From Caryophanales bacterium (GTDB lineage Bacteria; Bacillota; Bacilli; CAJFEE01), in contig JAQSYP010000001.1 in assembly GCA_029256085.1 (NCBI GenBank), positions 124,001 to 188,000 of the forward strand: a stretch of DNA of 64,000 bases, read 5' to 3'. The notes under the pieces are model-generated. The model saw nothing but the letters and a program-made list of their open reading frames with translations. It searched no databases and was not told where the DNA came from. How positions within the stretch are numbered: the first letter of the stretch is position 1; the number at the start of each line of letters is the position of its first letter. The position numbers and the translations under genes are program-made. Shown here in pieces: positions 1 through 64,000 of the stretch.

Positions 1-1452
1 TGTTTAAAAGTATTTTCTCATGCATTAATGATTTATTCCTCAAAGAGGGACTCTCATATAGAGGAACATAAGTATAAACAGTTATTTCGAGTTACATCGA
101 AGTTCCATTCATCAATAAATACTGATGAAGTGTTGAAGGAAATTATAAATACTTTAAAAGAGGTATATCCAAATTTATCATACTATTTATTACTCTCGTA
201 CGACTATGATGTGAGTCCGACATTACCAGTCAAAGAGTTTACTTATGAGGATAAGAGTGAAAATCAGGCTGCTAATGAAGCATATTTGACTGGGCAAATT
301 TATTATGAAATTGTTGACAGTAAATATTATACACTTTATGCGCCGCTTTTAGGTAAACAAGGTATCTATGGCTTACTACAAGTAATTCTGCCAAAACATA
401 TGAGTTTAACTGATAAAGAGAATGAATTCATCGAGTTACTCGCTAAAACTGCAGGTAATGCACTAGAAAATGCACAATTATACGATAGATCAAGAAAGTT
501 AATTAGTGACCTTCAGTTAATAAATGAAACTTCGCATAGGCTTAATTCAAATCTAAGGTTAAATGAAATTATCACTTTTATGTGCCATCAGATTATATAT
601 TCGATTGAAGCACAAGAAGTGGGCTTTGTTGTATTTAATAACGACGATCATTTTGAGGTACTCCCAGGTAGCACCGACATATTTAGTACACCGATTGGTG
701 AATTTTATATTAGGTACTCGATGAGAAAATTAGAACTTGAAGGAGATGCGGTTCTAATCGGAGATTTAGGTTTAGAATCAGATAATTTTTCAAGATATAA
801 ATCCCTGATAGCTGTTCCGATGAATCAGGCAAATGATATTAAGGGGATGGCAATAGTTCTACACGAGAATCCGTATGTTTTTTCTTTTGAGGCGTTTAAG
901 CTTATACAAGCTTTAATTCATCATTCAACTCTAGCATTCACTAATGCTATGTTAAGAGAAGAACTTGAACTCTTGGTAGTTACTGATCATTTAACGAAGT
1001 TGTACTCTAGGTCTTACTTAGATGAAAAAATCCAACGATCACTTAAAAACGACTTTGGTGGAACTTTTATTATTGTCGACATCGATAATTTTAAGAAAGT
1101 TAACGATACTTATGGACATCAAGTAGGCGATGAAATCCTTATCCAAGTATCTAATATAATAAGACAAAGTATTAGAGATTGTGATATTGGTGCAAGATGG
1201 GGTGGAGAAGAATTAGCTGTTTATTTACCTCGAGCATCAACGGAAATAGGTAAAATAGTCGCAGAGCGTCTTGTTCAAAAAGTTTATGAGGAAACTAGCC
1301 CTAAAGTTTCAATTTCTTGTGGTGTTTCAAGTTGGTATCAGGACAATTCTTTAAACTATAAGCAGTTGTTTAATCAGGCGGATGAGGCACTTTATATTGC
1401 TAAAAATACTGGTAAAAATAAAGCTGTCTTTTATGATAATATCGATAAATAA
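1..1452 (+). CDS. dgcP: GAF-GGDEF diguanylate cyclase, 5' partial
   Basis: Makes c-di-GMP from two GTP; B. subtilis DgcP (YtrP) occupies the same place upstream of ytsP and refZ. The frame is open from base 1, and the first ATG at 28 has no Shine-Dalgarno sequence, so the true start probably lies outside the window. Counting from that ATG, two GAF-like sensory regions (about 20-150 and 165-310) precede a GGDEF domain (about 315-470). The catalytic signature is intact as GGEEL (392-396), the metal-binding DIDNF is at 351-355, and an allosteric I-site RDCD lies at 383-386, exactly five residues before GGEEL. An active, product-inhibited enzyme is therefore inferred. No membrane segment is seen in this part. 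Confidence 0.9.
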   Translation, partial: CLKVFSHALMIYSSKRDSHIEEHKYKQLFRVTSKFHSSINTDEVLKEIINTLKEVYPNLSYYLLLSYDYDVSPTLPVKEFTYEDKSENQAANEAYLTGQIYYEIVDSKYYTLYAPLLGKQGIYGLLQVILPKHMSLTDKENEFIELLAKTAGNALENAQLYDRSRKLISDLQLINETSHRLNSNLRLNEIITFMCHQIIYSIEAQEVGFVVFNNDDHFEVLPGSTDIFSTPIGEFYIRYSMRKLELEGDAVLIGDLGLESDNFSRYKSLIAVPMNQANDIKGMAIVLHENPYVFSFEAFKLIQALIHHSTLAFTNAMLREELELLVVTDHLTKLYSRSYLDEKIQRSLKNDFGGTFIIVDIDNFKKVNDTYGHQVGDEILIQVSNIIRQSIRDCDIGARWGGEELAVYLPRASTEIGKIVAERLVQKVYEETSPKVSISCGVSSWYQDNSLNYKQLFNQADEALYIAKNTGKNKAVFYDNIDK

Positions 1453-1471
1453 GGCGTATTCCTAATTGCAC

Positions 1472-1516
1472 AAAAATAGTAGTACAAACTATCAGTTGTT
1501 TGTACTACTATTTTTT
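1472..1516. terminator. bidirectional terminator between convergent genes
   Basis: A long stem (ATAGTAGTACAAAC pairing with GTTTGTACTACTAT) is flanked by an A-run on the left and a T-run on the right. It can end dgcP on the plus strand and the methyltransferase on the minus strand. Confidence 0.85.
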
Positions 1517-1558
1517 ATATTTTTATGATCATTGATGCTCATAATTCCAAACGAAACT

Positions 1559-2323
1559 TTATTTTGTTGCCTCGAACACAAACGTCCCAGTCTTATTATC
1601 AGGCTGTTTACCAGATAAATAGTCTGCAGTTATATTTATTTTAGAGAAACCAATTTCCTTTAGTAGAAGTCTAAACTCTTCAACACCGTACCAACGTAGG
1701 GCAAAACGTTGTAATTCTGTTTGGATAAGAGACCCATTACGCCACTTTTCATATTTTAGTAAATATACTTTGAATTGATTAAGGAAGTCGACTTCTGTGA
1801 GCTTTTTTTCCATTGTAATAGTATCACCGTTTGGTAAGGTGAATACTGAAGTCGAGCCATTTTCATTAGGTAAGAAATCATTGTCTGGCAAGGAAATATC
1901 AAGTATCAATTTACCACCAGGATTCAACTGGTTATATAAGCTAGTAATAGATTTAATAGAATCCTCGCGATTATCTATTAAAAGTATAGAACTAGCAGGG
2001 ATTATAATTGCATCGAATTTTTTTGGTAAAGATAATTTTGTTAAGTCGCCTTGATATAAGTTTGTTACTAGTCCACGCTCGTCAAGTGTCGCTTGGCAAG
2101 AGGCTAGCATATTCTTGGAGTAATCGACGCCTTCAATATTAATTCCCGCTTCTAATAAAGGTATTAAAACTCTGCCAGAGCCAACCATTGCTTCTAGAAT
2201 ATTTCCTTCAATATCCTTTAACCTCTCTTTATAGAACTCGATGTCGCCACCGAAAGATTGTCCAATTTTCTTAGTTAAATCATAAACTTCTGTACAAAGT
2301 TCCCCATAGTTACTAAATGACAT
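1559..2323 (-). CDS. class I SAM-dependent methyltransferase
   Basis: A 254-residue Rossmann-fold methyltransferase of unknown substrate. The SAM-binding glycine motif is VGSGRVLIPLL (about 47-57), followed by the acidic strand GVDYSKNML (about 65-73) and the LNPGGKLILDIS strand (about 132-143), as in the Methyltransf_11/25 families. The start is supported by an AAAGGGGAT ribosome site about 8 nt upstream. It stands between dgcP and ytsP, where I know of no such gene in B. subtilis, so it looks like a local insertion. The target could be a small molecule, RNA or protein; the sequence does not decide. Confidence 0.8.
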   Translation of the reverse strand: MSFSNYGELCTEVYDLTKKIGQSFGGDIEFYKERLKDIEGNILEAMVGSGRVLIPLLEAGINIEGVDYSKNMLASCQATLDERGLVTNLYQGDLTKLSLPKKFDAIIIPASSILLIDNREDSIKSITSLYNQLNPGGKLILDISLPDNDFLPNENGSTSVFTLPNGDTITMEKKLTEVDFLNQFKVYLLKYEKWRNGSLIQTELQRFALRWYGVEEFRLLLKEIGFSKINITADYLSGKQPDNKTGTFVFEATK

Positions 2324-2395
2324 TTGTTCATCCCCTTTTCAGGGCAATTAGAAAATCTATCTTCATTTTATTCAAACAAAAAGTCTATATTATAT

Positions 2396-2440
2396 AAAAG
2401 CTGACTTTCAGAAGAAATATCTTTTGAGAGTTAGCTTTTA
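2396..2440 (-). terminator. hairpin downstream of ytsP
   Basis: AAAAGCTGACTTTC pairs imperfectly with the segment ending GTTAGCTTTT. Read on the minus strand, the stem ends in a short T-run, which fits termination of ytsP before the methyltransferase gene. Confidence 0.55.
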
Positions 2441-2460
2441 ATTGTTTTTGTTTTAATAAA

Positions 2461-2943
2461 TTAATTCCAATTTTTAATAATTATTTCGACAAATTTTTCT
2501 AGATAATGTCTGTCTATTTCATCAAATCTATCGAGAATAGGACTATCGATGTCAAGTACTCCTATGAGCTCATTATCTACACACATTGGAACAACAATTT
2601 CAGATTGGGATGCCGCATCGCATGCGATATGGCCAGGGAATTCGTGTACGTTAGGTATCAATTGAGTTTCCTTTGTTTCAGCTGCTGTTCCACATACACC
2701 TCTACCAAATGGTATAAGTGTACAAGCAGGTAAACCTTGAAATGGCCCTAAATATAGTGTTTTACCTTTAGTTAAATAAAACCCAACCCAATTAATATCT
2801 TCTAAAAATTGGCCTAATAGGGCAGACGCGTTTGCAAGGTTAGATATGTTATCATCTACACCTTCTATTAGACTTTCTAATTGCTTTAAAACGAGTGAAT
2901 ACTGCTCTTCTTTAGTTCCTGAATATCCTACTTTACTAAACAT
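2461..2943 (-). CDS. ytsP: free methionine-(R)-sulfoxide reductase, GAF type
   Basis: Reduces free methionine-R-sulfoxide in the cytosol as part of oxidative damage repair. The 160-residue protein is a single GAF domain of the fRMsr (MsrC) family. All three cysteines used by the family are present at 74, 84 and 108, in the blocks LPACTLIPFGRGVCG and HIACDAASQSEIVVP. A strong AGGAGGT ribosome site precedes the ATG. It is transcribed divergently from refZ; in B. subtilis ytsP also sits between ytrP and refZ (yttP), although the strand arrangement here is altered by the inserted methyltransferase gene. Confidence 0.93.
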   Translation of the reverse strand: MFSKVGYSGTKEEQYSLVLKQLESLIEGVDDNISNLANASALLGQFLEDINWVGFYLTKGKTLYLGPFQGLPACTLIPFGRGVCGTAAETKETQLIPNVHEFPGHIACDAASQSEIVVPMCVDNELIGVLDIDSPILDRFDEIDRHYLEKFVEIIIKNWN

Positions 2944-2968
2944 AAATACCTCCTAAATGCGAAAATTG

Positions 2969-3032
2969 TTGTCGATTGTAATTAATATGTCGAGAGAAAA
3001 TAAAAGGAAAATCTAGTTTTTACACGAAAATC
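2969..3032 (+). promoter_or_regulatory. possible Spo0A boxes and SigH promoter for refZ
   Basis: Two near-matches to the 0A box (TGTCGAA) stand at 2970-2976 (TGTCGAT) and 2988-2994 (TGTCGAG). They precede a SigH-like -35 AAAGGAAAA (3003-3011) and, 11 nt later, a weaker -10 CACGAAA (3023-3029; consensus RNNGAAT). Early-sporulation control is known for refZ in B. subtilis; the assignment here is inference from motifs. Confidence 0.4.
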
Positions 3033-3061
3033 TAAGTAAGGTGCTAAGGTGGTGGAAATTC

Positions 3062-3763
3062 ATGATTGTTGTAGAAACTAATAAAACAAAGAATAAAATT
3101 ATTGATGCAGCAACTGCTCTATTCAATAATCAAGGATATGATGGTACTTCGATAAGAGAGATTGCTAAACTTGCTGATGTTAATATTGCAAATATTTCCT
3201 ATTATTTTAACAGTAAAAAAGGATTATTAGAATATTTAATTACTAAATATTTTGAGGGGTATTTTCAAAGGGTAGATGAAGCGATTTCAGATAATCGCGA
3301 GAAACATATTAGTGAGATGCTTTACTGCGTTATAAAAAGCGCACTAAATTATCAATTTGAGAATTCAGGTCTTACAAGATTTGTTTATAGAGAGCTATCT
3401 TTAGACACTATTCTCGTTCGTGAGATAATGTCAACATATTTAATGAGAGAAAAGTATATTTACTCATCGATCCTTAATGTAGGCATTAAGAGAGGGGAAT
3501 TTGAAGATATTTCTACCTCTAGTTTTTTAATATCAGTAAAAAGTTTTCTGTCAACACCGTTTCTATTTCAACATTATTCCCAAGAAGTGTTACAGTGGTC
3601 AGTACAGAGCCATTTATTTCAGAGTAAGTATATGTCTGATTTTAAATTATGGATTAATAGATATCTATGTATAAATAGAATTCAAATTAAAGATGAAGAA
3701 AATTCATATGATGTAAATGATAGTACTTTAGAAAATGAAATAGCTGTGTGCGGTGTAGTTTGA
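3062..3763 (+). CDS. refZ: RefZ, TetR-type DNA-binding regulator of FtsZ-ring placement
   Basis: In B. subtilis RefZ (YttP) binds chromosomal motifs near the origin and helps shift Z-rings from midcell to the pole at sporulation. Here the N-terminal TetR helix-turn-helix is clear (about residues 8-55, with GYDGTSIREIAKLADVN and NISYYFNSKKGLL). The C-terminal half is helical, and the protein is somewhat longer than the B. subtilis one, with a tail after about residue 205. I place the start at ATG 3062 because AAGGTGGTG ends about 8 nt upstream; an in-frame GTG at 3041 lies before that ribosome site. ezrA, another Z-ring regulator, follows. Confidence 0.88.
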   Translation: MIVVETNKTKNKIIDAATALFNNQGYDGTSIREIAKLADVNIANISYYFNSKKGLLEYLITKYFEGYFQRVDEAISDNREKHISEMLYCVIKSALNYQFENSGLTRFVYRELSLDTILVREIMSTYLMREKYIYSSILNVGIKRGEFEDISTSSFLISVKSFLSTPFLFQHYSQEVLQWSVQSHLFQSKYMSDFKLWINRYLCINRIQIKDEENSYDVNDSTLENEIAVCGVV

Positions 3764-3832
3764 TAGATAAAACAACAAACTGTTGAGGGGAAACCGCGAC
3801 AGTCTTTTTATAAGTATAAAAAATTTCATTTC

Positions 3833-3940
3833 ACTCGTAGAAACTGCTCACTTTCCGCGGGCACAGCCTCAAGCTTTTTATACAAGTTTCACTTGCAAAA
3901 ATGGATACTCGGATCGTGCTGTTCCTGTGTTTCCAGTTTC
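3833..3940 (+). repeat. nested-palindrome repeat, copy A (degenerate)
   Basis: Contains AAACTGCTCACTTTCCGCGG, GGCACAGCCTCAAGC, the central hairpin TACAAGTTTCACTTGCA and GGATCGTGCTGTTCC. The same ordered blocks occur at 27639, 44205 and, inverted, at 56026. The right outer arm (CGAGCAGTTT in other copies) has decayed here to a short CCAGTTTC. Confidence 0.8.
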
Positions 3941-3969
3941 TTTTAGAATATTAATGTTTCCTTCTCAAA

Positions 3970-3997
3970 GGACTTGGCAAAGCCAGGTTCTTTTTTT
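3970..3997 (+). terminator. GACTTGGCAAAGCC hairpin with T-run
   Basis: GACTTGGC and GCCAGGTTC pair around AAA and are followed by seven T. Sequences starting with the same GACTTGG(C/T)AAAG or AACTTGGAAAAG motif recur near 27784, 39582 and 47385. It may end refZ transcription. Confidence 0.55.
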
Positions 3998-4051
3998 CTA
4001 TAAGCGTTTTTCTATATGTTTTTTAATTTTTCGACATGATGTGAGAGGAGC

Positions 4052-4147
4052 GTACGAAAAACTTAATTTTAGGTACGAAAACATATAAAATACGTACGGA
4101 AAATGCTAAATGCCGTACAGAAATAATAAACTTACGAACGATTATAG
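4052..4147. repeat. 21-bp-period array upstream of ezrA
   Basis: The pentamer GTACG (last two copies GTACA, GAACG) starts at 4052, 4073, 4094, 4115 and 4136, a spacing of exactly 21 bp each time. It is followed by A-rich sequence such as GAAAA. The remaining bases between refZ and ezrA (about 4148-4350) are AT-rich with no gene that I can support. Confidence 0.75.
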
Positions 4148-4363
4148 TTTTTAAAGCAATGTAAAAGTAAAAAGAATCATTAGGTTATCTATATTAAAGC
4201 GGATTCGATTAACTTCGAATTGTAAAGGGAACCTAACAATTTTCTTGTTTTTTCACATAATGTGAATATATTTTAAAAATAATTAAAAAAATCAGTCAAA
4301 CATTGTCGTTTCATGGTATATTTATTTTACTGTATATATATTTAATCTTATGAGGTGGCTTTT

Positions 4364-6088
4364 GTGAGTACTTTCTTATCATTTATGATAATTGTTTTTT
4401 TAACGAGTGCAATCGGGCTAGCGTTTGCCCTTTTCTATAGAACAAGAATTTATAAAGATGTTGACCGAATAGAACATTGGAAAAATGAATTACTTGAGAG
4501 AAAAATCGAAGACAAAATTTCTGCTGTTAAAAAGTTGAATATCTCTGGAGAGGCTGAGAAACTTTTTGAAAACTGGAGAAGAACTTGGGATAATATTGTA
4601 ACAACAGAAGTTGAAAAAATACTTAACAATTCTTTCGAAATCGAAGACTATGCAGCTCAATTCAGATTTATAAAAGCTAAGAAAATCCTAAACCAGGTTG
4701 AAAAGAAAATGTCTGCGGTTGATTCAGAAATACAAAAAATTCTAGATGAAGTTAATGACCTAGTTGGTAGTGAAGAGAAAAATAAAAAAGAAATAGAAAA
4801 ACTAGATCAAAAGCATAAGGAACTTAAACGTGTATTAATTGCACGCGCCCATGCATACGGAAAAGCTGAACAAGTTCTACAAACTAAATTAGAAGAAACA
4901 GTAGCACTATTCTCAGACTATAATACAAACACTAAACAAGGTAATTACTTTGCAGCTAGAGAACTTGTGTTAAAAGCAAATGAAATGATGCTTGAAATTG
5001 AACATAAAATAGAAGTTTTACCGAAACTTTTTACGGAAGTTTCAACCAATATTCCAACACAAGTTTTAGAGTTAGAGAAAGCTTATAGTGAAATGTTAGA
5101 TACAGGGTATGTATTAACACACTTGGAATTTGAACAAGAATTAAACGTAATTAAGGAAAATCTAGAAAAGGCAGTATCATTATTGGAACAGTCAGAAAGT
5201 GTTGAGGCTGTTAACGTTATAGAATTCCTCAAAGAAAAGATGGAACTTTTATTTGATCAATTTGAAAACGAATATGAGGCTAAGATTTTTGTTAATAATT
5301 GCGTAAACAACCTAGAGAAAATTGTAACAGATTTTATAGAATCAACAATAATTTCAAAACATGATGCTCAAAAGGCTCAAAATAGTTATAAGTTAAAAGA
5401 AGATGACGTAGAGACTCATAAACAAATAGAAAAGCAAGCGCAGCTACTCGCTAAGAGACTAGAGGTTGTTATTTCTAGAATTGATGAAAAGCAAGTCGCT
5501 TATACAGTATTAAAGCAAGAGCTTGAGCAAATACAAGAGCAATTGACAGATATTACTGAAAAGCATAATTTATTTGTTAAGATGCTTTCTGAACTTAGAA
5601 CTGAGGAACTTGAGGCTAGACATGAAATAGAGTTGATTAGAAGAACTATTATTGCATGTATTAGACTAATTGAAAAAAGTAATTTACCTGGAATCTCCAA
5701 GGACTATCATAAATTACTGGATAAAACTAATAAGTCGGTTGAAATTGTTCAAGAATGCTTAGATAAAAGCCCACTTAACATTCAAGATATATTTAATTGT
5801 TTAAGTAGTGCTAGAAATAATTCAATTGAGCTTTTTGATTACACAAAAGAGATTGTTGAAGATGCACTTTTAGTTGAAAAAGTAATTCAATATGGAAATC
5901 GTTATCGCAGGACTAATTTAATGATTGAATCTGAGCTACACGAAGCGGAGAATCTTTTTAGAAACTATGATTACAGAAAATCATTAGAGGTAGCAGCGAA
6001 TGCTATTCATTCCGTCGATCCAGAAGCTATTAGAAGATTTAAGGCGGAAACGATTGTTGACGAAGAATTATTATTGCAAAGAAGCTAA
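4364..6088 (+). CDS. ezrA: septation ring regulator EzrA
   Basis: Membrane-anchored spectrin-like protein that limits FtsZ assembly to midcell and links it to wall synthesis in Firmicutes. One N-terminal membrane segment (about residues 4-24, FLSFMIIVFLTSAIGLAFAL) is followed by a long cytoplasmic coiled-coil region to the end. The conserved QNR-type patch is seen as IQYGNRYRR near residue 510, and the motif VNDLVGSEEKNKKEIE matches the family. GTG 4364 is chosen as start because the ribosome site GAGGTGG (4352-4358) overlaps the alternative GTG at 4355. About 574 residues, slightly longer than the B. subtilis protein (about 562). Confidence 0.95.
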   Translation: MSTFLSFMIIVFLTSAIGLAFALFYRTRIYKDVDRIEHWKNELLERKIEDKISAVKKLNISGEAEKLFENWRRTWDNIVTTEVEKILNNSFEIEDYAAQFRFIKAKKILNQVEKKMSAVDSEIQKILDEVNDLVGSEEKNKKEIEKLDQKHKELKRVLIARAHAYGKAEQVLQTKLEETVALFSDYNTNTKQGNYFAARELVLKANEMMLEIEHKIEVLPKLFTEVSTNIPTQVLELEKAYSEMLDTGYVLTHLEFEQELNVIKENLEKAVSLLEQSESVEAVNVIEFLKEKMELLFDQFENEYEAKIFVNNCVNNLEKIVTDFIESTIISKHDAQKAQNSYKLKEDDVETHKQIEKQAQLLAKRLEVVISRIDEKQVAYTVLKQELEQIQEQLTDITEKHNLFVKMLSELRTEELEARHEIELIRRTIIACIRLIEKSNLPGISKDYHKLLDKTNKSVEIVQECLDKSPLNIQDIFNCLSSARNNSIELFDYTKEIVEDALLVEKVIQYGNRYRRTNLMIESELHEAENLFRNYDYRKSLEVAANAIHSVDPEAIRRFKAETIVDEELLLQRS

Positions 6089-6089
6089 C

Positions 6090-6119
6090 AATAACCCCTC
6101 AGGGAATGAGGGGTTATTT
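6090..6119 (+). terminator. terminator after ezrA
   Basis: AATAACCCCTCA and TGAGGGGTTATT form a perfect 12-bp stem with a 5-nt loop; the T-tract after it is weak. Confidence 0.7.
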
Positions 6120-6195
6120 ACATGGTGTATAAAAAAATTGTGTAAAACTAATATAATTACCAATACTTATACTAAAATTACAAAGGGGAATTTCT

Positions 6196-7338
6196 TTGAT
6201 ATATTTTGATAATAGTGCAACAACGAGACCTTATAAAGAGGTCGTTGAAACTTTTCAAGAGGTGACAACAAATTATTTTGGAAATCCATCGTCTATTCAT
6301 TCCCTAGGACAACAAGCTGAAAAATTGATTCAAAAATCAAGGCAAATAGTTGCAGATATATTAAATGTTAGAGATGAAGAAGTCTTTTTTACGTCTGGTG
6401 GTACAGAAGGGAATAATATTGCTATAAAGGGATGTGCACTACAATATAAAAGTAGAGGCAATCACATAATAACATCAAAGACTGAACATGCATCTGTGAT
6501 AGAAACATGCAAACAGTTAGAGAACTTTGGATTTGATGTTACGTATTTGGATGTAAATAATGAAGGGCAAGTATCAATAGAGGACTTAAAAAATAGTATT
6601 AAAGACTCGACCATACTAGTCTCATTAATGCACGTAAATAATGAAGTAGGTACAGTTCAACCTATAATGGAAATTGGAAATTACCTAAATCAATTTCCTA
6701 AAATTATATTTCATGTTGATAATGTCCAAGGTATCGGTAAAGTCCCTCTTAATTTAAGGAAAGCTAACATTGATTTATGTACTTTAAGTGGTCATAAATT
6801 TCACGGGATAAAAGGCAGCGGGGTTTTGTTCGTAAAAAATGGTATCAAGTTAGAACCTTTAATAACTGGAGGAATGCAAGAGGGGAAGATTAGATCAGGC
6901 ACTGAAAATGTAGCAGGGATTGTTTCGCTTGCTAAAGCTTTACGAGTTAGTAACGAGAAATATACATTGCACGTTGAACAGCTACAAGAAATGAAAAATG
7001 AATTAGTTAAATATCTTTCCTCATGTGAAGATGTAATAATTAATACTCCTATAATGAATTCAGCACCACACATAATTAATTTTTCTTTACCTGGAATTAA
7101 ACCTGAAGCATTTGTCCATGAATTAGGAAAAAACAAAGTATACGTATCAACTCGGTCAGCGTGTTCTTCAAAGAAAGCTGATGTTAGTCACGTGCTTAGT
7201 AGTATGGGCTTTGATAAAACCATCTCTGGAAGTAGTATACGTATCAGCTTATCGTACGGTAATAGTTACGAGGAAATTATCAAATTTAAAGAAATATTTA
7301 ACAATAGCTTAAAACAATTTAAACAACTAATGAGGTAG
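6196..7338 (+). CDS. nifZ: cysteine desulfurase NifZ/IscS type
   Basis: PLP enzyme that takes sulfur from cysteine and, by its place directly before thiI, probably passes it to ThiI for 4-thiouridine in tRNA. In B. subtilis the nifZ-thiI pair does this. The PLP lysine is K201 in [13 protein letters not shown], and the sulfur-carrying cysteine is C323 in [10 protein letters not shown]. The 380-residue length is normal. The start is TTG, with AAAGGGGAA about 7 nt upstream. thiI begins 5 nt after its stop, indicating one operon. Confidence 0.92.
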
Positions 7339-7343
7339 GTACA

Positions 7344-8552
7344 ATGGAATTTAATCATATTTTAGTAAGATACGGTGAACTTTCTACAAAGGGTAGAAAC
7401 CGCTCGAAATTTGTTTCAGCTTTAAGAGAAAACGTACAATTCAGATTAAAACAATTTGAAAAAGTAAAGGTTAAAGCGGAGAGAGATCGACTTTATGTTG
7501 AATTGAATGGTGAACCATTTGAATTAGTAATGGATGAATTAGAAAAAGTTTTCGGGATTCATACTTTTAATTTAGCTCTTAAGACAGAAACTGATCTAGA
7601 AAAAATTAAAGAAGCTGTTCTATATGCTGCTGATATAAGCAATTCTGCAAAGACTTTCAAAATTACAGTTCACAGGGCATTTAAAAGATTTCCAATGGAT
7701 ACTTATGAGTTACAGAGTGAACTTGGTGCACACGTCTTAATTAATTTACAAGGTAAATACACGGTTGATGTAAGGAATCCTGAATTAAACATAAGAGTTG
7801 AAATAAGGGAAGATGCGTCTTATGTAATGTTGAATGAAAGAAAAGGTGCTGGTGGTTATCCAGTGGGTGTTGGTGGTAAGGCAATGCTACTACTTTCAGG
7901 AGGAATAGATAGCCCAGTCGCAGCTTATCTTACTATGAAACGTGGTGTGAATGTGGAGTTTATCCATTTTCATAGTCCACCTTTTACTAGTGAACGTTCA
8001 AAACAAAAGGTTGAGGATTTAGCTAAAGTACTTTCAAACTATTGTAGGAAAGTTCAATTGCACATTGTACCGTTTACCGAACTGCAAAAGGCGATTCATA
8101 AAGATATTCCAGGAAGCTACACAATGACAATTATGCGCAGAATGATGCTCAGAATTGCAGAGGAAGTAGCCATTAAGAGAAAAGCACTTGCTTTAGCTAC
8201 TGGGGAAAGTCTCGGCCAAGTAGCAAGTCAAACTCTAGATTCAATGAGTACAATAAATGAAGTTACTAACATGCCTGTACTAAGGCCGTTAATAACAATG
8301 GATAAGCTTGAAATTATGGAAATAGCTAATAAAATTAACACATATAATATATCGATTAGACCGTATGAGGATTGTTGTACTATATTTCTACCAGAAAATC
8401 CAACAACAAAGCCAAAAAAAGATAAGGCAAATGTATTTGAAAGTAAGTTTGATTTTGAGCCTTACATTGAAGATGCAGTAAATAATATTGAGACATTAAG
8501 CTTTGTAAGAGGAATGTCACAAGAAGATCAAGAATTGGAAAAACTCTTCTAA
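7344..8552 (+). CDS. thiI: tRNA 4-thiouridine synthetase ThiI
   Basis: Adenylates and thiolates U8 of tRNA and can supply sulfur for thiamine thiazole. It has an N-terminal ferredoxin-like region, a THUMP domain (about 60-165) and a PP-loop ATP site SGGIDS (185-190). The chain stops at 402 residues, so the C-terminal rhodanese domain of the E. coli enzyme is absent, as in other Bacilli; sulfur transfer then depends on the partner desulfurase next door. A GAGGTAGG ribosome site sits in the gap after nifZ. Confidence 0.96.
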
Positions 8553-8634
8553 TTTCCTATTAATTTCCAATATATAAATAGTATTAAACCTCCTATTTCT
8601 ACACAAGATATAACCACAAAGGAGGTGAAACAAC

Positions 8635-8832
8635 ATGTCAAACAATTCAAACCAATTAGTAGTACCAGGTGTTGCACAAGCAATTGACCAAATGAAATAT
8701 GAGATCGCTCAAGAATTTGGTGTTCAACTTGGAGGAGAAACTTCTTCTCGTTCAAACGGTTCAGTTGGTGGAGAAATCACTAAGCGTTTAGTAAAAATGG
8801 CTGAATCACAATTAGGTGGTTATTCTAGATAA
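8635..8832 (+). CDS. sspA: alpha/beta-type small acid-soluble spore protein
   Basis: Coats spore DNA and protects it from UV and heat. The 65-residue protein has both family signatures: the GPR protease site around YEIAQEFGV and the second block [17 protein letters not shown]. Position after thiI matches sspA of B. subtilis. The ribosome site AAAGGAGGTG is strong. A possible SigG promoter is GTATT (8581-8585), 18 nt, then CAAGATA (8604-8610), close to the forespore consensus but with a very short leader; treat this as tentative. Confidence 0.95.
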
Positions 8833-8850
8833 TTAAATATTAAATGGATG

Positions 8851-8878
8851 GGAAGTGGGCTATGACCCACTTCCTTTT
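8851..8878 (+). terminator. terminator after sspA
   Basis: GGAAGTGGG pairs with CCCACTTCC across a 6-nt loop, followed by TTTT. Confidence 0.85.
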
Positions 8879-8981
8879 ACGTACATAAAAATTAAGGTGA
8901 CCTAAACCTAGTTTTAATTTGTATCCAATATTTGGTAACTAATGTATAATTAGTAATATTGTTTATGAAAGGGTGAATACT

Positions 8982-9992
8982 TTGAATAAAAAGAGATGGT
9001 TTTCAATTATAATAGCCATAGCATTACTTGGGTTTAGTCTAATAACTAACACAATTATTCCAAATGAAATTGAAGAGGCTGAAAGCCTTTTAGATAGCAG
9101 TTTATTTGCCAATATGGATGGTTTTGAAGAGGTTATTATCGAAGATGGCAATCTAGATGATAAGATAGCAGTATTTGAATTGAATGGTGTAATTCAAGAT
9201 GTAGATGACACTGGATCAATGTTTAGTGATGTAGGATATAACCATAAAGTTTTCCTAGACATGCTTGATTATGCTAAAAATGATGCAAGTGTAAAAGGGA
9301 TAATACTAAAAGTTAACTCGCCAGGTGGTGGAGTTTATGAGAGTGCTCAAATCCATAAAAAACTTTTAGAAATAAAAAATGAGGCGAAAATTCCTGTATA
9401 TGTTAGTATGGGATCGATGGCAGCTTCAGGTGGTTATTACATATCAGCTCCAGCAGATAAAATTTTTGCAAGTCCTGAAACAATAACAGGATCATTAGGC
9501 GTAATAATGCAATCTTTAAATGTGACTGGATTAGCTAAAAAATATGGCGTAACATACGATACAATAAAAAGTGGCCAATATAAGGATATTATGAATCCGG
9601 TAAGAGAAATGACTAAAGAAGAACGAGATATATTACAGTCAATGGTTCAAAACTCTTACAATAATTTTGTGGATGTTATTGCAGAAGGTCGTGGGTTAGA
9701 TAAAACTGAAGTTAGAAAAATAGCAGATGGAAGAATATATGACGGTATTCAAGCTGAAAAATTAAACCTTGTAGATAAATTAGGTTATGAAGAAGATGCT
9801 ATTAAAGATATGAGAAAGAAATACAAATTATCTGATGCACAAGTTATTAAATATGAGACGCCTTTTAGTTTTTCTTCATTTTTTCAAACGAAGTTAAAAA
9901 CTATGTTTACTAATGATGATGAGTTGACTTTATTAAATAGTCTATTAAAAAAGTCAAATTCACCAACTATGATGTATCTTTATACGAAGTAG
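8982..9992 (+). CDS. sppA: signal peptide peptidase SppA
   Basis: Membrane-bound serine protease that degrades leftover signal peptides. One N-terminal membrane anchor (about residues 5-24) leads into a ClpP-like fold. With the TTG 8982 start, the nucleophile is S149 (SMGSMAASGGYY) and the general base is K201 (SGQYKDIMNP), 52 residues apart as in the B. subtilis enzyme. I choose TTG 8982 because the GTG at 8973 lies inside the ribosome site AAAGGGTGA. yteJ follows after 7 nt, in one operon as in B. subtilis. Confidence 0.93.
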   Translation: MNKKRWFSIIIAIALLGFSLITNTIIPNEIEEAESLLDSSLFANMDGFEEVIIEDGNLDDKIAVFELNGVIQDVDDTGSMFSDVGYNHKVFLDMLDYAKNDASVKGIILKVNSPGGGVYESAQIHKKLLEIKNEAKIPVYVSMGSMAASGGYYISAPADKIFASPETITGSLGVIMQSLNVTGLAKKYGVTYDTIKSGQYKDIMNPVREMTKEERDILQSMVQNSYNNFVDVIAEGRGLDKTEVRKIADGRIYDGIQAEKLNLVDKLGYEEDAIKDMRKKYKLSDAQVIKYETPFSFSSFFQTKLKTMFTNDDELTLLNSLLKKSNSPTMMYLYTK

Positions 9993-9999
9993 GTGTACT

Positions 10000-10491
10000 A
10001 TGGAAAATAATAATTTAGAAACAATTGTAATTTACAATACTGAAGAAGACTCTCAGAAACAACTAAAAACAAATGATGTGAAAATAGGATTTTGGATTAG
10101 ATTTTGGGCATATTCTTTTGATTTTATAATCGCAGCCTTATTAACTTCTATAATAAAGCCAATTATTTTTTATTTCTTGAACCTTGAAGAAGGAACTTTA
10201 ATTGAGTCGTTTATTAAATCACTTATTTTCTTTAGTTATTTCGTCCTGCTAACAAAACTTCAATCGCAAACACTCGGTAAAATGTTATTTGGTATTAAAG
10301 TTGTTAAAGAGAATGGAAATACCTTAGATTGGAATACAGTTTTATTCCGCGAATTGATTGGGAGATATATATCAATAAAAGTATTTTTTATAGGATATAT
10401 ATATACAGCATTTGATCACAAAAAACGTGCTTGGCACGATATTATAGCTGACACTTCAATAATTCATGTTGAATATAAAAAAATCGTATAA
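10000..10491 (+). CDS. yteJ: RDD-family membrane protein
   Basis: A 163-residue integral membrane protein with an RDD domain (IGFWIRFWAYSFDFIIAALL, about 28-47; the first arginine and the aspartate of the RDD pattern are visible) and about three membrane segments. The function of the family is not established. It is co-transcribed with sppA by position; a resistance role for SppA and YteJ against lantibiotics has been reported in B. subtilis. Confidence 0.85.
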   Translation: MENNNLETIVIYNTEEDSQKQLKTNDVKIGFWIRFWAYSFDFIIAALLTSIIKPIIFYFLNLEEGTLIESFIKSLIFFSYFVLLTKLQSQTLGKMLFGIKVVKENGNTLDWNTVLFRELIGRYISIKVFFIGYIYTAFDHKKRAWHDIIADTSIIHVEYKKIV

Positions 10492-10493
10492 TG

Positions 10494-10530
10494 ATAAACC
10501 CGTAAATAAATTTCGGGTTTATTTTTTTTT
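10494..10530 (+). terminator. terminator after sppA-yteJ
   Basis: ATAAACCCG and CGGGTTTAT form the stem, followed by a run of T. Confidence 0.85.
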
Positions 10531-10569
10531 GAATTAGCAAATACTTATCAGGGATAGGTAGGTGCAAAA

Positions 10570-11184
10570 ATGTTCCTTGTAAAACTCCTCTTTATTATTT
10601 TAGTTGTTTTATATTTGATTTCTTTATTGTCAGTGAAAATACACATTGTATTAGACACTCAAGGTGAGGAAATATATTACAACGTGAAAATAAGTGTTCT
10701 TAAGTTTATTAAGTATGAGTTTAATAAGCAGAAAATCGAAAAAATAAAAAGAAAACAAAAAGACAAAAAGGATACAAAACCTAAACAGAAGGATAAGACT
10801 TCTTTCGATGATGTAACCTCAATGATTTGGGCAGCACTACATGCTATTAAATATTTTTTAAAACATTTAAAAATCTTGAAGTTTACTTGGAATACAAATA
10901 TAGGTTTGACTGAAGCAGATAAAACTGCAATTACATATGGGTACATTTGTGGAGGAATAAATTCAATCATTGGATTTATTTCTTATCATACAAAGTTTGA
11001 AACAATGCCAGAAATTGTAGTTGAACCGATATTTGGAAGAAACACATTTAGCACTAGATTCGATTGCATTATTTCTTTCAAAGTTGGAAAAGCTATCATG
11101 ACGGCTATCGATTTCATAAAAACGTATATCCGTAATAAAAAACGTAAATCATTCAAAAATGTTGAAGAAGGGGAGACTGTATAA
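10570..11184 (+). CDS. ytfI: DUF2953 membrane-associated protein YtfI
   Basis: A 204-residue protein with an N-terminal membrane segment (about 3-22), a highly basic lysine-rich stretch (about 55-80), and a C-terminal part typical of DUF2953. It precedes gerW (ytfJ) in B. subtilis too. The stop overlaps the gerW start (TAATG), so the two are translationally coupled. The function is unknown; a sporulation role is suggested only by the neighbour. Confidence 0.82.
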   Translation: MFLVKLLFIILVVLYLISLLSVKIHIVLDTQGEEIYYNVKISVLKFIKYEFNKQKIEKIKRKQKDKKDTKPKQKDKTSFDDVTSMIWAALHAIKYFLKHLKILKFTWNTNIGLTEADKTAITYGYICGGINSIIGFISYHTKFETMPEIVVEPIFGRNTFSTRFDCIISFKVGKAIMTAIDFIKTYIRNKKRKSFKNVEEGETV

Positions 11185-11609
11185 TGGATCATGCAATTCA
11201 AGGATTAATGAAAACGGCATTAGAAAACTTAAATCAAATGGTAGATGTTAATACAATCGTGGGAGACCCGATTGAAACGCCAGATGGTGGAGTAATTTTA
11301 ACAGTTTCAAGAGTTGGTTTTGGCTTTGGGGCGGGAGGTAGTGACTTTAAAACATCATCAGTGAATGGTATCGCAGCAGATGCTAGAAATCCTTTCGGTG
11401 GAGGTAGTGGAGCTGGTGTTTCAATATCACCTGTAGCATTTTTAGTTGTTAAAACAAATGGTGTGAAATTATTACACATCGATCGTGATACCCATATCTA
11501 TGAAAAATTAATTGAACTTGCACCACAAGCAATTGAGAAAATCCAACAACTGTTACAAAAGAATAATAATAATGATAATAACAGTATTGATGATTTGACT
11601 ACTATGTAA
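11184..11609 (+). CDS. gerW: sporulation protein GerW/YtfJ
   Basis: YtfJ-family protein needed for proper spore germination in B. subtilis (named GerW). The 141-residue chain has the glycine-rich central block GFGFGAGGSD followed by NPFGGGSGAGVS and the hydrophobic SPVAFLVV strand characteristic of the family. The C-terminal tail is asparagine and aspartate rich (NNNDNNS). Its ATG overlaps the ytfI stop by one base. Confidence 0.93.
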   Translation: MDHAIQGLMKTALENLNQMVDVNTIVGDPIETPDGGVILTVSRVGFGFGAGGSDFKTSSVNGIAADARNPFGGGSGAGVSISPVAFLVVKTNGVKLLHIDRDTHIYEKLIELAPQAIEKIQQLLQKNNNNDNNSIDDLTTM

Positions 11610-11622
11610 TATAAATGAAGCC

Positions 11623-11658
11623 AAACACCCAAGAAAAAATTCAAGGGTGTTTTTTTTG
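11623..11658 (+). terminator. terminator after gerW
   Basis: AAACACCC pairs with GGGTGTTT, followed by eight T. Confidence 0.85.
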
Positions 11659-11743
11659 TCTGAAGTAAGAAAATATTGAGTTTTTTATGTACTTATTTAC
11701 AAAAATTATGATAAAATCAAAATTGTTATAGGGAGGTGTTTTT

Positions 11744-12745
11744 TTGACAATGTTTGACAATATAGAAAAGTTGTTCCAGTATTTTGATTCATCTGTACTA
11801 ATCTATAAAAAAGATACTAATTTAACTTATTTTGAAGGTGTTCTTGAAGTTGGGCACTATTTCTTTAATGATACATATGAATTAAACGTCACAGGTGATG
11901 CAAAAAATAAGATTGATAAGCTGCTAATTGAGATGAATGTAGATGAGTATACGAGTGAGGAAATTAGAAAAGCTTTTCAATTAGTATTCTTAAAGGCAAT
12001 GCGACAAAATGTACAACCCCATCATCAAATGACTGCTGACAGTGTAGCATTATTTATATCATATTTAGTCGGTAAACTTACAACTGGGAAAAATGATGTA
12101 ATTTTAATAGACCCTGCAATAGGTACAGGGAATTTATTAACAGCAGTAGTTAATCAAAACCCTGATAAATTCTCACATATTTTTGGAATTGAAATTGACG
12201 AATCATTAATAAACTTAGCCCTGATAAATTCCAACATGCAAAAACTTGTGATCGAGCTAATTCACCAAGATACACTTGAGAAAATATTTGTTCCACAAGG
12301 TGACGTTCTAATTTGTGACATCCCTGTTGGATACTACACAAATAACGAGATAGCAAAGAATTATTTTATGAATAATGAAGGCGAAATGTCATATATCCAC
12401 GAGCTTTTTATTGAACAATCAATAAATTTAGTTAAAGAAGATGGATATTTACTATTATTAATACCAAACATATTATTTGAGAGTCCTAATTCAAAGAAGC
12501 TTCACACCTATATAAGTGAAAATACAAATATTCTCGGACTAGTTCATTTGCCAGAAACACTTTTTAAAAATCAGTCACAACAAAAGAGCATTTTTATTCT
12601 GCAGAAAAAAGGTCCAAATGCTATTAAACCAACCCAGACAATGCTAGTTGAATTACCATCTTTTAACGATGTTAAGTCGTTTGAAAAAATTATATCTCAG
12701 ATTAATAATTGGTTTTTGAAGGAATTAGAAATCAGTTTTAAATAA
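11744..12745 (+). CDS. ytxK: class I methyltransferase-like protein YtxK
   Basis: A 333-residue protein of the N6-adenine DNA methylase fold found just upstream of ackA in Bacilli. The SAM motif is DPAIGTGNLLTAV (about 125-137). The catalytic position, where N6-adenine methylases have (N/D)PPY, reads DIPVGYY; a similar DLPVGYY-type motif is usual in YtxK proteins, so DNA methylation activity should not be assumed. TTG 11744 is best spaced from the GGGAGGTG site; ATG 11750 is a possible alternative. ackA follows after 27 nt, suggesting co-transcription. Confidence 0.85.
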   Translation: MTMFDNIEKLFQYFDSSVLIYKKDTNLTYFEGVLEVGHYFFNDTYELNVTGDAKNKIDKLLIEMNVDEYTSEEIRKAFQLVFLKAMRQNVQPHHQMTADSVALFISYLVGKLTTGKNDVILIDPAIGTGNLLTAVVNQNPDKFSHIFGIEIDESLINLALINSNMQKLVIELIHQDTLEKIFVPQGDVLICDIPVGYYTNNEIAKNYFMNNEGEMSYIHELFIEQSINLVKEDGYLLLLIPNILFESPNSKKLHTYISENTNILGLVHLPETLFKNQSQQKSIFILQKKGPNAIKPTQTMLVELPSFNDVKSFEKIISQINNWFLKELEISFK

Positions 12746-12772
12746 AATAAGACATCATAAGGAGTGTAAATA

Positions 12773-13960
12773 ATGACTAAAATTTTAGCAATTAATGCAG
12801 GTTCATCATCTTTTAAGTTTCAAATGTTCAATATGCCGAGTGAGGAAGTTATAACAAAAGGACTAGTAGAAAGAATAGGCATGAGTGATAGTATTTTCAC
12901 AATCACGGCAAATGGCGAAAAACATACTTTAACAACTGATATACCTGATCATGGTGTTGCAGTAAAAATGTTATTAGAGCAATTATTACAGTATGGAGTA
13001 ATAAAGTCGTTTGAAGAAATCGACGGAATCGGTCACCGTGTAGTTCATGGTGGCGAGAAGTTTTCAGATTCAGTATTAATTACTCCAGAATCTTTAAAAG
13101 CAATAGATGATTTAAGCGATTTAGCACCGTTACACAATCCTGCAAACGTTGTAGGAATAAAAGCGTTTCAAAATATTTTACCAAATGTTCCAGCAGTTGC
13201 TGTTTTTGATACAGCATTTCATCAAACTATGCCTGAAAAAGCTTTCTTATATAGCTTGCCGTACGAATATTATACTGACTTAGGAATTCGTAAATATGGA
13301 TTCCATGGTACTTCTCATAAGTATGTAAGTCAAAGAGCTGCAGACATGTTAGGTAAGCCTATTGAAGATTTAAGATTAATTTCTTGCCATCTAGGTAATG
13401 GTGCAAGTATAACAGCGATTAAAGAAGGTAAATCGATTGATACTTCAATGGGATTCACGCCTCTAGCTGGTGTAACAATGGGTACTCGTTCTGGTAACCT
13501 TGATCCAGCATTAATTCCTTACATGATGCAAAAAACAGGAAAAACTGTTGATGAAGTTCTAGACGTTTTAAATAAGCAAAGTGGACTATTAGGTTTAACA
13601 GGCTTCTCAAGTGATTTACGCGACATTGAAGCTGAGGCTGAAAATGGTAATACAAGAGCAGAAATGGCATTACAAATATTTGCTTCCCGTATCCACCAGT
13701 ATATTGGTTCATACGCTGCTAACATGTCTGGAGTAGACGCAATAATTTTCACAGCAGGTGTTGGTGAAAATAGTGATGAAATACGTAAGCGTGTACTAAC
13801 AGGATTAGAGTTTATGGGTGTATATTGGGATCCTTCGTTAAACAAAATCCGTGGAGATGAAAGATATATTAACTATCCTCATTCACCGGTTAAAGTACTT
13901 GTTATACCAACGAACGAAGAAGTTATGATTGCTCGTGATGTAATGAGAGTTGCAAAATAA
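12773..13960 (+). CDS. ackA: acetate kinase
   Basis: Interconverts acetyl phosphate plus ADP with acetate plus ATP, the last step of overflow acetate formation. Family motifs are intact: [10 protein letters not shown] at the start, [10 protein letters not shown], the DTAFHQTM region with catalytic aspartate, the [10 protein letters not shown] loop, and the nucleotide-binding [10 protein letters not shown]. The 395-residue length is normal. AAGGAG precedes the ATG. I see no clear cre site in the 27-nt gap after ytxK; any promoter must lie further upstream. Confidence 0.97.
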
Positions 13961-13974
13961 AAACATTTAATAAA

Positions 13975-14010
13975 GACCTATAGTAATATACATTACTATG
14001 GGTTTTTTTA
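13975..14010 (+). terminator. terminator after ackA
   Basis: CCTATAGTAAT pairs with ATTACTATGGG, followed by a T-run. Confidence 0.85.
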
Positions 14011-14042
14011 TTTTATATATTCGCTTATAAATTATAATATTT

Positions 14043-14138
14043 GGATTATATATTTATAAAATGGCTTGAAAATTTTATAAAACGGATTAAAAAACTTGAA
14101 ATTCAGATTAAAAATTAAAAAAATGGCTTATAAATCGG
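14043..14138. repeat. 20-21-bp-period array upstream of the EcsC gene
   Basis: Units begin GGATTA (14043), GGCTTG (14063), GGATTA (14084), AGATTA (14105) and GGCTTA (14125), a spacing of 20-21 bp. They are separated by A/T-rich tracts. The GGATTAAAAA form also occurs in the arrays near 27844 and 47227. It runs almost to the ribosome site of the next gene. Confidence 0.65.
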
Positions 14139-14152
14139 GAGAGTGAATCCAA

Positions 14153-14992
14153 ATGGAACTATCTCAAAGCGATATAAATTTATATTACTCAATTTTAAAC
14201 TGGGAAGAAGATCTACTTAGGTATGAACAGACAGAATTCGAAGCGCTTTACGAAAAAATTATGGTGAAAATCATTAATCTGTTACCTGAAAAATATGATG
14301 AAAAAATCTTCAATATAATCGACGAATTTATATTTCAAATTCATGCTACGATCCAAAACTCTGAATATGATAAGGAATTTAGAGAAGACGTTTTAAAAAC
14401 TGCAATTCATTTTAACCCATCAATTGAAAAAATTTCTGAACTAAAGAAATTACCAGTAAATACACTAATTTATCTAGACAATATTTTCTCAAATAGACTA
14501 AGAACAATGGCACAAATTCAAGGTGGATCACTAGGGCTTGGAAGAAAAGTTTTAGAAGTTTCTGACTTACCTTTAATGCTGTTAATTAATCTTAGGAATG
14601 TCCAACAAATTGCAACAGTGTACGGAAACGATATTAATGCACCAACTGAATTAATGCTCTCATTGAAAGTATTCCATGCAGCAACTTTACCAAAAAGAGC
14701 TAGAAAACTTGAATGGGTAAAACTTTTTAAAGAAGTAAAAACAATTGATGAGAACCTATACTTTTTTGACGGTGATGATTGCCTAACCGACATTACATGG
14801 CTACAGCAACCTCTAACACAAATAATTAAGCTTCTTATTGTTGGGAAAATTCGTCAAGTTGACTTTCCGTTTATAAGTGTGTTGGCGGGATCTTATTTTA
14901 ATAGCAAACTATTTAAGCAGGTTAATGATTTCTCAAGAAAGTTTTATCAGAAAAGACTGCTATTAGAAAGAAAATCAAAATTAGATAAATGA
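14153..14992 (+). CDS. EcsC-family protein
   Basis: A 279-residue protein whose centre (about 115-190) carries the EcsC-domain signature QGGSLGLGRKVLEVSDLP and NLRNVQQIATVYG. EcsC proteins are named after the third gene of the B. subtilis ecs locus, but their biochemical role is unknown. The N-terminal 110 residues are helical and acidic. The chain has no clear membrane-spanning segment apart from a moderately hydrophobic patch near 138-152. A GGGAGAGTGA ribosome site precedes the ATG. It lies between ackA and a minus-strand stress gene and seems to be a single-gene unit. Confidence 0.78.
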   Translation: MELSQSDINLYYSILNWEEDLLRYEQTEFEALYEKIMVKIINLLPEKYDEKIFNIIDEFIFQIHATIQNSEYDKEFREDVLKTAIHFNPSIEKISELKKLPVNTLIYLDNIFSNRLRTMAQIQGGSLGLGRKVLEVSDLPLMLLINLRNVQQIATVYGNDINAPTELMLSLKVFHAATLPKRARKLEWVKLFKEVKTIDENLYFFDGDDCLTDITWLQQPLTQIIKLLIVGKIRQVDFPFISVLAGSYFNSKLFKQVNDFSRKFYQKRLLLERKSKLDK

Positions 14993-15028
14993 AAATGCAC
15001 ATAGAAGGAAACTCCTATGTGCATTTTC
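14991..15028. terminator. bidirectional terminator between convergent genes
   Basis: GAAAATGCACATAG pairs perfectly with CTATGTGCATTTTC, serving the EcsC gene on the plus strand and the stress-protein gene on the minus strand. Confidence 0.85.
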
Positions 15029-15039
15029 ATTTTAACATT

Positions 15040-15483
15040 TTATACTTCTGTTCTTACAACTAAGACATCACATTTAGCATAGCGAGTTATATGCTCTGAA
15101 ACACTTCCGATTATAAATCTTTCGACTGCATTTAGCCCTGTAGCTCCACAAATAATTAAATCGATATTATATTTATCAGCAATATCCCGAGCTATTTTTA
15201 CTTTAGGTGAACCGTAATCTAATTCTATGCTGACCTTTCTAACTCCAGCTTTTTCCGCTTCTAACTTATAATCAGATAACAATTTATCAGCATAATCATG
15301 AATTCTCGTAGTTAGTGTCTTATCATAATTTTCAACAGTTGAATAAGCACCAATATCCATTACGTGGGTGATAATAAGTTCGCCGTTATTTCTCTTGGTT
15401 ACATCAATTGACTTTCTAAATGCGCGTTCAGCTGAAAGAGAGCCATCTACTGCTACTAGAATTTTCTTATAGTCCATTGTCAT
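15040..15483 (-). CDS. universal stress protein, ATP-binding UspA type
   Basis: A 147-residue cytosolic Usp domain. The ATP-binding signature G-x2-G-x9-G-(S/T) is intact in GATGLNAVERFIIGSVS (about 115-131), with the N-terminal KILVAVDGS strand and the C-terminal strand CDVLVVRT. Such proteins aid survival in starvation and stress; the specific role is unknown. AAAGGGGAGT lies 7 nt before the ATG. It is divergent from ald. Confidence 0.92.
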   Translation of the reverse strand: MTMDYKKILVAVDGSLSAERAFRKSIDVTKRNNGELIITHVMDIGAYSTVENYDKTLTTRIHDYADKLLSDYKLEAEKAGVRKVSIELDYGSPKVKIARDIADKYNIDLIICGATGLNAVERFIIGSVSEHITRYAKCDVLVVRTEV

Positions 15484-15520
15484 ACAAATACTCCCCTTTC
15501 CAATAATTACCTATACTCTT

Positions 15521-15548
15521 ATTATATTGCAAAATGAGATTTATGCAA
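15521..15548 (-). promoter_or_regulatory. SigA-like promoter for the Usp gene
   Basis: On the minus strand TTGCAT (15548-15543) and TATAAT (15526-15521) are separated by 16 bp. The same region holds three direct TGCAAAA copies (15528, 15544, 15569) on the plus strand, which could be regulator sites for the divergent usp/ald pair. Confidence 0.5.
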
Positions 15549-15638
15549 AATTAACAACCGTGAGTAGATGCAAAAATATGATGAATTTCAGAAAATTGTG
15601 GTAAAATGTCAGTAATTAGGATTTGAGGAGGATTATTA

Positions 15639-16754
15639 ATGAGAATTGGAGTGCCAAAGGAAATAAAAAACAATGAAAATCGTGTAGCTATGACACCTGC
15701 TGGAGTAATTAACCTGGTCAATGGTGGACATGAAGTTTTCATTGAACTTAATGCAGGACTTGGATCAGGATTTACAAACGAACAGTATGTACAAGCTGGC
15801 GCTACGATTGTAGACACTGCAGAAGAAGCATGGTCTATGGAAATGGTAATGAAGGTTAAAGAACCTTTAGAATCTGAATACAAATATTTTAGAGAAGATC
15901 TTGTTTTATTTACGTATCTTCACTTAGCTGCAGAACCTGAATTAACGCATGCTCTAGTAAATTCCAAAGTTACTGGTATTGCATATGAAACTGTTCAATT
16001 AAGTAATAGAACATTGCCATTATTAACTCCAATGAGTGAGGTTGCTGGAAGAATGGCTCCACAGATTGGTTCCCAATTTCTTGAAAAGGTACACGGAGGT
16101 AAGGGAATATTACTTGGTGGAGTACCTGGAGTTAAGAGAGGTAAGGTAACTATTATTGGCGGTGGCGTTGCTGGAACAAATGCAGCAAAGGTTGCGGATG
16201 GATTTGGTGCTGATGTAACGATTATTGATGTGAATCCTGACCGTTTACGCCAATTAGACGATATTTTTGGTAAATCAGTTACAACTCTAATGTCGAATCC
16301 TTATAATATTGCAGAATCAGTTAAAGAATCTGATTTAGTAATTGGTGCAGTTTTAATTCCAGGAGCAAAAGCGCCAAAGTTAGTTACAGAGGAAATGATT
16401 AAAGACATGCAGCCTGGATCTGTAGTTGTTGATATAGCAATTGATCAAGGTGGAATCTTTGAAACTACTGATAGAATTACTACTCACGATAACCCTACGT
16501 ATTTAAAGCATGATGTTGTTCACTATGCAGTAGCAAACATGCCAGGAGCTGTTCCTAGAACTTCAACCATAGCATTAACGAATGTTACTGTACCGTTTGC
16601 ATTGCAGATTGCTAATAAAGGGTTTAAGAAAGCTTGTTTAGAAAATGATGCACTTTTAAAAGGATTAAACACTTTAAATGGTTATGTAACTTATGAGGCA
16701 GTTGCTGTTGCACATAACCTAGAATATAAATTCCCAAATGACTTATTAGTTTAA
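15639..16754 (+). CDS. ald: alanine dehydrogenase
   Basis: NAD-dependent conversion of L-alanine to pyruvate and ammonium; in B. subtilis it is required for normal sporulation and alanine use. The 371-residue chain has the N-terminal [20 protein letters not shown] signature, the catalytic lysine K74 (MKVKEP) and histidine H95 (TYLHLA), and the NAD-binding loop [15 protein letters not shown] (about 171-185). GAGGAGG precedes the ATG. It is a monocistronic unit closed by a strong terminator. Confidence 0.97.
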
Positions 16755-16764
16755 TTTAAATTAT

Positions 16765-16806
16765 AAAAGCGAACCTTCATAAAATAAAAGAAGGTTCGCT
16801 TTTTTA
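16765..16806 (+). terminator. terminator after ald
   Basis: AAAGCGAACCTTC pairs with GAAGGTTCGCTTT, followed by T. Confidence 0.88.
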
Positions 16807-16866
16807 AACAATAAACACTTTCGTGGTAACGACCTCAGAAAAATCTGTTCATTTTGTAAAATAGTT

Positions 16867-17952
16867 TTATTTAATTATTAAAAGCTCTTTTGTAAATTTA
16901 GTTAATACTTCATTTCCAGTCGGGGTTATTACTATATCATCTTCAATCCTAACTCCACCCACATCTGGTATGTATATTCCTGGTTCAATTGTAAAAACCA
17001 TTCCTTCTTTAAGCACACCTTCATTTAAACTATGCATTGACGGATATTCATGAATGAGAATGCCAAGTCCGTGACCAACTCTATGCGTAAAATATTCTCC
17101 TAAACCAAAACTTTTAATGTGGTCTCTTGCTGCTAGATCGACATCCTTTATTAATGTACCTGGGTTTGAAATCTCAATAGCTTTTAATTGTGCCTGTAAT
17201 ACAGTATCATATATTTCCCTTTGCTTTTCAGATATGCTCTTAAATGCAACAGTTCTAGATATATCGGAACAGTATCCTTTATGTATTACACCAAGATCAA
17301 ATAATACTAGATCTCCATCACAAATTTTATTTAAGCTAGGAACACCGTGTGGCTCAGCACTATTAGGGCCAGCTAAAACCATTGTATCAAATGACATCTT
17401 TTGAACACCGCGCAGCTTTAATTCGGATTCAATAATAGAAATAATTTGGAGCTCACTTTTACCTTTTGTAATCGCAGATATTCCAATCTCGACACCTATG
17501 TCTGCAAGGTGGGCTGCATCTCTCATTATACTAATTTCTTCTGAATCTTTAATTAGTCGTAATTCATTTAATATTTCTTCAACATTTATAAACGTATCAG
17601 ACTTTGAAATTCTTTGTATTTCTTCATATTTAGAAACGTTAAGACTTGTCTTTTCAATACCAATACAATTTATTGAGTGAAATCGATTTTTAACTTTATC
17701 CCAAGGGTTTTCAGTGTCATCGTAGGCTATAATGTCATATGACCAGCCTGTAGAAATAACTGATTTCTCCTCCATTTTTGGTACTATAATTATAGGGTCA
17801 GCATTCTTATATACGATAAGAGCTAATAATCTTTCGTGGGGATTACAATGAAATCCTGTTAAGTAAAAAACATTTTCTGTTGAACTTATTATTGTTGAAT
17901 CAATATTTTTTTCTAACATCCACTTATGTAACTTTTTAAGTCTATTATTCAT
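16867..17952 (-). CDS. M24-family Xaa-Pro aminopeptidase/dipeptidase
   Basis: Metallopeptidase that removes residues N-terminal to proline or splits Xaa-Pro dipeptides. It has a creatinase-like N-terminal domain (about 1-125) and a pita-bread catalytic domain. The five metal ligands can be assigned: two aspartates in LVLFDLGVIHKGYCSDISRT, the histidine in HRVGHGLGILIHEYP, and the glutamates in FTIEPGIYIP and GVRIEDDIVI. I start it at ATG 17952 (MNNRLKKLHKW), the conserved beginning; a longer reading to 18000 adds a non-conserved isoleucine-rich lead. The ribosome site is weak (GGGTGAT). About 361 residues. Confidence 0.88.
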   Translation of the reverse strand: MNNRLKKLHKWMLEKNIDSTIISSTENVFYLTGFHCNPHERLLALIVYKNADPIIIVPKMEEKSVISTGWSYDIIAYDDTENPWDKVKNRFHSINCIGIEKTSLNVSKYEEIQRISKSDTFINVEEILNELRLIKDSEEISIMRDAAHLADIGVEIGISAITKGKSELQIISIIESELKLRGVQKMSFDTMVLAGPNSAEPHGVPSLNKICDGDLVLFDLGVIHKGYCSDISRTVAFKSISEKQREIYDTVLQAQLKAIEISNPGTLIKDVDLAARDHIKSFGLGEYFTHRVGHGLGILIHEYPSMHSLNEGVLKEGMVFTIEPGIYIPDVGGVRIEDDIVITPTGNEVLTKFTKELLIIK

Positions 17953-18047
17953 AATTATCACCCAAACCTTAATATGATTTATAATTATAATGCAGATCAC
18001 GAAAAATAAAAATTATTTTAGATTATTTAAACAAATTTCGTAACTAT

Positions 18048-18077
18048 TTGAACAAGTTGTTTTTAATACTATATAAT
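18048..18077 (+). promoter_or_regulatory. SigA promoter of ytoI
   Basis: TTGAAC (18048-18053), an 18-bp spacer and TATAAT (18072-18077). The predicted transcription start near 18084 lies after the first in-frame ATG (18076), which therefore cannot be the translation start. Confidence 0.65.
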
Positions 18078-18114
18078 GTTATATATCAGAACTAAAAGTT
18101 TGGAGAGGATTCCC

Positions 18115-19428
18115 CTGGGTACTAAACATGAACAAATATTAGAATACATAAATAATTTAGAAGTTGGACATAGAATATCAGTAAGACAAATTTCGAAAGA
18201 TTTACTCGTAAGTGAGGGAACGGCATATAGAGCAATAAAGGATGCTGAGATTAAAGGGTTTGTAAGTACTATTGAACGTGTAGGAACAATTAGAATTGAA
18301 AAAAAGAAAAAAGAAAATATTGAGAAACTTACTTTCGCAGAAATTGTTAATATTGTTGAAGGACAAGTTCTAGGTGGAAGAGATGGACTTTATAAAACAC
18401 TTAATAAATTCATAATAGGGGCAATGGAATTAGATGCGATGATGCGCTATATAAGCCCTGACAACTTACTTATTGTTGGAAATCGTATTGAAGCACATGA
18501 GTTAGCTTTAGGTACCGGAGCAGCAGTATTAATAACGGGTGGCTTTGGTACAGAGGAACATATTATAAAATTAGCTGATGAGTTGAAGTTGCCAGTTATA
18601 TCAAGTAGCTATGATACATTTACAGTTGCAACACTAATAAATAGAGCAATTTATGATCAACTTATAAAAAAGGAAATCTTATTGGTAGAGGATATTTTAA
18701 CACCACTAGACCAAACAGCCTTTCTAAATACAGGAACAACGGTTGATAGCTGGTATGAATTAAATGAAAAGTCAAAACATGGTCGTTTTCCAGTCATAGA
18801 TACAAACAATAAAGTGATTGGCATCGTAACAACTAAAGATATAATTGGTTATGATAGAAGCACAGCAATTGAAAAAACTATGTCTAAAAATCCAATTACT
18901 GTCGGAAAAAAGGTAACTGTTGCTGCAGCAGCAAGAATGTTAGTTTGGGAAGGAATAGATCTTTTGCCAGTTGTAGATGATTCTAATCGTCTAGAAGGAA
19001 TTGTAAGTCGACAGGACGTATTGAAAGCTCTGCAAATGGTACAAAGACAGCCACATGTTGGTGATACAATTGATGATCTTGTAACATCACAATTTACTGA
19101 GGTTTCAGTCACAAAAGGAGAGGAAGTATATAAGTGTTTTGTAACTCCTCAAATGACAAACTACATCGGAACTGCTTCGTACGGTGTATTTACAACAATT
19201 GTAACTGAAGCAGCAAATAAAGTACTTAGAAACTACAAAAAAGGTGATTTAGTAGTTGAGAATATAACACTTTACTTTATTAAACCGATTCAAATTGATA
19301 ACCATGTTGAAATTAAACCAAGGATTCTTGAGGTAGGACGTAAATTTGGTAAAGTCGACGTTGAGATTTTCCAAGATAATTTTGTAGTAGGTAAAGCCTT
19401 GGTTACAGTCCAATTATTAAATAGATAA
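18115..19428 (+). CDS. ytoI: YtoI: HTH-DRTGG-CBS-hotdog protein
   Basis: A multi-domain cytosolic protein of unknown function. In order: N-terminal winged helix (about 1-60, EGTAYRAIKDAEIKGFVSTI), a DRTGG domain (about 65-170), two CBS motifs (about 185-310) that probably bind an adenine nucleotide, and a C-terminal hotdog fold (about 330-437). The family's conserved N-terminus GTKHEQIL begins at a CTG codon (18115), 6-7 nt after GGAGAGG; an upstream ATG (18076) is part of the promoter -10 box. A rare CTG start, or the TTG at 18100 with no ribosome site, are the only choices. A weak hairpin follows. Confidence 0.85.
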   Translation: MGTKHEQILEYINNLEVGHRISVRQISKDLLVSEGTAYRAIKDAEIKGFVSTIERVGTIRIEKKKKENIEKLTFAEIVNIVEGQVLGGRDGLYKTLNKFIIGAMELDAMMRYISPDNLLIVGNRIEAHELALGTGAAVLITGGFGTEEHIIKLADELKLPVISSSYDTFTVATLINRAIYDQLIKKEILLVEDILTPLDQTAFLNTGTTVDSWYELNEKSKHGRFPVIDTNNKVIGIVTTKDIIGYDRSTAIEKTMSKNPITVGKKVTVAAAARMLVWEGIDLLPVVDDSNRLEGIVSRQDVLKALQMVQRQPHVGDTIDDLVTSQFTEVSVTKGEEVYKCFVTPQMTNYIGTASYGVFTTIVTEAANKVLRNYKKGDLVVENITLYFIKPIQIDNHVEIKPRILEVGRKFGKVDVEIFQDNFVVGKALVTVQLLNR

Positions 19429-19436
19429 CAAATACT

Positions 19437-19457
19437 GACGGCTTAGTGCCGTCTTTC
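19437..19457 (+). terminator. short hairpin after ytoI
   Basis: GACGGC pairs with GCCGTC over a 5-nt loop and is followed by TTTCT; a weak terminator or an intra-operon hairpin. Confidence 0.4.
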
Positions 19458-19479
19458 TATACTTATAGGAGGTTTTCCG

Positions 19480-20424
19480 ATGTCATTAGAACGAATCTTA
19501 GATGATATAAATTGCTTTAATACGATTATAATCCACAGACATACAAGACCTGATCCAGATGCATATGGGTCTCAAGGTGGGTTAGCGGAAATTATAAAAA
19601 ACACTTTTCCAGAAAAGGAAGTTTATGTAGTTGGCGAAGAAGATGAGACTCTTCATTTTATGATGAGAATGGATCAAATTGAAGATAGTAAGTATTCAAA
19701 TGCACTTATAATAGTTTGTGACACAGCAAATGTTGAACGAATTAGCGATAGAAGATATAAAACTGGAACAAAATTAGTTAAGATAGATCATCACCCTAAT
19801 GATGATAAGTATGGAGATGTTTTATACGTTGATACTTCTGCTAGCTCAACAAGTGAAATTATTTATGAATTGTATAAGATTGGTAAAGAGAGCCATGGTT
19901 TAAAGATTAATAAAAAAGCTGCTGAGTTAATCTTCGCAGGTATTGTAGGTGACACAGGAAGATTTTTATTTCCAAGTTCTACTAGAAAAACATTTGAAAT
20001 CGCAGCTGAATTAGTAGGACTTGGCATAGATTTCCCTAGTATTTATAACAACATATATAAGAGCTCAGAAAAAGTAACTAGACTTAATGGCTATATACTT
20101 CAAAATTTTGAATTGCATATTTCAGGTATGGGTGTTGGTAAAGTTACTAAAGAAACTTTAAGACAGTTTAATATTTCTCCTGAAGAAGCATCTAATGCAA
20201 CTAGCAATTTAGGAGAAGTAGTCGGAATAAAAGCTTGGGCCATTTTTCTTGAAGAAGAAGATAAAATTAGAGTAAGATTACGTTCAAAAGGTCCTGTTAT
20301 AAATAAGTTAGCCTCCCAATTTAATGGTGGTGGTCATCCACTAGCATCTGGAGCTGTTGTTTATAATTGGGATGAAGCTAACAAATTGATTGAATATTTA
20401 GATAATATTTGTTTAAATAATTAA
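19480..20424 (+). CDS. nrnA: bifunctional oligoribonuclease and pAp phosphatase NrnA
   Basis: DHH/DHHA1 phosphoesterase that finishes RNA decay by hydrolysing 2-5-nt RNAs (including pGpG from c-di-GMP turnover) and dephosphorylates pAp. Metal-binding motifs are seen as HTRPDPDAYGSQ, the VCDTANVERI strand and the DHHPND motif; the DHHA1 domain has FNGGGHPLASGA. 314 residues, as in YtqI of B. subtilis. An AGGAGG site gives a clear start. dnaE begins about 28 nt downstream. Confidence 0.94.
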   Translation: MSLERILDDINCFNTIIIHRHTRPDPDAYGSQGGLAEIIKNTFPEKEVYVVGEEDETLHFMMRMDQIEDSKYSNALIIVCDTANVERISDRRYKTGTKLVKIDHHPNDDKYGDVLYVDTSASSTSEIIYELYKIGKESHGLKINKKAAELIFAGIVGDTGRFLFPSSTRKTFEIAAELVGLGIDFPSIYNNIYKSSEKVTRLNGYILQNFELHISGMGVGKVTKETLRQFNISPEEASNATSNLGEVVGIKAWAIFLEEEDKIRVRLRSKGPVINKLASQFNGGGHPLASGAVVYNWDEANKLIEYLDNICLNN

Positions 20425-20452
20425 ATATAGATACTAGAAGAGGGTGAACAGA

Positions 20453-23400
20453 TTGCTTAAAGCACATTTAAATACAACAACATCGTATAGCTTACTTTCT
20501 AGTAGTATTGAGATTAGCTCTTTAGTTAGACAAGCTAAATCCTATGGCTATGAGTCACTTGCCATAACAGATAGGAATGTTATGTATAGTGCTATCCCCT
20601 TTTATAATGAATGTCTTAAGGAAAGTATTAAACCGATAATAGGGCTAAACGTCGGATTAATGGTTGATAATAAAATTTTTAACGTTAATTTATTAGCTGA
20701 AAACTTTACTGGTTATCAAGATTTATTAAAAATTAGTTCACTTATATTAACTAATAATAAAACTCATATTGATATTAAAGAGATAGAAAGCCTTTCATCT
20801 AGTATTTTACTTATTATTACAAATGAAGACTCTGAGTTAATTAATGTTCTTTTAGAAAATAATGAGGAAGCTTTCTTTAATTACATAAGAACTGTTAAAT
20901 CAATATTTAACAATGTTTTCATAGGTGGAAATTTAGATAATATTGAATACTTACAAACTAAGATTGAAACATTTAACAAAATTAATATTAAGTTAGTTTT
21001 TTCAAATTTTACTAATTGCCTTTATAAACAAGATTTAATTATTACGAAGTATCTTCAGTGTATTAAGGAAACAAAAAAACTAAATGAAAACAAGTCATTA
21101 TATAAAGAGAGTTACTTAATACCTCCTATAGAACTTACAAAATCCCAGATAAGTAGAGAAGTTATTGAAAACACTAACAATATAGCAGATCTATGCAATG
21201 TACATATTGAATTTCCATCCGCGAGTTTACCTAAATTTCCATTACCAAGTGGAATAAAGTCATCTGATTATTTGCATGAGCTCTGTAAAAAAGGTTTATA
21301 TAAAAGATATCAAAATGTTACCCCTGAACTAGTAGAAAGATTAGCATTCGAATTAGAAGTTATTAATAAGATGCATTTTGAAGACTATTTTTTAATAGTT
21401 TGGGATTTTATGAAGTACTCAAGAAAAAATGGAATCTTAACAGGTCCGGGGAGAGGATCTGCAGCTGGTTCACTAGTTTCATATGTACTTGGTATAACAG
21501 ATGTTGATCCGATAAAGTATGAACTGTTATTTGAAAGATTTTTGAACCCAGAACGTATTTCTATGCCTGATATAGACATTGATTTTCCTGATAATAGACG
21601 TGAAGAAGTTATTAATTATGTTAGAAATAAATATGGTGATGACCATGTAGCTCACATAATAACTTTCGGTACGTTTGGAGCAAAAGCTGCTATTCGAGAT
21701 ATTGCACGGGTAGAAGGGTTGCAATCAAAGGAAATAGATGGATTCTCAAAACAAATTCCAAATCAACTAGGAATATCATTAGGACAAGCTTATGAACAGT
21801 CAGAAAAGTTTAGAAACTACGTGAATCAAACGGAAGTTAATAAAAGAATTTATAAAATTGCTCAAAAAATTGAAGGTTTACCTAGGCATACTTCTATACA
21901 TGCAGCTGGGATAATTATTAGCCCTGAACCACTAACTAATTTAACACCACTTCAAAAATCATCAGAAGGAATATCAATTACCCAATATGGTGCAGATGTT
22001 TTAGAGCAGATTGGTCTGTTGAAGATGGACTTTTTAGGACTTAGAAATCTAACACTAATAACTAGAATCTGTAACGATATAAAAAATAAAACTGGTGTAG
22101 AAATTCCAATTAGAGATTTACCGTATGACGAGAAAACTTTTGAACTATTAAGCAAAGGAAATACTCTTGGTATTTTTCAGCTAGAGTCACCTGGGATGAG
22201 GCGAGTATTAATAAATTTAGTCCCTAACGAGTTAGAAGATATAATTGCAGTTAATGCATTATATAGGCCAGGTCCAATGGAGCAAATACCCACATATATT
22301 AAAAATAAACATAATTCGATAAAGACAAATATAGGAATACGTGAAATACAACCGATTTTAGAAAAAACTTATGGAGTAATTATTTATCAAGAACAAATTA
22401 TGCAAATAGCATCAACAATGGCTGGATTCACTCTTGGTGAATCAGACATGCTAAGACGTGCAATTAGTAAGAAGAAAAAAGACGTTTTAGATAAGGAGCG
22501 TTTACATTTTGTAAATGGATGCTTTAATAAAGGGTTTTCCAGTGAAGACGCGAATAAAGTTTATGATTTAATAGTAAGGTTTGCAAATTATGGTTTTAAT
22601 AGAAGTCACTCAGTTGCATATAGTATCATCGCCTACCAATTAGCTTACTTGAAAGCAAATTATCCGACGTTTTTCTATTCAGCTTTGCTTACTAGTGTAA
22701 TAGGATCAGAAGACAAAATTAGAGAATGTGTTCGAGAGGCAAGAAAGCAAAAAATTAAGATTAAGTGTCCATCTATTAACTTTAGTGATTTTGGTTTTAA
22801 AACAAAAGAAGATATTATTTATTTTGGTTTAGGAGCTATAAAAAATATTGGATGGGCAACTGTTAAAGATATAGTTAATGAAAGAAAAAAGAAACCATTT
22901 ACAGATATATTTGATTTCGTAGTAAGAATGACAAATTATTCATTCTCGCGGAAAACTTTTGAACAACTAATTTTCTCGGGATGTTTAGATGACTTTAGCA
23001 AAGATAGATCTACATTACTAGCAAATCTTGATGCGGCCATAGAATATGCTGAACTAGTTAAACCAACTTCTGGTAACCAATTAGATTTATTTTTATCAGA
23101 GAGCATTGTTCCTAAGCCAATAATATTTGAAGTTTTACCAATGACAGAAGAGAACAAAGCAAATTTTGAGAAAGAAACTTTAGGTCTAAGCCTTTCGTAC
23201 GATCCTTTTGAGGATTTTGAATTATTCAAGGAAGACCAGAGATTCTCAACTATAGATAATTTTCTATTACAAGATTCAAAAAAGTTATTAAAAATACCGG
23301 CAATGATAGAGACGTGTCAGACTGTAAATACAAAAAATAATAAACAGATGGCATTCGTAACTTTATCAAACGGGTTTGCAGAAATTAACTCAGTTATTTT

Positions 23401-23788
23401 TCCTGATTCATTCATTAAAAACTTTATTTTATTAAAAAAGGGAAATAAAGTTATTGCTGAGGGTGTTTTTGACAATAGTAAAGGGAGGAGTCAATTTGTT
23501 ATAAATCAACTATACCCAATAAAAGCGTATATTGATCAAATTTTATTAGAAAAAAGTATAAATGTATTCATCAAAATACCTAATAATTCTACAAAAATAG
23601 ATATTACTAAAGAGATAGAAAAAATATCTAATAAATATCCAGGTCAAAGCAGGATATATATATATTTTGAAGATACAAACAAAACAGTATTATTAGACAA
23701 AAACTATAGTGTAAGCTCGGGGGAATTTTGTCTTAAACTGTTGAGAAATGTATTTGGGGATCAAAATATTGCAATTAAAAAACAATAG
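20453..23788 (+). CDS. dnaE: DNA polymerase III alpha subunit, DnaE type
   Basis: Second replicative polymerase of Firmicutes, used to extend RNA primers on the lagging strand before PolC takes over. It has an N-terminal PHP domain whose first metal motif is degraded (HLNTTTSYSLL instead of HxHSxYS), so no proofreading is expected; a C-family polymerase core with catalytic aspartates in MPDIDIDFPDNRR; and a C-terminal OB fold. About 1111 residues, normal. TTG 20453 is preferred: it lies 7 nt after GAGGGTG and gives a family-like N-terminus, whereas the GTG at 20444 sits inside that site. Confidence 0.95.
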   Translation: MLKAHLNTTTSYSLLSSSIEISSLVRQAKSYGYESLAITDRNVMYSAIPFYNECLKESIKPIIGLNVGLMVDNKIFNVNLLAENFTGYQDLLKISSLILTNNKTHIDIKEIESLSSSILLIITNEDSELINVLLENNEEAFFNYIRTVKSIFNNVFIGGNLDNIEYLQTKIETFNKINIKLVFSNFTNCLYKQDLIITKYLQCIKETKKLNENKSLYKESYLIPPIELTKSQISREVIENTNNIADLCNVHIEFPSASLPKFPLPSGIKSSDYLHELCKKGLYKRYQNVTPELVERLAFELEVINKMHFEDYFLIVWDFMKYSRKNGILTGPGRGSAAGSLVSYVLGITDVDPIKYELLFERFLNPERISMPDIDIDFPDNRREEVINYVRNKYGDDHVAHIITFGTFGAKAAIRDIARVEGLQSKEIDGFSKQIPNQLGISLGQAYEQSEKFRNYVNQTEVNKRIYKIAQKIEGLPRHTSIHAAGIIISPEPLTNLTPLQKSSEGISITQYGADVLEQIGLLKMDFLGLRNLTLITRICNDIKNKTGVEIPIRDLPYDEKTFELLSKGNTLGIFQLESPGMRRVLINLVPNELEDIIAVNALYRPGPMEQIPTYIKNKHNSIKTNIGIREIQPILEKTYGVIIYQEQIMQIASTMAGFTLGESDMLRRAISKKKKDVLDKERLHFVNGCFNKGFSSEDANKVYDLIVRFANYGFNRSHSVAYSIIAYQLAYLKANYPTFFYSALLTSVIGSEDKIRECVREARKQKIKIKCPSINFSDFGFKTKEDIIYFGLGAIKNIGWATVKDIVNERKKKPFTDIFDFVVRMTNYSFSRKTFEQLIFSGCLDDFSKDRSTLLANLDAAIEYAELVKPTSGNQLDLFLSESIVPKPIIFEVLPMTEENKANFEKETLGLSLSYDPFEDFELFKEDQRFSTIDNFLLQDSKKLLKIPAMIETCQTVNTKNNKQMAFVTLSNGFAEINSVIFPDSFIKNFILLKKGNKVIAEGVFDNSKGRSQFVINQLYPIKAYIDQILLEKSINVFIKIPNNSTKIDITKEIEKISNKYPGQSRIYIYFEDTNKTVLLDKNYSVSSGEFCLKLLRNVFGDQNIAIKKQ

Positions 23789-23823
23789 ACAATTATAAAA
23801 AACATGATTATTATATAAAATAG

Positions 23824-23846
23824 GCTAAGTGGTATGACCACTTAGT
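23824..23846. promoter_or_regulatory. dyad in the malic enzyme leader
   Basis: CTAAGTGG (23825-23832) is mirrored by CCACTTAG (23838-23845) just before the ribosome site. There is no T-run, so it is more likely an operator or a 5'-end RNA hairpin than a terminator. Confidence 0.45.
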
Positions 23847-23861
23847 GAGGAGAGAGTATAA

Positions 23862-25091
23862 ATGGAAAATATGAAACAACAAGCATTAGCAATGCACAGG
23901 GAATTTCAGGGGAAACTATCTGTACAATCTAAGGTAGAAATTAAAAATGCAACAGATTTAAGTCTTGCATACTCACCAGGAGTAGCAGAACCATGTAAAG
24001 AAATCCATGAAAATAAAGATAAAGTATATGAATATACATCTAAAGGTAACATGGTTGCTATCGTTTCTGATGGTACAGCAGTTTTAGGACTTGGTAATAT
24101 AGGTCCTGAAGCATCACTTCCTGTTATGGAAGGTAAGGCAGTTTTATTTAAAGCCTTTGCTGGAGTGGATGCTTTTCCACTATGCTTAGATACTACTAAT
24201 ACGGATGAAATTGTTAATATAATTCAGAAATTACAGCCTACATTTGGGGGCGTAAACTTAGAAGATATAGCTGCTCCGAACTGTTTTATTATTGAAAATA
24301 AACTTAAAGAAACTTTAGATATACCAATATTCCACGATGACCAACATGGTACAGCAATAGTTACAGTTGCAGGGTTAATAAACGCCTTAAAAGTCGTGAA
24401 AAAGGATATAACTAATATAAAAGTTGTTTTAAATGGAGCTGGTGCTGCAGGTATCGCCATCGCAAAGCTTTTAACTCATTTTGGAGTCAAAAGTATTATA
24501 ATGTGTGATACAAAAGGCGCGATATTTGAAGGAAGACCATATGGGATGAATAGTGTTAAGGAAGAAATTTCCTTATTAACGAATAGAGAAAAGACTGAAG
24601 GAAGTCTTCATGATGTATTAATCGGTGCTGATGTATTTATAGGAGTTTCGGTTGCCGGGGCATTAACAACTGATAACGTATCTAAGATGGCTGAGAATCC
24701 TATTATATTTGCAATGGCTAATCCTAAGCCAGAAATTATGCCAGAGGAAGCAAAGAGTGCTGGAGCTGCAGTAATAGGAACAGGTAGATCAGATTATCCA
24801 AACCAGGTTAATAATGTACTAGCTTTTCCAGGAATATTTAGGGGAGCTTTAGATGTTCGTGCTAAGCAAATTAATGAAGAGATGAAAGTAGCGGCTGTTT
24901 ATGCTATTGCAAATCTTATTAATGATTCAGAGTTAAATCCAAATTATGTGATTCCTGGTCCATTTGATCCACGTGTTGCTCCTGAAGTAGCTAAGGCAGT
25001 AGCAAAAGCTGCAATGGATTCGGGCGTTGCAAGACTTACACTAGATCCAGAAGCTGTAGCTGAAAATACGAAAAAGAGAGCGCAATTTTAG
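23862..25091 (+). CDS. ytsJ: NADP-dependent malic enzyme YtsJ type
   Basis: Decarboxylates malate to pyruvate; YtsJ is the main NADPH-balancing malic enzyme of B. subtilis and also lies next to dnaE. 409 residues. Motifs: catalytic tyrosine region LAYSPGVAEPC, lysine region GKAVLFKAFAGVDAFPLCLDT is split over about 88-108, metal site NLEDIAAPNCF and FHDDQHGTAIV, and dinucleotide loop GAGAAGIAIAKLL. A strong ribosome site overlaps the sequence just after the dyad. The GntR regulator gene and accDA follow closely, linking malate use and fatty-acid precursor supply. Confidence 0.93.
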   Translation: MENMKQQALAMHREFQGKLSVQSKVEIKNATDLSLAYSPGVAEPCKEIHENKDKVYEYTSKGNMVAIVSDGTAVLGLGNIGPEASLPVMEGKAVLFKAFAGVDAFPLCLDTTNTDEIVNIIQKLQPTFGGVNLEDIAAPNCFIIENKLKETLDIPIFHDDQHGTAIVTVAGLINALKVVKKDITNIKVVLNGAGAAGIAIAKLLTHFGVKSIIMCDTKGAIFEGRPYGMNSVKEEISLLTNREKTEGSLHDVLIGADVFIGVSVAGALTTDNVSKMAENPIIFAMANPKPEIMPEEAKSAGAAVIGTGRSDYPNQVNNVLAFPGIFRGALDVRAKQINEEMKVAAVYAIANLINDSELNPNYVIPGPFDPRVAPEVAKAVAKAAMDSGVARLTLDPEAVAENTKKRAQF

Positions 25092-25104
25092 AGGAGTTTT
25101 TGTT

Positions 25105-25725
25105 TTGGGACGTAAGTTATATCTAGAAATATTGAATGAACTTCACCGATATGTTAATGAAAACGCACTACAACCTGGGGATAAACTTCCATCAGAACGA
25201 GTATTATCAGACCAACTAAATGTTGGGAGATCATCAGTCAGAGAGGCTTTAAGATCATTAGAAATATTAGGGGTCATAGAGACTAGACGAGGTGAAGGTA
25301 CTTTTTTATGTGATATTTCAGGACATCAACTAGTTGAATTATTAAGCACATTTATTCTAACGAGTAATAAATCAAAAACTGATATTAACGAACTGAAAGT
25401 ATTACTAGAAAAAAGCGCCTTGCAATTATTTAAATCTAGGGCTAATGAGATAGATACTAGTAAATTAATTGAACTAGCATCAGAGATTGTAAAAACACAA
25501 AAAAACTCTTTTGATGCTCATACATTATTGTTTAGAGAAATATTTCTAAGAGCTAATAATCAATTGCTTATGAAAATCTGGATATTATTATCCGAATATG
25601 CAAGAATGTCAGAGGATAGTTTCATTAGTACTAATATTTTGGAGTATTTAAAGTTTATAAATAGTCTTAATTGTGAAAGTAATGAAATTATAGCTGCATA
25701 TGAAAAATTAATTAAATCAGTTTAG
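25105..25725 (+). CDS. GntR/FadR-type transcription regulator
   Basis: A 206-residue regulator with an N-terminal winged helix (about 3-70: [38 protein letters not shown] is the region, with recognition helix [10 protein letters not shown]) and a divergent helical C-terminal domain of FadR/FCD kind. The ligand is unknown. It starts at TTG, 8 nt after GAGGAG, only 13 nt behind the malic enzyme stop and about 30 nt before accD, so it probably belongs to the same operon. By place it might control malic enzyme or acetyl-CoA carboxylase genes; this is inference. Confidence 0.85.
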
Positions 25726-25754
25726 AGTATTGTTCTACCATAGGAGGTATTTGC

Positions 25755-26612
25755 TTGATTAAAGATTTTTTCGCAAAAAAGAAAAAATACGCATCTGTTC
25801 CTTATCGCCAAGAAACTATGCCTGTACCTGACGGTGTTATGACGAAATGCGATAAATGTAAAAAAATACATGTTACTAAGGATATAGCTAAAAACCAGTT
25901 TGTTTGTCCTGAGTGTAATAAACATCATTTTATTAAATCAAAGGATAGAATCAATTTCTTAGTTGACGAGGGAAGTTTCGAGGAATGGGATAGCAATTTT
26001 ATTTCTGACAACCCCCTTAACTTTGAGGGTTATGAAGCTAAATTAGAATCGGATCGTCATAAAACGGGCTTAAACGAAGCAATTATAACAGGAAAAGCAA
26101 CAATCAAGGGATGTAGCACTGCCCTAGCTGTTATGGATTCTGAGTTTCGAATGGGGAGTATGGGTTCAGTTGTAGGTGAAAAAATCCTAAAAGCAATTGA
26201 ACGTTGTATCGAACTTGAAATTCCTCTAATTATTTTCACGGCTTCAGGTGGAGCTAGAATGCAAGAGGGAATTGTTAGTTTAATGCAAATGGCAAAGACA
26301 AGTGCTGCTCTAAAGACTTTCTGTAATTCAGGTGGTTTATTCATAAGTGTAATGACACATCCTACAACAGGTGGTGTCTCAGCAAGTTTTGCATCTTTAG
26401 GAGATATTATTATTGCTGAACCTGGAGCACTAATTGGGTTTGCAGGTAGAAGGATAATTGAACAAACAATCAGGGAGGAACTTCCAGAGGATTTCCAAAC
26501 AGCTGAATTCTTACTTAAGCATGGGCATTTAGACGCAGTTGTTAGTAGATTAGAGATGAGAGATAAGTTAGCTCTAATTCTTCAAATGCATCAGCCTCAG
26601 GAGGTGCAATAA
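25755..26612 (+). CDS. accD: acetyl-CoA carboxylase carboxyltransferase beta subunit
   Basis: With AccA it moves the carboxyl group from carboxybiotin to acetyl-CoA, making malonyl-CoA for fatty acids. The N-terminal zinc ribbon is intact (CDKC and CPEC, about residues 32-54) and the crotonase-like core shows [19 protein letters not shown] and [12 protein letters not shown]. 285 residues. TTG start with AGGAGGT about 6 nt upstream. The accA ribosome site lies inside its 3' end and only 2 nt separate the genes, giving coupled 1:1 translation. Confidence 0.96.
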
Positions 26613-26614
26613 TA

Positions 26615-27607
26615 ATGAGTAATTTAGAGTTCGAAAAACCTATCACAGAACTTAAAAATAAGATAAATGAACTGAAAAAGTTAGCAGGAGATGCTAATAT
26701 AGATTTCACTTCTGAAATAACTAGTCTTGAAAATAGATTAACAAAATTAGAAGATGATGTTTATAGTAATCTGCAGCCGTGGGATAAAGTTACAATTGCT
26801 AGATTACCACAGCGACCTACTACTCTTGATTATATACCATTGTTATTTGAAAACTTTATGGAATTTCATGGTGATAGATTATATGGGGATGACGCAGCAA
26901 TTGTTGGTGGAATCGCAACTTTCCATGGAATGCCTGTAACTGTTATTGGTCAACAACGAGGAAGAGATACGAAAGAAAATATTAAGAGAAACTTTGCTAT
27001 GCCACATCCTGAAGGTTATCGCAAAGCGCTTCGTTTGATGAAGCAGGCAAATAAGTTTAAGCGTCCAATTATCACTTTTATCGATACTAAAGGTGCTTAC
27101 CCTGGTAAAGCTGCTGAGGAAAGAGGTCAAAGTGAGGCAATTGCCCGAAACTTATTTGAGATGGCAGGAATGGATGTTCCAATAATTTGTATTGTTATTG
27201 GTGAAGGTGGAAGTGGAGGAGCTTTAGCTTTAGGAGTTTCGAATAGAATTCTAATGCTTGAAAACTCTACATACTCAGTTATCTCACCAGAAGGTGCTGC
27301 GGCGCTTCTTTGGAAAGATTCAGCACTAGCTAGAAAAGCTGCTGAAACTATGAAAATTACAGCTAAAGATCTTAAAGAACTAAATATTGTAGATGAGATT
27401 ATTCCAGAAATTCGTGGAGGAGCTCACAACGATATTAATGCTCAAGCAAAATACATGGACGAAATAATAAGTAAACATTTATTTGATCTACTTTCATTAC
27501 CTAAAGAAAAATTAGCACAAGATAGATTCAATAAGTATGCAAATATAGGTTATATTAAGAGTACCGTAATAGAACAAACTAAAGAAGAACAGCACACCCA
27601 TCAATAA
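26615..27607 (+). CDS. accA: acetyl-CoA carboxylase carboxyltransferase alpha subunit
   Basis: Partner of AccD in the carboxyltransferase tetramer. An N-terminal coiled segment (about 1-50) precedes the crotonase-fold core with the biotin/CoA-binding loops GGGGSGGAL-like [14 protein letters not shown] and [14 protein letters not shown]. 330 residues, slightly above the usual 325 because of a short polar tail. A GGAGGTG ribosome site lies in the end of accD. Confidence 0.96.
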
Positions 27608-27620
27608 GGGTGTGTTTTTT
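27592..27620 (+). terminator. terminator after accA
   Basis: GCACACCC pairs with GGGTGTGT across the stop codon region, followed by T6. Confidence 0.85.
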
Positions 27621-27638
27621 AAGAAAAGTAAAAATTTA

Positions 27639-27773
27639 CTCTCGCAAAAACTGCTCGCTTTCCGCGGGCACGGCCTCAACTAATTTTTGCAAGTTCCACT
27701 TGCAAAAATGGATTTTCGGCTCGTGCTGTTACCGCTGGAGTCGAAGCAGTTTTTCTTCTTGCGATAAGTATAC
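27639..27773 (+). repeat. nested-palindrome repeat, copy B
   Basis: Outer arms CTCGCAAAAACTGCTCG and CGAAGCAGTTTTTCTTCTTGCG, middle arms GCGGGCACGGCC and GGCTCGTGCTGTTACCGC, and a central hairpin TTTTTGCAAGTTCCACTTGCAAAAA (given by position 27683-27707). Nearly complete. A small reading frame across it (27610-27804) is produced by the repeat and is not a gene. Confidence 0.85.
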
Positions 27774-27783
27774 TTATTTAAAG

Positions 27784-27802
27784 AACTTGGAAAAGCCAAG
27801 TT
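27784..27802 (+). repeat. AACTTGG hairpin
   Basis: AACTTGG-AAAAG-CCAAGTT, a perfect 7-bp stem, related to the hairpins at 3970 and 47385; no strong T-run. Confidence 0.5.
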
Positions 27803-27823
27803 AATTTTGAAAAAAAACTATTT

Positions 27824-27880
27824 CGAATAAAAAAATTATTTTTTGGATTAAAAAAATTCATCTCGAATTTCAGCTATTTT
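27824..27880. repeat. 20-bp-period array upstream of pfkA
   Basis: CGAATAAAAA (27824), TGGATTAAAAA (27844) and CGAATTTCAG (27864) are spaced 20 bp apart. This is a short and degenerate relative of the array at 47227. The rest of the 27880-27950 interval is AT-rich without a recognised feature. Confidence 0.5.
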
Positions 27881-27953
27881 TCTCTACATGTATTCGCCAA
27901 GTTTATTTTAATTTAAATATTAGTATTTTAGAGTATATTTATATAAAATGTTC

Positions 27954-27982
27954 TTGACACTATATAATATTAAAAACATAAT
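27954..27982 (+). promoter_or_regulatory. SigA promoter of pfkA-pyk
   Basis: A perfect TTGACA (27954-27959), 17-bp spacer and CATAAT (27977-27982). Predicted start near 27989, about 23 nt before the pfkA ATG. Confidence 0.75.
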
Positions 27983-28011
27983 TCCTTTTAATTAAAATTG
28001 AGGTGGTATAG

Positions 28012-28971
<960 letters not shown>

Positions 28972-28982
28972 GAGGTAAAAAA

Positions 28983-30737
28983 GTGCGAAAAACAAAAATT
29001 GTATGTACTATTGGACCAGCAAGTGAAACAGTAGAAAAGCTAGTTGAACTAATTAACGCAGGAATGAATGTTGCCCGTTTAAATTTTTCTCACGGTTCTC
29101 AGGAAGAACATGAAGTTAGGATAAGAAATATTCGAGAAGCATGTTCCCTAACTAATAAAACTGTCGCTATATTGTTAGATACAAAAGGTCCTGAAATTAG
29201 AACCCATGATTTTGAAAATGGTCAAGCTGAATTAGTGACAGGCAATACAGTAATTATTTCTACTGAGAAAGTTCTAGGAACAGCAGAGAAATTTTCAGTA
29301 TCATATGAACAATTAGTAGATGATGTACATATAGGATCAAAAATATTAATAGACGATGGGTTAATAGAGCTCGAAGTTTTAGAAAAGCGCGATAAGGAAA
29401 TTGTAACTAAGATATTAAATAGTGGTACGGTAAAAAATAAAAAAGGGGTAAACGTTCCGAATGTAAAAATAAATTTACCTGGAATAACTCCTAAAGATGC
29501 AGATGATATCCTTTTTGGCATTAGGCAGGATATCGACTTTATAGCAGCGTCATTTGTTAGAAGACCTTCTGATGTATTAGAAATTCGTGAATTACTTGAA
29601 AAAAACAATGCACTTTCAATTCAGATTATCCCTAAAATTGAAAATCAAGAGGGCGTAGAAAACATTGATTCAATCTTAGAAGTTTCTGATGGATTAATGG
29701 TGGCACGTGGTGATCTTGGAGTCGAAATTCCAGCTGAAGAAGTACCTTTAGTACAGAAAAGATTAATCAGTAAGTGTAATGATTTAGGTAAACCTGTAAT
29801 TACAGCGACACAAATGTTAGATTCAATGCAAAGAAATCCTAGACCGACTAGGGCTGAAGCATCAGATGTAGCAAATGCAATCTTGGATGGTACTGATGCA
29901 ATTATGTTATCAGGTGAGACTGCTGCAGGATCTTATCCAGTTGAAGCAGTTAAGACAATGCATAGAATTGCGTCAAGAACAGAACAAGTAATTGAATACC
30001 GCGAAAAGTTTTTAAGACGTCTGAGAAATGCTAAGGCGTCGGTTACTGATGCAATTTCTCAGTCAGTAGCGAGTACAGCAATGAATTTAAATGTTAAAGC
30101 AATTATTACACCAACAGAGAGTGGACATACAGCGAAAATGGTTTCAAAATATCGTCCAAATTCACCGATTGTTGCAATTGCATCAAGTGAACAAGTTGTA
30201 AGGAGCTTGTCTTTAGTGTGGGGTGTTAGAGCAGTTCTCGGAAGTAAAGCTAACACGATTGATGATATGCTTGAACATGCAATAAATCACGGAATTGAAT
30301 CGGGACTAGTAAACCATGGAGACTTAGTAGTTATTACTGCTGGTGTACCTATTGGAGAGGCTGGTACAACAAACCTTATGAAGATTCATGTAGTTGGAGA
30401 TGTTTTAGCTAAAGGCCAAGGGATTGGTAGGAAAACTGCATTTGGGAAGGTCGTTGTAGCAAAGGATGCTAAAGAAGCTAATACTAAAATGAAAGAAAAT
30501 TCGATTTTAGTAACAGTAGGTTCTGATAAGGAAATGATGAGTGCTCTTGAAAAGGCGGCAGCTTTAATTACAGAAGAAGGCGGACTAACTTCGCATGCAG
30601 CAGTTGTAGGATTAAATCTAGGAATTCCTGTAATAGTTGGGGTAGACAATGCGACACGAATTCTGAAGGATGGTACAGACGTGACTGTTGATTCTAGTAG
30701 AGGTTTAATTTTAAGCGGACATGCTAATGTATTATAG
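28983..30737 (+). CDS. pyk: pyruvate kinase with C-terminal PEP-utiliser-like domain
   Basis: Last step of glycolysis, PEP plus ADP to pyruvate plus ATP. The core (about 1-470) has [12 protein letters not shown], the [10 protein letters not shown] metal region and [10 protein letters not shown]. An extra domain (about 475-584) resembles the mobile phosphohistidine domain of PEP-utilising enzymes ([21 protein letters not shown]), a usual extension in Bacillaceae pyruvate kinases. GTG start with AGGAGGT. Confidence 0.97.
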
Positions 30738-30745
30738 AAGGACCA

Positions 30746-30786
30746 TAGCCAAGCTCAAGCTTTCGAGTTTGGCTATATTTTTTTAG
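30746..30786 (+). terminator. terminator after pyk
   Basis: ATAGCCAA pairs with TTTGGCTAT around an inner GCTC/GAG stem, followed by T7. Confidence 0.85.
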
Positions 30787-30832
30787 CGTTAGGAAAGTAT
30801 AAACTTCTGTGTAGTTCATACTTTCCTAACGC
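30786..30832. repeat. 15-bp perfect inverted repeat
   Basis: GCGTTAGGAAAGTAT (30786-30800) is exactly mirrored by ATACTTTCCTAACGC (30818-30832) with a 17-nt loop and no T-run. The inner GAAAGTATAAA also appears at the edge of repeat copy C (about 44179). From 30833 to the fxsA start (31122) I see no gene or clear signal. Confidence 0.7.
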
Positions 30833-31121
30833 ATAAGACCAACTACGCCTCTGACATCGCGCTTAAGCTCGGAACCAGCAGAATTTTCTCATGTTTGAAA
30901 ATGTTCTTATCGATAATATACTATAACAGGTTATTTTGTAGCGGATTTAAGTGCTTAAAATGGGTTTCTTTTATTACTATCGGTCAAACTGACAATTCTA
31001 TCGACCATATTGTCTAAAACAACATCGTAGAGCCGACACTTTATTTAGGCGATTTATTAGCTTTTTATAAAATAAAATAATAAAATGAATATTAACATCG
31101 TTAAAAATTAAGGGAGCTTTT

Positions 31122-31490
31122 ATGAAAAGGCATATACTTCTAATTATACTCGTATTGTGTATTATCGAACTTTTTATATTTTTATTCTTAGCAAAACATT
31201 TCAACTTCTTCACCCCTATACTACTAGCAATGGCTACAAGTGGAATCGGTATATATCTCTTAATTAAAAGAGGTAGGGGGTTAATTGTTGATATTCAAAG
31301 AAACCTTTATTGGGGTAAAGTACCTCGCGAGGAATTAGGTGATGGTGTTTTAATAGTAATTGGAGCAGTGTTAATGTTTTTACCAGGATTTCTAACGGAT
31401 ATTGTTGGGATAACGTTTTTTATACCTGCAACGCAATTCTATTGGAAATCAATTATCTATAAATTTTTTTCAAAAAGAAGATATTATTAA
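31122..31490 (+). CDS. fxsA: FxsA-family membrane protein
   Basis: A 122-residue membrane protein (ytzA position in B. subtilis) of the family named after the E. coli suppressor of F-exclusion of phage T7. Two hydrophobic N-terminal segments (about 3-24 and 29-46) and a third near 78-100 (LIVIGAVLMFLPGFLTDIVG, a family signature). The role in Bacilli is not known. AAGGGAG ribosome site. Confidence 0.87.
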   Translation: MKRHILLIILVLCIIELFIFLFLAKHFNFFTPILLAMATSGIGIYLLIKRGRGLIVDIQRNLYWGKVPREELGDGVLIVIGAVLMFLPGFLTDIVGITFFIPATQFYWKSIIYKFFSKRRYY

Positions 31491-31497
31491 CAAATAT

Positions 31498-31528
31498 AAA
31501 GCGGCCTCAATTAAGAGACCGCTTTTAA
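31498..31528. terminator. terminator between fxsA and ytvI
   Basis: AAAGCGGCCTC and GAGACCGCTTTT form an imperfect stem, AATTAA loop; usable from both sides of the convergent pair. Confidence 0.75.
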
Positions 31529-31533
31529 AGTAA

Positions 31534-32652
31534 TTAGATTGCTTTTTCACCTTTTATAAAATACCAAATGTCTTGTAGGACTTTCGCATCCCAAAGAGCA
31601 TTTATAATAACTAAAAATAATGGACCAACCATTAATCCGATAAAACCAAATAGTTGGAAACCGACGAATACGGCAATAAGGGTCGCTAACGGATCTAGAC
31701 CGATGCTTGAAGCCATTACTCTAGGTTCCATAATTTGTCTTTGGATTAACACTATTCCATACAATCCTAATAACCAGACTGCAAGTGAAGTATCGCCTGT
31801 AAAGAATAAGTATACAATCCAAGGAACAAACACAAAACCAGTTCCAAGGTATGGTAATAAATCAACAACTCCAATTATTACTGCAAGAGTGATCGCATAT
31901 GGAACCCTTAAGATTAGTAATCCCAATAAAACGATAACAGCAGTATATGTTATTAATGTTAGTTGTGCTTTTACAAAACCTATTAATGCAAACTGGAGGT
32001 TTGTAGACACTACCTTACTTCCATCTTTAGCGCGTTCTGGCATTAAATTATCAGTTAAATTCTTTAAGCGATCCCAATCTTTAGAAATGAAGAATGTAGC
32101 AAGCATCGAGAATACCAATGTAGTAACAATATTAGGTAGATAAGTAATAGTTGCTGTAATACCTAGTAAAATTGCTCTTAAAAGATGTTGCCCTTGTTCA
32201 GCTAAATTTTGGCTAATTGCTTTAACGTTTTCAATAATAGTCGATTGTGAATTGTGATCTAAACGGTCAAATTTTGTAGCTATTCCTTCATACCAAGGTA
32301 AAATTGAACTTGTGAAATACACTTCAACCATATTAACTAAGTGTGCAAATTTAGTTGGAACAATTAACAATAAATAATCGATTCCAGAAATTAACTCTGA
32401 TATTAATATAGTTAATATCGCAATTAATGCCCCGAAAACAATTAGTATTGAAACAAAAACCGAGAAACCTCTAGGAAGTCTTATACCCTTCTCAATAAAT
32501 CTCACAAGAGGATTTATTACATAAGCTAGAACTAGACCGATTATAAAAGGATATGTAAGACTTGCAATATGATATGTTAAGTAAAGTCCAGCCACAGCGC
32601 AAAATAAAACAAATACAAACCTAACTAGGCCGTATACAAAGTTTCTACTCAT
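31534..32652 (-). CDS. ytvI: sporulation integral membrane protein YtvI, AI-2E exporter family
   Basis: A 372-residue polytopic protein (about seven to eight membrane segments) of the AI-2E transporter-like family. YtvI proteins are sporulation-associated; the transported substrate is unknown. Family blocks IVGVVDLLPYLGTGFVFVPW and PRVMASSIGLDPLATLIAVF are present. It lies between ytzA/fxsA and ytwI on the minus strand, as in B. subtilis. Confidence 0.88.
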   Translation of the reverse strand: MSRNFVYGLVRFVFVLFCAVAGLYLTYHIASLTYPFIIGLVLAYVINPLVRFIEKGIRLPRGFSVFVSILIVFGALIAILTILISELISGIDYLLLIVPTKFAHLVNMVEVYFTSSILPWYEGIATKFDRLDHNSQSTIIENVKAISQNLAEQGQHLLRAILLGITATITYLPNIVTTLVFSMLATFFISKDWDRLKNLTDNLMPERAKDGSKVVSTNLQFALIGFVKAQLTLITYTAVIVLLGLLILRVPYAITLAVIIGVVDLLPYLGTGFVFVPWIVYLFFTGDTSLAVWLLGLYGIVLIQRQIMEPRVMASSIGLDPLATLIAVFVGFQLFGFIGLMVGPLFLVIINALWDAKVLQDIWYFIKGEKAI

Positions 32653-32791
32653 AGTTTACTCCTTTAAACATATATTTTTATCTAATCTAATTATCACATT
32701 TTAAATTATAAATTCAAATATAAAATAATTTAATCTTTAAAAATAATACTTAAATATGAACAATATATTTAATTAGAAAGGATGAAACAAC

Positions 32792-33259
32792 ATGAATCAG
32801 CAATATATATTTCTTATAATATTATTTTTGATAGGAACTTTTGCTAAAAACCAATCATTAATGGTTGCAATTGGGATCCTTTTATTAATTAAAATTTTAA
32901 ATCTAGATGGAAAAATATTACCAATTATTCATTCTAAAGGCATTAATTGGGGAGTAACTATAATTACAGTTGCGGTTTTAGTACCGATTGCAACTGGGGA
33001 AATTGGTCTCACTCAGTTAAAGCAAGCAGTTGTTAGTATGAATGCCTGGATTGCACTTTTTGCAGGTATTGCAGTTGCAATGCTAGGTAAAAATGGTATC
33101 GAATTATTATCCAAAGATCCTCACTTAACAACAGCCCTTGTCATTGGTACTGTGTTAGCAGTTGCGTTGTTTAAAGGCGTTGCAGTTGGTCCAATTATTG
33201 CTGCAGGAATAGCATTAATATTTATAAAAATAACTAATTTTATATTGAACTTTTTTTGA
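32792..33259 (+). CDS. ytwI: DUF441 membrane protein YtwI
   Basis: A 155-residue hydrophobic protein with about four membrane segments (near 5-22, 52-72, 84-102, 114-150) and the DUF441 pattern GINWGVTIITVAVLVPIATG. Function unknown. AAAGGATG precedes the ATG. It stands before citZ in Bacillus species as well. Confidence 0.88.
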   Translation: MNQQYIFLIILFLIGTFAKNQSLMVAIGILLLIKILNLDGKILPIIHSKGINWGVTIITVAVLVPIATGEIGLTQLKQAVVSMNAWIALFAGIAVAMLGKNGIELLSKDPHLTTALVIGTVLAVALFKGVAVGPIIAAGIALIFIKITNFILNFF

Positions 33260-33294
33260 TTTTAATAATGTTATGTAGCAAGCAAACATTTAGT

Positions 33295-33323
33295 TTAACA
33301 ATATTGTGAAAATTTAGTATAAT
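33295..33323 (+). promoter_or_regulatory. probable SigA promoter of citZ
   Basis: TTAACA (33295-33300), 17-bp spacer, consensus TATAAT (33318-33323). Confidence 0.6.
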
Positions 33324-33345
33324 GTATTATACATATCTTTTTTTG

Positions 33346-33375
33346 AGTAAATATGCATGTCTATGCATGGTTACT
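33346..33375. promoter_or_regulatory. 30-bp dyad in the citZ leader
   Basis: AGTAAATATGCAT and ATGCATGGTTACT match as inverted repeats at 11 of 13 positions across GTCT. It starts about 16 nt after the predicted transcription start, a place for a blocking operator. In B. subtilis citZ is repressed by CcpC and CcpA; the dyad does not obviously fit either consensus. Confidence 0.5.
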
Positions 33376-33469
33376 ATTAATAAACCTATTAAATGAGATC
33401 AATTAAATTTAAATATAACCACCATGTAAACACACCAATGATTTGTATATGAAGAAAGGAGAGATCCTA

Positions 33470-34588
33470 ATGACCTTAATCCGTGGTCTAGAAGGAATAG
33501 TTGCAACTGTTTCTTCAATTAGTTCAATTATCGATGATACTTTAACTTATGTTGGGTACGATATTGATGTATTAGCAGAAAATGCTCAATTCGAAGAAGT
33601 TATTTTTTTATTATGGTTTAGAAGACTTCCGAAACCTGAAGAATTACAAGACTTTAAGAAAAAATTAACAAATGAAATGGTACTACCAAAAGAAGTAGTG
33701 GACTTTATTAGAAATTCACCACTTCAAGAGGTTCACCCGATGACATTCCTTCGCTCTGCAATTTCAATGCTCGCAATGTATGATAAAGAGGCAGAGTTTA
33801 TGGATGAATTCGCAAACTTAAGGAAATCAATAAGAATACAAGCTAAAATTCCTCTTATTGTAACTACATTTCAAAGGCTAAGAAAAGGTTTAGAGCCTGT
33901 TGAAATTAATCCGGAATATTCATTTGCTAAAAACTTTCTATACACACTGACTGGAAAAGAGCCATCAGATATTGCTGAACAGGCACTTAACAAAGCGTTA
34001 GTATTACATGCAGATCACGAACTAAATGCATCAACATTTACAGCTAGAGTTTGTGTCGCAACTCTTTCTGATGTGTACTCAGGAATAACTTCTGCAATTG
34101 GTGCTTTAAAGGGTCCTTTACATGGAGGGGCAAATGAAGCAGTTATGCATATGCTTAGTCACATCGGGGACGTATCAAAAGTCGACCAGTTCGTTGATGA
34201 TGCAATTAATAACAAAATGAAAATAATGGGGTTTGGCCACAGAGTATACCGTAATGGTGACCCTCGTGCAAAACACCTTAAAGAAATGTCGAGTAAGCTA
34301 TGTAAATTAACAAATCAAGATAATTTATATGAGATGTCTTCTAGAATTGAAAGTAAAGTTATGGAAATAAAGAACATTCCACCAAATGTCGACTTTTATT
34401 CAGCTTCTGTATACCACTGTTTAGAAATCGATCATGACTTATTTACTCCAATATTTGCGATCAGTAGAACATCTGGATGGTTAGCACATATTTTAGAGCA
34501 GTATGATGGAAATCGTTTAATCCGTCCAAGAGCTGACTATAGTGGTCCTATAAATCAGAAGTGGGTAAATTTAGAAGAAAGAAAGTAA
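33470..34588 (+). CDS. citZ: citrate synthase II
   Basis: Condenses acetyl-CoA and oxaloacetate at TCA entry. 372 residues with the ATG 33470 start, the same as B. subtilis CitZ; it is 6-7 nt after GGAGAG, whereas the in-frame ATG at 33443 has no ribosome site. Catalytic regions: HADHELNASTFTARV, GPLHGGANEAV, the histidine in GFGHRVYRNGDPRAK, and aspartate in VDFYSASVYHCL. First gene of citZ-icd-mdh. Confidence 0.96.
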   Translation: MTLIRGLEGIVATVSSISSIIDDTLTYVGYDIDVLAENAQFEEVIFLLWFRRLPKPEELQDFKKKLTNEMVLPKEVVDFIRNSPLQEVHPMTFLRSAISMLAMYDKEAEFMDEFANLRKSIRIQAKIPLIVTTFQRLRKGLEPVEINPEYSFAKNFLYTLTGKEPSDIAEQALNKALVLHADHELNASTFTARVCVATLSDVYSGITSAIGALKGPLHGGANEAVMHMLSHIGDVSKVDQFVDDAINNKMKIMGFGHRVYRNGDPRAKHLKEMSSKLCKLTNQDNLYEMSSRIESKVMEIKNIPPNVDFYSASVYHCLEIDHDLFTPIFAISRTSGWLAHILEQYDGNRLIRPRADYSGPINQKWVNLEERK

Positions 34589-34597
34589 TACTACATA

Positions 34598-34640
34598 GGG
34601 AGGTATGCAGCAAACTAGACTGCAATACCTCCCTTGTTAT
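34598..34640 (+). terminator. hairpin between citZ and icd
   Basis: GGGAGGTATGCAG pairs with CTGCAATACCTCCC with a single bulge. A poor T-tract follows, so partial termination or mRNA 3'-end protection within the operon is likely. Confidence 0.65.
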
Positions 34641-34661
34641 ACATAAAATGGAGGTATAAAT

Positions 34662-35927
34662 ATGCAAGGTGAATTAGTTAAAGTACAAAATGGTAAATTA
34701 TTAGTACCAAACAATCCAATAATTCCTTTTATAGAAGGCGATGGAACAGGTCCAGATATATGGAGAGCAGCTGTAAGAGTTTTTGATGCAGCGGTTCAAA
34801 AAACTTACGGAGACGAGAAGAAAATAGTTTGGCAAGAAGTTCTAGCTGGAGAAAAAGCATTTAATCAAACAGGTGAATGGTTACCTGAGGATACTTTAGT
34901 TGAAATAAGAGAAAAATTACTAGCAATTAAGGGGCCACTTACGACACCAATTGGTGGAGGCATTAGATCATTAAATGTTGCGTTACGTCAAATGTTAGAT
35001 TTATATGTTTGTTTACGTCCAGTTAGATATTTTAATGGTGTTCCATCTCCAGTAAAGAGGCCCGAGGATGTAGATATGGTTATTTTTAGAGAAAATACTG
35101 AAGATATTTATGCTGGAATTGAATTTGCATCTGAGTCAGATCAAGCTAAGAAAATAATAAGTTTTCTTAAGGACGAATTTGGAATAAATAAAATTAGATT
35201 TCCAGAAACATCAGGTATAGGTATTAAACCTGTTTCTAAAGAGGGGACAGAGAGACTTGTAAGATCTGCACTAAAATATGCAATAGAGAATGATAGAAAA
35301 TCCCTTACTCTAGTACATAAAGGTAACATAATGAAGTTTACAGAAGGTGCATTTAAAAATTGGGGCTATAAATTAGCAGAAACCGAATTTGGAGATCACG
35401 TATTTACTTGGGACCAGTACGATAGAATTGCAGAAGTAGATGGTAAAGATGCTGCGGAAACTGCAATGAAGGAAGCAATTTCACAGAACAAAATTATAGT
35501 TAAAGATGCTATAGCTGATATATTTTTACAGCAAATACTTACACGTCCAACTGAGTTTGATGTAGTTGCAACTATGAACTTAAATGGAGACTATATTTCT
35601 GATGCATTAGCAGCACAAGTAGGTGGAATTGGAATTGCTCCCGGTGCAAATATAAATTATGAAACAGGTCATGCAATTTTCGAGGCAACACATGGTACAG
35701 CTCCAAAGTATGCTAATCTTGATAAAGTTAATCCTTCTTCAGTAATTTTATCTGGGGTAATGATGTTTGAGTACATGGGATGGACAGAGGCTGCATCTGC
35801 CATTGTAAAGGCAATTGAAAAGTCAATCGACTCTAAAATAGTGACTTATGACTTTGCAAGATTAATGGATAACGCTACTGAAGTTAAATGTTCTGAGTTT
35901 GCAGATCAAATAATAAAAAACTTGTAA
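34662..35927 (+). CDS. icd: NADP-dependent isocitrate dehydrogenase
   Basis: Oxidises isocitrate to 2-oxoglutarate. 421 residues, normal. [12 protein letters not shown] opens the chain; the substrate-binding serine block [27 protein letters not shown], and the cofactor region [10 protein letters not shown] are present. GGAGGT lies 7 nt upstream of the ATG. Confidence 0.97.
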
Positions 35928-35934
35928 ATATTCG

Positions 35935-35964
35935 TTGACATCCAATGGAAAAAACTGACATTAT
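35935..35964 (+). promoter_or_regulatory. possible own promoter of mdh
   Basis: A perfect TTGACA (35935-35940), then CATTAT 18 bp later (35959-35964). Gives mdh expression beyond read-through from citZ-icd. Confidence 0.5.
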
Positions 35965-35996
35965 TAAAGTGAAATATTCTTTATGGGGGATAAAAG

Positions 35997-36938
35997 ATGA
36001 AATTAAATCAAAGAAAGAAAATCTCGGTAATTGGTAGTGGCTTTACTGGAGCAACTACAGCTTTTCTTTTGGCACAAAAGGAACTAGGTGATGTAGTATT
36101 GTTAGATATTCCGCAAATGGAAAATCCAACAAAAGGAAAAGCGTTAGATATGTTAGAAGCTAGCCCTGTCCAAGGTTTTGATGCAAATGTTACAGGAACT
36201 TCAAATTATGAGGATACTGCTAACTCTGACGTTGTTGTTATAACAGCTGGTATTGCAAGGAAGCCAGGAATGAGCCGAGATGATCTTGTAAATACAAATG
36301 CAAGCATCATGAAATCAGTTACTAAGGAATTAGTTAAATATTCTCCTAATTCAATTATTGTTGTATTAACTAATCCTGTTGATGCGATGACATACACAGT
36401 TTTAAAAGAATCAGGATTCCCTAAAAATAGAGTTATAGGTCAATCAGGAGTACTTGACACAGCGAGATTTCGTACATTTGTTGCACAAGAACTAAATTTA
36501 TCCGTAAAAGATATTTCGGGATTCGTACTAGGAGGCCATGGAGATGAAATGGTCCCACTAGTTAGGTATTCATATGCGGGCGGTATTCCATTAGAGAAGC
36601 TAATACCTCAAGATCGTTTGGATGCTATAGTAGAGAGAACTAGAAAAGGTGGAGGAGAAATTGTTAACCTACTAGGTAATGGTAGTGCATACTATGCTCC
36701 AGCTGCATCTCTTGTAGAGATGGTAGAAGCTATTCTTAAGGATCAAAGAAGAGTATTACCAACAATTCCATATTTAGAAGGTGAATATGGTTACCATGAT
36801 ATCTGCTTAGGTGTTCCAACTATTATTGGTGGAAATGGCGTAGAGAGTATAATTGAATTAGACTTATTACCTGAGGAAAAAGCTGCTTTAGATAAGTCTG
36901 CTGAATCAGTTAAAAAAGTTCTAGAGGTAGTTAATTAA
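35997..36938 (+). CDS. mdh: malate dehydrogenase
   Basis: NAD-dependent, LDH-like malate dehydrogenase of 313 residues. Dinucleotide loop [14 protein letters not shown], acidic end DIPQ, substrate loop [19 protein letters not shown], and catalytic histidine [17 protein letters not shown] is preceded by GGGGGAT. Confidence 0.97.
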
Positions 36939-36949
36939 ATATAAAACTT

Positions 36950-36981
36950 AAGAGGAGAAGCGTTTTCTCCTCTTTTTTTTT
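36950..36981 (+). terminator. terminator after mdh
   Basis: AAGAGGAGAA pairs with TTCTCCTCTT, then T8. Confidence 0.88.
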
Positions 36982-36990
36982 GCTTTTTAT

Positions 36991-37061
36991 TGTAAATTTT
37001 GTAAATGTTTAGTAAAAACTATTAAAAGTGCTTTTTACATAAGTAATATAAGTAGTAAAAT
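36991..37061 (+). promoter_or_regulatory. phoPR promoter with PhoP-box-like repeats
   Basis: On the minus strand TTTACT, TTTACA and TTTACA (within 36991-37017) resemble TTHACA PhoP boxes at 9-11 bp spacing. A promoter TTTACA (37034-37039), 16 bp, TAAAAT (37056-37061) follows. PhoP autoregulation is known in B. subtilis; the sites here are inferred. Confidence 0.45.
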
Positions 37062-37092
37062 AAAATCAGAACAATCCTTGGAGGAATTTAAT

Positions 37093-37812
37093 ATGGGTAC
37101 TGATTTAGATAAAAAGATATTAGTGGTTGATGATGAGGATTCGATTCTGACTCTATTGCAATATAACCTTGAATCACAAGGGTACAATGTTACAACTGCA
37201 ATGAATGGTGAGGACGCACTTAAATTAGCTAAGTCTGAAAAATTTGCGTGTATTGTACTCGATTTGATGCTTCCTAGAAAAGATGGTACAGAAGTTTGTA
37301 AAGAATTACGACAGTTGAAAATTAATACACCTATACTAATGTTAACAGCAAAAGGTGATGAGCTTGATAAAATTTTGGGGCTAGAACTAGGTGCTGACGA
37401 CTATATGACCAAGCCGTTTAGTCCACGTGAGGTATCCGCAAGAGTTAAAGCTCTAATCCGAAGAACAATGTTCAATGCAGAGGTATCTGAAGGAATGGAT
37501 GATAATGAATTCATTGAGGTTGGTGAATTAAGGTTATATCCTGAAAAATATGAGACGATTTTTAAGGGGAAACATCTCGAATTTACCCCTAAAGAGTTTG
37601 AACTCCTAATGTATATCGTAAAAAATAAGGGACGTGTTTTAAGCAGGGATCAGCTATTAAGTGCAGTTTGGAATTATGATTTTGCTGGTGATACTAGAAT
37701 AGTTGATGTTCACATTAGTCATTTAAGAGAAAAGATTGAAGAAGATACGAGGAAACCTAATTATATTAAGACGGTGCGTGGTCTAGGATATAAATTTGAG
37801 GAGCCGAAATAA
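37093..37812 (+). CDS. phoP: phosphate response regulator PhoP
   Basis: OmpR-type regulator of the phosphate starvation response. Receiver domain (about 8-120) with acidic pocket VVDDED, phospho-acceptor aspartate in IVLDLMLPRKDG and lysine in TKPFSPRE, then a winged-helix DNA-binding domain (about 140-237, FTPKEFELLMYIVKNKGRVLSR is the region). The ATG at 37093 is 7 nt after GGAGGA; the TTG at 37078 lies before it. About 239 residues. phoR follows after 3 nt. Confidence 0.94.
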   Translation: MGTDLDKKILVVDDEDSILTLLQYNLESQGYNVTTAMNGEDALKLAKSEKFACIVLDLMLPRKDGTEVCKELRQLKINTPILMLTAKGDELDKILGLELGADDYMTKPFSPREVSARVKALIRRTMFNAEVSEGMDDNEFIEVGELRLYPEKYETIFKGKHLEFTPKEFELLMYIVKNKGRVLSRDQLLSAVWNYDFAGDTRIVDVHISHLREKIEEDTRKPNYIKTVRGLGYKFEEPK

Positions 37813-37815
37813 TAT

Positions 37816-39564
37816 ATGCTAAAATTACAGCTTCGATTGCTTTTTAGCTTAATTGTTTTAATAATGGGAGTACTTATAACGCTCGGAGTGCTACTAAATT
37901 TACTGACACGCCAATTTTACGAAGAAACATACAATGATCGAATCTTGAAAGAAACTGCTATTGTAGCAAATATCGTTCAAAATAAAGATTTAAATGACCA
38001 TGGTACAAGAGTGGAACTTAGAAAGTTAGCAAGATTACTTAAAGCCAGAATTACTGTAATAGATGCAGATTACAAGTTTATTATTGATACTAAGAAAAAT
38101 GCTGATGAATCAATTGAAGAATTTAAAGATATTATTAATCTTGTCAACAAGAAAAAGGTTTGGTCTCACATCGTTGATAAAGATAAGGAAGTTATGAAAT
38201 ATGCATATCCTATCAAAAGTCTAGATACGATAGACAGATATGTGCTAATTTCAATAGAATTCGATCCTTTTGAGTCAATTAATAAACAAATATGGTTATT
38301 GCTATCAGCATGTTTAACAGTTGCGCTAATTTTAATTTATTTAATTGGTGATCGAGTAATTAGTAAATATTTTAAACCGATTGATGCAGCTGCAAATGTT
38401 GCGATTGAACTCGCAAACGGCAATTATAAAGCAAGAACATACGAGTATAGAATGAATGAAACTTCAAATTTGAGTGCTTCTATAAATACTCTGGCAAGTA
38501 ATCTTGAGAACATAACAAAAGAGAACCAGATTCAAAATGAAAGATTATCTACCTTAATCGACAATATGGGAAGTGGACTCGTTTTAATAGATGAAAGAGG
38601 ATATATAAGATTAGTTAATAAATCAATAGAAAAACTGTTGAAAGTTGAAAGAGAAGAACTTTTAGACAATCTATATTATAAAGTTATAAATTATAGACCA
38701 ATATTAAGTTTAATAGAAGAAATTTTTATTACTGAGGTCCATGTAAAACGCCAAATAAAAATTGAATTAAATAATCTTAAAAGGTATTTTCAAATAAAAG
38801 CAGCACCAATCTCAAACATGAATAATGAATGGAAAGGTATTGTTTTAGTTTTTCATGATATTACTGAGTTAAAGAACTTAGAGCAAATGCGGAAAGATTT
38901 CGTTGCAAATGTATCACATGAGCTTAGGACTCCAATTACCTCTATAAAAGGTTTTACAGAAACTATATTAGATGGTGCTATAGAAGATAGAGAATTAACT
39001 AAAAAGTTTCTTCACATAATTGATAAAGAAAGCCACAGAATGGAAACTTTGATAAATGACTTGCTAGATCTATCACAAATAGAGAGAGTAGACTTTAAGC
39101 TAAATGTAGAAAAAGTTAATTTATCTGAAGTAATTCAAGAAATAATTACACTTCTATTAGCTAAGGCCGAAAGTCGCAATGTAAATATCATTTATGAATT
39201 TGATGACAAGCCGATTATACAAGGAGACGAGCATCGTTTGAAGCAGGTGCTTATTAATTTAATATCAAATGCAATTTCATATAATAAAGAACAAGGCGAT
39301 GTAAAAATCAAATTAACATCTAACGATCAAGATGCCATTATTACAATTCAAGATACAGGAATCGGAATTGATAAAGCTGAGCTTAATCGAATATTTGAAC
39401 GTTTTTATAGAGTTGATAAAGATAGAAGTAGAGTTACTGGTGGAACAGGCCTAGGTCTTGCTATTGTAAAGCACTTGATGGAAGCACACCAAGGTGAGCT
39501 TGAGGTAGATAGTGAGTTAGGTGTAGGTACAACATTCACCTTAAAATTTAAATTGATCGTATAA
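37816..39564 (+). CDS. phoR: phosphate sensor histidine kinase PhoR
   Basis: Membrane kinase partner of PhoP. Two membrane segments (about 7-28 and 157-178) flank an extracytoplasmic PAS-like domain; HAMP (about 180-235), a cytoplasmic PAS domain (about 240-350), a phospho-acceptor domain with histidine in FVANVSHELRTPITSIKGF, and an ATPase domain with N box (NLISNAISYN), DTGIGI and GGTGLGLAIVKHL. 582 residues. The neighbourhood after mdh and before polA matches B. subtilis. Confidence 0.94.
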   Translation: MLKLQLRLLFSLIVLIMGVLITLGVLLNLLTRQFYEETYNDRILKETAIVANIVQNKDLNDHGTRVELRKLARLLKARITVIDADYKFIIDTKKNADESIEEFKDIINLVNKKKVWSHIVDKDKEVMKYAYPIKSLDTIDRYVLISIEFDPFESINKQIWLLLSACLTVALILIYLIGDRVISKYFKPIDAAANVAIELANGNYKARTYEYRMNETSNLSASINTLASNLENITKENQIQNERLSTLIDNMGSGLVLIDERGYIRLVNKSIEKLLKVEREELLDNLYYKVINYRPILSLIEEIFITEVHVKRQIKIELNNLKRYFQIKAAPISNMNNEWKGIVLVFHDITELKNLEQMRKDFVANVSHELRTPITSIKGFTETILDGAIEDRELTKKFLHIIDKESHRMETLINDLLDLSQIERVDFKLNVEKVNLSEVIQEIITLLLAKAESRNVNIIYEFDDKPIIQGDEHRLKQVLINLISNAISYNKEQGDVKIKLTSNDQDAIITIQDTGIGIDKAELNRIFERFYRVDKDRSRVTGGTGLGLAIVKHLMEAHQGELEVDSELGVGTTFTLKFKLIV

Positions 39565-39590
39565 ATAATCGGTACTAATAAGACTTGGTA

Positions 39591-39637
39591 AAGACTGTAG
39601 ACAAACTCATGCAATCGAGTTTGCCTCAGTCTTTTTT
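39591..39637 (+). terminator. terminator after phoR
   Basis: AAGACTGTAGACAAACTC pairs, with two mismatches, with GAGTTTGCCTCAGTCTT, followed by T. It is immediately preceded by the motif GACTTGGTAAAGAC (39582-39595), which recurs beside other arrays. Confidence 0.85.
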
Positions 39638-39685
39638 GAAATTTAAGAAAGTGTTGTTTTTAAATTTGGATTAAATAATGCGGAA

Positions 39686-39780
39686 AGTTAATGATAAGTA
39701 GTTAAAAGTTAATGATAAGTAGTTAAAAGTTAATGATAAGTAGTTAAAAGTTAGTGATAAGTAGTTAAAAGTTAATGATA
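39686..39780. repeat. 21-bp tandem repeat upstream of polA
   Basis: AGTTAATGATAAGTAGTTAA plus one A is repeated with starts at 39686, 39707, 39728 and 39749 (one base change in the fourth copy: AGTTAGTGA), and a partial fifth unit at 39770. The spacing is exactly 21 bp. The rest of the 400-bp gap up to polA is AT-rich; TATAAT near 39920 may be a -10 box, but I see no convincing -35. Confidence 0.92.
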
Positions 39781-39965
39781 TGCGAAGTATTATTGTCCCT
39801 TTGTCGACAATCTAAAACACTTATTGAGACAATTAGTGCTTTCTTATTCCATTTTATGGGTAAAATAAACCGAATACAGAAACCTAAGAGATATAAACAC
39901 AAATTTAGGAGGAAAATCTGTATAATATACTTATAAAAAACATTTAAAAAGGGGATTTTCCATAT

Positions 39966-42602
39966 ATGGAGAAAAAACTAGTTTTAATCGACGGTAATAG
40001 CATTGCGTATCGTGCTTTTTTTGCATTGCCATTACTTAATAACAATAAAGGGATACATACAAACGCAATTTATGGCTTTGCAATGATGCTTTTAAAAATT
40101 CTAGAAACCGAGAAACCATCACATGTTGCTGTAGCTTTTGATATTGGAAAAAAAACATTCAGGCACGATAAATTTGACGATTATAAAGGTGGTAGACAAA
40201 AAACTCCACCAGAGTTGTCAGAACAATTTCCTTTCATAAGAGAACTCCTTGATGCATTTAATATTAATCAAGTTGGCTTAGAAAATTATGAGGCTGATGA
40301 TTTAATTGGTACATATGCGAAAATAGCTTGTGATGAAAATATTCAAACTAAAATCATCTCTGGTGATAAAGATTTACTACAACTAGTTACTCATTGTACC
40401 GTTGTGTCGCTAACCAAAAAAGGTATAACAGAAACTGAGGACTTTACAATAGAACATTTACATGAAAAATATGGACTTAAGCCTGATCAAATGATTGAAA
40501 TGAAAGGGTTAATGGGTGATAAATCAGATAATATTCCTGGAGTACCTGGTGTTGGAGAGAAAACAGCTCTAAAGCTACTTCATGAATACGGAAATCTTGA
40601 GAATATTTATGAAAATATTGATGCTATTCCAGGTGCAAAATTAAAAGAAAAGCTTATCGACAATAAGGACCTTGCCTTTCTTAGTAGAGAACTTGCAACA
40701 ATACATAAAGAAGTACCGATTGAACTGGCAATTGATAACACAGTTTATAATGGCATGGATGCTCAGAAAGTAGCTGCCTTCTTTAAAGATTTAGGTTTTA
40801 ATTCACTTTTAAGTAGAGTTGAACCTAAACTAACGTTTGAAGAAAGAGTAGAAAAATTAACGGAACAAAATGTTACAATTTTAAATGATTTTAACCTTGA
40901 TATAGTAGGAGATTCTGCTGCTATATACCTTCAGTTAGAAAATGAAAACTATCATAAAGCAAATATTATTGGATTAGGTATTAAGAGCGATCAAGGTCTG
41001 TTTTATATATCGTGGAATGACTTTATTAAGAATCCCAATGCAAAAGTGTGGTTAGAGTCAGGCGAACATTTGAAATATACATTTGATGCTAAAAAGGTTT
41101 ACGCCTCATTAAAGTGGCAAGATATAAATGTAAAATCAATCGCTTTTGATTTAATGATAGCTAAATATATTTTAGATCCGGCTAGTAACATTGAAGACGT
41201 TCACTCTGCGATAGATGATATAAATCCTAATATAGTGAGTACAGACGAATCTGTTTTCGGAAAAGGTGTTAGTAAAAAAATTCCCGAGATTCAGAAACTT
41301 GCCGAACATGTAGCTAGAAAGGCTTTGGCTATTTGGGAAGTTAGAGTACAAATTGAACAACAGCTACAAGAACATGATTCATTAGAATTGTTTAGTTCAT
41401 TAGAATTACCGCTTTCTTTTATCCTTGCAGACATGGAAGTAAACGGATTTAAAATAGATGTAGGTAGATTGGAAGAAATGAAAGCAGAGCTCGGTGATAG
41501 AATTAGTAATCTTGAGAAAAAGATATTTGAAATAGCAGGTACAGAATTCAATATAAATTCACCAAAACAGCTTGGAGTAGTACTTTTTGAAAAGCTACAA
41601 CTGCCTGTTGAAAAGAAAACAAAAACAGGTTACTCAACATCAGCTGATGTACTTGAGAAATTGAGACCGTACAGTCCGATTATTGAAGAAATTTTGACTT
41701 ATCGCCAATTATGTAAGCTTCAATCAACATATGTTGAAGGATTACTTAAAGTAACGGATAGTACAACTTCGAAAATCCATACTAGATTTAACCAAGCACT
41801 TACACAAACAGGTAGACTTAGCTCAGTTGAACCAAACCTTCAGAACATTCCTATTAGGTTAGAGGAAGGTAGAAAAATAAGACAAGCTTTTATTCCATCA
41901 AACAAAAACGCAGTCATTTTTGCAGCGGACTACTCACAAATTGAACTTAGAGTGTTAGCGCATATCGCTAAGGATGAAGGGCTGATTAAGGCATTTAACG
42001 AAGGTTTAGACATTCACACTAAAACAGCAATGGATGTTTTTCATGTTGAAAAAGATGCTGTTACTTCATTGATGAGAAGACATGCAAAGGCTGTTAATTT
42101 TGGAATTGTTTACGGAATTAGTGACTTCGGATTATCACAAAATCTTGGAATTACGAGAAAAGAAGCTGGAGAATTTATAAAAAAATATTTCGAAAGTTTT
42201 CCAGGTGTTAAACAATATATGGAAGATATCGTTAAGAAGGTAAGGCATGACGGTTATGTTACAACACTTTTAAACAGACGTAGATATATTCCTGATATAA
42301 ATAATAGAAATTTTAATATTAAGAGCTTCGCTGAGAGAACAGCGATGAACACCCCTATTCAAGGAAGTGCAGCTGATATTATTAAAAAAGCTATGATTGA
42401 TGTGTCTAGGGATATTAAAGCAAACAATTTACAATCGAAACTATTACTGCAGGTACATGATGAGTTGGTGTTTGAAGTTCCAGTTAATGAACTTGATAAG
42501 TTAACTGAAATAGTTATTGATACAATGGAGAATGCTATTGAACTAGATGTGCCTTTGAAGGTTGATTATGATAGTGGGGAAACTTGGTTTGATACTAAAT
42601 AA
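39966..42602 (+). CDS. polA: DNA polymerase I
   Basis: Gap filling, primer removal and repair synthesis. 878 residues: 5'-nuclease domain (about 1-290, with YEADDLIGT and GLMGDKSDNIPGVPGVGEKTA), an exonuclease-like middle domain (about 300-470) and family-A polymerase core with DYSQIELR, RHAKAVNFGIVYG and QVHDELVFEV. The middle domain lacks a recognisable proofreading acidic set, as in other Bacillus Pol I. AAGGGGAT precedes the ATG; mutM follows after 12 nt. Confidence 0.97.
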   Translation: MEKKLVLIDGNSIAYRAFFALPLLNNNKGIHTNAIYGFAMMLLKILETEKPSHVAVAFDIGKKTFRHDKFDDYKGGRQKTPPELSEQFPFIRELLDAFNINQVGLENYEADDLIGTYAKIACDENIQTKIISGDKDLLQLVTHCTVVSLTKKGITETEDFTIEHLHEKYGLKPDQMIEMKGLMGDKSDNIPGVPGVGEKTALKLLHEYGNLENIYENIDAIPGAKLKEKLIDNKDLAFLSRELATIHKEVPIELAIDNTVYNGMDAQKVAAFFKDLGFNSLLSRVEPKLTFEERVEKLTEQNVTILNDFNLDIVGDSAAIYLQLENENYHKANIIGLGIKSDQGLFYISWNDFIKNPNAKVWLESGEHLKYTFDAKKVYASLKWQDINVKSIAFDLMIAKYILDPASNIEDVHSAIDDINPNIVSTDESVFGKGVSKKIPEIQKLAEHVARKALAIWEVRVQIEQQLQEHDSLELFSSLELPLSFILADMEVNGFKIDVGRLEEMKAELGDRISNLEKKIFEIAGTEFNINSPKQLGVVLFEKLQLPVEKKTKTGYSTSADVLEKLRPYSPIIEEILTYRQLCKLQSTYVEGLLKVTDSTTSKIHTRFNQALTQTGRLSSVEPNLQNIPIRLEEGRKIRQAFIPSNKNAVIFAADYSQIELRVLAHIAKDEGLIKAFNEGLDIHTKTAMDVFHVEKDAVTSLMRRHAKAVNFGIVYGISDFGLSQNLGITRKEAGEFIKKYFESFPGVKQYMEDIVKKVRHDGYVTTLLNRRRYIPDINNRNFNIKSFAERTAMNTPIQGSAADIIKKAMIDVSRDIKANNLQSKLLLQVHDELVFEVPVNELDKLTEIVIDTMENAIELDVPLKVDYDSGETWFDTK

Positions 42603-42614
42603 GGAGATGGAATC

Positions 42615-43448
42615 ATGCCTGAATTACCAGAGGTCGAGACTGTCAGAAGGACACTTGAGGAATTAATCGTTGGGAAGAAAATAGCAAAAGTTAAGATGAC
42701 TTATCCGAAAATAATAAAGGAACCTAAAGATACATCAGAATTTTCACTAAACCTTGTTGATGAAGTAGTTGAAATGATTGGTCGAAAGGGAAAATTCTTA
42801 ATAATATATACGACTAACTATGCATTAGTATCTCACCTTAGAATGGAAGGTAAATTCCTAGTTTCAAAAAAGGACGAAGAATTTGATAAACATACGCATA
42901 TCTTTTTTGAATTTGAAGATGGATTTGAATTAAGGTACAGAGATGTACGGAAATTTGGAACAATGCATTTATATCTTAAAGGAACAGAGTTCGATAAGGC
43001 ACCACTTGTTACAGTAGGGGTAGAAGCTAATACTGAAAGTTTTAAGGCTGATGAGCTTTACAATAAATTAAGAAAAATTACTCGTCCTATAAAGTCAGTT
43101 TTATTAGACCAAACAATAGTGTCAGGTTTAGGTAACATTTATGTTGACGAGGTTCTTTTTCGAGCTAAGATTCATCCATCATCATCAGCAAGTAAATTAA
43201 CATTAGAAGAAATAGAAAGAATTGTTAATGCTTCTAAAGAGGTGCTTAACATTGCGATTGAAAAGGGTGGGACAACAATTAGATCCTACCTTAATGCACA
43301 AGGTAAGATCGGGGCTTTTCAAGAGGATTTGTTGGTTTACGGTAAATCAGGTGAACCATGTTTCTATTGCCAACGGGAAATCCAAAAAACAAGAGTTGCA
43401 GGGCGTGGAACATCTTTTTGTATAACGTGTCAGGAGCTTAAAAAGTAG
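42615..43448 (+). CDS. mutM: formamidopyrimidine-DNA glycosylase
   Basis: Removes 8-oxoguanine and formamidopyrimidines and nicks the site. The N-terminus PELPEVETV carries the catalytic proline P2 and E3 once Met is removed; the H2TH region is at about 150-215, and the C-terminal zinc finger uses CFYC and CITC. 277 residues. AAGGAG site directly after polA, so the two repair genes share an operon. Confidence 0.96.
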   Translation: MPELPEVETVRRTLEELIVGKKIAKVKMTYPKIIKEPKDTSEFSLNLVDEVVEMIGRKGKFLIIYTTNYALVSHLRMEGKFLVSKKDEEFDKHTHIFFEFEDGFELRYRDVRKFGTMHLYLKGTEFDKAPLVTVGVEANTESFKADELYNKLRKITRPIKSVLLDQTIVSGLGNIYVDEVLFRAKIHPSSSASKLTLEEIERIVNASKEVLNIAIEKGGTTIRSYLNAQGKIGAFQEDLLVYGKSGEPCFYCQREIQKTRVAGRGTSFCITCQELKK

Positions 43449-43514
43449 CAAACTTATTGAATTGGTCATACAATACTTTAGATTTTACAAAATGAAGAAT
43501 CTATGGTGATTGTT

Positions 43515-44141
43515 ATGTACTTAATACTATTAATTTCACTGGCATTAAGCCTAGATAGTTTCAGTGCGGGTTTTACTTATGGTTTAAGAAAGATAAAAGT
43601 TACACTAGGGTCTTTCTTCGTACTATTTTTGAGCTCATTTGTTATCCTGTACACTGCAGTTGGATTAGGTGGATTAATTTCACACTATATATCCCCTGAT
43701 TTCTCTAGGGTGATCGGAAGCTGTATCCTTATTATTTTAGGAGCATGGATGGTTCTACAGTCATCAAAAGAAGTTGAGGTTTCTAAAGTTATCGATTCTG
43801 ATCCTTCTTTACTTAAGTTAGAAATAAAATCTATAGGGATTGTTATTCAAATACTAAAATCTCCTACAGACGCGGATTTAGATAAATCCGGAAGAATCAG
43901 TCCATTAGAAGCACTGTTACTCGGAACAGCATTATCCTTGGATTCATTTGCAGCTGGGATTAGTATTAGTGCACTTGGGTATAATCAGCTTCTTACATCC
44001 TTATTAATTTCTGCTATAAGTTTATGTGGCCTAGGACTAGGGTTATCAGTAGGAAGATACTTAAGTTCGATTAGCTGGCTAAATAAATTAACGGTCTTAC
44101 CAGGGTTAATATTAATCTTAATTGGTTTTTATAAAATATAG
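43515..44141 (+). CDS. ytaF: sporulation membrane protein YtaF, MntP-like
   Basis: Polytopic membrane protein (about six segments) with two repeats of the MntP/YtaF type: LALSLDSFSAGFTYG near the N-terminus and TALSLDSFAAGISI near residue 140. YtaF is listed as a sporulation membrane protein; a divalent cation role is only suggested by MntP similarity. ATG 43515 follows GGTGA at 5 nt; an in-frame ATG at 43503 is possible. It stands between mutM and coaE as in B. subtilis. Confidence 0.87.
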   Translation: MYLILLISLALSLDSFSAGFTYGLRKIKVTLGSFFVLFLSSFVILYTAVGLGGLISHYISPDFSRVIGSCILIILGAWMVLQSSKEVEVSKVIDSDPSLLKLEIKSIGIVIQILKSPTDADLDKSGRISPLEALLLGTALSLDSFAAGISISALGYNQLLTSLLISAISLCGLGLGLSVGRYLSSISWLNKLTVLPGLILILIGFYKI

Positions 44142-44143
44142 GA

Positions 44144-44163
44144 CTTGAAGGTGTATCTTCAAG
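44144..44163 (+). terminator. hairpin after ytaF
   Basis: CTTGAAG-GTGTAT-CTTCAAG, a 7-bp perfect stem with a weak T-tract (ACTTTGT). Confidence 0.5.
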
Positions 44164-44204
44164 ACTTTGTACAAGTAAAGAAAGTATAAATTCCTGTTAA
44201 GTAC

Positions 44205-44331
44205 ACTCGCAAAAACTGCTCGCTTTCCGCGGGCACGGCCTCAGGCTTTTTTTGCAAGTTTCACTTGCGAAAATGGATTTTCGGCTCGTGCTGTTCCCGC
44301 TGGAGTCGAGCAGTTTCTAGCTTCGTGTACA
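44205..44331 (+). repeat. nested-palindrome repeat, copy C
   Basis: The most complete copy: outer arms AAACTGCTCG and CGAGCAGTTT, middle arms GCGGGCACGGCC and GGCTCGTGCTGTTCCCGC, and a central TTTGCAAGTTTCACTTGCGAAA hairpin at about 44249-44272; flanking GTACAC and GTGTAC extend the palindrome. A frame-compatible ATG at 44265 inside it would lengthen coaE artificially. Confidence 0.88.
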
Positions 44332-44387
44332 ATAATCTTTTCTATCTTCATTATGCAAAGCTAAATTTATTTTTTAGAGGTGGTTAT

Positions 44388-44975
44388 ATGATTTACGGAT
44401 TAACAGGTGGGATAGCTACTGGAAAGTCTACTGTTAGTGAAATATTAATTGAAAAAGGATTTACTGTCATTGATGCTGACAAAATTGCAAGAGAAGTCGT
44501 TGAACCTAACACTGAAGCATTTAAAGAAATCGTGAGTACATTTGGAGTTAAAATTTTGGACGAACATGGCACACTTGATAGAAAAAAACTAGGTAACTTT
44601 GTTTTTAATAATAAAATTCACTTAGCAAAATTAAACTATATTACTCACCCAAGAATAAAGGAAGTAATAAAAACAAGAATTACGGAGTGTAGTCAAAAAG
44701 ATATAAAAACAATTTTTTTAGATATTCCACTACTATTTGAAGGTGACTGGCATCAATTTACTGAGAAGAATATTGTTGTCTACACGTCTCCAGAAATCCA
44801 AATAGAAAGATTAATGAAAAGAAATAATTTTACATATGAAGAAGCGTTAATGCGAATAAATGCACAGATGCCAATAGACGAGAAGAAGAAGTTGGCAGAT
44901 ATTGTTATTTATAATAATGGAAGTATCGAGGATCTTTACATATCTATTGATGAGCTTATTTCCAATATAAGTTAA
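44388..44975 (+). CDS. coaE: dephospho-CoA kinase
   Basis: Last step of coenzyme A synthesis, phosphorylating the ribose of dephospho-CoA. The P-loop GGIATGKST is at 6-14, followed by VIDADKIAREV and the lid region TYEEALMRINAQM. 195 residues with ATG 44388, which has GAGGTGG 5 nt upstream; the longer in-frame reading from 44265 would start inside the intergenic repeat and is rejected. Confidence 0.95.
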   Translation: MIYGLTGGIATGKSTVSEILIEKGFTVIDADKIAREVVEPNTEAFKEIVSTFGVKILDEHGTLDRKKLGNFVFNNKIHLAKLNYITHPRIKEVIKTRITECSQKDIKTIFLDIPLLFEGDWHQFTEKNIVVYTSPEIQIERLMKRNNFTYEEALMRINAQMPIDEKKKLADIVIYNNGSIEDLYISIDELISNIS

Positions 44976-45010
44976 GTAGTTTACAATTTTTTATTTTAAT
45001 AAAAAAATTC

Positions 45011-45071
45011 TTCACACTGATTTTTAATGTGTTATACTATTTGTAGATAATCACATATAAAGTGTAACATA
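45011..45071 (+). promoter_or_regulatory. gapB promoter with CcpN-type operators
   Basis: TTCACA (45011-45016), 16 bp, TATACT (45033-45038). The -10 box lies in TGTGTTATACT (45028-45038), a full match to the CcpN consensus TRTGHYATAYW. A second site on the minus strand, TATGTTACACT (45071-45061), matches 10 of 11. CcpN represses gapB under glycolytic growth in B. subtilis. Confidence 0.75.
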
Positions 45072-45092
45072 TTTCAGGAGGAGAATTATCAA

Positions 45093-46112
45093 ATGGCGAA
45101 AATAGCAATTAACGGATTTGGCCGTATTGGTCGTATGGTATTTAGAAAGGCAATCTTAGATGACTCGATAGAGGTAGTAGCTGTTAATGCAAGTTATCCA
45201 TCTGAAACACTAGCTCATCTTTTAAAGTATGATACTGTTCATGGTAAATTCGAAGGTACTGTTGAAACTGAAGAGAAAGCTCTTATTGTAAATGGTAAGC
45301 GCGTACAATTATTAAGTAGCCGTGATCCGCTTGAATTACCTTGGGGGGAACTAGGAGTAGATATAGTAGTTGAAGCAACAGGTAAATTTAATTCAAAAGA
45401 AAAGGCAATGTTACATGTTCAAGCTGGTGCTAAGAAAGTTGTTCTTACAGCTCCAGGAAAAAATGAAGACGTAACAATTGTAATGGGTGTTAATGAAGAG
45501 AAGTATGATTCAAATTTACACCAAATTATTTCAAATGCTTCATGTACTACTAACTGTTTAGCTCCAGTTGTAAAAGTATTAGATGACCAGTTTGGAATTG
45601 AAAATGGATTAATGACTACAGTTCATGCGTATACAAATGACCAAAAGAACTTAGATAATCCGCATAAAGATTTAAGAAGAGCACGTGCATGTGCACAATC
45701 AATTATCCCAACTACAACTGGTGCTGCGAAAGCGTTGTCGTTAGTGCTACCACAAATGGCAGGGAAAATTCACGGACTTGCGTTACGTGTTCCAACACCA
45801 AATGTATCTTTAGTTGACTTAGTTGTTGATGTGAAGAAAGATGTAACTGTTGAGGAAGTTAATCAAGCATTCAAAGATGCTTCTGAAGGATCTTTAAACG
45901 GTATTTTAGGTTTCACTACAGAGCCATTAGTATCTGTTGATTTTTACACGAACGAGAATTCATCTGTTATTGATGGACTAACTACAATGGTAATGGGTTC
46001 ACGTAAAGTGAAAGTTATTGCATGGTATGACAACGAGTGGGGTTATTCTTGCCGTGTAGTTGATTTAGTGAAAATGGTTTCAGAAAAGCTTTCAAAAGAA
46101 GTAACAATCTAA
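45093..46112 (+). CDS. gapB: gluconeogenic glyceraldehyde-3-phosphate dehydrogenase
   Basis: NADP-preferring GAPDH for gluconeogenesis. The catalytic cysteine is in SNASCTTNCLAP. After the second strand the cofactor loop reads VNASYPSETLAHLLKYDT, lacking the aspartate that NAD-specific GapA uses, which supports GapB. 339 residues. Two CcpN-type operators upstream fit the gluconeogenic role. As in B. subtilis, speD follows, but here about 660 bp away with its own promoter and a terminator between. Confidence 0.95.
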   Translation: MAKIAINGFGRIGRMVFRKAILDDSIEVVAVNASYPSETLAHLLKYDTVHGKFEGTVETEEKALIVNGKRVQLLSSRDPLELPWGELGVDIVVEATGKFNSKEKAMLHVQAGAKKVVLTAPGKNEDVTIVMGVNEEKYDSNLHQIISNASCTTNCLAPVVKVLDDQFGIENGLMTTVHAYTNDQKNLDNPHKDLRRARACAQSIIPTTTGAAKALSLVLPQMAGKIHGLALRVPTPNVSLVDLVVDVKKDVTVEEVNQAFKDASEGSLNGILGFTTEPLVSVDFYTNENSSVIDGLTTMVMGSRKVKVIAWYDNEWGYSCRVVDLVKMVSEKLSKEVTI

Positions 46113-46123
46113 TTTAAAAATTT

Positions 46124-46154
46124 AACCGTAGACATATGTCTGCGGTTTTTTTTT
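46124..46154 (+). terminator. terminator after gapB
   Basis: AACCGTAGAC pairs with GTCTGCGGTT, then T8. Confidence 0.88.
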
Positions 46155-46190
46155 ACTAATCGTCGTAAGCCCAATAAAATTATTTACTTG

Positions 46191-46317
46191 CTGATTAACG
46201 CTTACGGCACTCGCTTTCCTAGGGGCACTCCGCAAGCCTCCGCACTTGCTTCGCTCGCTTACGGGGTCTTGCCGGAGCGCTTTTCCCATAGGAGTCTCGT
46301 GCCATCGCTGCAATCAA
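46191..46317. repeat. large nested palindrome, variant element
   Basis: GGCACTCGCTTTCCTAGGGG and CACTCCG on the left are mirrored by CGGAGCGC, TTTTCCCATAGGAGTC and TCGTGCC on the right, around a GC-rich centre (TTCGCTCGC). It shares CTCGCTTTCC and GGAGTC blocks with copies A-D but is a distinct form. From 46318 to 46577 the sequence is AT-rich and I see nothing definite. Confidence 0.75.
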
Positions 46318-46577
46318 CGCATAAACAGTCCTTCCACGGTAAGGAAGTTATTTATCAACGATTAAACTATAAAGTTTTAATACAAATCCAAATCTAATTA
46401 ATAACTAATAAGGATTTATAAATTTCATTAGTAAAAATTATAAATATTTACCAATTTTAGTCAAAAATAATCAGGTAAAACATTTAATAACAAAATATTT
46501 ATTTATGAATATATCTAGCATTAGTAGGGTTTTCTAGTATATAAAAAATGTTTTTAAAATTATTTGTAAAAACTTTA

Positions 46578-46606
46578 TTGCAAATTGTATAAATACGAAG
46601 TATACT
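46578..46606 (+). promoter_or_regulatory. SigA promoter of speD
   Basis: TTGCAA (46578-46583), 17-bp spacer, TATACT (46601-46606); predicted start near 46612. Confidence 0.75.
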
Positions 46607-46610
46607 AAGT

Positions 46611-46769
46611 TTCGTGAACTTCTTAAATAGCATAGGTAACGCGCTACTTAAAGGGTTAGGACCTCTCTGGACTAACTTTCCCCCGTGGTAGAATTGGTTA
46701 CCATATTGTGCAAGAGTTCGTTTCTTTTACCTTCAAATTTTATTTCTATTTAAAGGGGGAAACCGCAAT
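46611..46769 (+). promoter_or_regulatory. structured speD leader, candidate RNA switch
   Basis: About 158 nt of 5' leader. Closing stem GAACTTCTT (46616-46624) with AAGAGTTC (46712-46719, one bulge); inner stem GGTAAC (46635-46640) with GTTACC (46697-46702); hairpin GTTAG (46655-46659) with CTAAC (46672-46676), extendable by G-U pairs. TTTCCCCC (46677-46684) can pair perfectly with GGGGGAAA (46755-46762), which contains the speD ribosome site. Long-range control of translation is inferred; I do not recognise a named family. Confidence 0.6.
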
Positions 46770-47153
46770 ATGGATACTATGGGACGTCATGTAATTTCTG
46801 AACTATGGGGCTGTGACTTTGACAAATTGAACGATATGAAATATATCGAAGAAACATTTGTTAACGCTGCATTAAGAGCAGGTGCTGAAGTACGTGAAGT
46901 AGCTTTTCACAAATTTGCACCACAGGGTGTAAGTGGTGTTGTTATCATTTCAGAATCTCACTTAACTATTCATAGCTTCCCAGAACACGGATACGCAAGT
47001 ATTGATGTATACACATGTGGAGACATTATTGATCCTAACGTTGCTGCTGACTTCATCGCTGAAGCTCTATCTGCAACTACAAGAGAAAATATTGAATTAC
47101 CACGTGGTATGGGTCCTGTTCAGGTAAAACGTACTGAATCTAAAGCGCTTTAA
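46770..47153 (+). CDS. speD: S-adenosylmethionine decarboxylase proenzyme
   Basis: Provides decarboxylated SAM for spermidine. Pyruvoyl enzyme that self-cleaves between E62 and S63 ([17 protein letters not shown]); H68 and C83 (VYTCG), the other catalytic residues, are present. 127 residues, the short bacterial class 1B form. The ribosome site AAAGGGGG is part of the leader pairing described just upstream. Single-gene unit ended by a strong terminator. Confidence 0.96.
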
Positions 47154-47164
47154 AAAAGATAAGT

Positions 47165-47197
47165 AAGAGGTGTAATTAATTACACCTCTTTTTATTT
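47165..47197 (+). terminator. terminator after speD
   Basis: AAGAGGTGTAAT and ATTACACCTCTT form a perfect 12-bp stem, followed by T. Confidence 0.9.
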
Positions 47198-47226
47198 TGT
47201 CTAAAAAAATTCTCGTTAATCGTATC

Positions 47227-47365
47227 GGATTAAAAAACTTTAATTTCGGATTAAAAAATTTATATTTCGGATTAAAAAATTATATTTTGGATTAAAAACC
47301 TTATATTTTGGATTAAAAACCTTATATTTCGGATTAAAAAATTTTTTATTGGATTAAAAAGTTAT
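47227..47365. repeat. seven-unit 20-21-bp-period array upstream of nrdR
   Basis: GGATTAAAAA starts at 47227, 47248, 47269, 47289, 47310, 47331 and 47351: steps of 21, 21, 20, 21, 21 and 20. Units read roughly TATATTTCGGATTAAAAAAT. A-tracts fall on one face of the helix, so the segment should be bent. It lies between the speD terminator and the nrdR promoter. Confidence 0.9.
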
Positions 47366-47383
47366 TTATCCTTCACTCTCAGA

Positions 47384-47402
47384 GGACTTGGCAAAGACAA
47401 GT
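47384..47402 (+). repeat. GGACTTGGCAAAGACAAGT motif
   Basis: Same motif as at 3971, 27784 and 39582, here with an imperfect stem (ACTTG/CAAGT) and followed by ATATTTTGAA. Confidence 0.5.
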
Positions 47403-47431
47403 ATATTTTGAACGTGAAAAATTAATTTGTC

Positions 47432-47460
47432 TTGTACAATTTTTTCATTTTTTATATGAT
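47432..47460 (+). promoter_or_regulatory. SigA promoter of nrdR
   Basis: TTGTAC (47432-47437), 17 bp, TATGAT (47455-47460). Confidence 0.6.
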
Positions 47461-47503
47461 TAAATTGGATTAATGTAATTAAAGTAAATTGGAGATGGTT
47501 TTC

Positions 47504-47962
47504 ATGCGCTGCCCATCATGTAATTTTAATGGAACACGTGTATTGGATTCTCGCCCTGTCGATGATGGAAAATCCATTAGAAGAAGACGTGAGTGTGAAG
47601 AATGCCAATTTCGTTTTACTACTTTTGAGAAAGTAGAAGAATCGCCATTAATAGTTGTTAAAAAAGAAGGTATACGGGAAGAATTTAGTAAAGAGAAGAT
47701 CCTTAGAGGTCTCATTAGAGCCTGTGAAAAAAGACCAGTATCATTGAAACAACTTGAAGAAGTTGCGCATGATATCGAAAAAGAATTAAGAAATATTGGT
47801 ATTCCAGAAGTCGCTACAGAAAATATTGGTGAAATGGTAATGGAGCGACTAGCAAAAATAGATGAAGTAGCATATGTGAGATTTGCATCAGTTTATAGAC
47901 AGTTCAAAGATCTGAACGTTTTTATTGATGAATTGAGAGATTTAATAAACAAAGGTAAATAA
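47504..47962 (+). CDS. nrdR: ribonucleotide reductase repressor NrdR
   Basis: ATP/dATP-sensing repressor of ribonucleotide reductase genes. Zinc ribbon with CPSC (3-6) and CEEC (31-34), RRRREC block, then an ATP-cone (about 48-138). 152 residues from ATG 47504, which follows GGAGATGG; the upstream in-frame TTG (47489) is in the ribosome site. Stands before dnaB-dnaI, as in B. subtilis. Confidence 0.95.
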
Positions 47963-47978
47963 CTAGCGAGTAACAAAA

Positions 47979-48008
47979 AAATCAAGGGATAGTTCCCTTG
48001 ATTTTATT
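47979..48008 (+). terminator. hairpin between nrdR and dnaB
   Basis: AAATCAAGGGA pairs with TCCCTTGATTT and is followed by TATT; probably reduces read-through into dnaB. Confidence 0.7.
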
Positions 48009-48027
48009 ATTCATGGAAGTGATGATA

Positions 48028-49416
48028 ATGCTTAATCAATGGAAAGAATTATTAGCGATAGATAGATACTCTGTTACAAGTAGCTCTATTTTACATGATT
48101 TAGATTGGAAGATTATAACGATGCTATATCAACCAATAGTAGGTTATAGAGCATATAGTCTTTACATGACATTATGGGGAGAACATGCATTCAATAAGTC
48201 TATCAACATTGAACATACTCACCATAATTTAATCGTAGGATTGCAATGTACAATTGCAGAATTGATAGATGAGAGAAAGAAACTAGAAGCAATTGGTCTA
48301 TTAAAAACATACTTAGAAATAAAAGATGACACTAAACATTTTTCATATGAATTAATTCCGCCATTAACACCAGAAGAATTTTTTAATGATGGGGTACTTA
48401 ATGTTATTTTATTTGAACGATTAGGAAGAACTATATATCTTGAGCGCAAAGAAATGTTTAAGGGAAATAGTTCTAAAATATCTGAAGCTACAGAAATTAC
48501 GGTTCCATTTAACCATGTTTATAAACCTGCTAATTCATCTTTTTCGCAATTGATGGAGATTGATAAAGATAGTCATGATTTGATCAAGAGAAGCAAGCCA
48601 GAAACATTAATAATAGAAAATAACTTCTTTGATTTTGATTTATTTATTCAAGGTTTATCTGACTATTTAATACCAAAGAGTCAAATTACCTTTGAAGTCA
48701 AAGAAACGATTATAAAACTAGCGTATTTATACAGCATTGATCCCTTAGACATGCAAAAAGTATTACTTAGCTCGATTGATGATAATTCGTCAATTAATAT
48801 TGAACTCCTTAGAAAGAATGCTAGGAGTTACTACCAACTGCAAACTGGTAGTATAGTACCTACTATAAATAGTAAAGAGAATAAGACAGATACCAACATA
48901 GAAAATAAATCAAAAGATGATAGGTTAATCTACGAATTGGAAAGAATATCTCCTTTAGAGTTCCTAACATCGGTATCAAATGGGTCAAAACCCCCACAAA
49001 GTGAGATTCAAATAGTCGAGCGACTGTTAGAAAATCAAAAACTATCAAGTGGAGTTATAAACGTTTTATTGTATTATGTACTTCTAAAAACTGATATGAA
49101 ACTAACTAAAAGCTATGTTGAAAAAATTGCGGCCCATTGGATTAGAAAAGGCATAAAAAATGCAAAAGATGCAATGGAATTAGCTAAAAATGAACATAGA
49201 CAATATCAGGAATGGGCTACCAAAAAGACAACCCCATATAGAAAAAAACCGATTAGGAAAGAAATAATACCTGATTGGATGAAGAGTGAAGATACAACTT
49301 CATCTAATCAAGATGCAGAAAAAATACTTCAAAAAGACTTCCAAGACGAGAAGAAGAAACTAGAGCAAAGATTAAATAATTACCTTCTTGGAAAATCTGA
49401 AACGAAGGGTGAATAA
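48028..49416 (+). CDS. dnaB: helicase-loading protein DnaB
   Basis: Firmicute replication initiation and membrane-attachment protein that, with DnaD and DnaI, loads the DnaC helicase. The N-terminal winged-helix part contains ILHDLDWKIITMLYQPIVGYRAYSLYMTLW (region about 22-51), and the second DnaB/DnaD-type domain (SGVINVLLYYVLLKTDMKL, about 345-363) comes before a basic tail. I choose ATG 48028 (MLNQWKELLAIDRY), after GGAAGTGAT; upstream ATGs fall in or next to the preceding hairpin. About 462 residues. dnaI follows after 2 nt. Confidence 0.92.
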   Translation: MLNQWKELLAIDRYSVTSSSILHDLDWKIITMLYQPIVGYRAYSLYMTLWGEHAFNKSINIEHTHHNLIVGLQCTIAELIDERKKLEAIGLLKTYLEIKDDTKHFSYELIPPLTPEEFFNDGVLNVILFERLGRTIYLERKEMFKGNSSKISEATEITVPFNHVYKPANSSFSQLMEIDKDSHDLIKRSKPETLIIENNFFDFDLFIQGLSDYLIPKSQITFEVKETIIKLAYLYSIDPLDMQKVLLSSIDDNSSINIELLRKNARSYYQLQTGSIVPTINSKENKTDTNIENKSKDDRLIYELERISPLEFLTSVSNGSKPPQSEIQIVERLLENQKLSSGVINVLLYYVLLKTDMKLTKSYVEKIAAHWIRKGIKNAKDAMELAKNEHRQYQEWATKKTTPYRKKPIRKEIIPDWMKSEDTTSSNQDAEKILQKDFQDEKKKLEQRLNNYLLGKSETKGE

Positions 49417-49418
49417 TT

Positions 49419-50354
49419 GTGGAACATATAAGTGAAACACTAAAACAATTAATAAATACTGATTCTTTTAAAAAAAGATATAACCAAATTAAGTCTGATG
49501 TATTGAACGATAAAGATATTCAAAATTTTATCCAATCAAATTCAGACATAATTGATGATGGTTTAATTGAAAGAAGCCTCGGTACATTATATGAATATAC
49601 AACTCAATCACAAGCGTGTAATAATTGTGAGTCATTAGATAAATGTGAAAATGTAATACAAGGATATGTACCAGAGTTAGTAATGCAAGCTAAAAGTATT
49701 GAATTAATTTATTCACGCTGCTCTAAGAAAATTCTTGAAGATGAAAATAGAAAACTAAGATCACTAGTTAAGAGTATGCATATGCCTAAGGATGTTTTGG
49801 AGGCATCAATTTCTAACATCGATTATGGAATTGAAGGGCGTTCAGAGGCAGTTGGTTCAATGTTAGACACGTTACAAAAGTCTAGAGATAACAAATTAAC
49901 TAAAGGGTTATATTTGTACGGCCCGTTTGGAACAGGAAAAACATATATACTAGGTGCGATTGCAAATGAGTTAGCTTCTAGGGGGAAACAAACTTTAATA
50001 GTATACTTGCCAGAATTTCTTAGAGAGTTAAAGAGTTCTATTAATGATAATTCCCTTGAAGAAAAACTAGAAATGGCAAAAAAAGTAGATGTTTTAATGC
50101 TTGATGATATTGGTGCTGAGTCAGTATCAAGCTTTACAAGAGATGAGATAATTGGTGCTATTTTACAATATCGAATGTTACAGCAGTTACCAACCTTCTT
50201 CACTTCAAATTTCGATCTAAAACAACTAGAGCATCACCTAGCCGTCTCGCAACGTGGTGAAGAGGAATTTGCGAAAGCGAAAAGAATAATTGAGAGAATT
50301 AAGAGTACTTCAACACCTGTTATGGTTAAAGGAAAAAACTTTAGAGAAACGTAA
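49419..50354 (+). CDS. dnaI: helicase loader DnaI
   Basis: AAA+ ATPase that loads the replicative helicase. N-terminal zinc-binding domain with CNNCESLDKC and a later cysteine in YSRCSKK; C-terminal AAA+ domain with Walker A GPFGTGKT and Walker B VLMLDDIG, and arginines in KAKRIIERIKS. GTG start, 7 nt after AAGGGTG. 311 residues. B. subtilis has ytxB and ytxC between dnaI and thrS; here thrS control sequences follow directly. Confidence 0.95.
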   Translation: MEHISETLKQLINTDSFKKRYNQIKSDVLNDKDIQNFIQSNSDIIDDGLIERSLGTLYEYTTQSQACNNCESLDKCENVIQGYVPELVMQAKSIELIYSRCSKKILEDENRKLRSLVKSMHMPKDVLEASISNIDYGIEGRSEAVGSMLDTLQKSRDNKLTKGLYLYGPFGTGKTYILGAIANELASRGKQTLIVYLPEFLRELKSSINDNSLEEKLEMAKKVDVLMLDDIGAESVSSFTRDEIIGAILQYRMLQQLPTFFTSNFDLKQLEHHLAVSQRGEEEFAKAKRIIERIKSTSTPVMVKGKNFRET

Positions 50355-50367
50355 TATAAAATCTGTG

Positions 50368-50396
50368 TTGCATTTTGTAGGTATATCAAATATAAT
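50368..50396 (+). promoter_or_regulatory. SigA promoter of thrS
   Basis: TTGCAT (50368-50373), 17 bp, TATAAT (50391-50396). Confidence 0.75.
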
Positions 50397-50402
50397 AACG
50401 TA

Positions 50403-50647
50403 CATAATACAACTTAAAGCTTTGAAGAGAACATGAGTTTATTTTACGGCTTATAGAGAGGGAGGCCAAGGCTGAAAGCTTCCTAGCACGATAACAAACT
50501 TACCATCTCTGAGCATCGGCATTGTAACAATTGCTGACGGTTATGACCGTTAAATCTTCTGAGATCTATTAAGGCATTTTTCTGTTTTAATAGAATAAGG
50601 GTGGAACCACGACGCACACGTCCCTTTTTGGGATGTGTGCTTTTTTG
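50403..50647 (+). promoter_or_regulatory. threonine T-box leader of thrS
   Basis: Uncharged tRNA-Thr sensor. The T-box core AGGGTGGAACCACG (50596-50609) precedes a terminator stem GCACACGTCCC/GGGATGTGTGC with T6 (to 50647). Stem I begins after AGAGAGGGAGG; an ACC threonine codon in CTTACCATCTCT fits as specifier. Confidence 0.9.
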
Positions 50648-50689
50648 TAGTTAAACTGAAAAAGTGTTGAACTCAATTTATAAGTTTAG

Positions 50690-50737
50690 CAAAGGCCGCT
50701 TGACTCCAGCGAAAAGCAAGCAGCAGAAATCGGAAAT
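50690..50737 (-). repeat. remnant of the nested-palindrome repeat
   Basis: GCTTGACTCCAGCG (50699-50712) matches the inverted right arm CGCTGGAGTCGAGC of copies B-C, followed by AGCAAGCAGC; the rest is lost. Confidence 0.4.
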
Positions 50738-50808
50738 TTGTGTGCTTTTATTTATGTTTTTAATAATTTACAAATAAGTTAACAGAAATTATAAGGAGTG
50801 TTTTTCAA

Positions 50809-52722
50809 ATGGCAGAAATTATTAAAATTACATTTCCAGATGGGGCAGTTAAAGAATTTCCAAAGGGAATATCAACTGAAGAAATTGCAGGATCTATAAG
50901 CCCAGGTCTACGTAAAAAAGCAGTAGCTGGAAAGGTGAATGGTCAAATTTTAGACGTATATACACCAATTAATGAAGATGCTGACTTTGCTATTATTACT
51001 CAAGATAATGTGGAATCTTTAGAAATCCTTCGTCACTCATCAGCACATATTCTAGCTCAGGCTATAAAACGCTTATACCCTGAAGTTAAGCTAGGAATTG
51101 GTCCAGTTATTGAAAATGGATTTTATTATGATATAGATATGGAAACTTCTTTAACACCAGAAGACTTACCGTTAATTGAAAAAGAAATGCAAAAAATAAT
51201 TAACGAAAACATCGATATTCGTTGTGCAAATGTTAGTCGCGACGAGGCTTTGGACCGTTATAAAGCAATTGGTGATGATCTGAAAATAGAATTAATTAAT
51301 GATCTACCTGAAGATCAATCAATTACTATTTATGAGCAAGGAGAATTTTTCGATCTTTGTCGTGGAACACATCTAGCTTCTACAGGAAAGTTAAAAGCTT
51401 TCAAATTATTATCGATTGCTGGAGCATATTGGAGAGGTGACTCTAATAATAAGATGCTTCAACGTGTATACGGTACAGCTTTTTGGAAGAAGGAAGAGCT
51501 TGATGCACACTTACACATGCTTGAAGAAGCTAAAAAACGTGATCACCGTAAACTAGGTAAAGAGTTAGAGCTTTTTGCCATGATGGAAGAAGGACCAGGA
51601 TTCCCGTTCATGTTACCAAAGGGAATGATAATCCGTAATTTATTAGAAGGTTACTGGCGTGAAGTTCACAAAAAAGCTGGATATGACGAAATTAAAACTC
51701 CGATTATGTTAAACAGACAGCTTTGGGAAACTTCTGGACATTGGTTCAATTATAGAGAAAATATGTATACTTCAGAAATTGATGAAGAGCAATATGCAAT
51801 TAAGCCAATGAACTGCCCAGGTTCAGTGCTTGTTTATAGAAATACACTTCATTCATACCGTGATTTCCCATTACGTTATGGTGAGTTAGGTTTAGTTCAT
51901 CGTCACGAATTCTCTGGCGCGTTACACGGCTTAATGCGTGTTCGTTCATTTACTCAAGATGATGCACATATTTTCATGACAAAGGATCAAATTACTGAGG
52001 AAATAGTTAGTCTTATCGAGTTAATTGATAAGTTCTATAAATCATTTGGGTTTGAGTACTTCGTAGAACTATCTACTCGTCCAGAGAAATCTATGGGTAG
52101 CGATGAGGATTGGGAAGTTGCAACTGATGGATTACGTGAGGCATTAGAAGAAGCTGGATTAGCATTTAAAATAAACGAAGGTGACGGGGCATTCTATGGT
52201 CCGAAAATAGACTTCCATCTTCGTGATTGTATCGGTAGAACATGGCAGTGTGGAACTATTCAATTAGATTTCCAATTACCAGAGCGTTTTGATTTAACAT
52301 ATATTGGGCCAGATGGTGAAAAGCATAGACCAGTAATGTTACATCGAGTTGTATTCGGTTCAATTGAAAGATTTATGGGAATTTTAATTGAACATTTTGC
52401 AGGAGCATTCCCAACTTGGTTGGCTCCAGTTCAAGTTAAAGTAATACCTGTTTCTGCAGATGTACACTTAGATTATGCGAAAAAAGTTCTAAATCTTTTA
52501 GGGGAAAAAGGATTCAGAGCGGAGTTAGATGGCCGTGAAGAGAAGATTGGTTATAAGATCCGTGAGGCTCAAGTAGCAAAGATTCCGTTTATGATTGTAT
52601 TAGGAGATAAGGAAGTCGATAGCGATTCTGTAAATGTTCGCAGATATGGAGAGCAAAACTCAGAGGTTATGAGCATAGTGGAATTTGTCGAATTATTAGA
52701 AAAAGAATCAAAAAATTATTGA
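50809..52722 (+). CDS. thrS: threonyl-tRNA synthetase
   Basis: Class II synthetase. TGS domain (about 3-62), editing domain with HSSAHILAQAIK and the later CRGTHLASTG zinc-like site (about 80-235), catalytic core with MNCPGSVLVY and zinc-binding histidine/cysteine set, motif 2 HRHEFSGALHGLMRVR, motif 3 near GSIERFMGIL, and anticodon domain from about 535. 637 residues. AAGGAG precedes the ATG. T-box controlled. Confidence 0.97.
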   Translation: MAEIIKITFPDGAVKEFPKGISTEEIAGSISPGLRKKAVAGKVNGQILDVYTPINEDADFAIITQDNVESLEILRHSSAHILAQAIKRLYPEVKLGIGPVIENGFYYDIDMETSLTPEDLPLIEKEMQKIINENIDIRCANVSRDEALDRYKAIGDDLKIELINDLPEDQSITIYEQGEFFDLCRGTHLASTGKLKAFKLLSIAGAYWRGDSNNKMLQRVYGTAFWKKEELDAHLHMLEEAKKRDHRKLGKELELFAMMEEGPGFPFMLPKGMIIRNLLEGYWREVHKKAGYDEIKTPIMLNRQLWETSGHWFNYRENMYTSEIDEEQYAIKPMNCPGSVLVYRNTLHSYRDFPLRYGELGLVHRHEFSGALHGLMRVRSFTQDDAHIFMTKDQITEEIVSLIELIDKFYKSFGFEYFVELSTRPEKSMGSDEDWEVATDGLREALEEAGLAFKINEGDGAFYGPKIDFHLRDCIGRTWQCGTIQLDFQLPERFDLTYIGPDGEKHRPVMLHRVVFGSIERFMGILIEHFAGAFPTWLAPVQVKVIPVSADVHLDYAKKVLNLLGEKGFRAELDGREEKIGYKIREAQVAKIPFMIVLGDKEVDSDSVNVRRYGEQNSEVMSIVEFVELLEKESKNY

Positions 52723-52779
52723 TTTAATAAATAATCCTTGCTATAATAATTTTTGTTGCTGTTTTCCTAATAGCAGTTG

Positions 52780-52808
52780 TTGACATTTAACTATAGTAAT
52801 GGTAAAGT
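52780..52808 (+). promoter_or_regulatory. SigA promoter of infC-rpmI-rplT
   Basis: Perfect TTGACA (52780-52785), 17 bp, TAAAGT (52803-52808). Confidence 0.75.
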
Positions 52809-52814
52809 ATTACA

Positions 52815-52945
52815 ATATATGGATTATGTTTGATAAAGTAGAAGCCCACGCTTCTCACCTGTCTGATAATTGAGTTAGCAGGTAAACGAGACAATTAATT
52901 TTAATTACTCGAGGTGTGGGCATATAATGCTCACACCTTTTTAGT
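52815..52945 (+). promoter_or_regulatory. L20-type leader and attenuator of infC operon
   Basis: A structured leader ends in a terminator stem GGTGTGGGC/GCTCACACC with T5 (52914-52943). In B. subtilis L20 binds the equivalent leader and promotes termination; position before infC-rpmI-rplT and the competing pairings around GTAGAAGCC/GGTAATTCTAC support the same here. Confidence 0.8.
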
Positions 52946-53007
52946 ATGTAAAAGGTAATTCTACTTTTTCAAACTACTTATGTAATATTCCCATGGAGGT
53001 GCTTACT

Positions 53008-53523
53008 ATTAGTAAGGATTTACTAGTTAATGAGGCAATACGTGCCCGTGAGGTACGTCTTATCGGTGCGAATGGAGATCAATTAGGTATTAAGACTCGC
53101 CAGGAGGCGTTGGAACTAGCATCTAATGTTAACTTAGATTTAGTTATGGTTGCTCCAACTGCAAAACCACCTGTCTGCCGTATCATGGATTTCGGAAAAT
53201 TCCGTTTCGAGCAGCAAAAGAAAGAACGTGAAACGCGTAAAAATCAAAAAGTTATTAGCCTTAAAGAAGTTCGTTTAAGTCCAACGATTGATGAACATGA
53301 CTTTAATACTAAACTTAAGAATGCACGTAAATTCCTTGAAAAAGATGATAAAGTTAAAGCTTCTATCAGATTTAAAGGACGCGCAATTACGCATAAAGAA
53401 ATTGGTCAACGAGTTCTTGACCGTTTCGCAGAAGCATGCAAAGATATTGCAAATGTCGAAGTGGCTCCTAAAATGGAAGGCCGCAGCATGTTCCTGATTT
53501 TAACACCAAAAAATGACAAGTAA
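53008..53523 (+). CDS. infC: translation initiation factor IF-3
   Basis: Binds the 30S subunit and checks start codons. The conserved N-terminus [20 protein letters not shown] begins at an ATT codon (53008), 7 nt after GGAGGT (52995-53000). An in-frame ATG at 52993 overlaps that ribosome site and gives a non-conserved MEVLT lead, so I take ATT as start, as in B. subtilis and E. coli, where the rare codon allows self-regulation. 172 codons including the start; both IF3 domains are complete. Confidence 0.95.
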
Positions 53524-53543
53524 ATTGTGAGGAGGAATTTCAT

Positions 53544-53744
53544 ATGCCAAAAATGAAAACTCATCGTGGCTCTGCAAAGCGTTTTAAGAAAACTGGTTCT
53601 GGTCAATTAAAGCGTTCACATGCATACACTAGCCACTTATTTGCTAACAAGAGTCAAAAGCAAAAGCGTAAGCTTCGTAAAGGTACACTTGTAAGTAAAG
53701 GTGACTTTAAACGTATTCGTCATTTACTTGACAACCTGAGATAA
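53544..53744 (+). CDS. rpmI: 50S ribosomal protein L35
   Basis: Small basic protein (66 residues) with the family pattern [27 protein letters not shown] lies before the ATG. Second gene of the infC-rpmI-rplT operon. Confidence 0.98.
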
Positions 53745-53790
53745 GATACGATATTTAATCGCAAAAGAATTTTTCTAGGAGGTAAAGAAC

Positions 53791-54144
53791 ATGCCAAGAG
53801 TTAAAGGTGGTACTGTTACTCGTGCACGTCGTAAAAAAGTTATTAAGTTAGCTAAAGGTTACTACGGTTCAAAACACACTTTATATAAAGTTGCAAACCA
53901 ACAGGTTATGAAATCATTAATGTATGCTTTCCGTGACCGTCGCCAAAAGAAGCGTGATTTCCGTAAATTATGGATTACTCGTATCAACGCAGCTGCTCGC
54001 ATGAATGGTCTTTCTTATAGCCGTTTAATGCACGGTTTAAAGCTTGCTGGTATCGAAGTTAACCGTAAGATGTTATCTGAGATTGCTATCAACGACGAAA
54101 AGGGTTTCGCTCAATTAGCAGAAGCTGCTAAAAAGCACCTATAA
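53791..54144 (+). CDS. rplT: 50S ribosomal protein L20
   Basis: 117-residue 23S rRNA-binding protein needed early in 50S assembly and, in Bacilli, repressor of this operon through the leader at 52815. Family motifs [12 protein letters not shown] and [16 protein letters not shown] are complete. AGGAGGT precedes the ATG. Confidence 0.98.
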
Positions 54145-54156
54145 TAAGTAAAATAA

Positions 54157-54192
54157 CTAACCCCGATGTTAACTCATCGGGGTTTTATTTTT
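54157..54192 (+). terminator. terminator after rplT
   Basis: AACCCCGATG pairs with CATCGGGGTT, then a T-rich run. Confidence 0.88.
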
Positions 54193-54345
54193 TGCACAAT
54201 AGACTTTGAAATACTTAAAACAGCAGATTAAATCGAAAAATATTTTTTAGGAATTGCCTATATATTTATGGCAATTTTAGAAGATAGTGTTAGAATTAAT
54301 ATGCAATTGAAATAATAATATTAATTAATCAATAAGGTGGATACC

Positions 54346-54831
54346 ATGGATTTTACTAAGCTTTTATCAATACAATCAGAACTAGACCGTGTAATTATGG
54401 AAAAGCATGGCTTTCAAAAAAAAGAAAAAACTAAAGAGAAAGTTCTAGCCTTCTTAGTAGAACTCGGTGAGCTAGCTAATGAAACTAAATGTTTTAAATA
54501 TTGGAGTATAAAACCGCCAGCTGAAAGGGAAGTTATTTTAGATGAGTATGCTGATGGATTGCACTTTCTTTTGTCTATAAGTTTGGACTTAGGGATTAAA
54601 AATCTTGAGACAACACAGCACAAATGCGAAACAAATAAAACTGAACAGTTTTTAAAAGTTTATTGTAAGGCAAATGATTTCCAAAAGAGTCATGACTTTT
54701 TAAAGTTCATGCAATTATTTACGGCTTATTTGAATTTAGGTGGTTGTTTAGGCTTTTCAATTTCTGAAATTGAAGATGCGTATTATAATAAGAATAGAGT
54801 AAATCATCAAAGACAGGAAAACGGATATTAG
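54346..54831 (+). CDS. dimeric dUTPase (dUTPase_2 family)
   Basis: All-alpha MazG-like dUTP pyrophosphatase that keeps uracil out of DNA. The metal-binding motifs are ELGELANETKCFKYWS (about 36-51) and LDEYADGLHF (about 65-74). 161 residues from ATG 54346, 5-6 nt after AAGGTGG; the GTG at 54337 lies in the ribosome site. It is near the ysdB position of B. subtilis but is a different protein family. ysdC follows after 15 nt. Confidence 0.87.
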   Translation: MDFTKLLSIQSELDRVIMEKHGFQKKEKTKEKVLAFLVELGELANETKCFKYWSIKPPAEREVILDEYADGLHFLLSISLDLGIKNLETTQHKCETNKTEQFLKVYCKANDFQKSHDFLKFMQLFTAYLNLGGCLGFSISEIEDAYYNKNRVNHQRQENGY

Positions 54832-54846
54832 AAAGGGGATAAATTG

Positions 54847-55932
54847 ATGGTACATTTAGATGAAACCTTAACAATGTTTAAGGAACTAACAGATGCTCGT
54901 GGTGTTTCAGGTTTCGAGGGTGAAGCACGTGAAGTAATGAAAAAGTACATAGCTCCATACGCTGATGAAGTTTATACTGATAGGCTAGGTAGCTTGATTG
55001 CACGTAAAGTGGGTCAAGAAGGCGGTCCTAAAGTTATGGTCGCTGGTCATTTAGACGAAATTGGATTTATGGTTACTCAAATTGACGATAAAGGATACAT
55101 AAAGTTTCAAACACTTGGTGGCTGGTGGTCACAAGTAATGTTGGCACAAAGAGTTACTATTATTACGAAAAAGGGCGATATAACTGGGGTAATTGGATCT
55201 AAGCCGCCTCACATTTTATCACCTGAGGCTCGTAAAAAGCCTGTAGATATCAAAGATATGTTCATTGATATTGGTGCAAGTAGTAAGGAAGAAGCCATGG
55301 AGTGGGGGGTTAAACCAGGGGACATGGTCTCTCCATACTTTGAATTCACGGTAATGAATAATGAGAAGCTTTTACTAGCAAAAGCATGGGATAATAGAAT
55401 TGGTTGTGCAATTGCCATTGATGTTCTTAAAAACCTTAAAGGTGAAAACCATCCAAATGTTGTATACGGTGTAGGAACTGTTCAAGAGGAAGTAGGCCTA
55501 CGCGGTGCTAAGACGTCAGCATACTCAGTTAACCCAGATATCTCTTTTTCTGTAGATGTTGGTATTGCAGGAGATACTCCTGGAGTTTCTGAAAAAGAAG
55601 CAGCAGGAAAATTAGGAAAAGGTCCTCAAATTGTTCTGTATGACGCATCAATGATAGCTCATAAAGGTTTACGTGATTTTGTAATTGAAACTGCTGAAGA
55701 GCTAAATATACCTTTCCAATACGATGCGATGCCTGGTGGAGGAACTGATTCAGGTGCAATTCATGTAAGTCATGGAGGAATTCCTGCACTATCTATTGGT
55801 ATTGCAACACGTTATATCCATTCACATGCAGGTATTCTTCATAGAGACGATTATGACAATGCAGTAAAATTAGTTGTTGAAGTAATTAAAAGATTAGACC
55901 AACAAAAAGTAAATGAAATTATTTACGGTTAA
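54847..55932 (+). CDS. ysdC: M42-family glutamyl aminopeptidase YsdC
   Basis: Cobalt/zinc aminopeptidase of the M42 TET type. Metal and catalytic residues are visible: histidine in [11 protein letters not shown], aspartate in KAWDNRIGC, glutamates in [10 protein letters not shown], aspartate in SVDVGIAGD, and histidine in YIHSHAGI. 361 residues from ATG 54847, about 7 nt after AAAGGGGA (an in-frame TTG directly before it is less well spaced). Confidence 0.92.
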
Positions 55933-55935
55933 ATT

Positions 55936-55969
55936 AAAAAGCAAAGCCAAGTCGGCTTTGCTTTTATTT
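55936..55969 (+). terminator. terminator after ysdC
   Basis: AAAAGCAAAGCC pairs with GGCTTTGCTTTT, followed by ATTT. Confidence 0.85.
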
Positions 55970-56025
55970 ATATGTATATTTATAGATCGAAACATAGGTT
56001 TAATGCTGGTTTGGCGTATAAGAAT

Positions 56026-56131
56026 AGGCGCTCGACTCCTGTGGGAACAGCACGAGCCGAAAATCCATTTTTGCAAGTTTCTCTTGCAAAAATAGCCTGA
56101 GGCCGTGCCCACGGAAAGCGAGCGCCGAATG
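56026..56131 (-). repeat. nested-palindrome repeat, copy D (inverted)
   Basis: Read on the minus strand: GGCGCTCGCTTTCCGTGGGC, ACGGCCTCAGGC, central TTTTGCAAG/CTTGCAAAA hairpin, GGCTCGTGCTGTTCCCAC, GGAGTCGAGCGCC. The outer arms are GGCGCTCG/CGAGCGCC, instead of CTGCTCG/CGAGCAG in copies B and C, so pairing is kept by changes on both sides. Confidence 0.85.
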
Positions 56132-56144
56132 CATTAGCTAAATT

Positions 56145-56351
56145 TTACTTTACGCCTTTTTCTAAAGTAGATAGCATTTCTTGTTGTTCAGATGGATCAG
56201 AGTTATTCCATATTACTTCAAAAAGAACACCTAAACCTGGTAACATCTTCTCTTCCTTACTTGAAATTGCATCAACAATCGTACTACGTAACTCATCAGG
56301 TGAATTACCAGACACGTTAGAAATTACTGCACCTCTAATATCAAAGTTCAT
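56145..56351 (-). CDS. sspI: small acid-soluble spore protein I
   Basis: Minor spore protein made in the forespore. The 68-residue chain carries the family core [16 protein letters not shown] and the N-terminal [19 protein letters not shown] precedes the ATG. sspI stands in the same place, divergent from ysgA, in B. subtilis. A forespore promoter is expected in the AT-rich 56352-56458 gap, but I could not define it. Confidence 0.95.
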
Positions 56352-56458
56352 TATTGGACCTCCTAAAGTATTATCAGATATATTTTTTGTAAATATAATT
56401 TTATTATGTATAGATAATTGTATATAATATGTAATAGTTTACTTGAAAGGAAATACAT

Positions 56459-57211
56459 ATGAAAAAAATTGAATCTACAAAAAATGAAAGTGTTAAGCTT
56501 TGGAAAAAGTTACAATTAAGAAAATATAGAGAAAAAGAAGGATTGTTTATTGTAGAAGGCTATCATTTAGTTGAAGAGGCACTAAAGTATGAAGCTACAG
56601 TTGAACAGTTAATAATTACTGATGAGTCGCAAATTCAGAACTTGAATTATGATGGCGACATTTTTATTGTTACTAATGAAATAATGGAAGAAATTTCTCA
56701 GACAGAAACGCCTCAGGGAATTGCGGCAGTTTGCAGAAAAAAATCCGAATCGTTAGAAATAAGTTATGGCGAATCGTATTTATTAGTTGATAAAATTCAA
56801 GACCCAGGAAACCTAGGAACAATAATTAGAACAGCTGAAGCTTCAGGTATAAATGCGATTTTCTTAAACAAGGGTACAGTTGATCCATTCAATGATAAAG
56901 TAATTAGATCTAGCCAAGGTGCAATTTTTCACATGCCAATAATTACAAGAAATTTATCAGACGTAATTGAAACTTGTAACGAAGTAGGCATTAAGGTATA
57001 TGGCACATCTTTACAAGATGCGAGTCCATATAAAGGTGAAGATCCTTCTGATTCATTTGCATTAATATTAGGCAATGAAGGTGAAGGTATTGAAAATTCA
57101 TTATTAAATCAGACCCATAAAAATTTATATATTCCGATTAAAGGAAAAAGTGAGTCATTAAATGTTGCAGTAGCAGCAGGAATTTTGATATATTATTTAA
57201 AGAATGTCTAA
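56459..57211 (+). CDS. ysgA: SPOUT-family 23S rRNA 2'-O-methyltransferase
   Basis: TrmH/SpoU methyltransferase; the B. subtilis orthologue YsgA has been named RlmP for methylating G2553 of 23S rRNA. N-terminal substrate-binding domain (about 1-95) and a knotted SAM domain with motif 1 VDKIQDPGNLGTIIRTAEASG, motif 2 LILGNEGEGI and motif 3 IPIKGKSESLNVAVAAGI. 250 residues. GAAAGG lies 8-9 nt before the ATG. The promoter of pheS overlaps its 3' end. Confidence 0.9.
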   Translation: MKKIESTKNESVKLWKKLQLRKYREKEGLFIVEGYHLVEEALKYEATVEQLIITDESQIQNLNYDGDIFIVTNEIMEEISQTETPQGIAAVCRKKSESLEISYGESYLLVDKIQDPGNLGTIIRTAEASGINAIFLNKGTVDPFNDKVIRSSQGAIFHMPIITRNLSDVIETCNEVGIKVYGTSLQDASPYKGEDPSDSFALILGNEGEGIENSLLNQTHKNLYIPIKGKSESLNVAVAAGILIYYLKNV

Positions 57212-57214
57212 TAA
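57185..57214 (+). promoter_or_regulatory. possible promoter of pheS-pheT
   Basis: TTGATA (57185-57190), 18 bp, TAATAA (57209-57214), overlapping the ysgA stop codon. Confidence 0.45.
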
Positions 57215-57216
57215 GA

Positions 57217-57551
57217 AAAACTTTGAAAGAGACTAGTAACATTGTTGTAAGCATTAAGGGATAAAATGCCTTGGACTGAAAGCATTTTTATGTACGCACT
57301 TTGTGAATTCACCTCTTGAGTTGACACTATCCATTTATTTGTTTTAGGATTATGCTGAATATAAGAAGTTACTTTAAGCGCAATGGAACGAAAAGTAACA
57401 CTATAATTCAAGAGAGACTTTTATCCTATTAGAAAAATGGAACAGTGCTCCGGCCAAGCCGTTATTTGTGTAAGTGGATAGATGAATTTCTATCAATTAG
57501 GGTGGTACCGCGATAACCTCGTCCCTTTCTAGGGATGGGGGTTTTTTATTT
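57217..57551 (+). promoter_or_regulatory. phenylalanine T-box leader of pheST
   Basis: The T-box core AGGGTGGTACCGCG (57500-57513) is followed by a terminator stem CCTCGTCCC/GGGATGGGG and T6. Stem I lies in about 57225-57325; a TTC phenylalanine codon in GTGAATTCACC is the likely specifier. Confidence 0.9.
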
Positions 57552-57571
57552 TTTTATAGGAGGTAAGTTGG

Positions 57572-58612
57572 ATGAAAGAACGTTTAATTGAACTTCAAAA
57601 TGACGCATTGAAGCAAATTCAAGAAAGTAATGATTTAAAACAGTTAAATGAAATAAGAGTATCGTATTTAGGAAAAAAAGGTCCAATCACAGAAGTTTTA
57701 AAAGGAATGGGTTCACTACCAGCAGAAGAGAGACCTTTAATCGGAGCTGTTGCGAATGAAGTTCGTGCTGAAATCCAAAATTCATTAGAAGAAAAGATTC
57801 AGAAATTAGAGGAAGCAAAGGTTGCTGAACAGCTTGCTAATGAAACGATTGATGTTACATTACCAGGTTCACAAGTACCAAGCGGAAATCGTCACCCACT
57901 TTCGCTAATAGTCGAAGAAATTGAAGATCTATTTATAGGAATGGGTTATGAGATTGCAGAAGGACCAGAGGTAGAACAAGACTACTATAACTTTGAGGCG
58001 TTAAATTTGCCTAAAGGTCACCCAGCTCGTGATATGCAAGATTCATTCTACATAACTGATGAAGTTTTATTAAGAACACACACTTCTCCAGTTCAAGCAC
58101 GAACAATGGAAGCAAATAAAGACAAAGGTCCAATTCGAATTATTTGCCCAGGTAAAGTGTATAGACGCGATGATGATGATGCTACCCACTCACATCAGTT
58201 TACTCAAATCGAAGGTCTCGTTATAGATGAAAATATAAAATTAAGTGATTTAAAAGGCACATTACAATTATTTGCGAAGAAACTTTTTGGTGAGGACCGT
58301 GAAATCAGACTTCGACCAAGCTTTTTCCCTTTTACTGAGCCCTCAGTTGAAATGGATATTTCTTGTATGATGTGTGGTGGAAGCGGTTGTGGTACTTGTA
58401 AGGGAACAGGTTGGATTGAAATTTTAGGTGCCGGTATGGTGCATCCAAATGTATTAGAAATGGCTGGCTACGATTCGAAAAAATATAGAGGTTTTGCATT
58501 TGGAATGGGTCCTGAAAGAATTGCCATGTTAAAGTATGGTGTCGATGACATAAGACATTTCTATACAAATGATTTAAGATTTCTTAAGCAATTCAAACGA
58601 GCTAATCGATAG
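57572..58612 (+). CDS. pheS: phenylalanyl-tRNA synthetase alpha subunit
   Basis: Catalytic subunit of the alpha2beta2 enzyme. Coiled-coil N-terminal arm (about 1-90), then a class II core with [29 protein letters not shown], motif 2 near [20 protein letters not shown] and motif 3 [14 protein letters not shown] cysteine-rich insert ([17 protein letters not shown], about 263-279) looks like a small zinc loop. 346 residues. AGGAGGT ribosome site. Confidence 0.97.
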
Positions 58613-58622
58613 GAGGTAAAAT

Positions 58623-61049
58623 ATGTTAGTTTCATATAAATGGTTAGAGAAGTATGTTGACTTGGATGGTATTAGTCCATATGACTTAGCTGAGAAAATC
58701 ACTAGAAGTGGCATTGAAGTTGAAAGTGTAAATGTTTTAAATAAAGACATTAAAAATGTTGTAGTAGGTCATGTGTTACTAAGAGAGCAACATCCAGAGG
58801 CCGATAAACTAAGTCGTTGTCAAGTTGATGTCGGTGAGGAGAACCCAGTACAAATTATTTGTGGAGCACGTAATGTTGCAACGGGACAAAAGGTTGTTGT
58901 TGCAAAAGTTGGTGCAGTTCTTCCTGGTAATTTTAAAATTAAAAAAGCCAAGCTTCGTGGGGAAGTTTCAGAAGGAATGATTTGTTCACTTGAAGAGCTA
59001 GGTATCGAATCGAGAGTAATTGCTAAAGAATTCAGTGAAGGTATTTTCGTTCTGCCAAGTGATGCACCAGTTGGTACTGATGCAATGGAATATCTAGAGT
59101 TTGCTGACGCAGTACTTGAACTGGGCTTAACCCCAAATAGATCTGATTGCTTAAGTATGTTTGGGGTTGCATACGAGGTAGCTGCAATTTTAGGAAAAAA
59201 AGTTAGACTTCCGAATTCAACAATTGTTCATGGACTAGATAATACAAATGATTTAATAAGTGTAGAAGTAGAGACAAAAAAGGAAAATCCTCTATACATT
59301 GCCAAAATGGTTAGAAATGTTAAGGTGAAACGCTCACCATTATGGTTAGAGTCTCGTTTAATGAAAGCCGGTATTAGACCACTTAATAATATCGTGGATA
59401 TAACTAATTACATTTTGCTAGAGTATGGACAACCTTTACATGCATTTGATTATAGTAAGTTAGATAATAAGAAAATAGTGGTTAGATATGCCACTAAGGG
59501 TGAAAAACTAACAACACTAGATGGCATTGAAAGGTCACTAAAAACTACAGATTTAGTTATTACAGATGGAGATCAACCTATTGCATTAGCAGGAGTTATG
59601 GGTGGTGCAAATACGGAAGTAGATAATAGTACTGTAGATGTTCTTTTAGAAAGTGCGATCTTTGACCGTTTAACTGTACGAATGACATCTAAAGAAACTG
59701 GATTAAGAAGTGAATCAAGTGCAAGATTTGAAAAAGGACTTGATTACAAGCGTACAAAGGATGCCGTATTAGAAGCTGCATTTATGATGCAAGAATATGC
59801 TGAAGGGGAAGTTAGCGAAGGTCTTGTTATTGTAAATAACGTTACTAATACACAAGAAGACATAATAACGACTTCAACTGATCGCGTTAATAATATTCTC
59901 GGTACTAATATTAAGACAGAAGAAATTAGAGATATTTTAGATAGACTTGGATTTGATTACGTCCTTCAAGATGATATTAATTTCGCTATTACAATACCAA
60001 CTAGAAGAGGTGATATTACAATCGAAGTTGATATAGTTGAAGAAATCGGTAGAATTTATGGGTATGACGCGATACCAGCAACACTTCCAACTGGTAAAAC
60101 ATTAACTGGTAGGTTAACTGAAAAGCAAAAGCTTCGCCGTTTAACTAAAGATGTACTTGAAAGAACTGGGTTAAGTGAAGCAATAACATATTCATTAACT
60201 AGTCAAGATAAAGTGAAGTTATTTAATTTATATGAAACAGAACTATCTCCGGTAAGACTTGCAATGCCAATGAGTGAAGAAAGAAGTACGTTAAGATTAA
60301 GTCTATTACCTCATTTACTTGATGTAGCCTTATATAATAGAAATAGAAAAGAAGAAAATATTTCAATTTATGAGATAGGTTCTGTCTATTTGCCAAATCC
60401 AAGTTCAGTACAGCCAACTGAAATTCTACATTTAAGTGGTTTATTAAGTGGATTGTATACTGATAACTCATGGAAGGGCGAGAAAAAGAAAGTAGATTTC
60501 TTTGTAATGAAAGGAATCCTTGAAAACTTATTTGCGGAGCTATGTGTAAATAATGTAATTAGCTATAAAGCAACTAATATTGAAGGATTACATCCAGGTA
60601 GAACAGCAGGAATTTACGCTAATGAAACTTTAATAGGTTTTATGGGTCAACTTCATCCAGATGTTGAAAAGACCTATAATGGTAAAGAAACGTATGTATT
60701 TGAAATTAGCTTCTCAGAGCTAACTAGTTTAAATTTTGAACAAAATAAATATAGTGTTATACCTAGATTTCCAGCTATGGCAAGGGATATTGCACTAGTA
60801 GTAGATAAAAAAGTGTCACATAGTGATCTTATAACTGTAATTGAAAATATAGGTAAACCTTTATTAAAAGATGTTAAGTTATTTGATATTTATGAAGGTG
60901 ACAAGTTACCAGAAGGCAAGAAATCAATGGCATACTCGTTAGTATATATGGATCCAGAAAGAACACTTACCGACGAAGAAGTAGTGAAAGTTCATACTAA
61001 AGTTTTGAGTGCACTTGAGTCTGAATTAGGTGCTGTTTTAAGAGCATAA
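58623..61049 (+). CDS. pheT: phenylalanyl-tRNA synthetase beta subunit
   Basis: 808 residues: an EMAP-II-like tRNA-binding domain (about 40-155), B3/B4 editing domain (about 210-390), B5 (about 405-480), a catalytic-like core, and a C-terminal anticodon-binding FDX-ACB domain (about 715-808). AGGAGGT sits in the 10-nt gap after pheS, so the two are co-translated under the T-box. Confidence 0.97.
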   Translation: MLVSYKWLEKYVDLDGISPYDLAEKITRSGIEVESVNVLNKDIKNVVVGHVLLREQHPEADKLSRCQVDVGEENPVQIICGARNVATGQKVVVAKVGAVLPGNFKIKKAKLRGEVSEGMICSLEELGIESRVIAKEFSEGIFVLPSDAPVGTDAMEYLEFADAVLELGLTPNRSDCLSMFGVAYEVAAILGKKVRLPNSTIVHGLDNTNDLISVEVETKKENPLYIAKMVRNVKVKRSPLWLESRLMKAGIRPLNNIVDITNYILLEYGQPLHAFDYSKLDNKKIVVRYATKGEKLTTLDGIERSLKTTDLVITDGDQPIALAGVMGGANTEVDNSTVDVLLESAIFDRLTVRMTSKETGLRSESSARFEKGLDYKRTKDAVLEAAFMMQEYAEGEVSEGLVIVNNVTNTQEDIITTSTDRVNNILGTNIKTEEIRDILDRLGFDYVLQDDINFAITIPTRRGDITIEVDIVEEIGRIYGYDAIPATLPTGKTLTGRLTEKQKLRRLTKDVLERTGLSEAITYSLTSQDKVKLFNLYETELSPVRLAMPMSEERSTLRLSLLPHLLDVALYNRNRKEENISIYEIGSVYLPNPSSVQPTEILHLSGLLSGLYTDNSWKGEKKKVDFFVMKGILENLFAELCVNNVISYKATNIEGLHPGRTAGIYANETLIGFMGQLHPDVEKTYNGKETYVFEISFSELTSLNFEQNKYSVIPRFPAMARDIALVVDKKVSHSDLITVIENIGKPLLKDVKLFDIYEGDKLPEGKKSMAYSLVYMDPERTLTDEEVVKVHTKVLSALESELGAVLRA

Positions 61050-61052
61050 CAG

Positions 61053-61084
61053 AAACCCCCAAATCTAAGCATTTGGGGGTTTTG
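61053..61084 (+). terminator. terminator after pheT
   Basis: AAACCCCCAAAT pairs with ATTTGGGGGTTT, then T; also faces the minus-strand rnhC. Confidence 0.88.
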
Positions 61085-61089
61085 TTACT

Positions 61090-61995
61090 TTATATTAGTT
61101 TTAACGCTTTTTCAGTATTGGCAAAATGAATTTTAGCATACTTGTGTAGCTCGTCAAATCCAATTTGGTTAATTAACTTAGCAGCTGCTTTATCAACCTT
61201 ACTACCTGCACCTTTTGGTATATCAAAACCGGCAGCTTTACTTAGTTTGTCCATTTGCTTAAGAAATGCATATCTTGCAATAATTGATGCACAAGCAACA
61301 GCCAAGTATTTATTTTCAGCTTTTGTTTCAAAAACAACATTGTCACGTACAACATTCTTTTCAGTTTTTAAGTAGTTGAAATAAGTTGTTTTAGGTGCAA
61401 ATTGATCAATTATGATTTCGTCTGGAATAGTAGGTGACAATTTATTTAAAAGGTGATTTAATGCTTGGTTGTGTAGATAAGCTTTCAGTTTACCTTGGTT
61501 AAAGCCTGACCTTTGTAACGAATTATATTTCTCGTTGTGTAAAATAAGTAAGCTATACTTTACAATTTTATTTAATTCAGGGGCGATCTTAAGGATTTTC
61601 TCATCAGTTAATTGTTTTGAGTCTTGGATGTTTAAATGTGAAATAGCTTTGATATTATCTTCAGTTAAGTAGCAAGCAGAAACAGTGATTGGACCAAAAT
61701 AATCCCCAGTCCCAACTTCATCCGAGCCAGCTAAATTTGCCTGACATATCTTCTGAGGTGCATTTTCAACTAAGTTTGTACTAGTACTAGAACTGTAACC
61801 CCATTTTGCAGCAGCAAGTTCACTTGCAGGACCTTGAAATAGTACTTTGCCTGACTTGTAAGCTGTAATTGTACAACCTTCAAGCTTGGCAAAAAATACT
61901 GCATGTGGATTACTTGTTTTTTCTTGAAAGCTACTATAAAAATTTATTATTTCATTTAATCTTGAAGTACTACAAGTTATTGTTATTGAATTCAA
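61090..61995 (-). CDS. rnhC: ribonuclease HIII
   Basis: Cleaves RNA of RNA:DNA hybrids. N-terminal TBP-like substrate-binding domain (about 1-80) and a catalytic domain with GSDEVGTGDYFGPITVSACYL, whose first residues carry the DE of the DEDE active site; the later ESIIARY-type block is ACASIIARYAFL. 301 residues. The ribosome site is GGGGAGAT. In B. subtilis zapA follows divergently; here only about 78 bp separate it from the CvpA-like gene. Confidence 0.95.
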   Translation of the reverse strand: MNSITITCSTSRLNEIINFYSSFQEKTSNPHAVFFAKLEGCTITAYKSGKVLFQGPASELAAAKWGYSSSTSTNLVENAPQKICQANLAGSDEVGTGDYFGPITVSACYLTEDNIKAISHLNIQDSKQLTDEKILKIAPELNKIVKYSLLILHNEKYNSLQRSGFNQGKLKAYLHNQALNHLLNKLSPTIPDEIIIDQFAPKTTYFNYLKTEKNVVRDNVVFETKAENKYLAVACASIIARYAFLKQMDKLSKAAGFDIPKGAGSKVDKAAAKLINQIGFDELHKYAKIHFANTEKALKLI

Positions 61996-62073
61996 GTTTT
62001 TATCTCCCCTGTTTTTGCTTTTTCAGAATATGTTATAATGTATCTACGAATAATTGAAAGGTATGTGTATTAT

Positions 62074-62616
62074 ATGGATATATGGCTAGTAGATACTATA
62101 ATAACTATTCTTCTTTTAGCAGGTATCGTTGTTGGATATAAAAAAGGATTACTTCAACAACTTATTTCGTTATCTGGATTTATTATAGCATACATAATAG
62201 CTGTTGTTTTCTATAATGAATTAGCACCCTATTTAAAAGGTGTAATCCCGTTTATCCAAGAAGATAAAAATATTATCTTCACTGTACTACCGATGGATTT
62301 AATAGAAGGATATTATTATAAAGCTATTTCCTTTGCAATATTATTATTTGGAACGAAAATATCACTTCGACTAGTGTCAAATATATTAGATTTATTAACT
62401 AGACTTCCTGCAATAAGACAAATAAATGGATCTGGTGGGGCAATTTTAGGTTTTATTGAATCATATTTAATTGTAATGATTTTAGTATCACTAATTGGCT
62501 TTATTCCGTTTTCTAGTACAAAACCTGTAATAGAAGGCTCGAAAATTGCGAATGTAATGATTAAAACTAATCCTCTTCTTACAAATCAAGTTACTGATTT
62601 AATAGAGTTAAAATAG
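62074..62616 (+). CDS. yshB: CvpA-family membrane protein YshB
   Basis: 180-residue membrane protein with four hydrophobic segments (near 4-20, 26-45, 82-98, 117-140) and the CvpA opening ITILLLAGIVVGYKKGLLQQ. CvpA in E. coli is tied to colicin V production and envelope stress; the Bacillus role is unknown. ATG 62074 is best, with GAAAGG about 12 nt before; an in-frame ATG at 62038 has no ribosome site. Confidence 0.87.
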   Translation: MDIWLVDTIITILLLAGIVVGYKKGLLQQLISLSGFIIAYIIAVVFYNELAPYLKGVIPFIQEDKNIIFTVLPMDLIEGYYYKAISFAILLFGTKISLRLVSNILDLLTRLPAIRQINGSGGAILGFIESYLIVMILVSLIGFIPFSSTKPVIEGSKIANVMIKTNPLLTNQVTDLIELK

Positions 62617-62640
62617 CTTCCCGTTTTGGGAAGTTTTTCT
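62616..62640 (+). terminator. terminator after yshB
   Basis: CTTCCC pairs with GGGAAG across GTTTT, followed by TTTTTCTTTT. Confidence 0.8.
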
Positions 62641-62704
62641 TTTAATAGATACTTTGTTAAAATTGGACTGTATATATTAGTAAAATTAAAGGTTGGTAAC
62701 AAAT

Positions 62705-64000
62705 ATGTTAAAGAAAACGATGGCAACACTTGAATATAAAAAAATAGTCGAGATGGTTGTAGGTAACGCTGCTACCTCACTTGGTAAAGAACAGTCAGAA
62801 AGAATTGAACTTAAGTTTAATTTAGATGAAGTTCATTTGCTCCAACAAGAGACAGATGACGCTTTAACTTGTATTAGGCTAAAAGGTACTGCACCTTTTG
62901 GTGGCATTTCTGATATAAGGGGAGCAGTAAAAAGAGCCCAAATAGGTGGTATCTTATCTGGGAGTGAATGTTTTTCAATTTCATCCCTTTTATACGGCGT
63001 AAGACAGTTACATAGATATTTTGAGGATATCCTTGAAGATGAAGAAAATTTAGATACTATAAGAGGTTACTATGAAAACTTAATTCTCTTAAGTCCGCTT
63101 GAGAAGAAAATAACCGCCACGATTGATGAAAGTGGTGACGTTTATGATGATGCGAGTCCCACTCTCAGAACTCTTAGAATCTCAATAAGAAACAATGAGA
63201 ATCGAGTTAGAGAGCAACTAGAAGGAATGCTAAGAAACTCTTCAACTCAAAAAATGCTATCTGATGTTCTAGTAACAATTCGAAATAATAGATATGTTAT
63301 ACCTGTAAAACAAGAGTATCGTGCATCTTTTGGAGGAATTGTTCACGATCAATCTTCATCTGGTGCGACACTATTTATTGAACCAGAACGTGTCGTAAAT
63401 TTAAACAATGAACTTTCTCAGTTGAGAATCAAAGAACAAATAGAGATTGAGAAAATTCTTAGAGAATTATCAGCTAATATCGCAGAATTTACTAGTGAAA
63501 TATTGAGTAATGTTAGTCTAGTTTCAAAAATAGATTTTGTATTTGCTAGAGCAAAATTTTCAAGACAAATAAAAGGTTCTAGACCGATTTTAAATGAAGA
63601 TGGTTATATTAATCTAAAAAAAGCAAGGCACCCATTGATTGAGTCTAAGGATGTTGTAGCAAATAATATAGTTCTAGGAAGAGATTACGACTTTATTATT
63701 ATTACTGGTCCGAATACCGGTGGTAAAACTGTAACATTAAAAACAGTTGGACTATGTGTGTTAATGGCTCAAAGTGGTCTGCAAATTCCTGCTAATGAAC
63801 AGTCAGAAGTTAGTATTTTTGAACACATTTTAGCAGATATTGGTGATGAGCAATCAATTGAGCAAAGTTTAAGTACTTTTAGCTCACATATGGTCAATAT
63901 CGTTCGAATATTTGAAATAGCTAATTTTAGAAGTTTAGTTTTATTCGATGAACTTGGTGCGGGAACTGACCCACAAGAAGGGGCGGCACTTGCTATCGCA
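62705..64000 (+). CDS. mutS2: endonuclease MutS2, 3' partial
   Basis: The frame is open from ATG 62705 to the end of the window (432 codons). It matches MutS2: N-terminal lever region, then the MutS-type ATPase with Walker A GPNTGGKT (encoded near 63711) and the start of the signature DELGAGTDPQEGAAL. MutS2 acts on branched DNA and on collided ribosomes rather than in mismatch repair; the C-terminal Smr nuclease domain lies outside the window. polX, usually just before it, is missing. Confidence 0.95.
   Translation, partial: MLKKTMATLEYKKIVEMVVGNAATSLGKEQSERIELKFNLDEVHLLQQETDDALTCIRLKGTAPFGGISDIRGAVKRAQIGGILSGSECFSISSLLYGVRQLHRYFEDILEDEENLDTIRGYYENLILLSPLEKKITATIDESGDVYDDASPTLRTLRISIRNNENRVREQLEGMLRNSSTQKMLSDVLVTIRNNRYVIPVKQEYRASFGGIVHDQSSSGATLFIEPERVVNLNNELSQLRIKEQIEIEKILRELSANIAEFTSEILSNVSLVSKIDFVFARAKFSRQIKGSRPILNEDGYINLKKARHPLIESKDVVANNIVLGRDYDFIIITGPNTGGKTVTLKTVGLCVLMAQSGLQIPANEQSEVSIFEHILADIGDEQSIEQSLSTFSSHMVNIVRIFEIANFRSLVLFDELGAGTDPQEGAALAIA

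Follow-up and report, generated by a model that had tools for sequence, protein, structure and literature searches.

The product of speD, S-adenosylmethionine (SAM) decarboxylase, is the enzyme that commits SAM to spermidine. Several classes of described leader RNA bear comparison with the leader of this gene. The preQ1-II riboswitch is an H-type pseudoknot that contains an additional, embedded hairpin; the Shine-Dalgarno (SD) sequence serves as a strand of the second helix, and control is translational. The SAM-II, SAM-V, and SAM-III/SMK riboswitches are small aptamers, built as pseudoknots or junctions, whose ligand site overlaps with the masking of the SD, and they precede genes of the metX, metY, and metK type. 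Pseudoknots that mask the SD usually repress upon ligand binding. The L20 leader, which senses a protein, belongs to a ribosomal protein operon. Few riboswitches have been validated as polyamine sensors, and those few are rare: the spermidine riboswitch is a variant of SAM-I with 13 examples and a narrow spread, found before speE, speB, speD, and ldcC (PMC10853860).

Here, we describe the speD leader in a 64,000-nucleotide stretch of DNA from a member of the Bacillota (the window, in whose coordinates all positions are given). The leader element is conserved across many Bacillota of several classes, including close relatives of Bacillus subtilis. It probably acts in cis as a riboswitch-like RNA that controls speD translation through an SD-masking pseudoknot and turns synthesis off in response to a small molecule from the SAM-to-spermidine pathway, for which spermidine is the likeliest candidate.

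Results

speD is a single-gene unit with its own leader

The speD gene of the window is an equivalog of B. subtilis SAM decarboxylase, as judged by its TIGR03330 match. The following features make up its transcription unit.

46578..46606, + strand: sigma-A type promoter of the speD unit, TTGCAA-17-TATACT (TTGCAA at 46578-46583, TATACT at 46601-46606; promoter scan)
46611..46769, + strand: speD 5' leader, with its start placed at about 46611-46614 by promoter spacing and the conserved UCGUG at its 5' end
46770..47153, + strand: speD, SAM decarboxylase, 127 aa (TIGR03330, 139.9 bits; cutoff, 75.65)
47165..47190, + strand: intrinsic terminator directly 3' of speD (terminator scan)

The promoter had been picked out by an earlier model-made reading of the letters (the sequence-only reading), and our scan found it again in the same place; an equal arrangement precedes the speD leaders of relatives. 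Since the gene has its own promoter and leader and is followed directly by a terminator, speD forms a single-gene unit and the leader serves one gene. A scan of the leader itself found no terminator-like site of the kind expected for T-box, PyrR, or other attenuation systems, which makes translational control a better fit than attenuation.

Some further elements were observed nearby. The sequence UCGUG (or UCGUA), at 46612-46616 in the window, lies right behind the -10 box, where the transcript is presumed to begin, and is seen again even in distant classes. The gapB/speD intergenic region holds a GC-rich dispersed repeat (46170-46345) with ten matches in the genome including itself, the others being partial and 72 to 82% identical. 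Between speD and nrdR (47225-47365) there are about seven tandem copies of an AT-rich 21-bp unit (TCGGATTAAAAAATTATATT).

The leaders have a nearly invariant core in common

We compared 81 leaders, comprising that of the window and those of 80 speD loci confirmed by tblastn, mostly from Bacillaceae, with the B. subtilis group among them. All of them have a nearly invariant core in common, which runs P3–UUAAAGG–P4 hairpin–CCCCCGUG–P3', after which comes the GGGGG of the speD SD. The consensus of the core reads CGUGAACUU ... (C/U)UAC UUAAAGGGUUAGGACCUCNNNGGACUAACUUUCCCCCGUGGUA(G/A) ... AAGGGGG, with variable arms between its parts. In the window, the elements of the leader RNA are as follows.

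46614..46622, + strand: P1 5' strand, GUGAACUUC, of a peripheral closing stem (minimum-free-energy [MFE] fold, alignment A3, and cognate-arm test)
46635..46640, + strand: P2 5' strand, GGUAAC, peripheral and variable (MFE fold and cognate-arm test)
46644..46647, + strand: P3 5' strand, CUAC, 4 bp here and up to 6 bp in relatives (compensatory changes)
46648..46654, + strand: near-invariant junction, UUAAAGG (alignments of leaders)
46655..46676, + strand: P4 hairpin, GUUAG-ga-CC-ucucu-GG-a-CUAAC (alignments; in other classes, an A-U pair becomes G-C and the tip varies)
46680..46684, + strand: CCCCC, the anti-SD, complementary to the SD G-run (five C's in 168 of 168 leaders)
46685..46687, + strand: GUG linker from the anti-SD to the P3 3' strand (alignments of leaders)
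46688..46691, + strand: P3 3' strand, GUAG (compensatory changes)
46697..46702, + strand: P2 3' strand, GUUACC (MFE fold and cognate-arm test)
46713..46721, + strand: P1 3' strand (MFE fold and alignment A3)
46755..46759, + strand: GGGGG, the SD G-run of speD and proposed pseudoknot partner of CCCCC (co-conservation with CCCCC)

The sequence-only reading had proposed a closing stem, an inner stem, and a hairpin. The hairpin GTTAG/CTAAC (46655-46659 with 46672-46676) and the inner stem GGTAAC/GTTACC are both present in the sequence, and the MFE fold of the leader contains the closing, outer stem GAACUUCUU/AAGAGUUC. Both the closing and the inner stem proved to be peripheral, however, and that reading had missed the key stem, P3. 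In some groups, the P1/P2 arms are replaced by a local hairpin, and two leaders (L115 and L130) are almost armless. For the arms, pairing with the cognate partner was more favorable than pairing with partners from other species (mean of -13.4 versus -11.0 kcal/mol, z = -7.1, not adjusted for relatedness). The tip of P4 is likewise free to vary. In one locus (L191), a long GC-rich stretch is inserted at this tip, with the remainder of the motif intact.

The conserved GUG behind CCCCC raised the question of an upstream open reading frame at which ribosomes stall in a polyamine-dependent manner, as in the mammalian SAM decarboxylase mRNA. Despite this animal precedent, we regard such control as very improbable. 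Frames that begin at the conserved GUG are of no uniform length, spanning from 2 to more than 40 codons, only 24 of 149 leaders contain an ATG that has an SD-like run, and P3 varies in step with its partner strand rather than codon by codon. No conserved upstream reading frame was found in the 149 leaders, and control of this type was rejected.

P3 and P4 covary

Folded as a single sequence, the leader of the window is no more stable than its shuffles (z = -0.38). Folding alone is thus insufficient for the claim, which is carried by the comparison of relatives. Across the aligned leaders, the pairing percentage and covariation score exceeded those of 500 of 500 shuffles and of every slid control. 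In alignment A3 (87 sequences), which was fitted to the model, 95.8% of cells were paired, compared to 85.9% after shuffling and 25.6 to 48.6% after sliding; the P1 columns of A3, fitted to that stem, were 89.7% paired. The result was similar in a core alignment made by MAFFT independently of structure (A4; 96.2% paired, versus 88.3% shuffled and 18 to 52% slid) and in a cross-class alignment (A5; 95.9%, versus 75.9% shuffled and 24 to 56% slid).

The strands of P3 change in step, taking the forms CUAC/GUAG, UUAC/GUAA, UCAC/GUGA, CAAC/GUUG, UUGC/GCAA, CACC/GGUG, and UCGC/GCGA. As a guard against relatedness, we placed the P3 states on an independent tree of the downstream SpeD proteins and counted changes by simple parsimony. 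An inferred 25 double compensatory changes fell on pairs 2 to 6. In pairs 3 and 4, both sides changed 14 times, one side changed 3 times, and the pair was broken 3 times. P4 shows an A-U/G-C double change across classes in A5, along with U-A/U-G. On this comparative sequence evidence, the P3 and P4 stems are real, and P3 is the best-supported stem of the leader. The 5' leader of a metabolic gene therefore carries a conserved, covarying structure, as is found in riboswitches, and the covarying stems that the sequence-only reading had called for in relatives do exist.

Covariation proves structure but not switching, and the element could be constitutive, setting mRNA stability or a basal level of translation with no regulatory input. 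We think this quite unlikely, as stability would require neither an invariant unpaired junction nor the coupling, across classes, of the SD to a C-run far away, and as 109 genomes with speD do without the motif.

The C-run and the SD are conserved together

An SD with at least five G's was found in 149 of 149 distinct leaders from Bacilli and in 19 of 19 distant leaders, and the complementarity between CCCCC and this G-run was kept in all of them. As background, we surveyed 428 ordinary open reading frames in the window and 18 stretches of 20 kb by a generous search allowing up to eight start codons each. GGGGG occurred in the SD of 44 of these (10%) and GGAGG in 108. Among speD leaders that lack the motif, GGGGG was seen by eye in 3 of 17, and most of the 17 use GGAG-type sites. 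Sequences other than GGGGG match the 16S tail better, and the joint fixation of GGGGG and CCCCC is therefore best explained by mutual pairing. CCCCC is also kept although the length of the preceding spacer varies, with the register shifted by 1 nt in two leaders (L160 and L167), and the distance from the C-run to the G-run ranges from 34 to 70 nt.

Because the P3 strands flank CCCCC, P3 and the C5-G5 helix would interleave as an H-type pseudoknot. Its first loop would consist of UUAAAGG, P4, and UUU, and its second of the 3-nt GUG. Both runs are invariant, so covariation cannot prove this helix; we infer C5-G5 pairing from complete co-conservation. In the nested fold of the window, from a model that cannot show pseudoknots, the SD pairs mostly with a local U/C-rich strand and the mean C5-G5 pairing is 0.07. 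Such a local hairpin would, in the model, mask the SD too.

The sequence-only reading had placed the mask in an 8-nt helix between TTTCCCCC (46677-46684) and GGGGGAAA, which would compete with a hairpin extended by G-U pairs. This complement is exact in the window, but conservation is limited to CCCCC/GGGGG. Of 149 leaders, just 48 have AAA after the G-run, and the full helix UUUCCCCC/GGGGGAAA was accordingly rejected as the conserved mask, which would instead be 5 bp long and part of the proposed pseudoknot with P3. Furthermore, a U-to-C change in one group turns G-U into G-C, which suggests that the U's belong to an extension of P4 rather than to SD pairing. The broader idea of a translational switch fares well: stems covary, the complementarity of C-run and SD is kept in relatives, and no Rfam family matches, so that none of the three outcomes named as refuting by the sequence-only reading was seen. 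In addition, the leader has no terminator.

The motif is linked to speD across Bacillota

To define its distribution, a covariance model of the leader (R1) was run on 400 genomes drawn from Bacilli. The motif occurred once each in 186 genomes, representing 84 of 145 genera. All but one of these genomes have speD, and in the exception the motif touches a contig end. SpeD (PF02675) was present in 294 of the 400 genomes, the 109 without the motif among them. Sixty of the 186 loci were retrieved for inspection; in motif loci L083 to L172, SpeD lies directly downstream, with an identity of 100% down to about 39% among the loci listed. A model of the core (R2) found three further genomes outside Bacilli, and searches around these yielded 20 listed matches, 19 of which sit just upstream of speD. 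With a third model (R3), built with out-of-class copies, we found no association besides speD. Two weak genome matches lacking speD were judged to be chance, the twentieth of those listed (L234; E = 0.02) and an extra match from R3 (L243; E = 0.007). Among the copies examined, the motif preceded speD only, with none before speE or other polyamine genes.

The motif was not found in viral contigs or phages. A plasmid search gave one match, again before speD and in the gene order gapB-speD-nrdR. This 258-kb "plasmid" of Anoxybacillus amylolyticus (NZ_CP015439.1, 58714-64791) bears a polA-mutM-coaE-gap-speD-nrdR-dnaB-dnaI core block including the motif RNA. Such a chromosomal block is odd on a plasmid, and the replicon is perhaps a chromosome fragment or a chromid. 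Three loci (L182, L187, and L188) hold second SpeD-family genes that lack the motif, in genomes that have it elsewhere; these may be repurposed decarboxylases of the kind described previously (PMC10407285) or plain paralogs.

The spread of the motif also bears on whether a protein, such as SpeD itself or an RNA chaperone, could bind the core and block the ribosome, in which case control would be autogenous or protein mediated. Near-total invariance over about 25 nt could represent a protein footprint, and the B. subtilis leader was copurified with Hfq, under the entry "Unknown or speD leader region" (PMC3574147). However, many known leader switches of different kinds were likewise pulled down in that study, company that also suits the switch reading, and the same RNA core occurs with SpeD proteins of less than 50% identity. 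We consider protein control unlikely.

Discussion

We favor a ligand-sensing RNA that acts on translation. In this model, P3 and the embedded P4 hairpin would form a scaffold, and the conserved unpaired residues UUAAAGG and CCCCCGU would provide a putative binding pocket. CCCCC would pair with the GGGGG of the SD, interleaving with P3 and hiding the ribosome site. The ligand, most likely the end product spermidine, would stabilize the pseudoknot and shut off synthesis of SpeD; without the ligand, the SD would be free. The absence of both a terminator and a conserved reading frame, the SD in a likely pseudoknot, and the invariant unpaired junction together suggest that control is translational and involves a specific binding partner, and the exclusive link to speD implicates the SAM-to-spermidine step.

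Spermidine is the leading but unproven candidate, with SAM, decarboxylated SAM, and methylthioadenosine as close rivals; SAM and spermidine had been the guesses of the sequence-only reading, and both are reasonable. Product feedback is favored because SD-masking pseudoknots usually repress, a behavior that fits a product better than a substrate. The position of the motif before speD only, and not before speE or other polyamine genes, is less expected of a spermidine sensor. The same RNA and pseudoknot could respond to one of the three other compounds instead; if that compound were SAM, the switch might work in the ON direction, such that SpeD is made only when SAM is plentiful. This reading is plausible but less likely. 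It would account for the exclusive link to a SAM-consuming enzyme, and in an abstract from 2000, Sekowska and colleagues are said to have described modulation of B. subtilis speD transcription by spermidine and methionine. Yet no resemblance to a SAM riboswitch family was found in Rfam, in searches with E values of up to 10 for the window and up to 1 for relatives.

Returning to spermidine feedback on translation, a study of a B. subtilis speD deletion (PMC5519356) reports transcript changes of more than 2-fold in genes for nitrogen, purine, methionine, membrane, and biofilm functions. These reported changes leave room for control of speD at the level of translation and neither support nor exclude it. 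In a broader and more tentative form of the proposal, which we hold with somewhat less than even confidence, the RNA would be a widespread new riboswitch class of Bacillota, unrelated to SAM-I. It would use a pseudoknot that includes the SD to sense spermidine or decarboxylated SAM, and it would give Bacillus and related bacteria their main feedback on spermidine synthesis. With its strong conservation and structure, its presence in the B. subtilis group and several classes of Bacillota, and its lack of an Rfam entry, this RNA at the step that commits SAM to spermidine may explain how these bacteria set spermidine synthesis and is possibly a new ligand-binding RNA fold.

The sequence-only reading had recognized no described family. 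In agreement, no match to the motif reached the gathering threshold of Rfam 15, either in the window (E up to 10) or in nine relatives (E up to 1). A mir-460 match (E = 0.0096) and a PyrR site match on the other strand (E = 3.3) fell far under their gathering scores and were taken as chance. In a full-text search of 5.39 million open papers, no description of the motif was found, and no relevant paper contained its core sequence. Judged by its sequence and predicted structure, the speD leader looks like a new RNA switch class, absent from Rfam 15 and the searched literature.

The window contains one known leader of another type, an L20 ribosomal protein leader (RF00558) at 52830-52948, above the gathering score. 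It, too, is a conserved leader with structure, and it controls the operon downstream of it; it has no sequence relation to the speD leader. The SAM-II, SAM-V, and SAM-III/SMK riboswitches are similar to the speD RNA in their SAM biology and in the proposed masking of the SD in a small pseudoknot, but they differ in conserved residues and genes and gave no Rfam match up to an E value of 10. The spermidine riboswitch also precedes polyamine genes, including speD, in Gram-positive bacteria, and as a leader it has a demonstrated OFF function (PMC10853860). That RNA has the SAM-I fold, whereas the present one is found in hundreds of genomes and before speD only. No SAM-family match indicative of the four-helix SAM-I aptamer was obtained with the Rfam SAM models, as far as these would capture the 13 variants. 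Compared to preQ1-II, the speD RNA is unrelated in sequence, is associated with other genes, and has its embedded hairpin upstream of the anti-SD strand, within the first loop. The proposed speD pseudoknot would resemble preQ1-II in its topology, in its use of the SD as a pairing strand, and in its probable translational mode of control.

Follow-up and report, generated by a model that had tools for sequence, protein, structure and literature searches.

The window, by which we mean the whole 64,000-nucleotide stretch of Caryophanales bacterium DNA analysed here, carries a tandem array of short direct repeats between speD and nrdR, arranged as follows.

46770-47153, + strand: speD, S-adenosylmethionine decarboxylase proenzyme-like open reading frame of 127 aa, whose 3′ end is followed by the array
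47165-47196, + strand: speD intrinsic terminator, made up of hairpin AAGAGGTGTAATTAATTACACCTCTT and a T tract (from sequence; terminator finder score 26)
47227-47371, + strand: seven-unit array with core GGATTAAAAA and steps of 21, 21, 20, 21, 21 and 20 bp (from sequence and TRF)
47504-47962, + strand: nrdR, an open reading frame ~130 bp 3′ of the seven-unit array

The upstream gene is one that we take to be speD from gene order and sequence. Within the array GGATTAAAA starts at 47227, 47248, 47269, 47289, 47310, 47331 and 47351, in exact agreement with the seven units and the succession of steps predicted originally, and TRF scores the repeat at 169-206. Since it starts behind the speD terminator, the array is better called a speD array than an nrdR array. 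Relatives of nrdR itself were found in 14 of 14 Bacilli (E 1e-45 or better). A dispersed small hairpin, of the ACTTGGCTTTAGTCAAGT type and followed by TTTATTTT, adjoins arrays at 27785-27810 and 47385-47410 of the window and at ~1830-1860 of another locus, L046.

Other arrays lie elsewhere in the window, two of them with an intrinsic terminator on their 5′ side.

13974-14009, + strand: intrinsic terminator of an upstream kinase gene (acetate kinase-like; from sequence and terminator finder)
14043-14145, + strand: degenerate GGATTAAAA-family array, with units at 14043, 14063, 14084, 14105 and 14125
27824-27866, + strand: two-unit remnant or short array, CGAATAAAA plus GGATTAAAA, with a 21 bp step (from sequence and TRF)
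39591-39637, + strand: intrinsic terminator of a phoR-like gene (from sequence)
39668-39683, + strand: single leader unit GGATTAAATAATGCGG preceding the second-family array (from sequence)
39684-39783, + strand: second-family array, 4.6 units of AAAGTTAATGATAAGTAGTTA at an exact 21 bp period, behind the phoR-like gene and upstream of polA

The original prediction had placed the same motif at 14043-14138 and, in a shorter array, at 27824-27880. The former does belong to the same family and keeps steps of 20-21 bp, but its units (GGATTATAT, GGCTTGAAA, GGATTAAAA, AGATTAAAA and GGCTTATAA) are degenerate; the latter has the motif and the 21 bp step, but only two units are present. A fourth array, at 39668-39783, with a 21-bp period and a different unit, had been overlooked. 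Several arrays are abutted by a dispersed repeat of ~110 bp (CGCTTTCCGCGGGCACGGCCTCAACTAATTTTTGCAAG...GGCTCGTGCTGTTCCCGC), seen at 27640-27750 of the window and directly before arrays at L046 and L053. The sole Rfam match in the window is an L20 leader (RF00558) at 52830-52948, upstream of an infC-like gene.

Searching the whole genome (2.63 Mb in 17 contigs) yielded 48 exact GGATTAAAA...GGATTAAAA pairs at 20-22 bp, falling into ~20 arrays, against 0 for the reversed-pattern control. Exact pairs at 16-19 bp were absent genome-wide, and the single pair at 23-39 bp lies within an array carrying a degenerate unit. When up to one mismatch per core was allowed in the 427 kb comprising the surroundings of the arrays and the window, the pair counts were 34 for a 20-bp step and 62 for a 21-bp step; other distances under 38 bp were nearly empty, and apart from the multiples 41, 62 and 83 bp hardly any pairs occurred at longer distances. 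The expectations that more arrays would be found in the genome, and that their periods would not be evenly spread, were both borne out. Nearly all of the 22 GGATTAAAA arrays extracted have 5-8 units (median 6, ~125 bp), and one has 11. Behind two different arrays stands almost the same 100-bp sequence (TTCTGTGGTTTTCG.TAGTCCACAGAAAAAGGTTAGGG...), at ~9943-10060 of L047 and on the minus strand of L062.

Each unit of this family consists of a core of ~10 bp and a spacer of 10-11 bp, with ~1.4-1.9 bits of information per position in the core and mostly 0.2-0.6 in the spacer. Identity between arrays was 0.86 in the core and 0.35 in the spacer, the random level being 0.34, and neighbouring units within one array reached 0.87 and 0.44, respectively; because units were recognised by their core, the core conservation in these figures is partly built in. 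The combination of conserved cores with random spacers calls for either selection on the core or machinery that reads it. Where six cores follow one another at fixed steps and the spacers show random identity (L052, L062, L054 and L057), the pattern does not look like recent single-unit duplication. Local duplications are present as well, as ABAB patterns in L054 and L057 and as identical units in L058. A mutual offsetting of consecutive 20 and 21 steps, which would be a mark of long-range phase keeping, was not significant (p=0.10 without L058).

In the GGATTAAAA family the upstream gene ends in an intrinsic terminator, and the array begins directly 3′ of it. A strict finder placed a co-oriented terminator no more than 60 bp upstream of 12 of the 22 arrays, compared with 51 of 400 random intergenic points, and 5 further terminator hairpins that its loop and mismatch limits had missed were seen by eye. 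Exceptions to the terminator rule occur in G254, one of the other Bacilli surveyed: the array at L102:1140, which begins 4 bp past a stop codon, and the one at L103, which lies between divergent genes. In the GGATTAAAA set of 22, there were 12 arrays in tandem intergenes oriented with the genes, 4 oriented against them, 6 in convergent intergenes and 0 in divergent ones; the orientation bias in tandem intergenes is only weakly significant. Across three genomes, convergent intergenes were over-represented (20 of 61 arrays versus 64 of 445 in the background, p=8e-4) and divergent ones avoided (3 of 61 versus 95 of 445, p=0.0015), with intergene classes resting on simple gene calls from open reading frames and codon usage, and the flanks of the GGATTAAAA arrays read by us. 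Terminators without arrays displayed no 10.4-bp signal on their 3′ side, so the element is optional.

The same genome contains further unit families. The second 21-bp family (AAAGTTAATGATAAGTAGTTA and variants) recurs at several loci besides 39684-39783 of the window, and its three-unit pattern gave 23 matches genome-wide versus 3 in the control. Three of its arrays open with one GGATTAAATA[AT]TGCGGAA-like unit, a hybrid linking both families, and a leader like GGATTAAATAATGCGG also precedes second-family arrays at L063:5379-5543 and L049:5506-5605 (minus strand). Three more 21-bp families (GATTCTATCGATCAAGTTTAC, GTACGGAAATTTTARATTTAC and CGGTTGATAGAAATGTAAATT), the first two lying directly behind terminators, were detected; counts of these further families come from stretches picked around GGATTAAAA arrays and are therefore not whole-genome densities. 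Random spacers under a step held at 20 or 21 bp, together with unrelated families that keep the period, uphold the earlier suggestion that phase matters more than sequence. A 28-copy repeat of 21 bp (TTGTAGTCGTACTTGAGCTTG) was also observed within an open frame at L059:7077-7678.

Periods were surveyed over 77 intergenic tandem arrays with periods of 15-75 bp from ten sampled genomes. In 65 of the 77, the period differed by no more than 1 bp from a multiple of 10.4 bp, versus ~21% of all periods, and the commonest values were 21 bp (n=38), 20 bp (n=15) and 52 bp (n=11). Arrays classed as coding had periods that were mostly multiples of three instead. Alternation of GC content along each unit was tested against permuted units. 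Only the second harmonic (~10.4 bp) was enriched among 21 merged families of 20-22 bp (8 of 21 at p<0.05, KS 0.005), and only the fifth harmonic (10.4 bp) among 10 families of 52 bp (6 of 10 at p<0.05, KS 3e-5); the 20-21-bp units are not a blind test, the hypothesis having arisen from viewing some of them, and the 52-bp set had not been viewed for this property beforehand. The other harmonics were flat in both sets, and random intergenic 21-mers and 52-mers carried a faint 10.4-bp signal at most. No k-mer, the ATAA-like motif included, was shared among the 31 families beyond chance.

For the GGATTAAAA arrays, the GC spectrum peaks at 10.3 bp and the A-tract spectrum at 10.2 bp. A wedge model, its parameters verified against standard examples of phased A-tracts, predicts more curvature in all 22 arrays than in their dinucleotide shuffles (mean z of 3.2, with 19 of 22 above 2), and with a second parameter set the curvature is less clear (mean z 1.8). 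Measured against permuted units of the same period, the excess is modest in the GGATTAAAA arrays, and the array beside polA and most of the GC-rich families sampled show none. Helically phased A-tracts and curvature above shuffles are features of intrinsically curved DNA that the GGATTAAAA arrays share, less strongly under the second parameters and the unit-permuted controls. The proposal that phased A-tracts bend the DNA thus holds for the phasing and for curvature relative to shuffles, but strong curvature did not emerge as a general rule; cooperative seating of a protein, proposed alongside, may occur. RNA folding gave no signal on either strand, which favours reading at the DNA level.

The surveys drew on samples of 40-430 kb from each genome. 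The GGATTAAAA pair occurred in none of the 120 relatives searched, and a looser pattern retrieved a few others among 398 relatives; the period itself, carried by other units, is present in other Bacilli. A motif-free spectrum of 8-mer recurrence peaked at 20/21, 41/42 and 62/63 bp in G338 and more weakly in G254, and had no such peaks in G014 or G001. TRF resolved at least eight unrelated 20-21-bp unit families in G338, a genome of 53% GC from another family, and several in G254, and the arrays of both again lie mostly behind terminators. Several draft contigs of G338 and G001 (L137, L139, L142, L153, L116 and L117) start within a 20-21-bp array, which suggests that draft assemblies break at such arrays and that short-read genomes may undercount them. 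Orthologous intergenes in G001, the only genome of the same family, held no array in the few places that were readable.

G095 and G254 are sister species in a single genus that replicate the two-turn spacing independently with another core. Pairs of CGCCAATAA at 20-21 bp number 85 and 93, respectively, against 0 in the reversed control, and at 22-39 bp 1 and 0. The two species share the position of one array, behind an EamA-type gene that is 94% identical between them; the cores and 21-bp steps of this array are preserved, and its spacers differ. Arrays in both genomes are opened, behind the terminator, by an inverted-repeat leader, AACTGGAAA...TTTCCAGTT. At L196, L199, L202 and L204 of G095 and at L102:12186-12222 of G254 this leader follows the terminator and precedes the first CGCCAATAAA unit, in the manner of a start signature. 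Intergenic units of 51-52 bp, or five helical turns, were observed at G254 loci L095-L114 (e.g., L098:16245-17201 and L100:16687-16839) and in G352 at L183:6590-6903. They form ten unrelated families with up to 18 units, several containing interrupted inverted repeats such as GACATTTC..GAAATGTC. Matches to a 3-unit pattern in named genomes were mostly unrelated tandem repeats, some of them coding (coiled-coil-like), and the same search found an intergenic array with a different unit in Peribacillus tepidiphilus. A match among viral contigs (L195) was an unrelated short repeat.

Known repeat systems offer partial parallels. CRISPR loci have repeats longer than 20 bp and unique spacers of at least ~26 bp, whereas the core here is 10 bp and the spacers are 10-11 bp and often duplicated. 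Plasmid-type iterons sit at one origin beside a replication initiator gene, whereas ~20 chromosomal arrays lie by unrelated genes. The Sal-box/TTF-I arrays of mammalian rDNA are short protein-binding sites behind the gene end that block the polymerase, there eukaryotic Pol I; our arrays would work the same way, an analogy of mechanism only. STAR elements of Staphylococcus are likewise direct repeats scattered through intergenic DNA, with a core that is conserved and spacers that differ from locus to locus, occurring as 1-7 units with a start signature, species-specific positions and no known function (PMC3532100). Their core, however, is 14 bp and GC-rich, T(G/A/T)TGTTG(G/T)GGCCC(C/A), compared with ~10 bp (GGATTAAAAA) in the GGATTAAAA family, and their spacers are 40-44 bp, compared with spacers of 10-11 bp at a period of 20-21 bp. 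The strict two-turn ruler, the many unrelated cores and the post-terminator position also set our arrays apart from STAR. BIME-2/REP repeats of E. coli resemble the arrays in lying at the 3′ ends of transcription units (PMC6379681), but REP units are imperfect palindromes, whereas GGATTAAAA units are direct repeats with no dyad symmetry and no folding signal. TAACTGA direct repeats of Beggiatoaceae are also abundant, short and intergenic, in 2-6 copies; they are heptamers mostly just upstream of start codons, with a proposed post-transcriptional role and, in the text consulted, no helical spacing reported (PMC4679880).

We propose that the speD array is one copy of a class of chromosomal elements that acts as DNA, forming a nucleoprotein patch on one face of the helix behind terminators and likely serving as a gene-end boundary, a reading that we regard as evenly balanced between right and wrong. 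The observations beneath it are the number, spacing and position of the arrays, the conservation of cores against random spacers, and a 10.4-bp phasing common to unrelated units. A whole-turn ruler, an AT/GC phase of 10.4 bp and placement at gene ends are together characteristic of DNA that is read on a single side, where successive grooves would face a bound protein or the DNA would bend round it. Core-plus-spacer units of two helical turns (20-21 bp), ~125 bp in all here and set behind intrinsic terminators, would turn every core to the same side of the helix, so that a protein complex could bind cooperatively or the DNA could wrap. The resulting patch behind the terminator would probably be used as a boundary that halts read-through RNA polymerase or holds the supercoils accumulating there. 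A cooperative binding protein would explain the letter-exact cores, and shape reading by gyrase or HU would explain the many unrelated families per genome; several unit families in one genome would need several sequence-specific proteins unless shape is what is recognised.

Taken on its own, shape reading would make the arrays wrapping sites for DNA gyrase (or HU), stretches of ~125 bp of phased AT/GC DNA 3′ of transcription units that absorb positive supercoils. E. coli gyrase sites are a direct parallel, being ~130 bp long, phased in GC content at 10.75 bp and enriched downstream of transcription units (PMC6379681). The arrays are ~125 bp long, phased at 10.3 bp, placed behind terminators and between convergent genes, and predicted to be curved, and families without sequence similarity are to be expected if shape is read. 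We nevertheless think this account unlikely: pure shape reading would not need cores conserved letter by letter within families, as GGATTAAAAA is, 20.6 bp per two turns (10.3 bp) differs from 10.75, and curvature is unremarkable in most other families sampled. The main alternative without function is a selfish or passively spreading repeat, multiplied by a copying process of unspecified kind and kept behind terminators since insertions are harmless there, with no gain to the host. Lineage-specific families, visible local duplication of one or two units (ABAB in L054 and L057) and the common leader AACTGGAAA..TTTCCAGTT that starts G095 and G254 arrays, as in dispersed elements, are what such a repeat would leave. 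Its probability is low but appreciable in our view, because a core identity of 0.86 beside random-level spacers needs core selection or core-reading copying machinery, and because slippage should give many periods and does not explain why several unrelated families all hold to two turns.

Two other accounts fare worse. The repeats might act in read-through or 3′ UTR transcripts as sites for an RNA-binding protein or Rho, as would be allowed by an unstructured array transcript and by the shared direction of most arrays and their upstream genes (12 of the 16 in tandem intergenes). This is highly improbable given that the two-helical-turn ruler and 10.4-bp phasing are properties of DNA, that the arrays sit behind the terminator rather than before it, and that they give no folding signal and no Rfam match. 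We think it least probable of all that the array regulates the nrdR promoter as an operator or bent upstream sequence. A plausible -35 element does follow it at a distance of ~65 bp, but the GGATTAAAA family sits behind many unrelated genes, in at least 6 cases convergent ones with no promoter following, and the nrdR genes of 14 other Bacilli showed no array on their 5′ side.

The pattern first noticed at this locus is real and functional-looking, and neither its link to nrdR nor bending as such is the general rule. Our preferred reading of a one-face nucleoprotein boundary leads to a wider proposal, held tentatively and rated below an even chance, that Bacilli carry a previously undescribed class of elements: post-terminator arrays in whole-turn units (two-turn and five-turn) with lineage-specific sequences of fast turnover and a conserved 10.4-bp phase, acting as nucleoprotein boundaries at gene ends. 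No description of such arrays was found in the literature searched, which covered a minority of subscription journals. The finding of wider interest is that helix-quantised arrays of unrelated sequence stand behind terminators in several Bacilli. If the proposal is true, gene ends in many bacteria of the class would be marked by DNA that holds its helical phase even as its sequence is replaced. The arrays would then make it possible to study directly how supercoiling and read-through are kept in check between genes, and would constitute a natural experiment in which many unrelated sequences have been selected for one DNA geometry.
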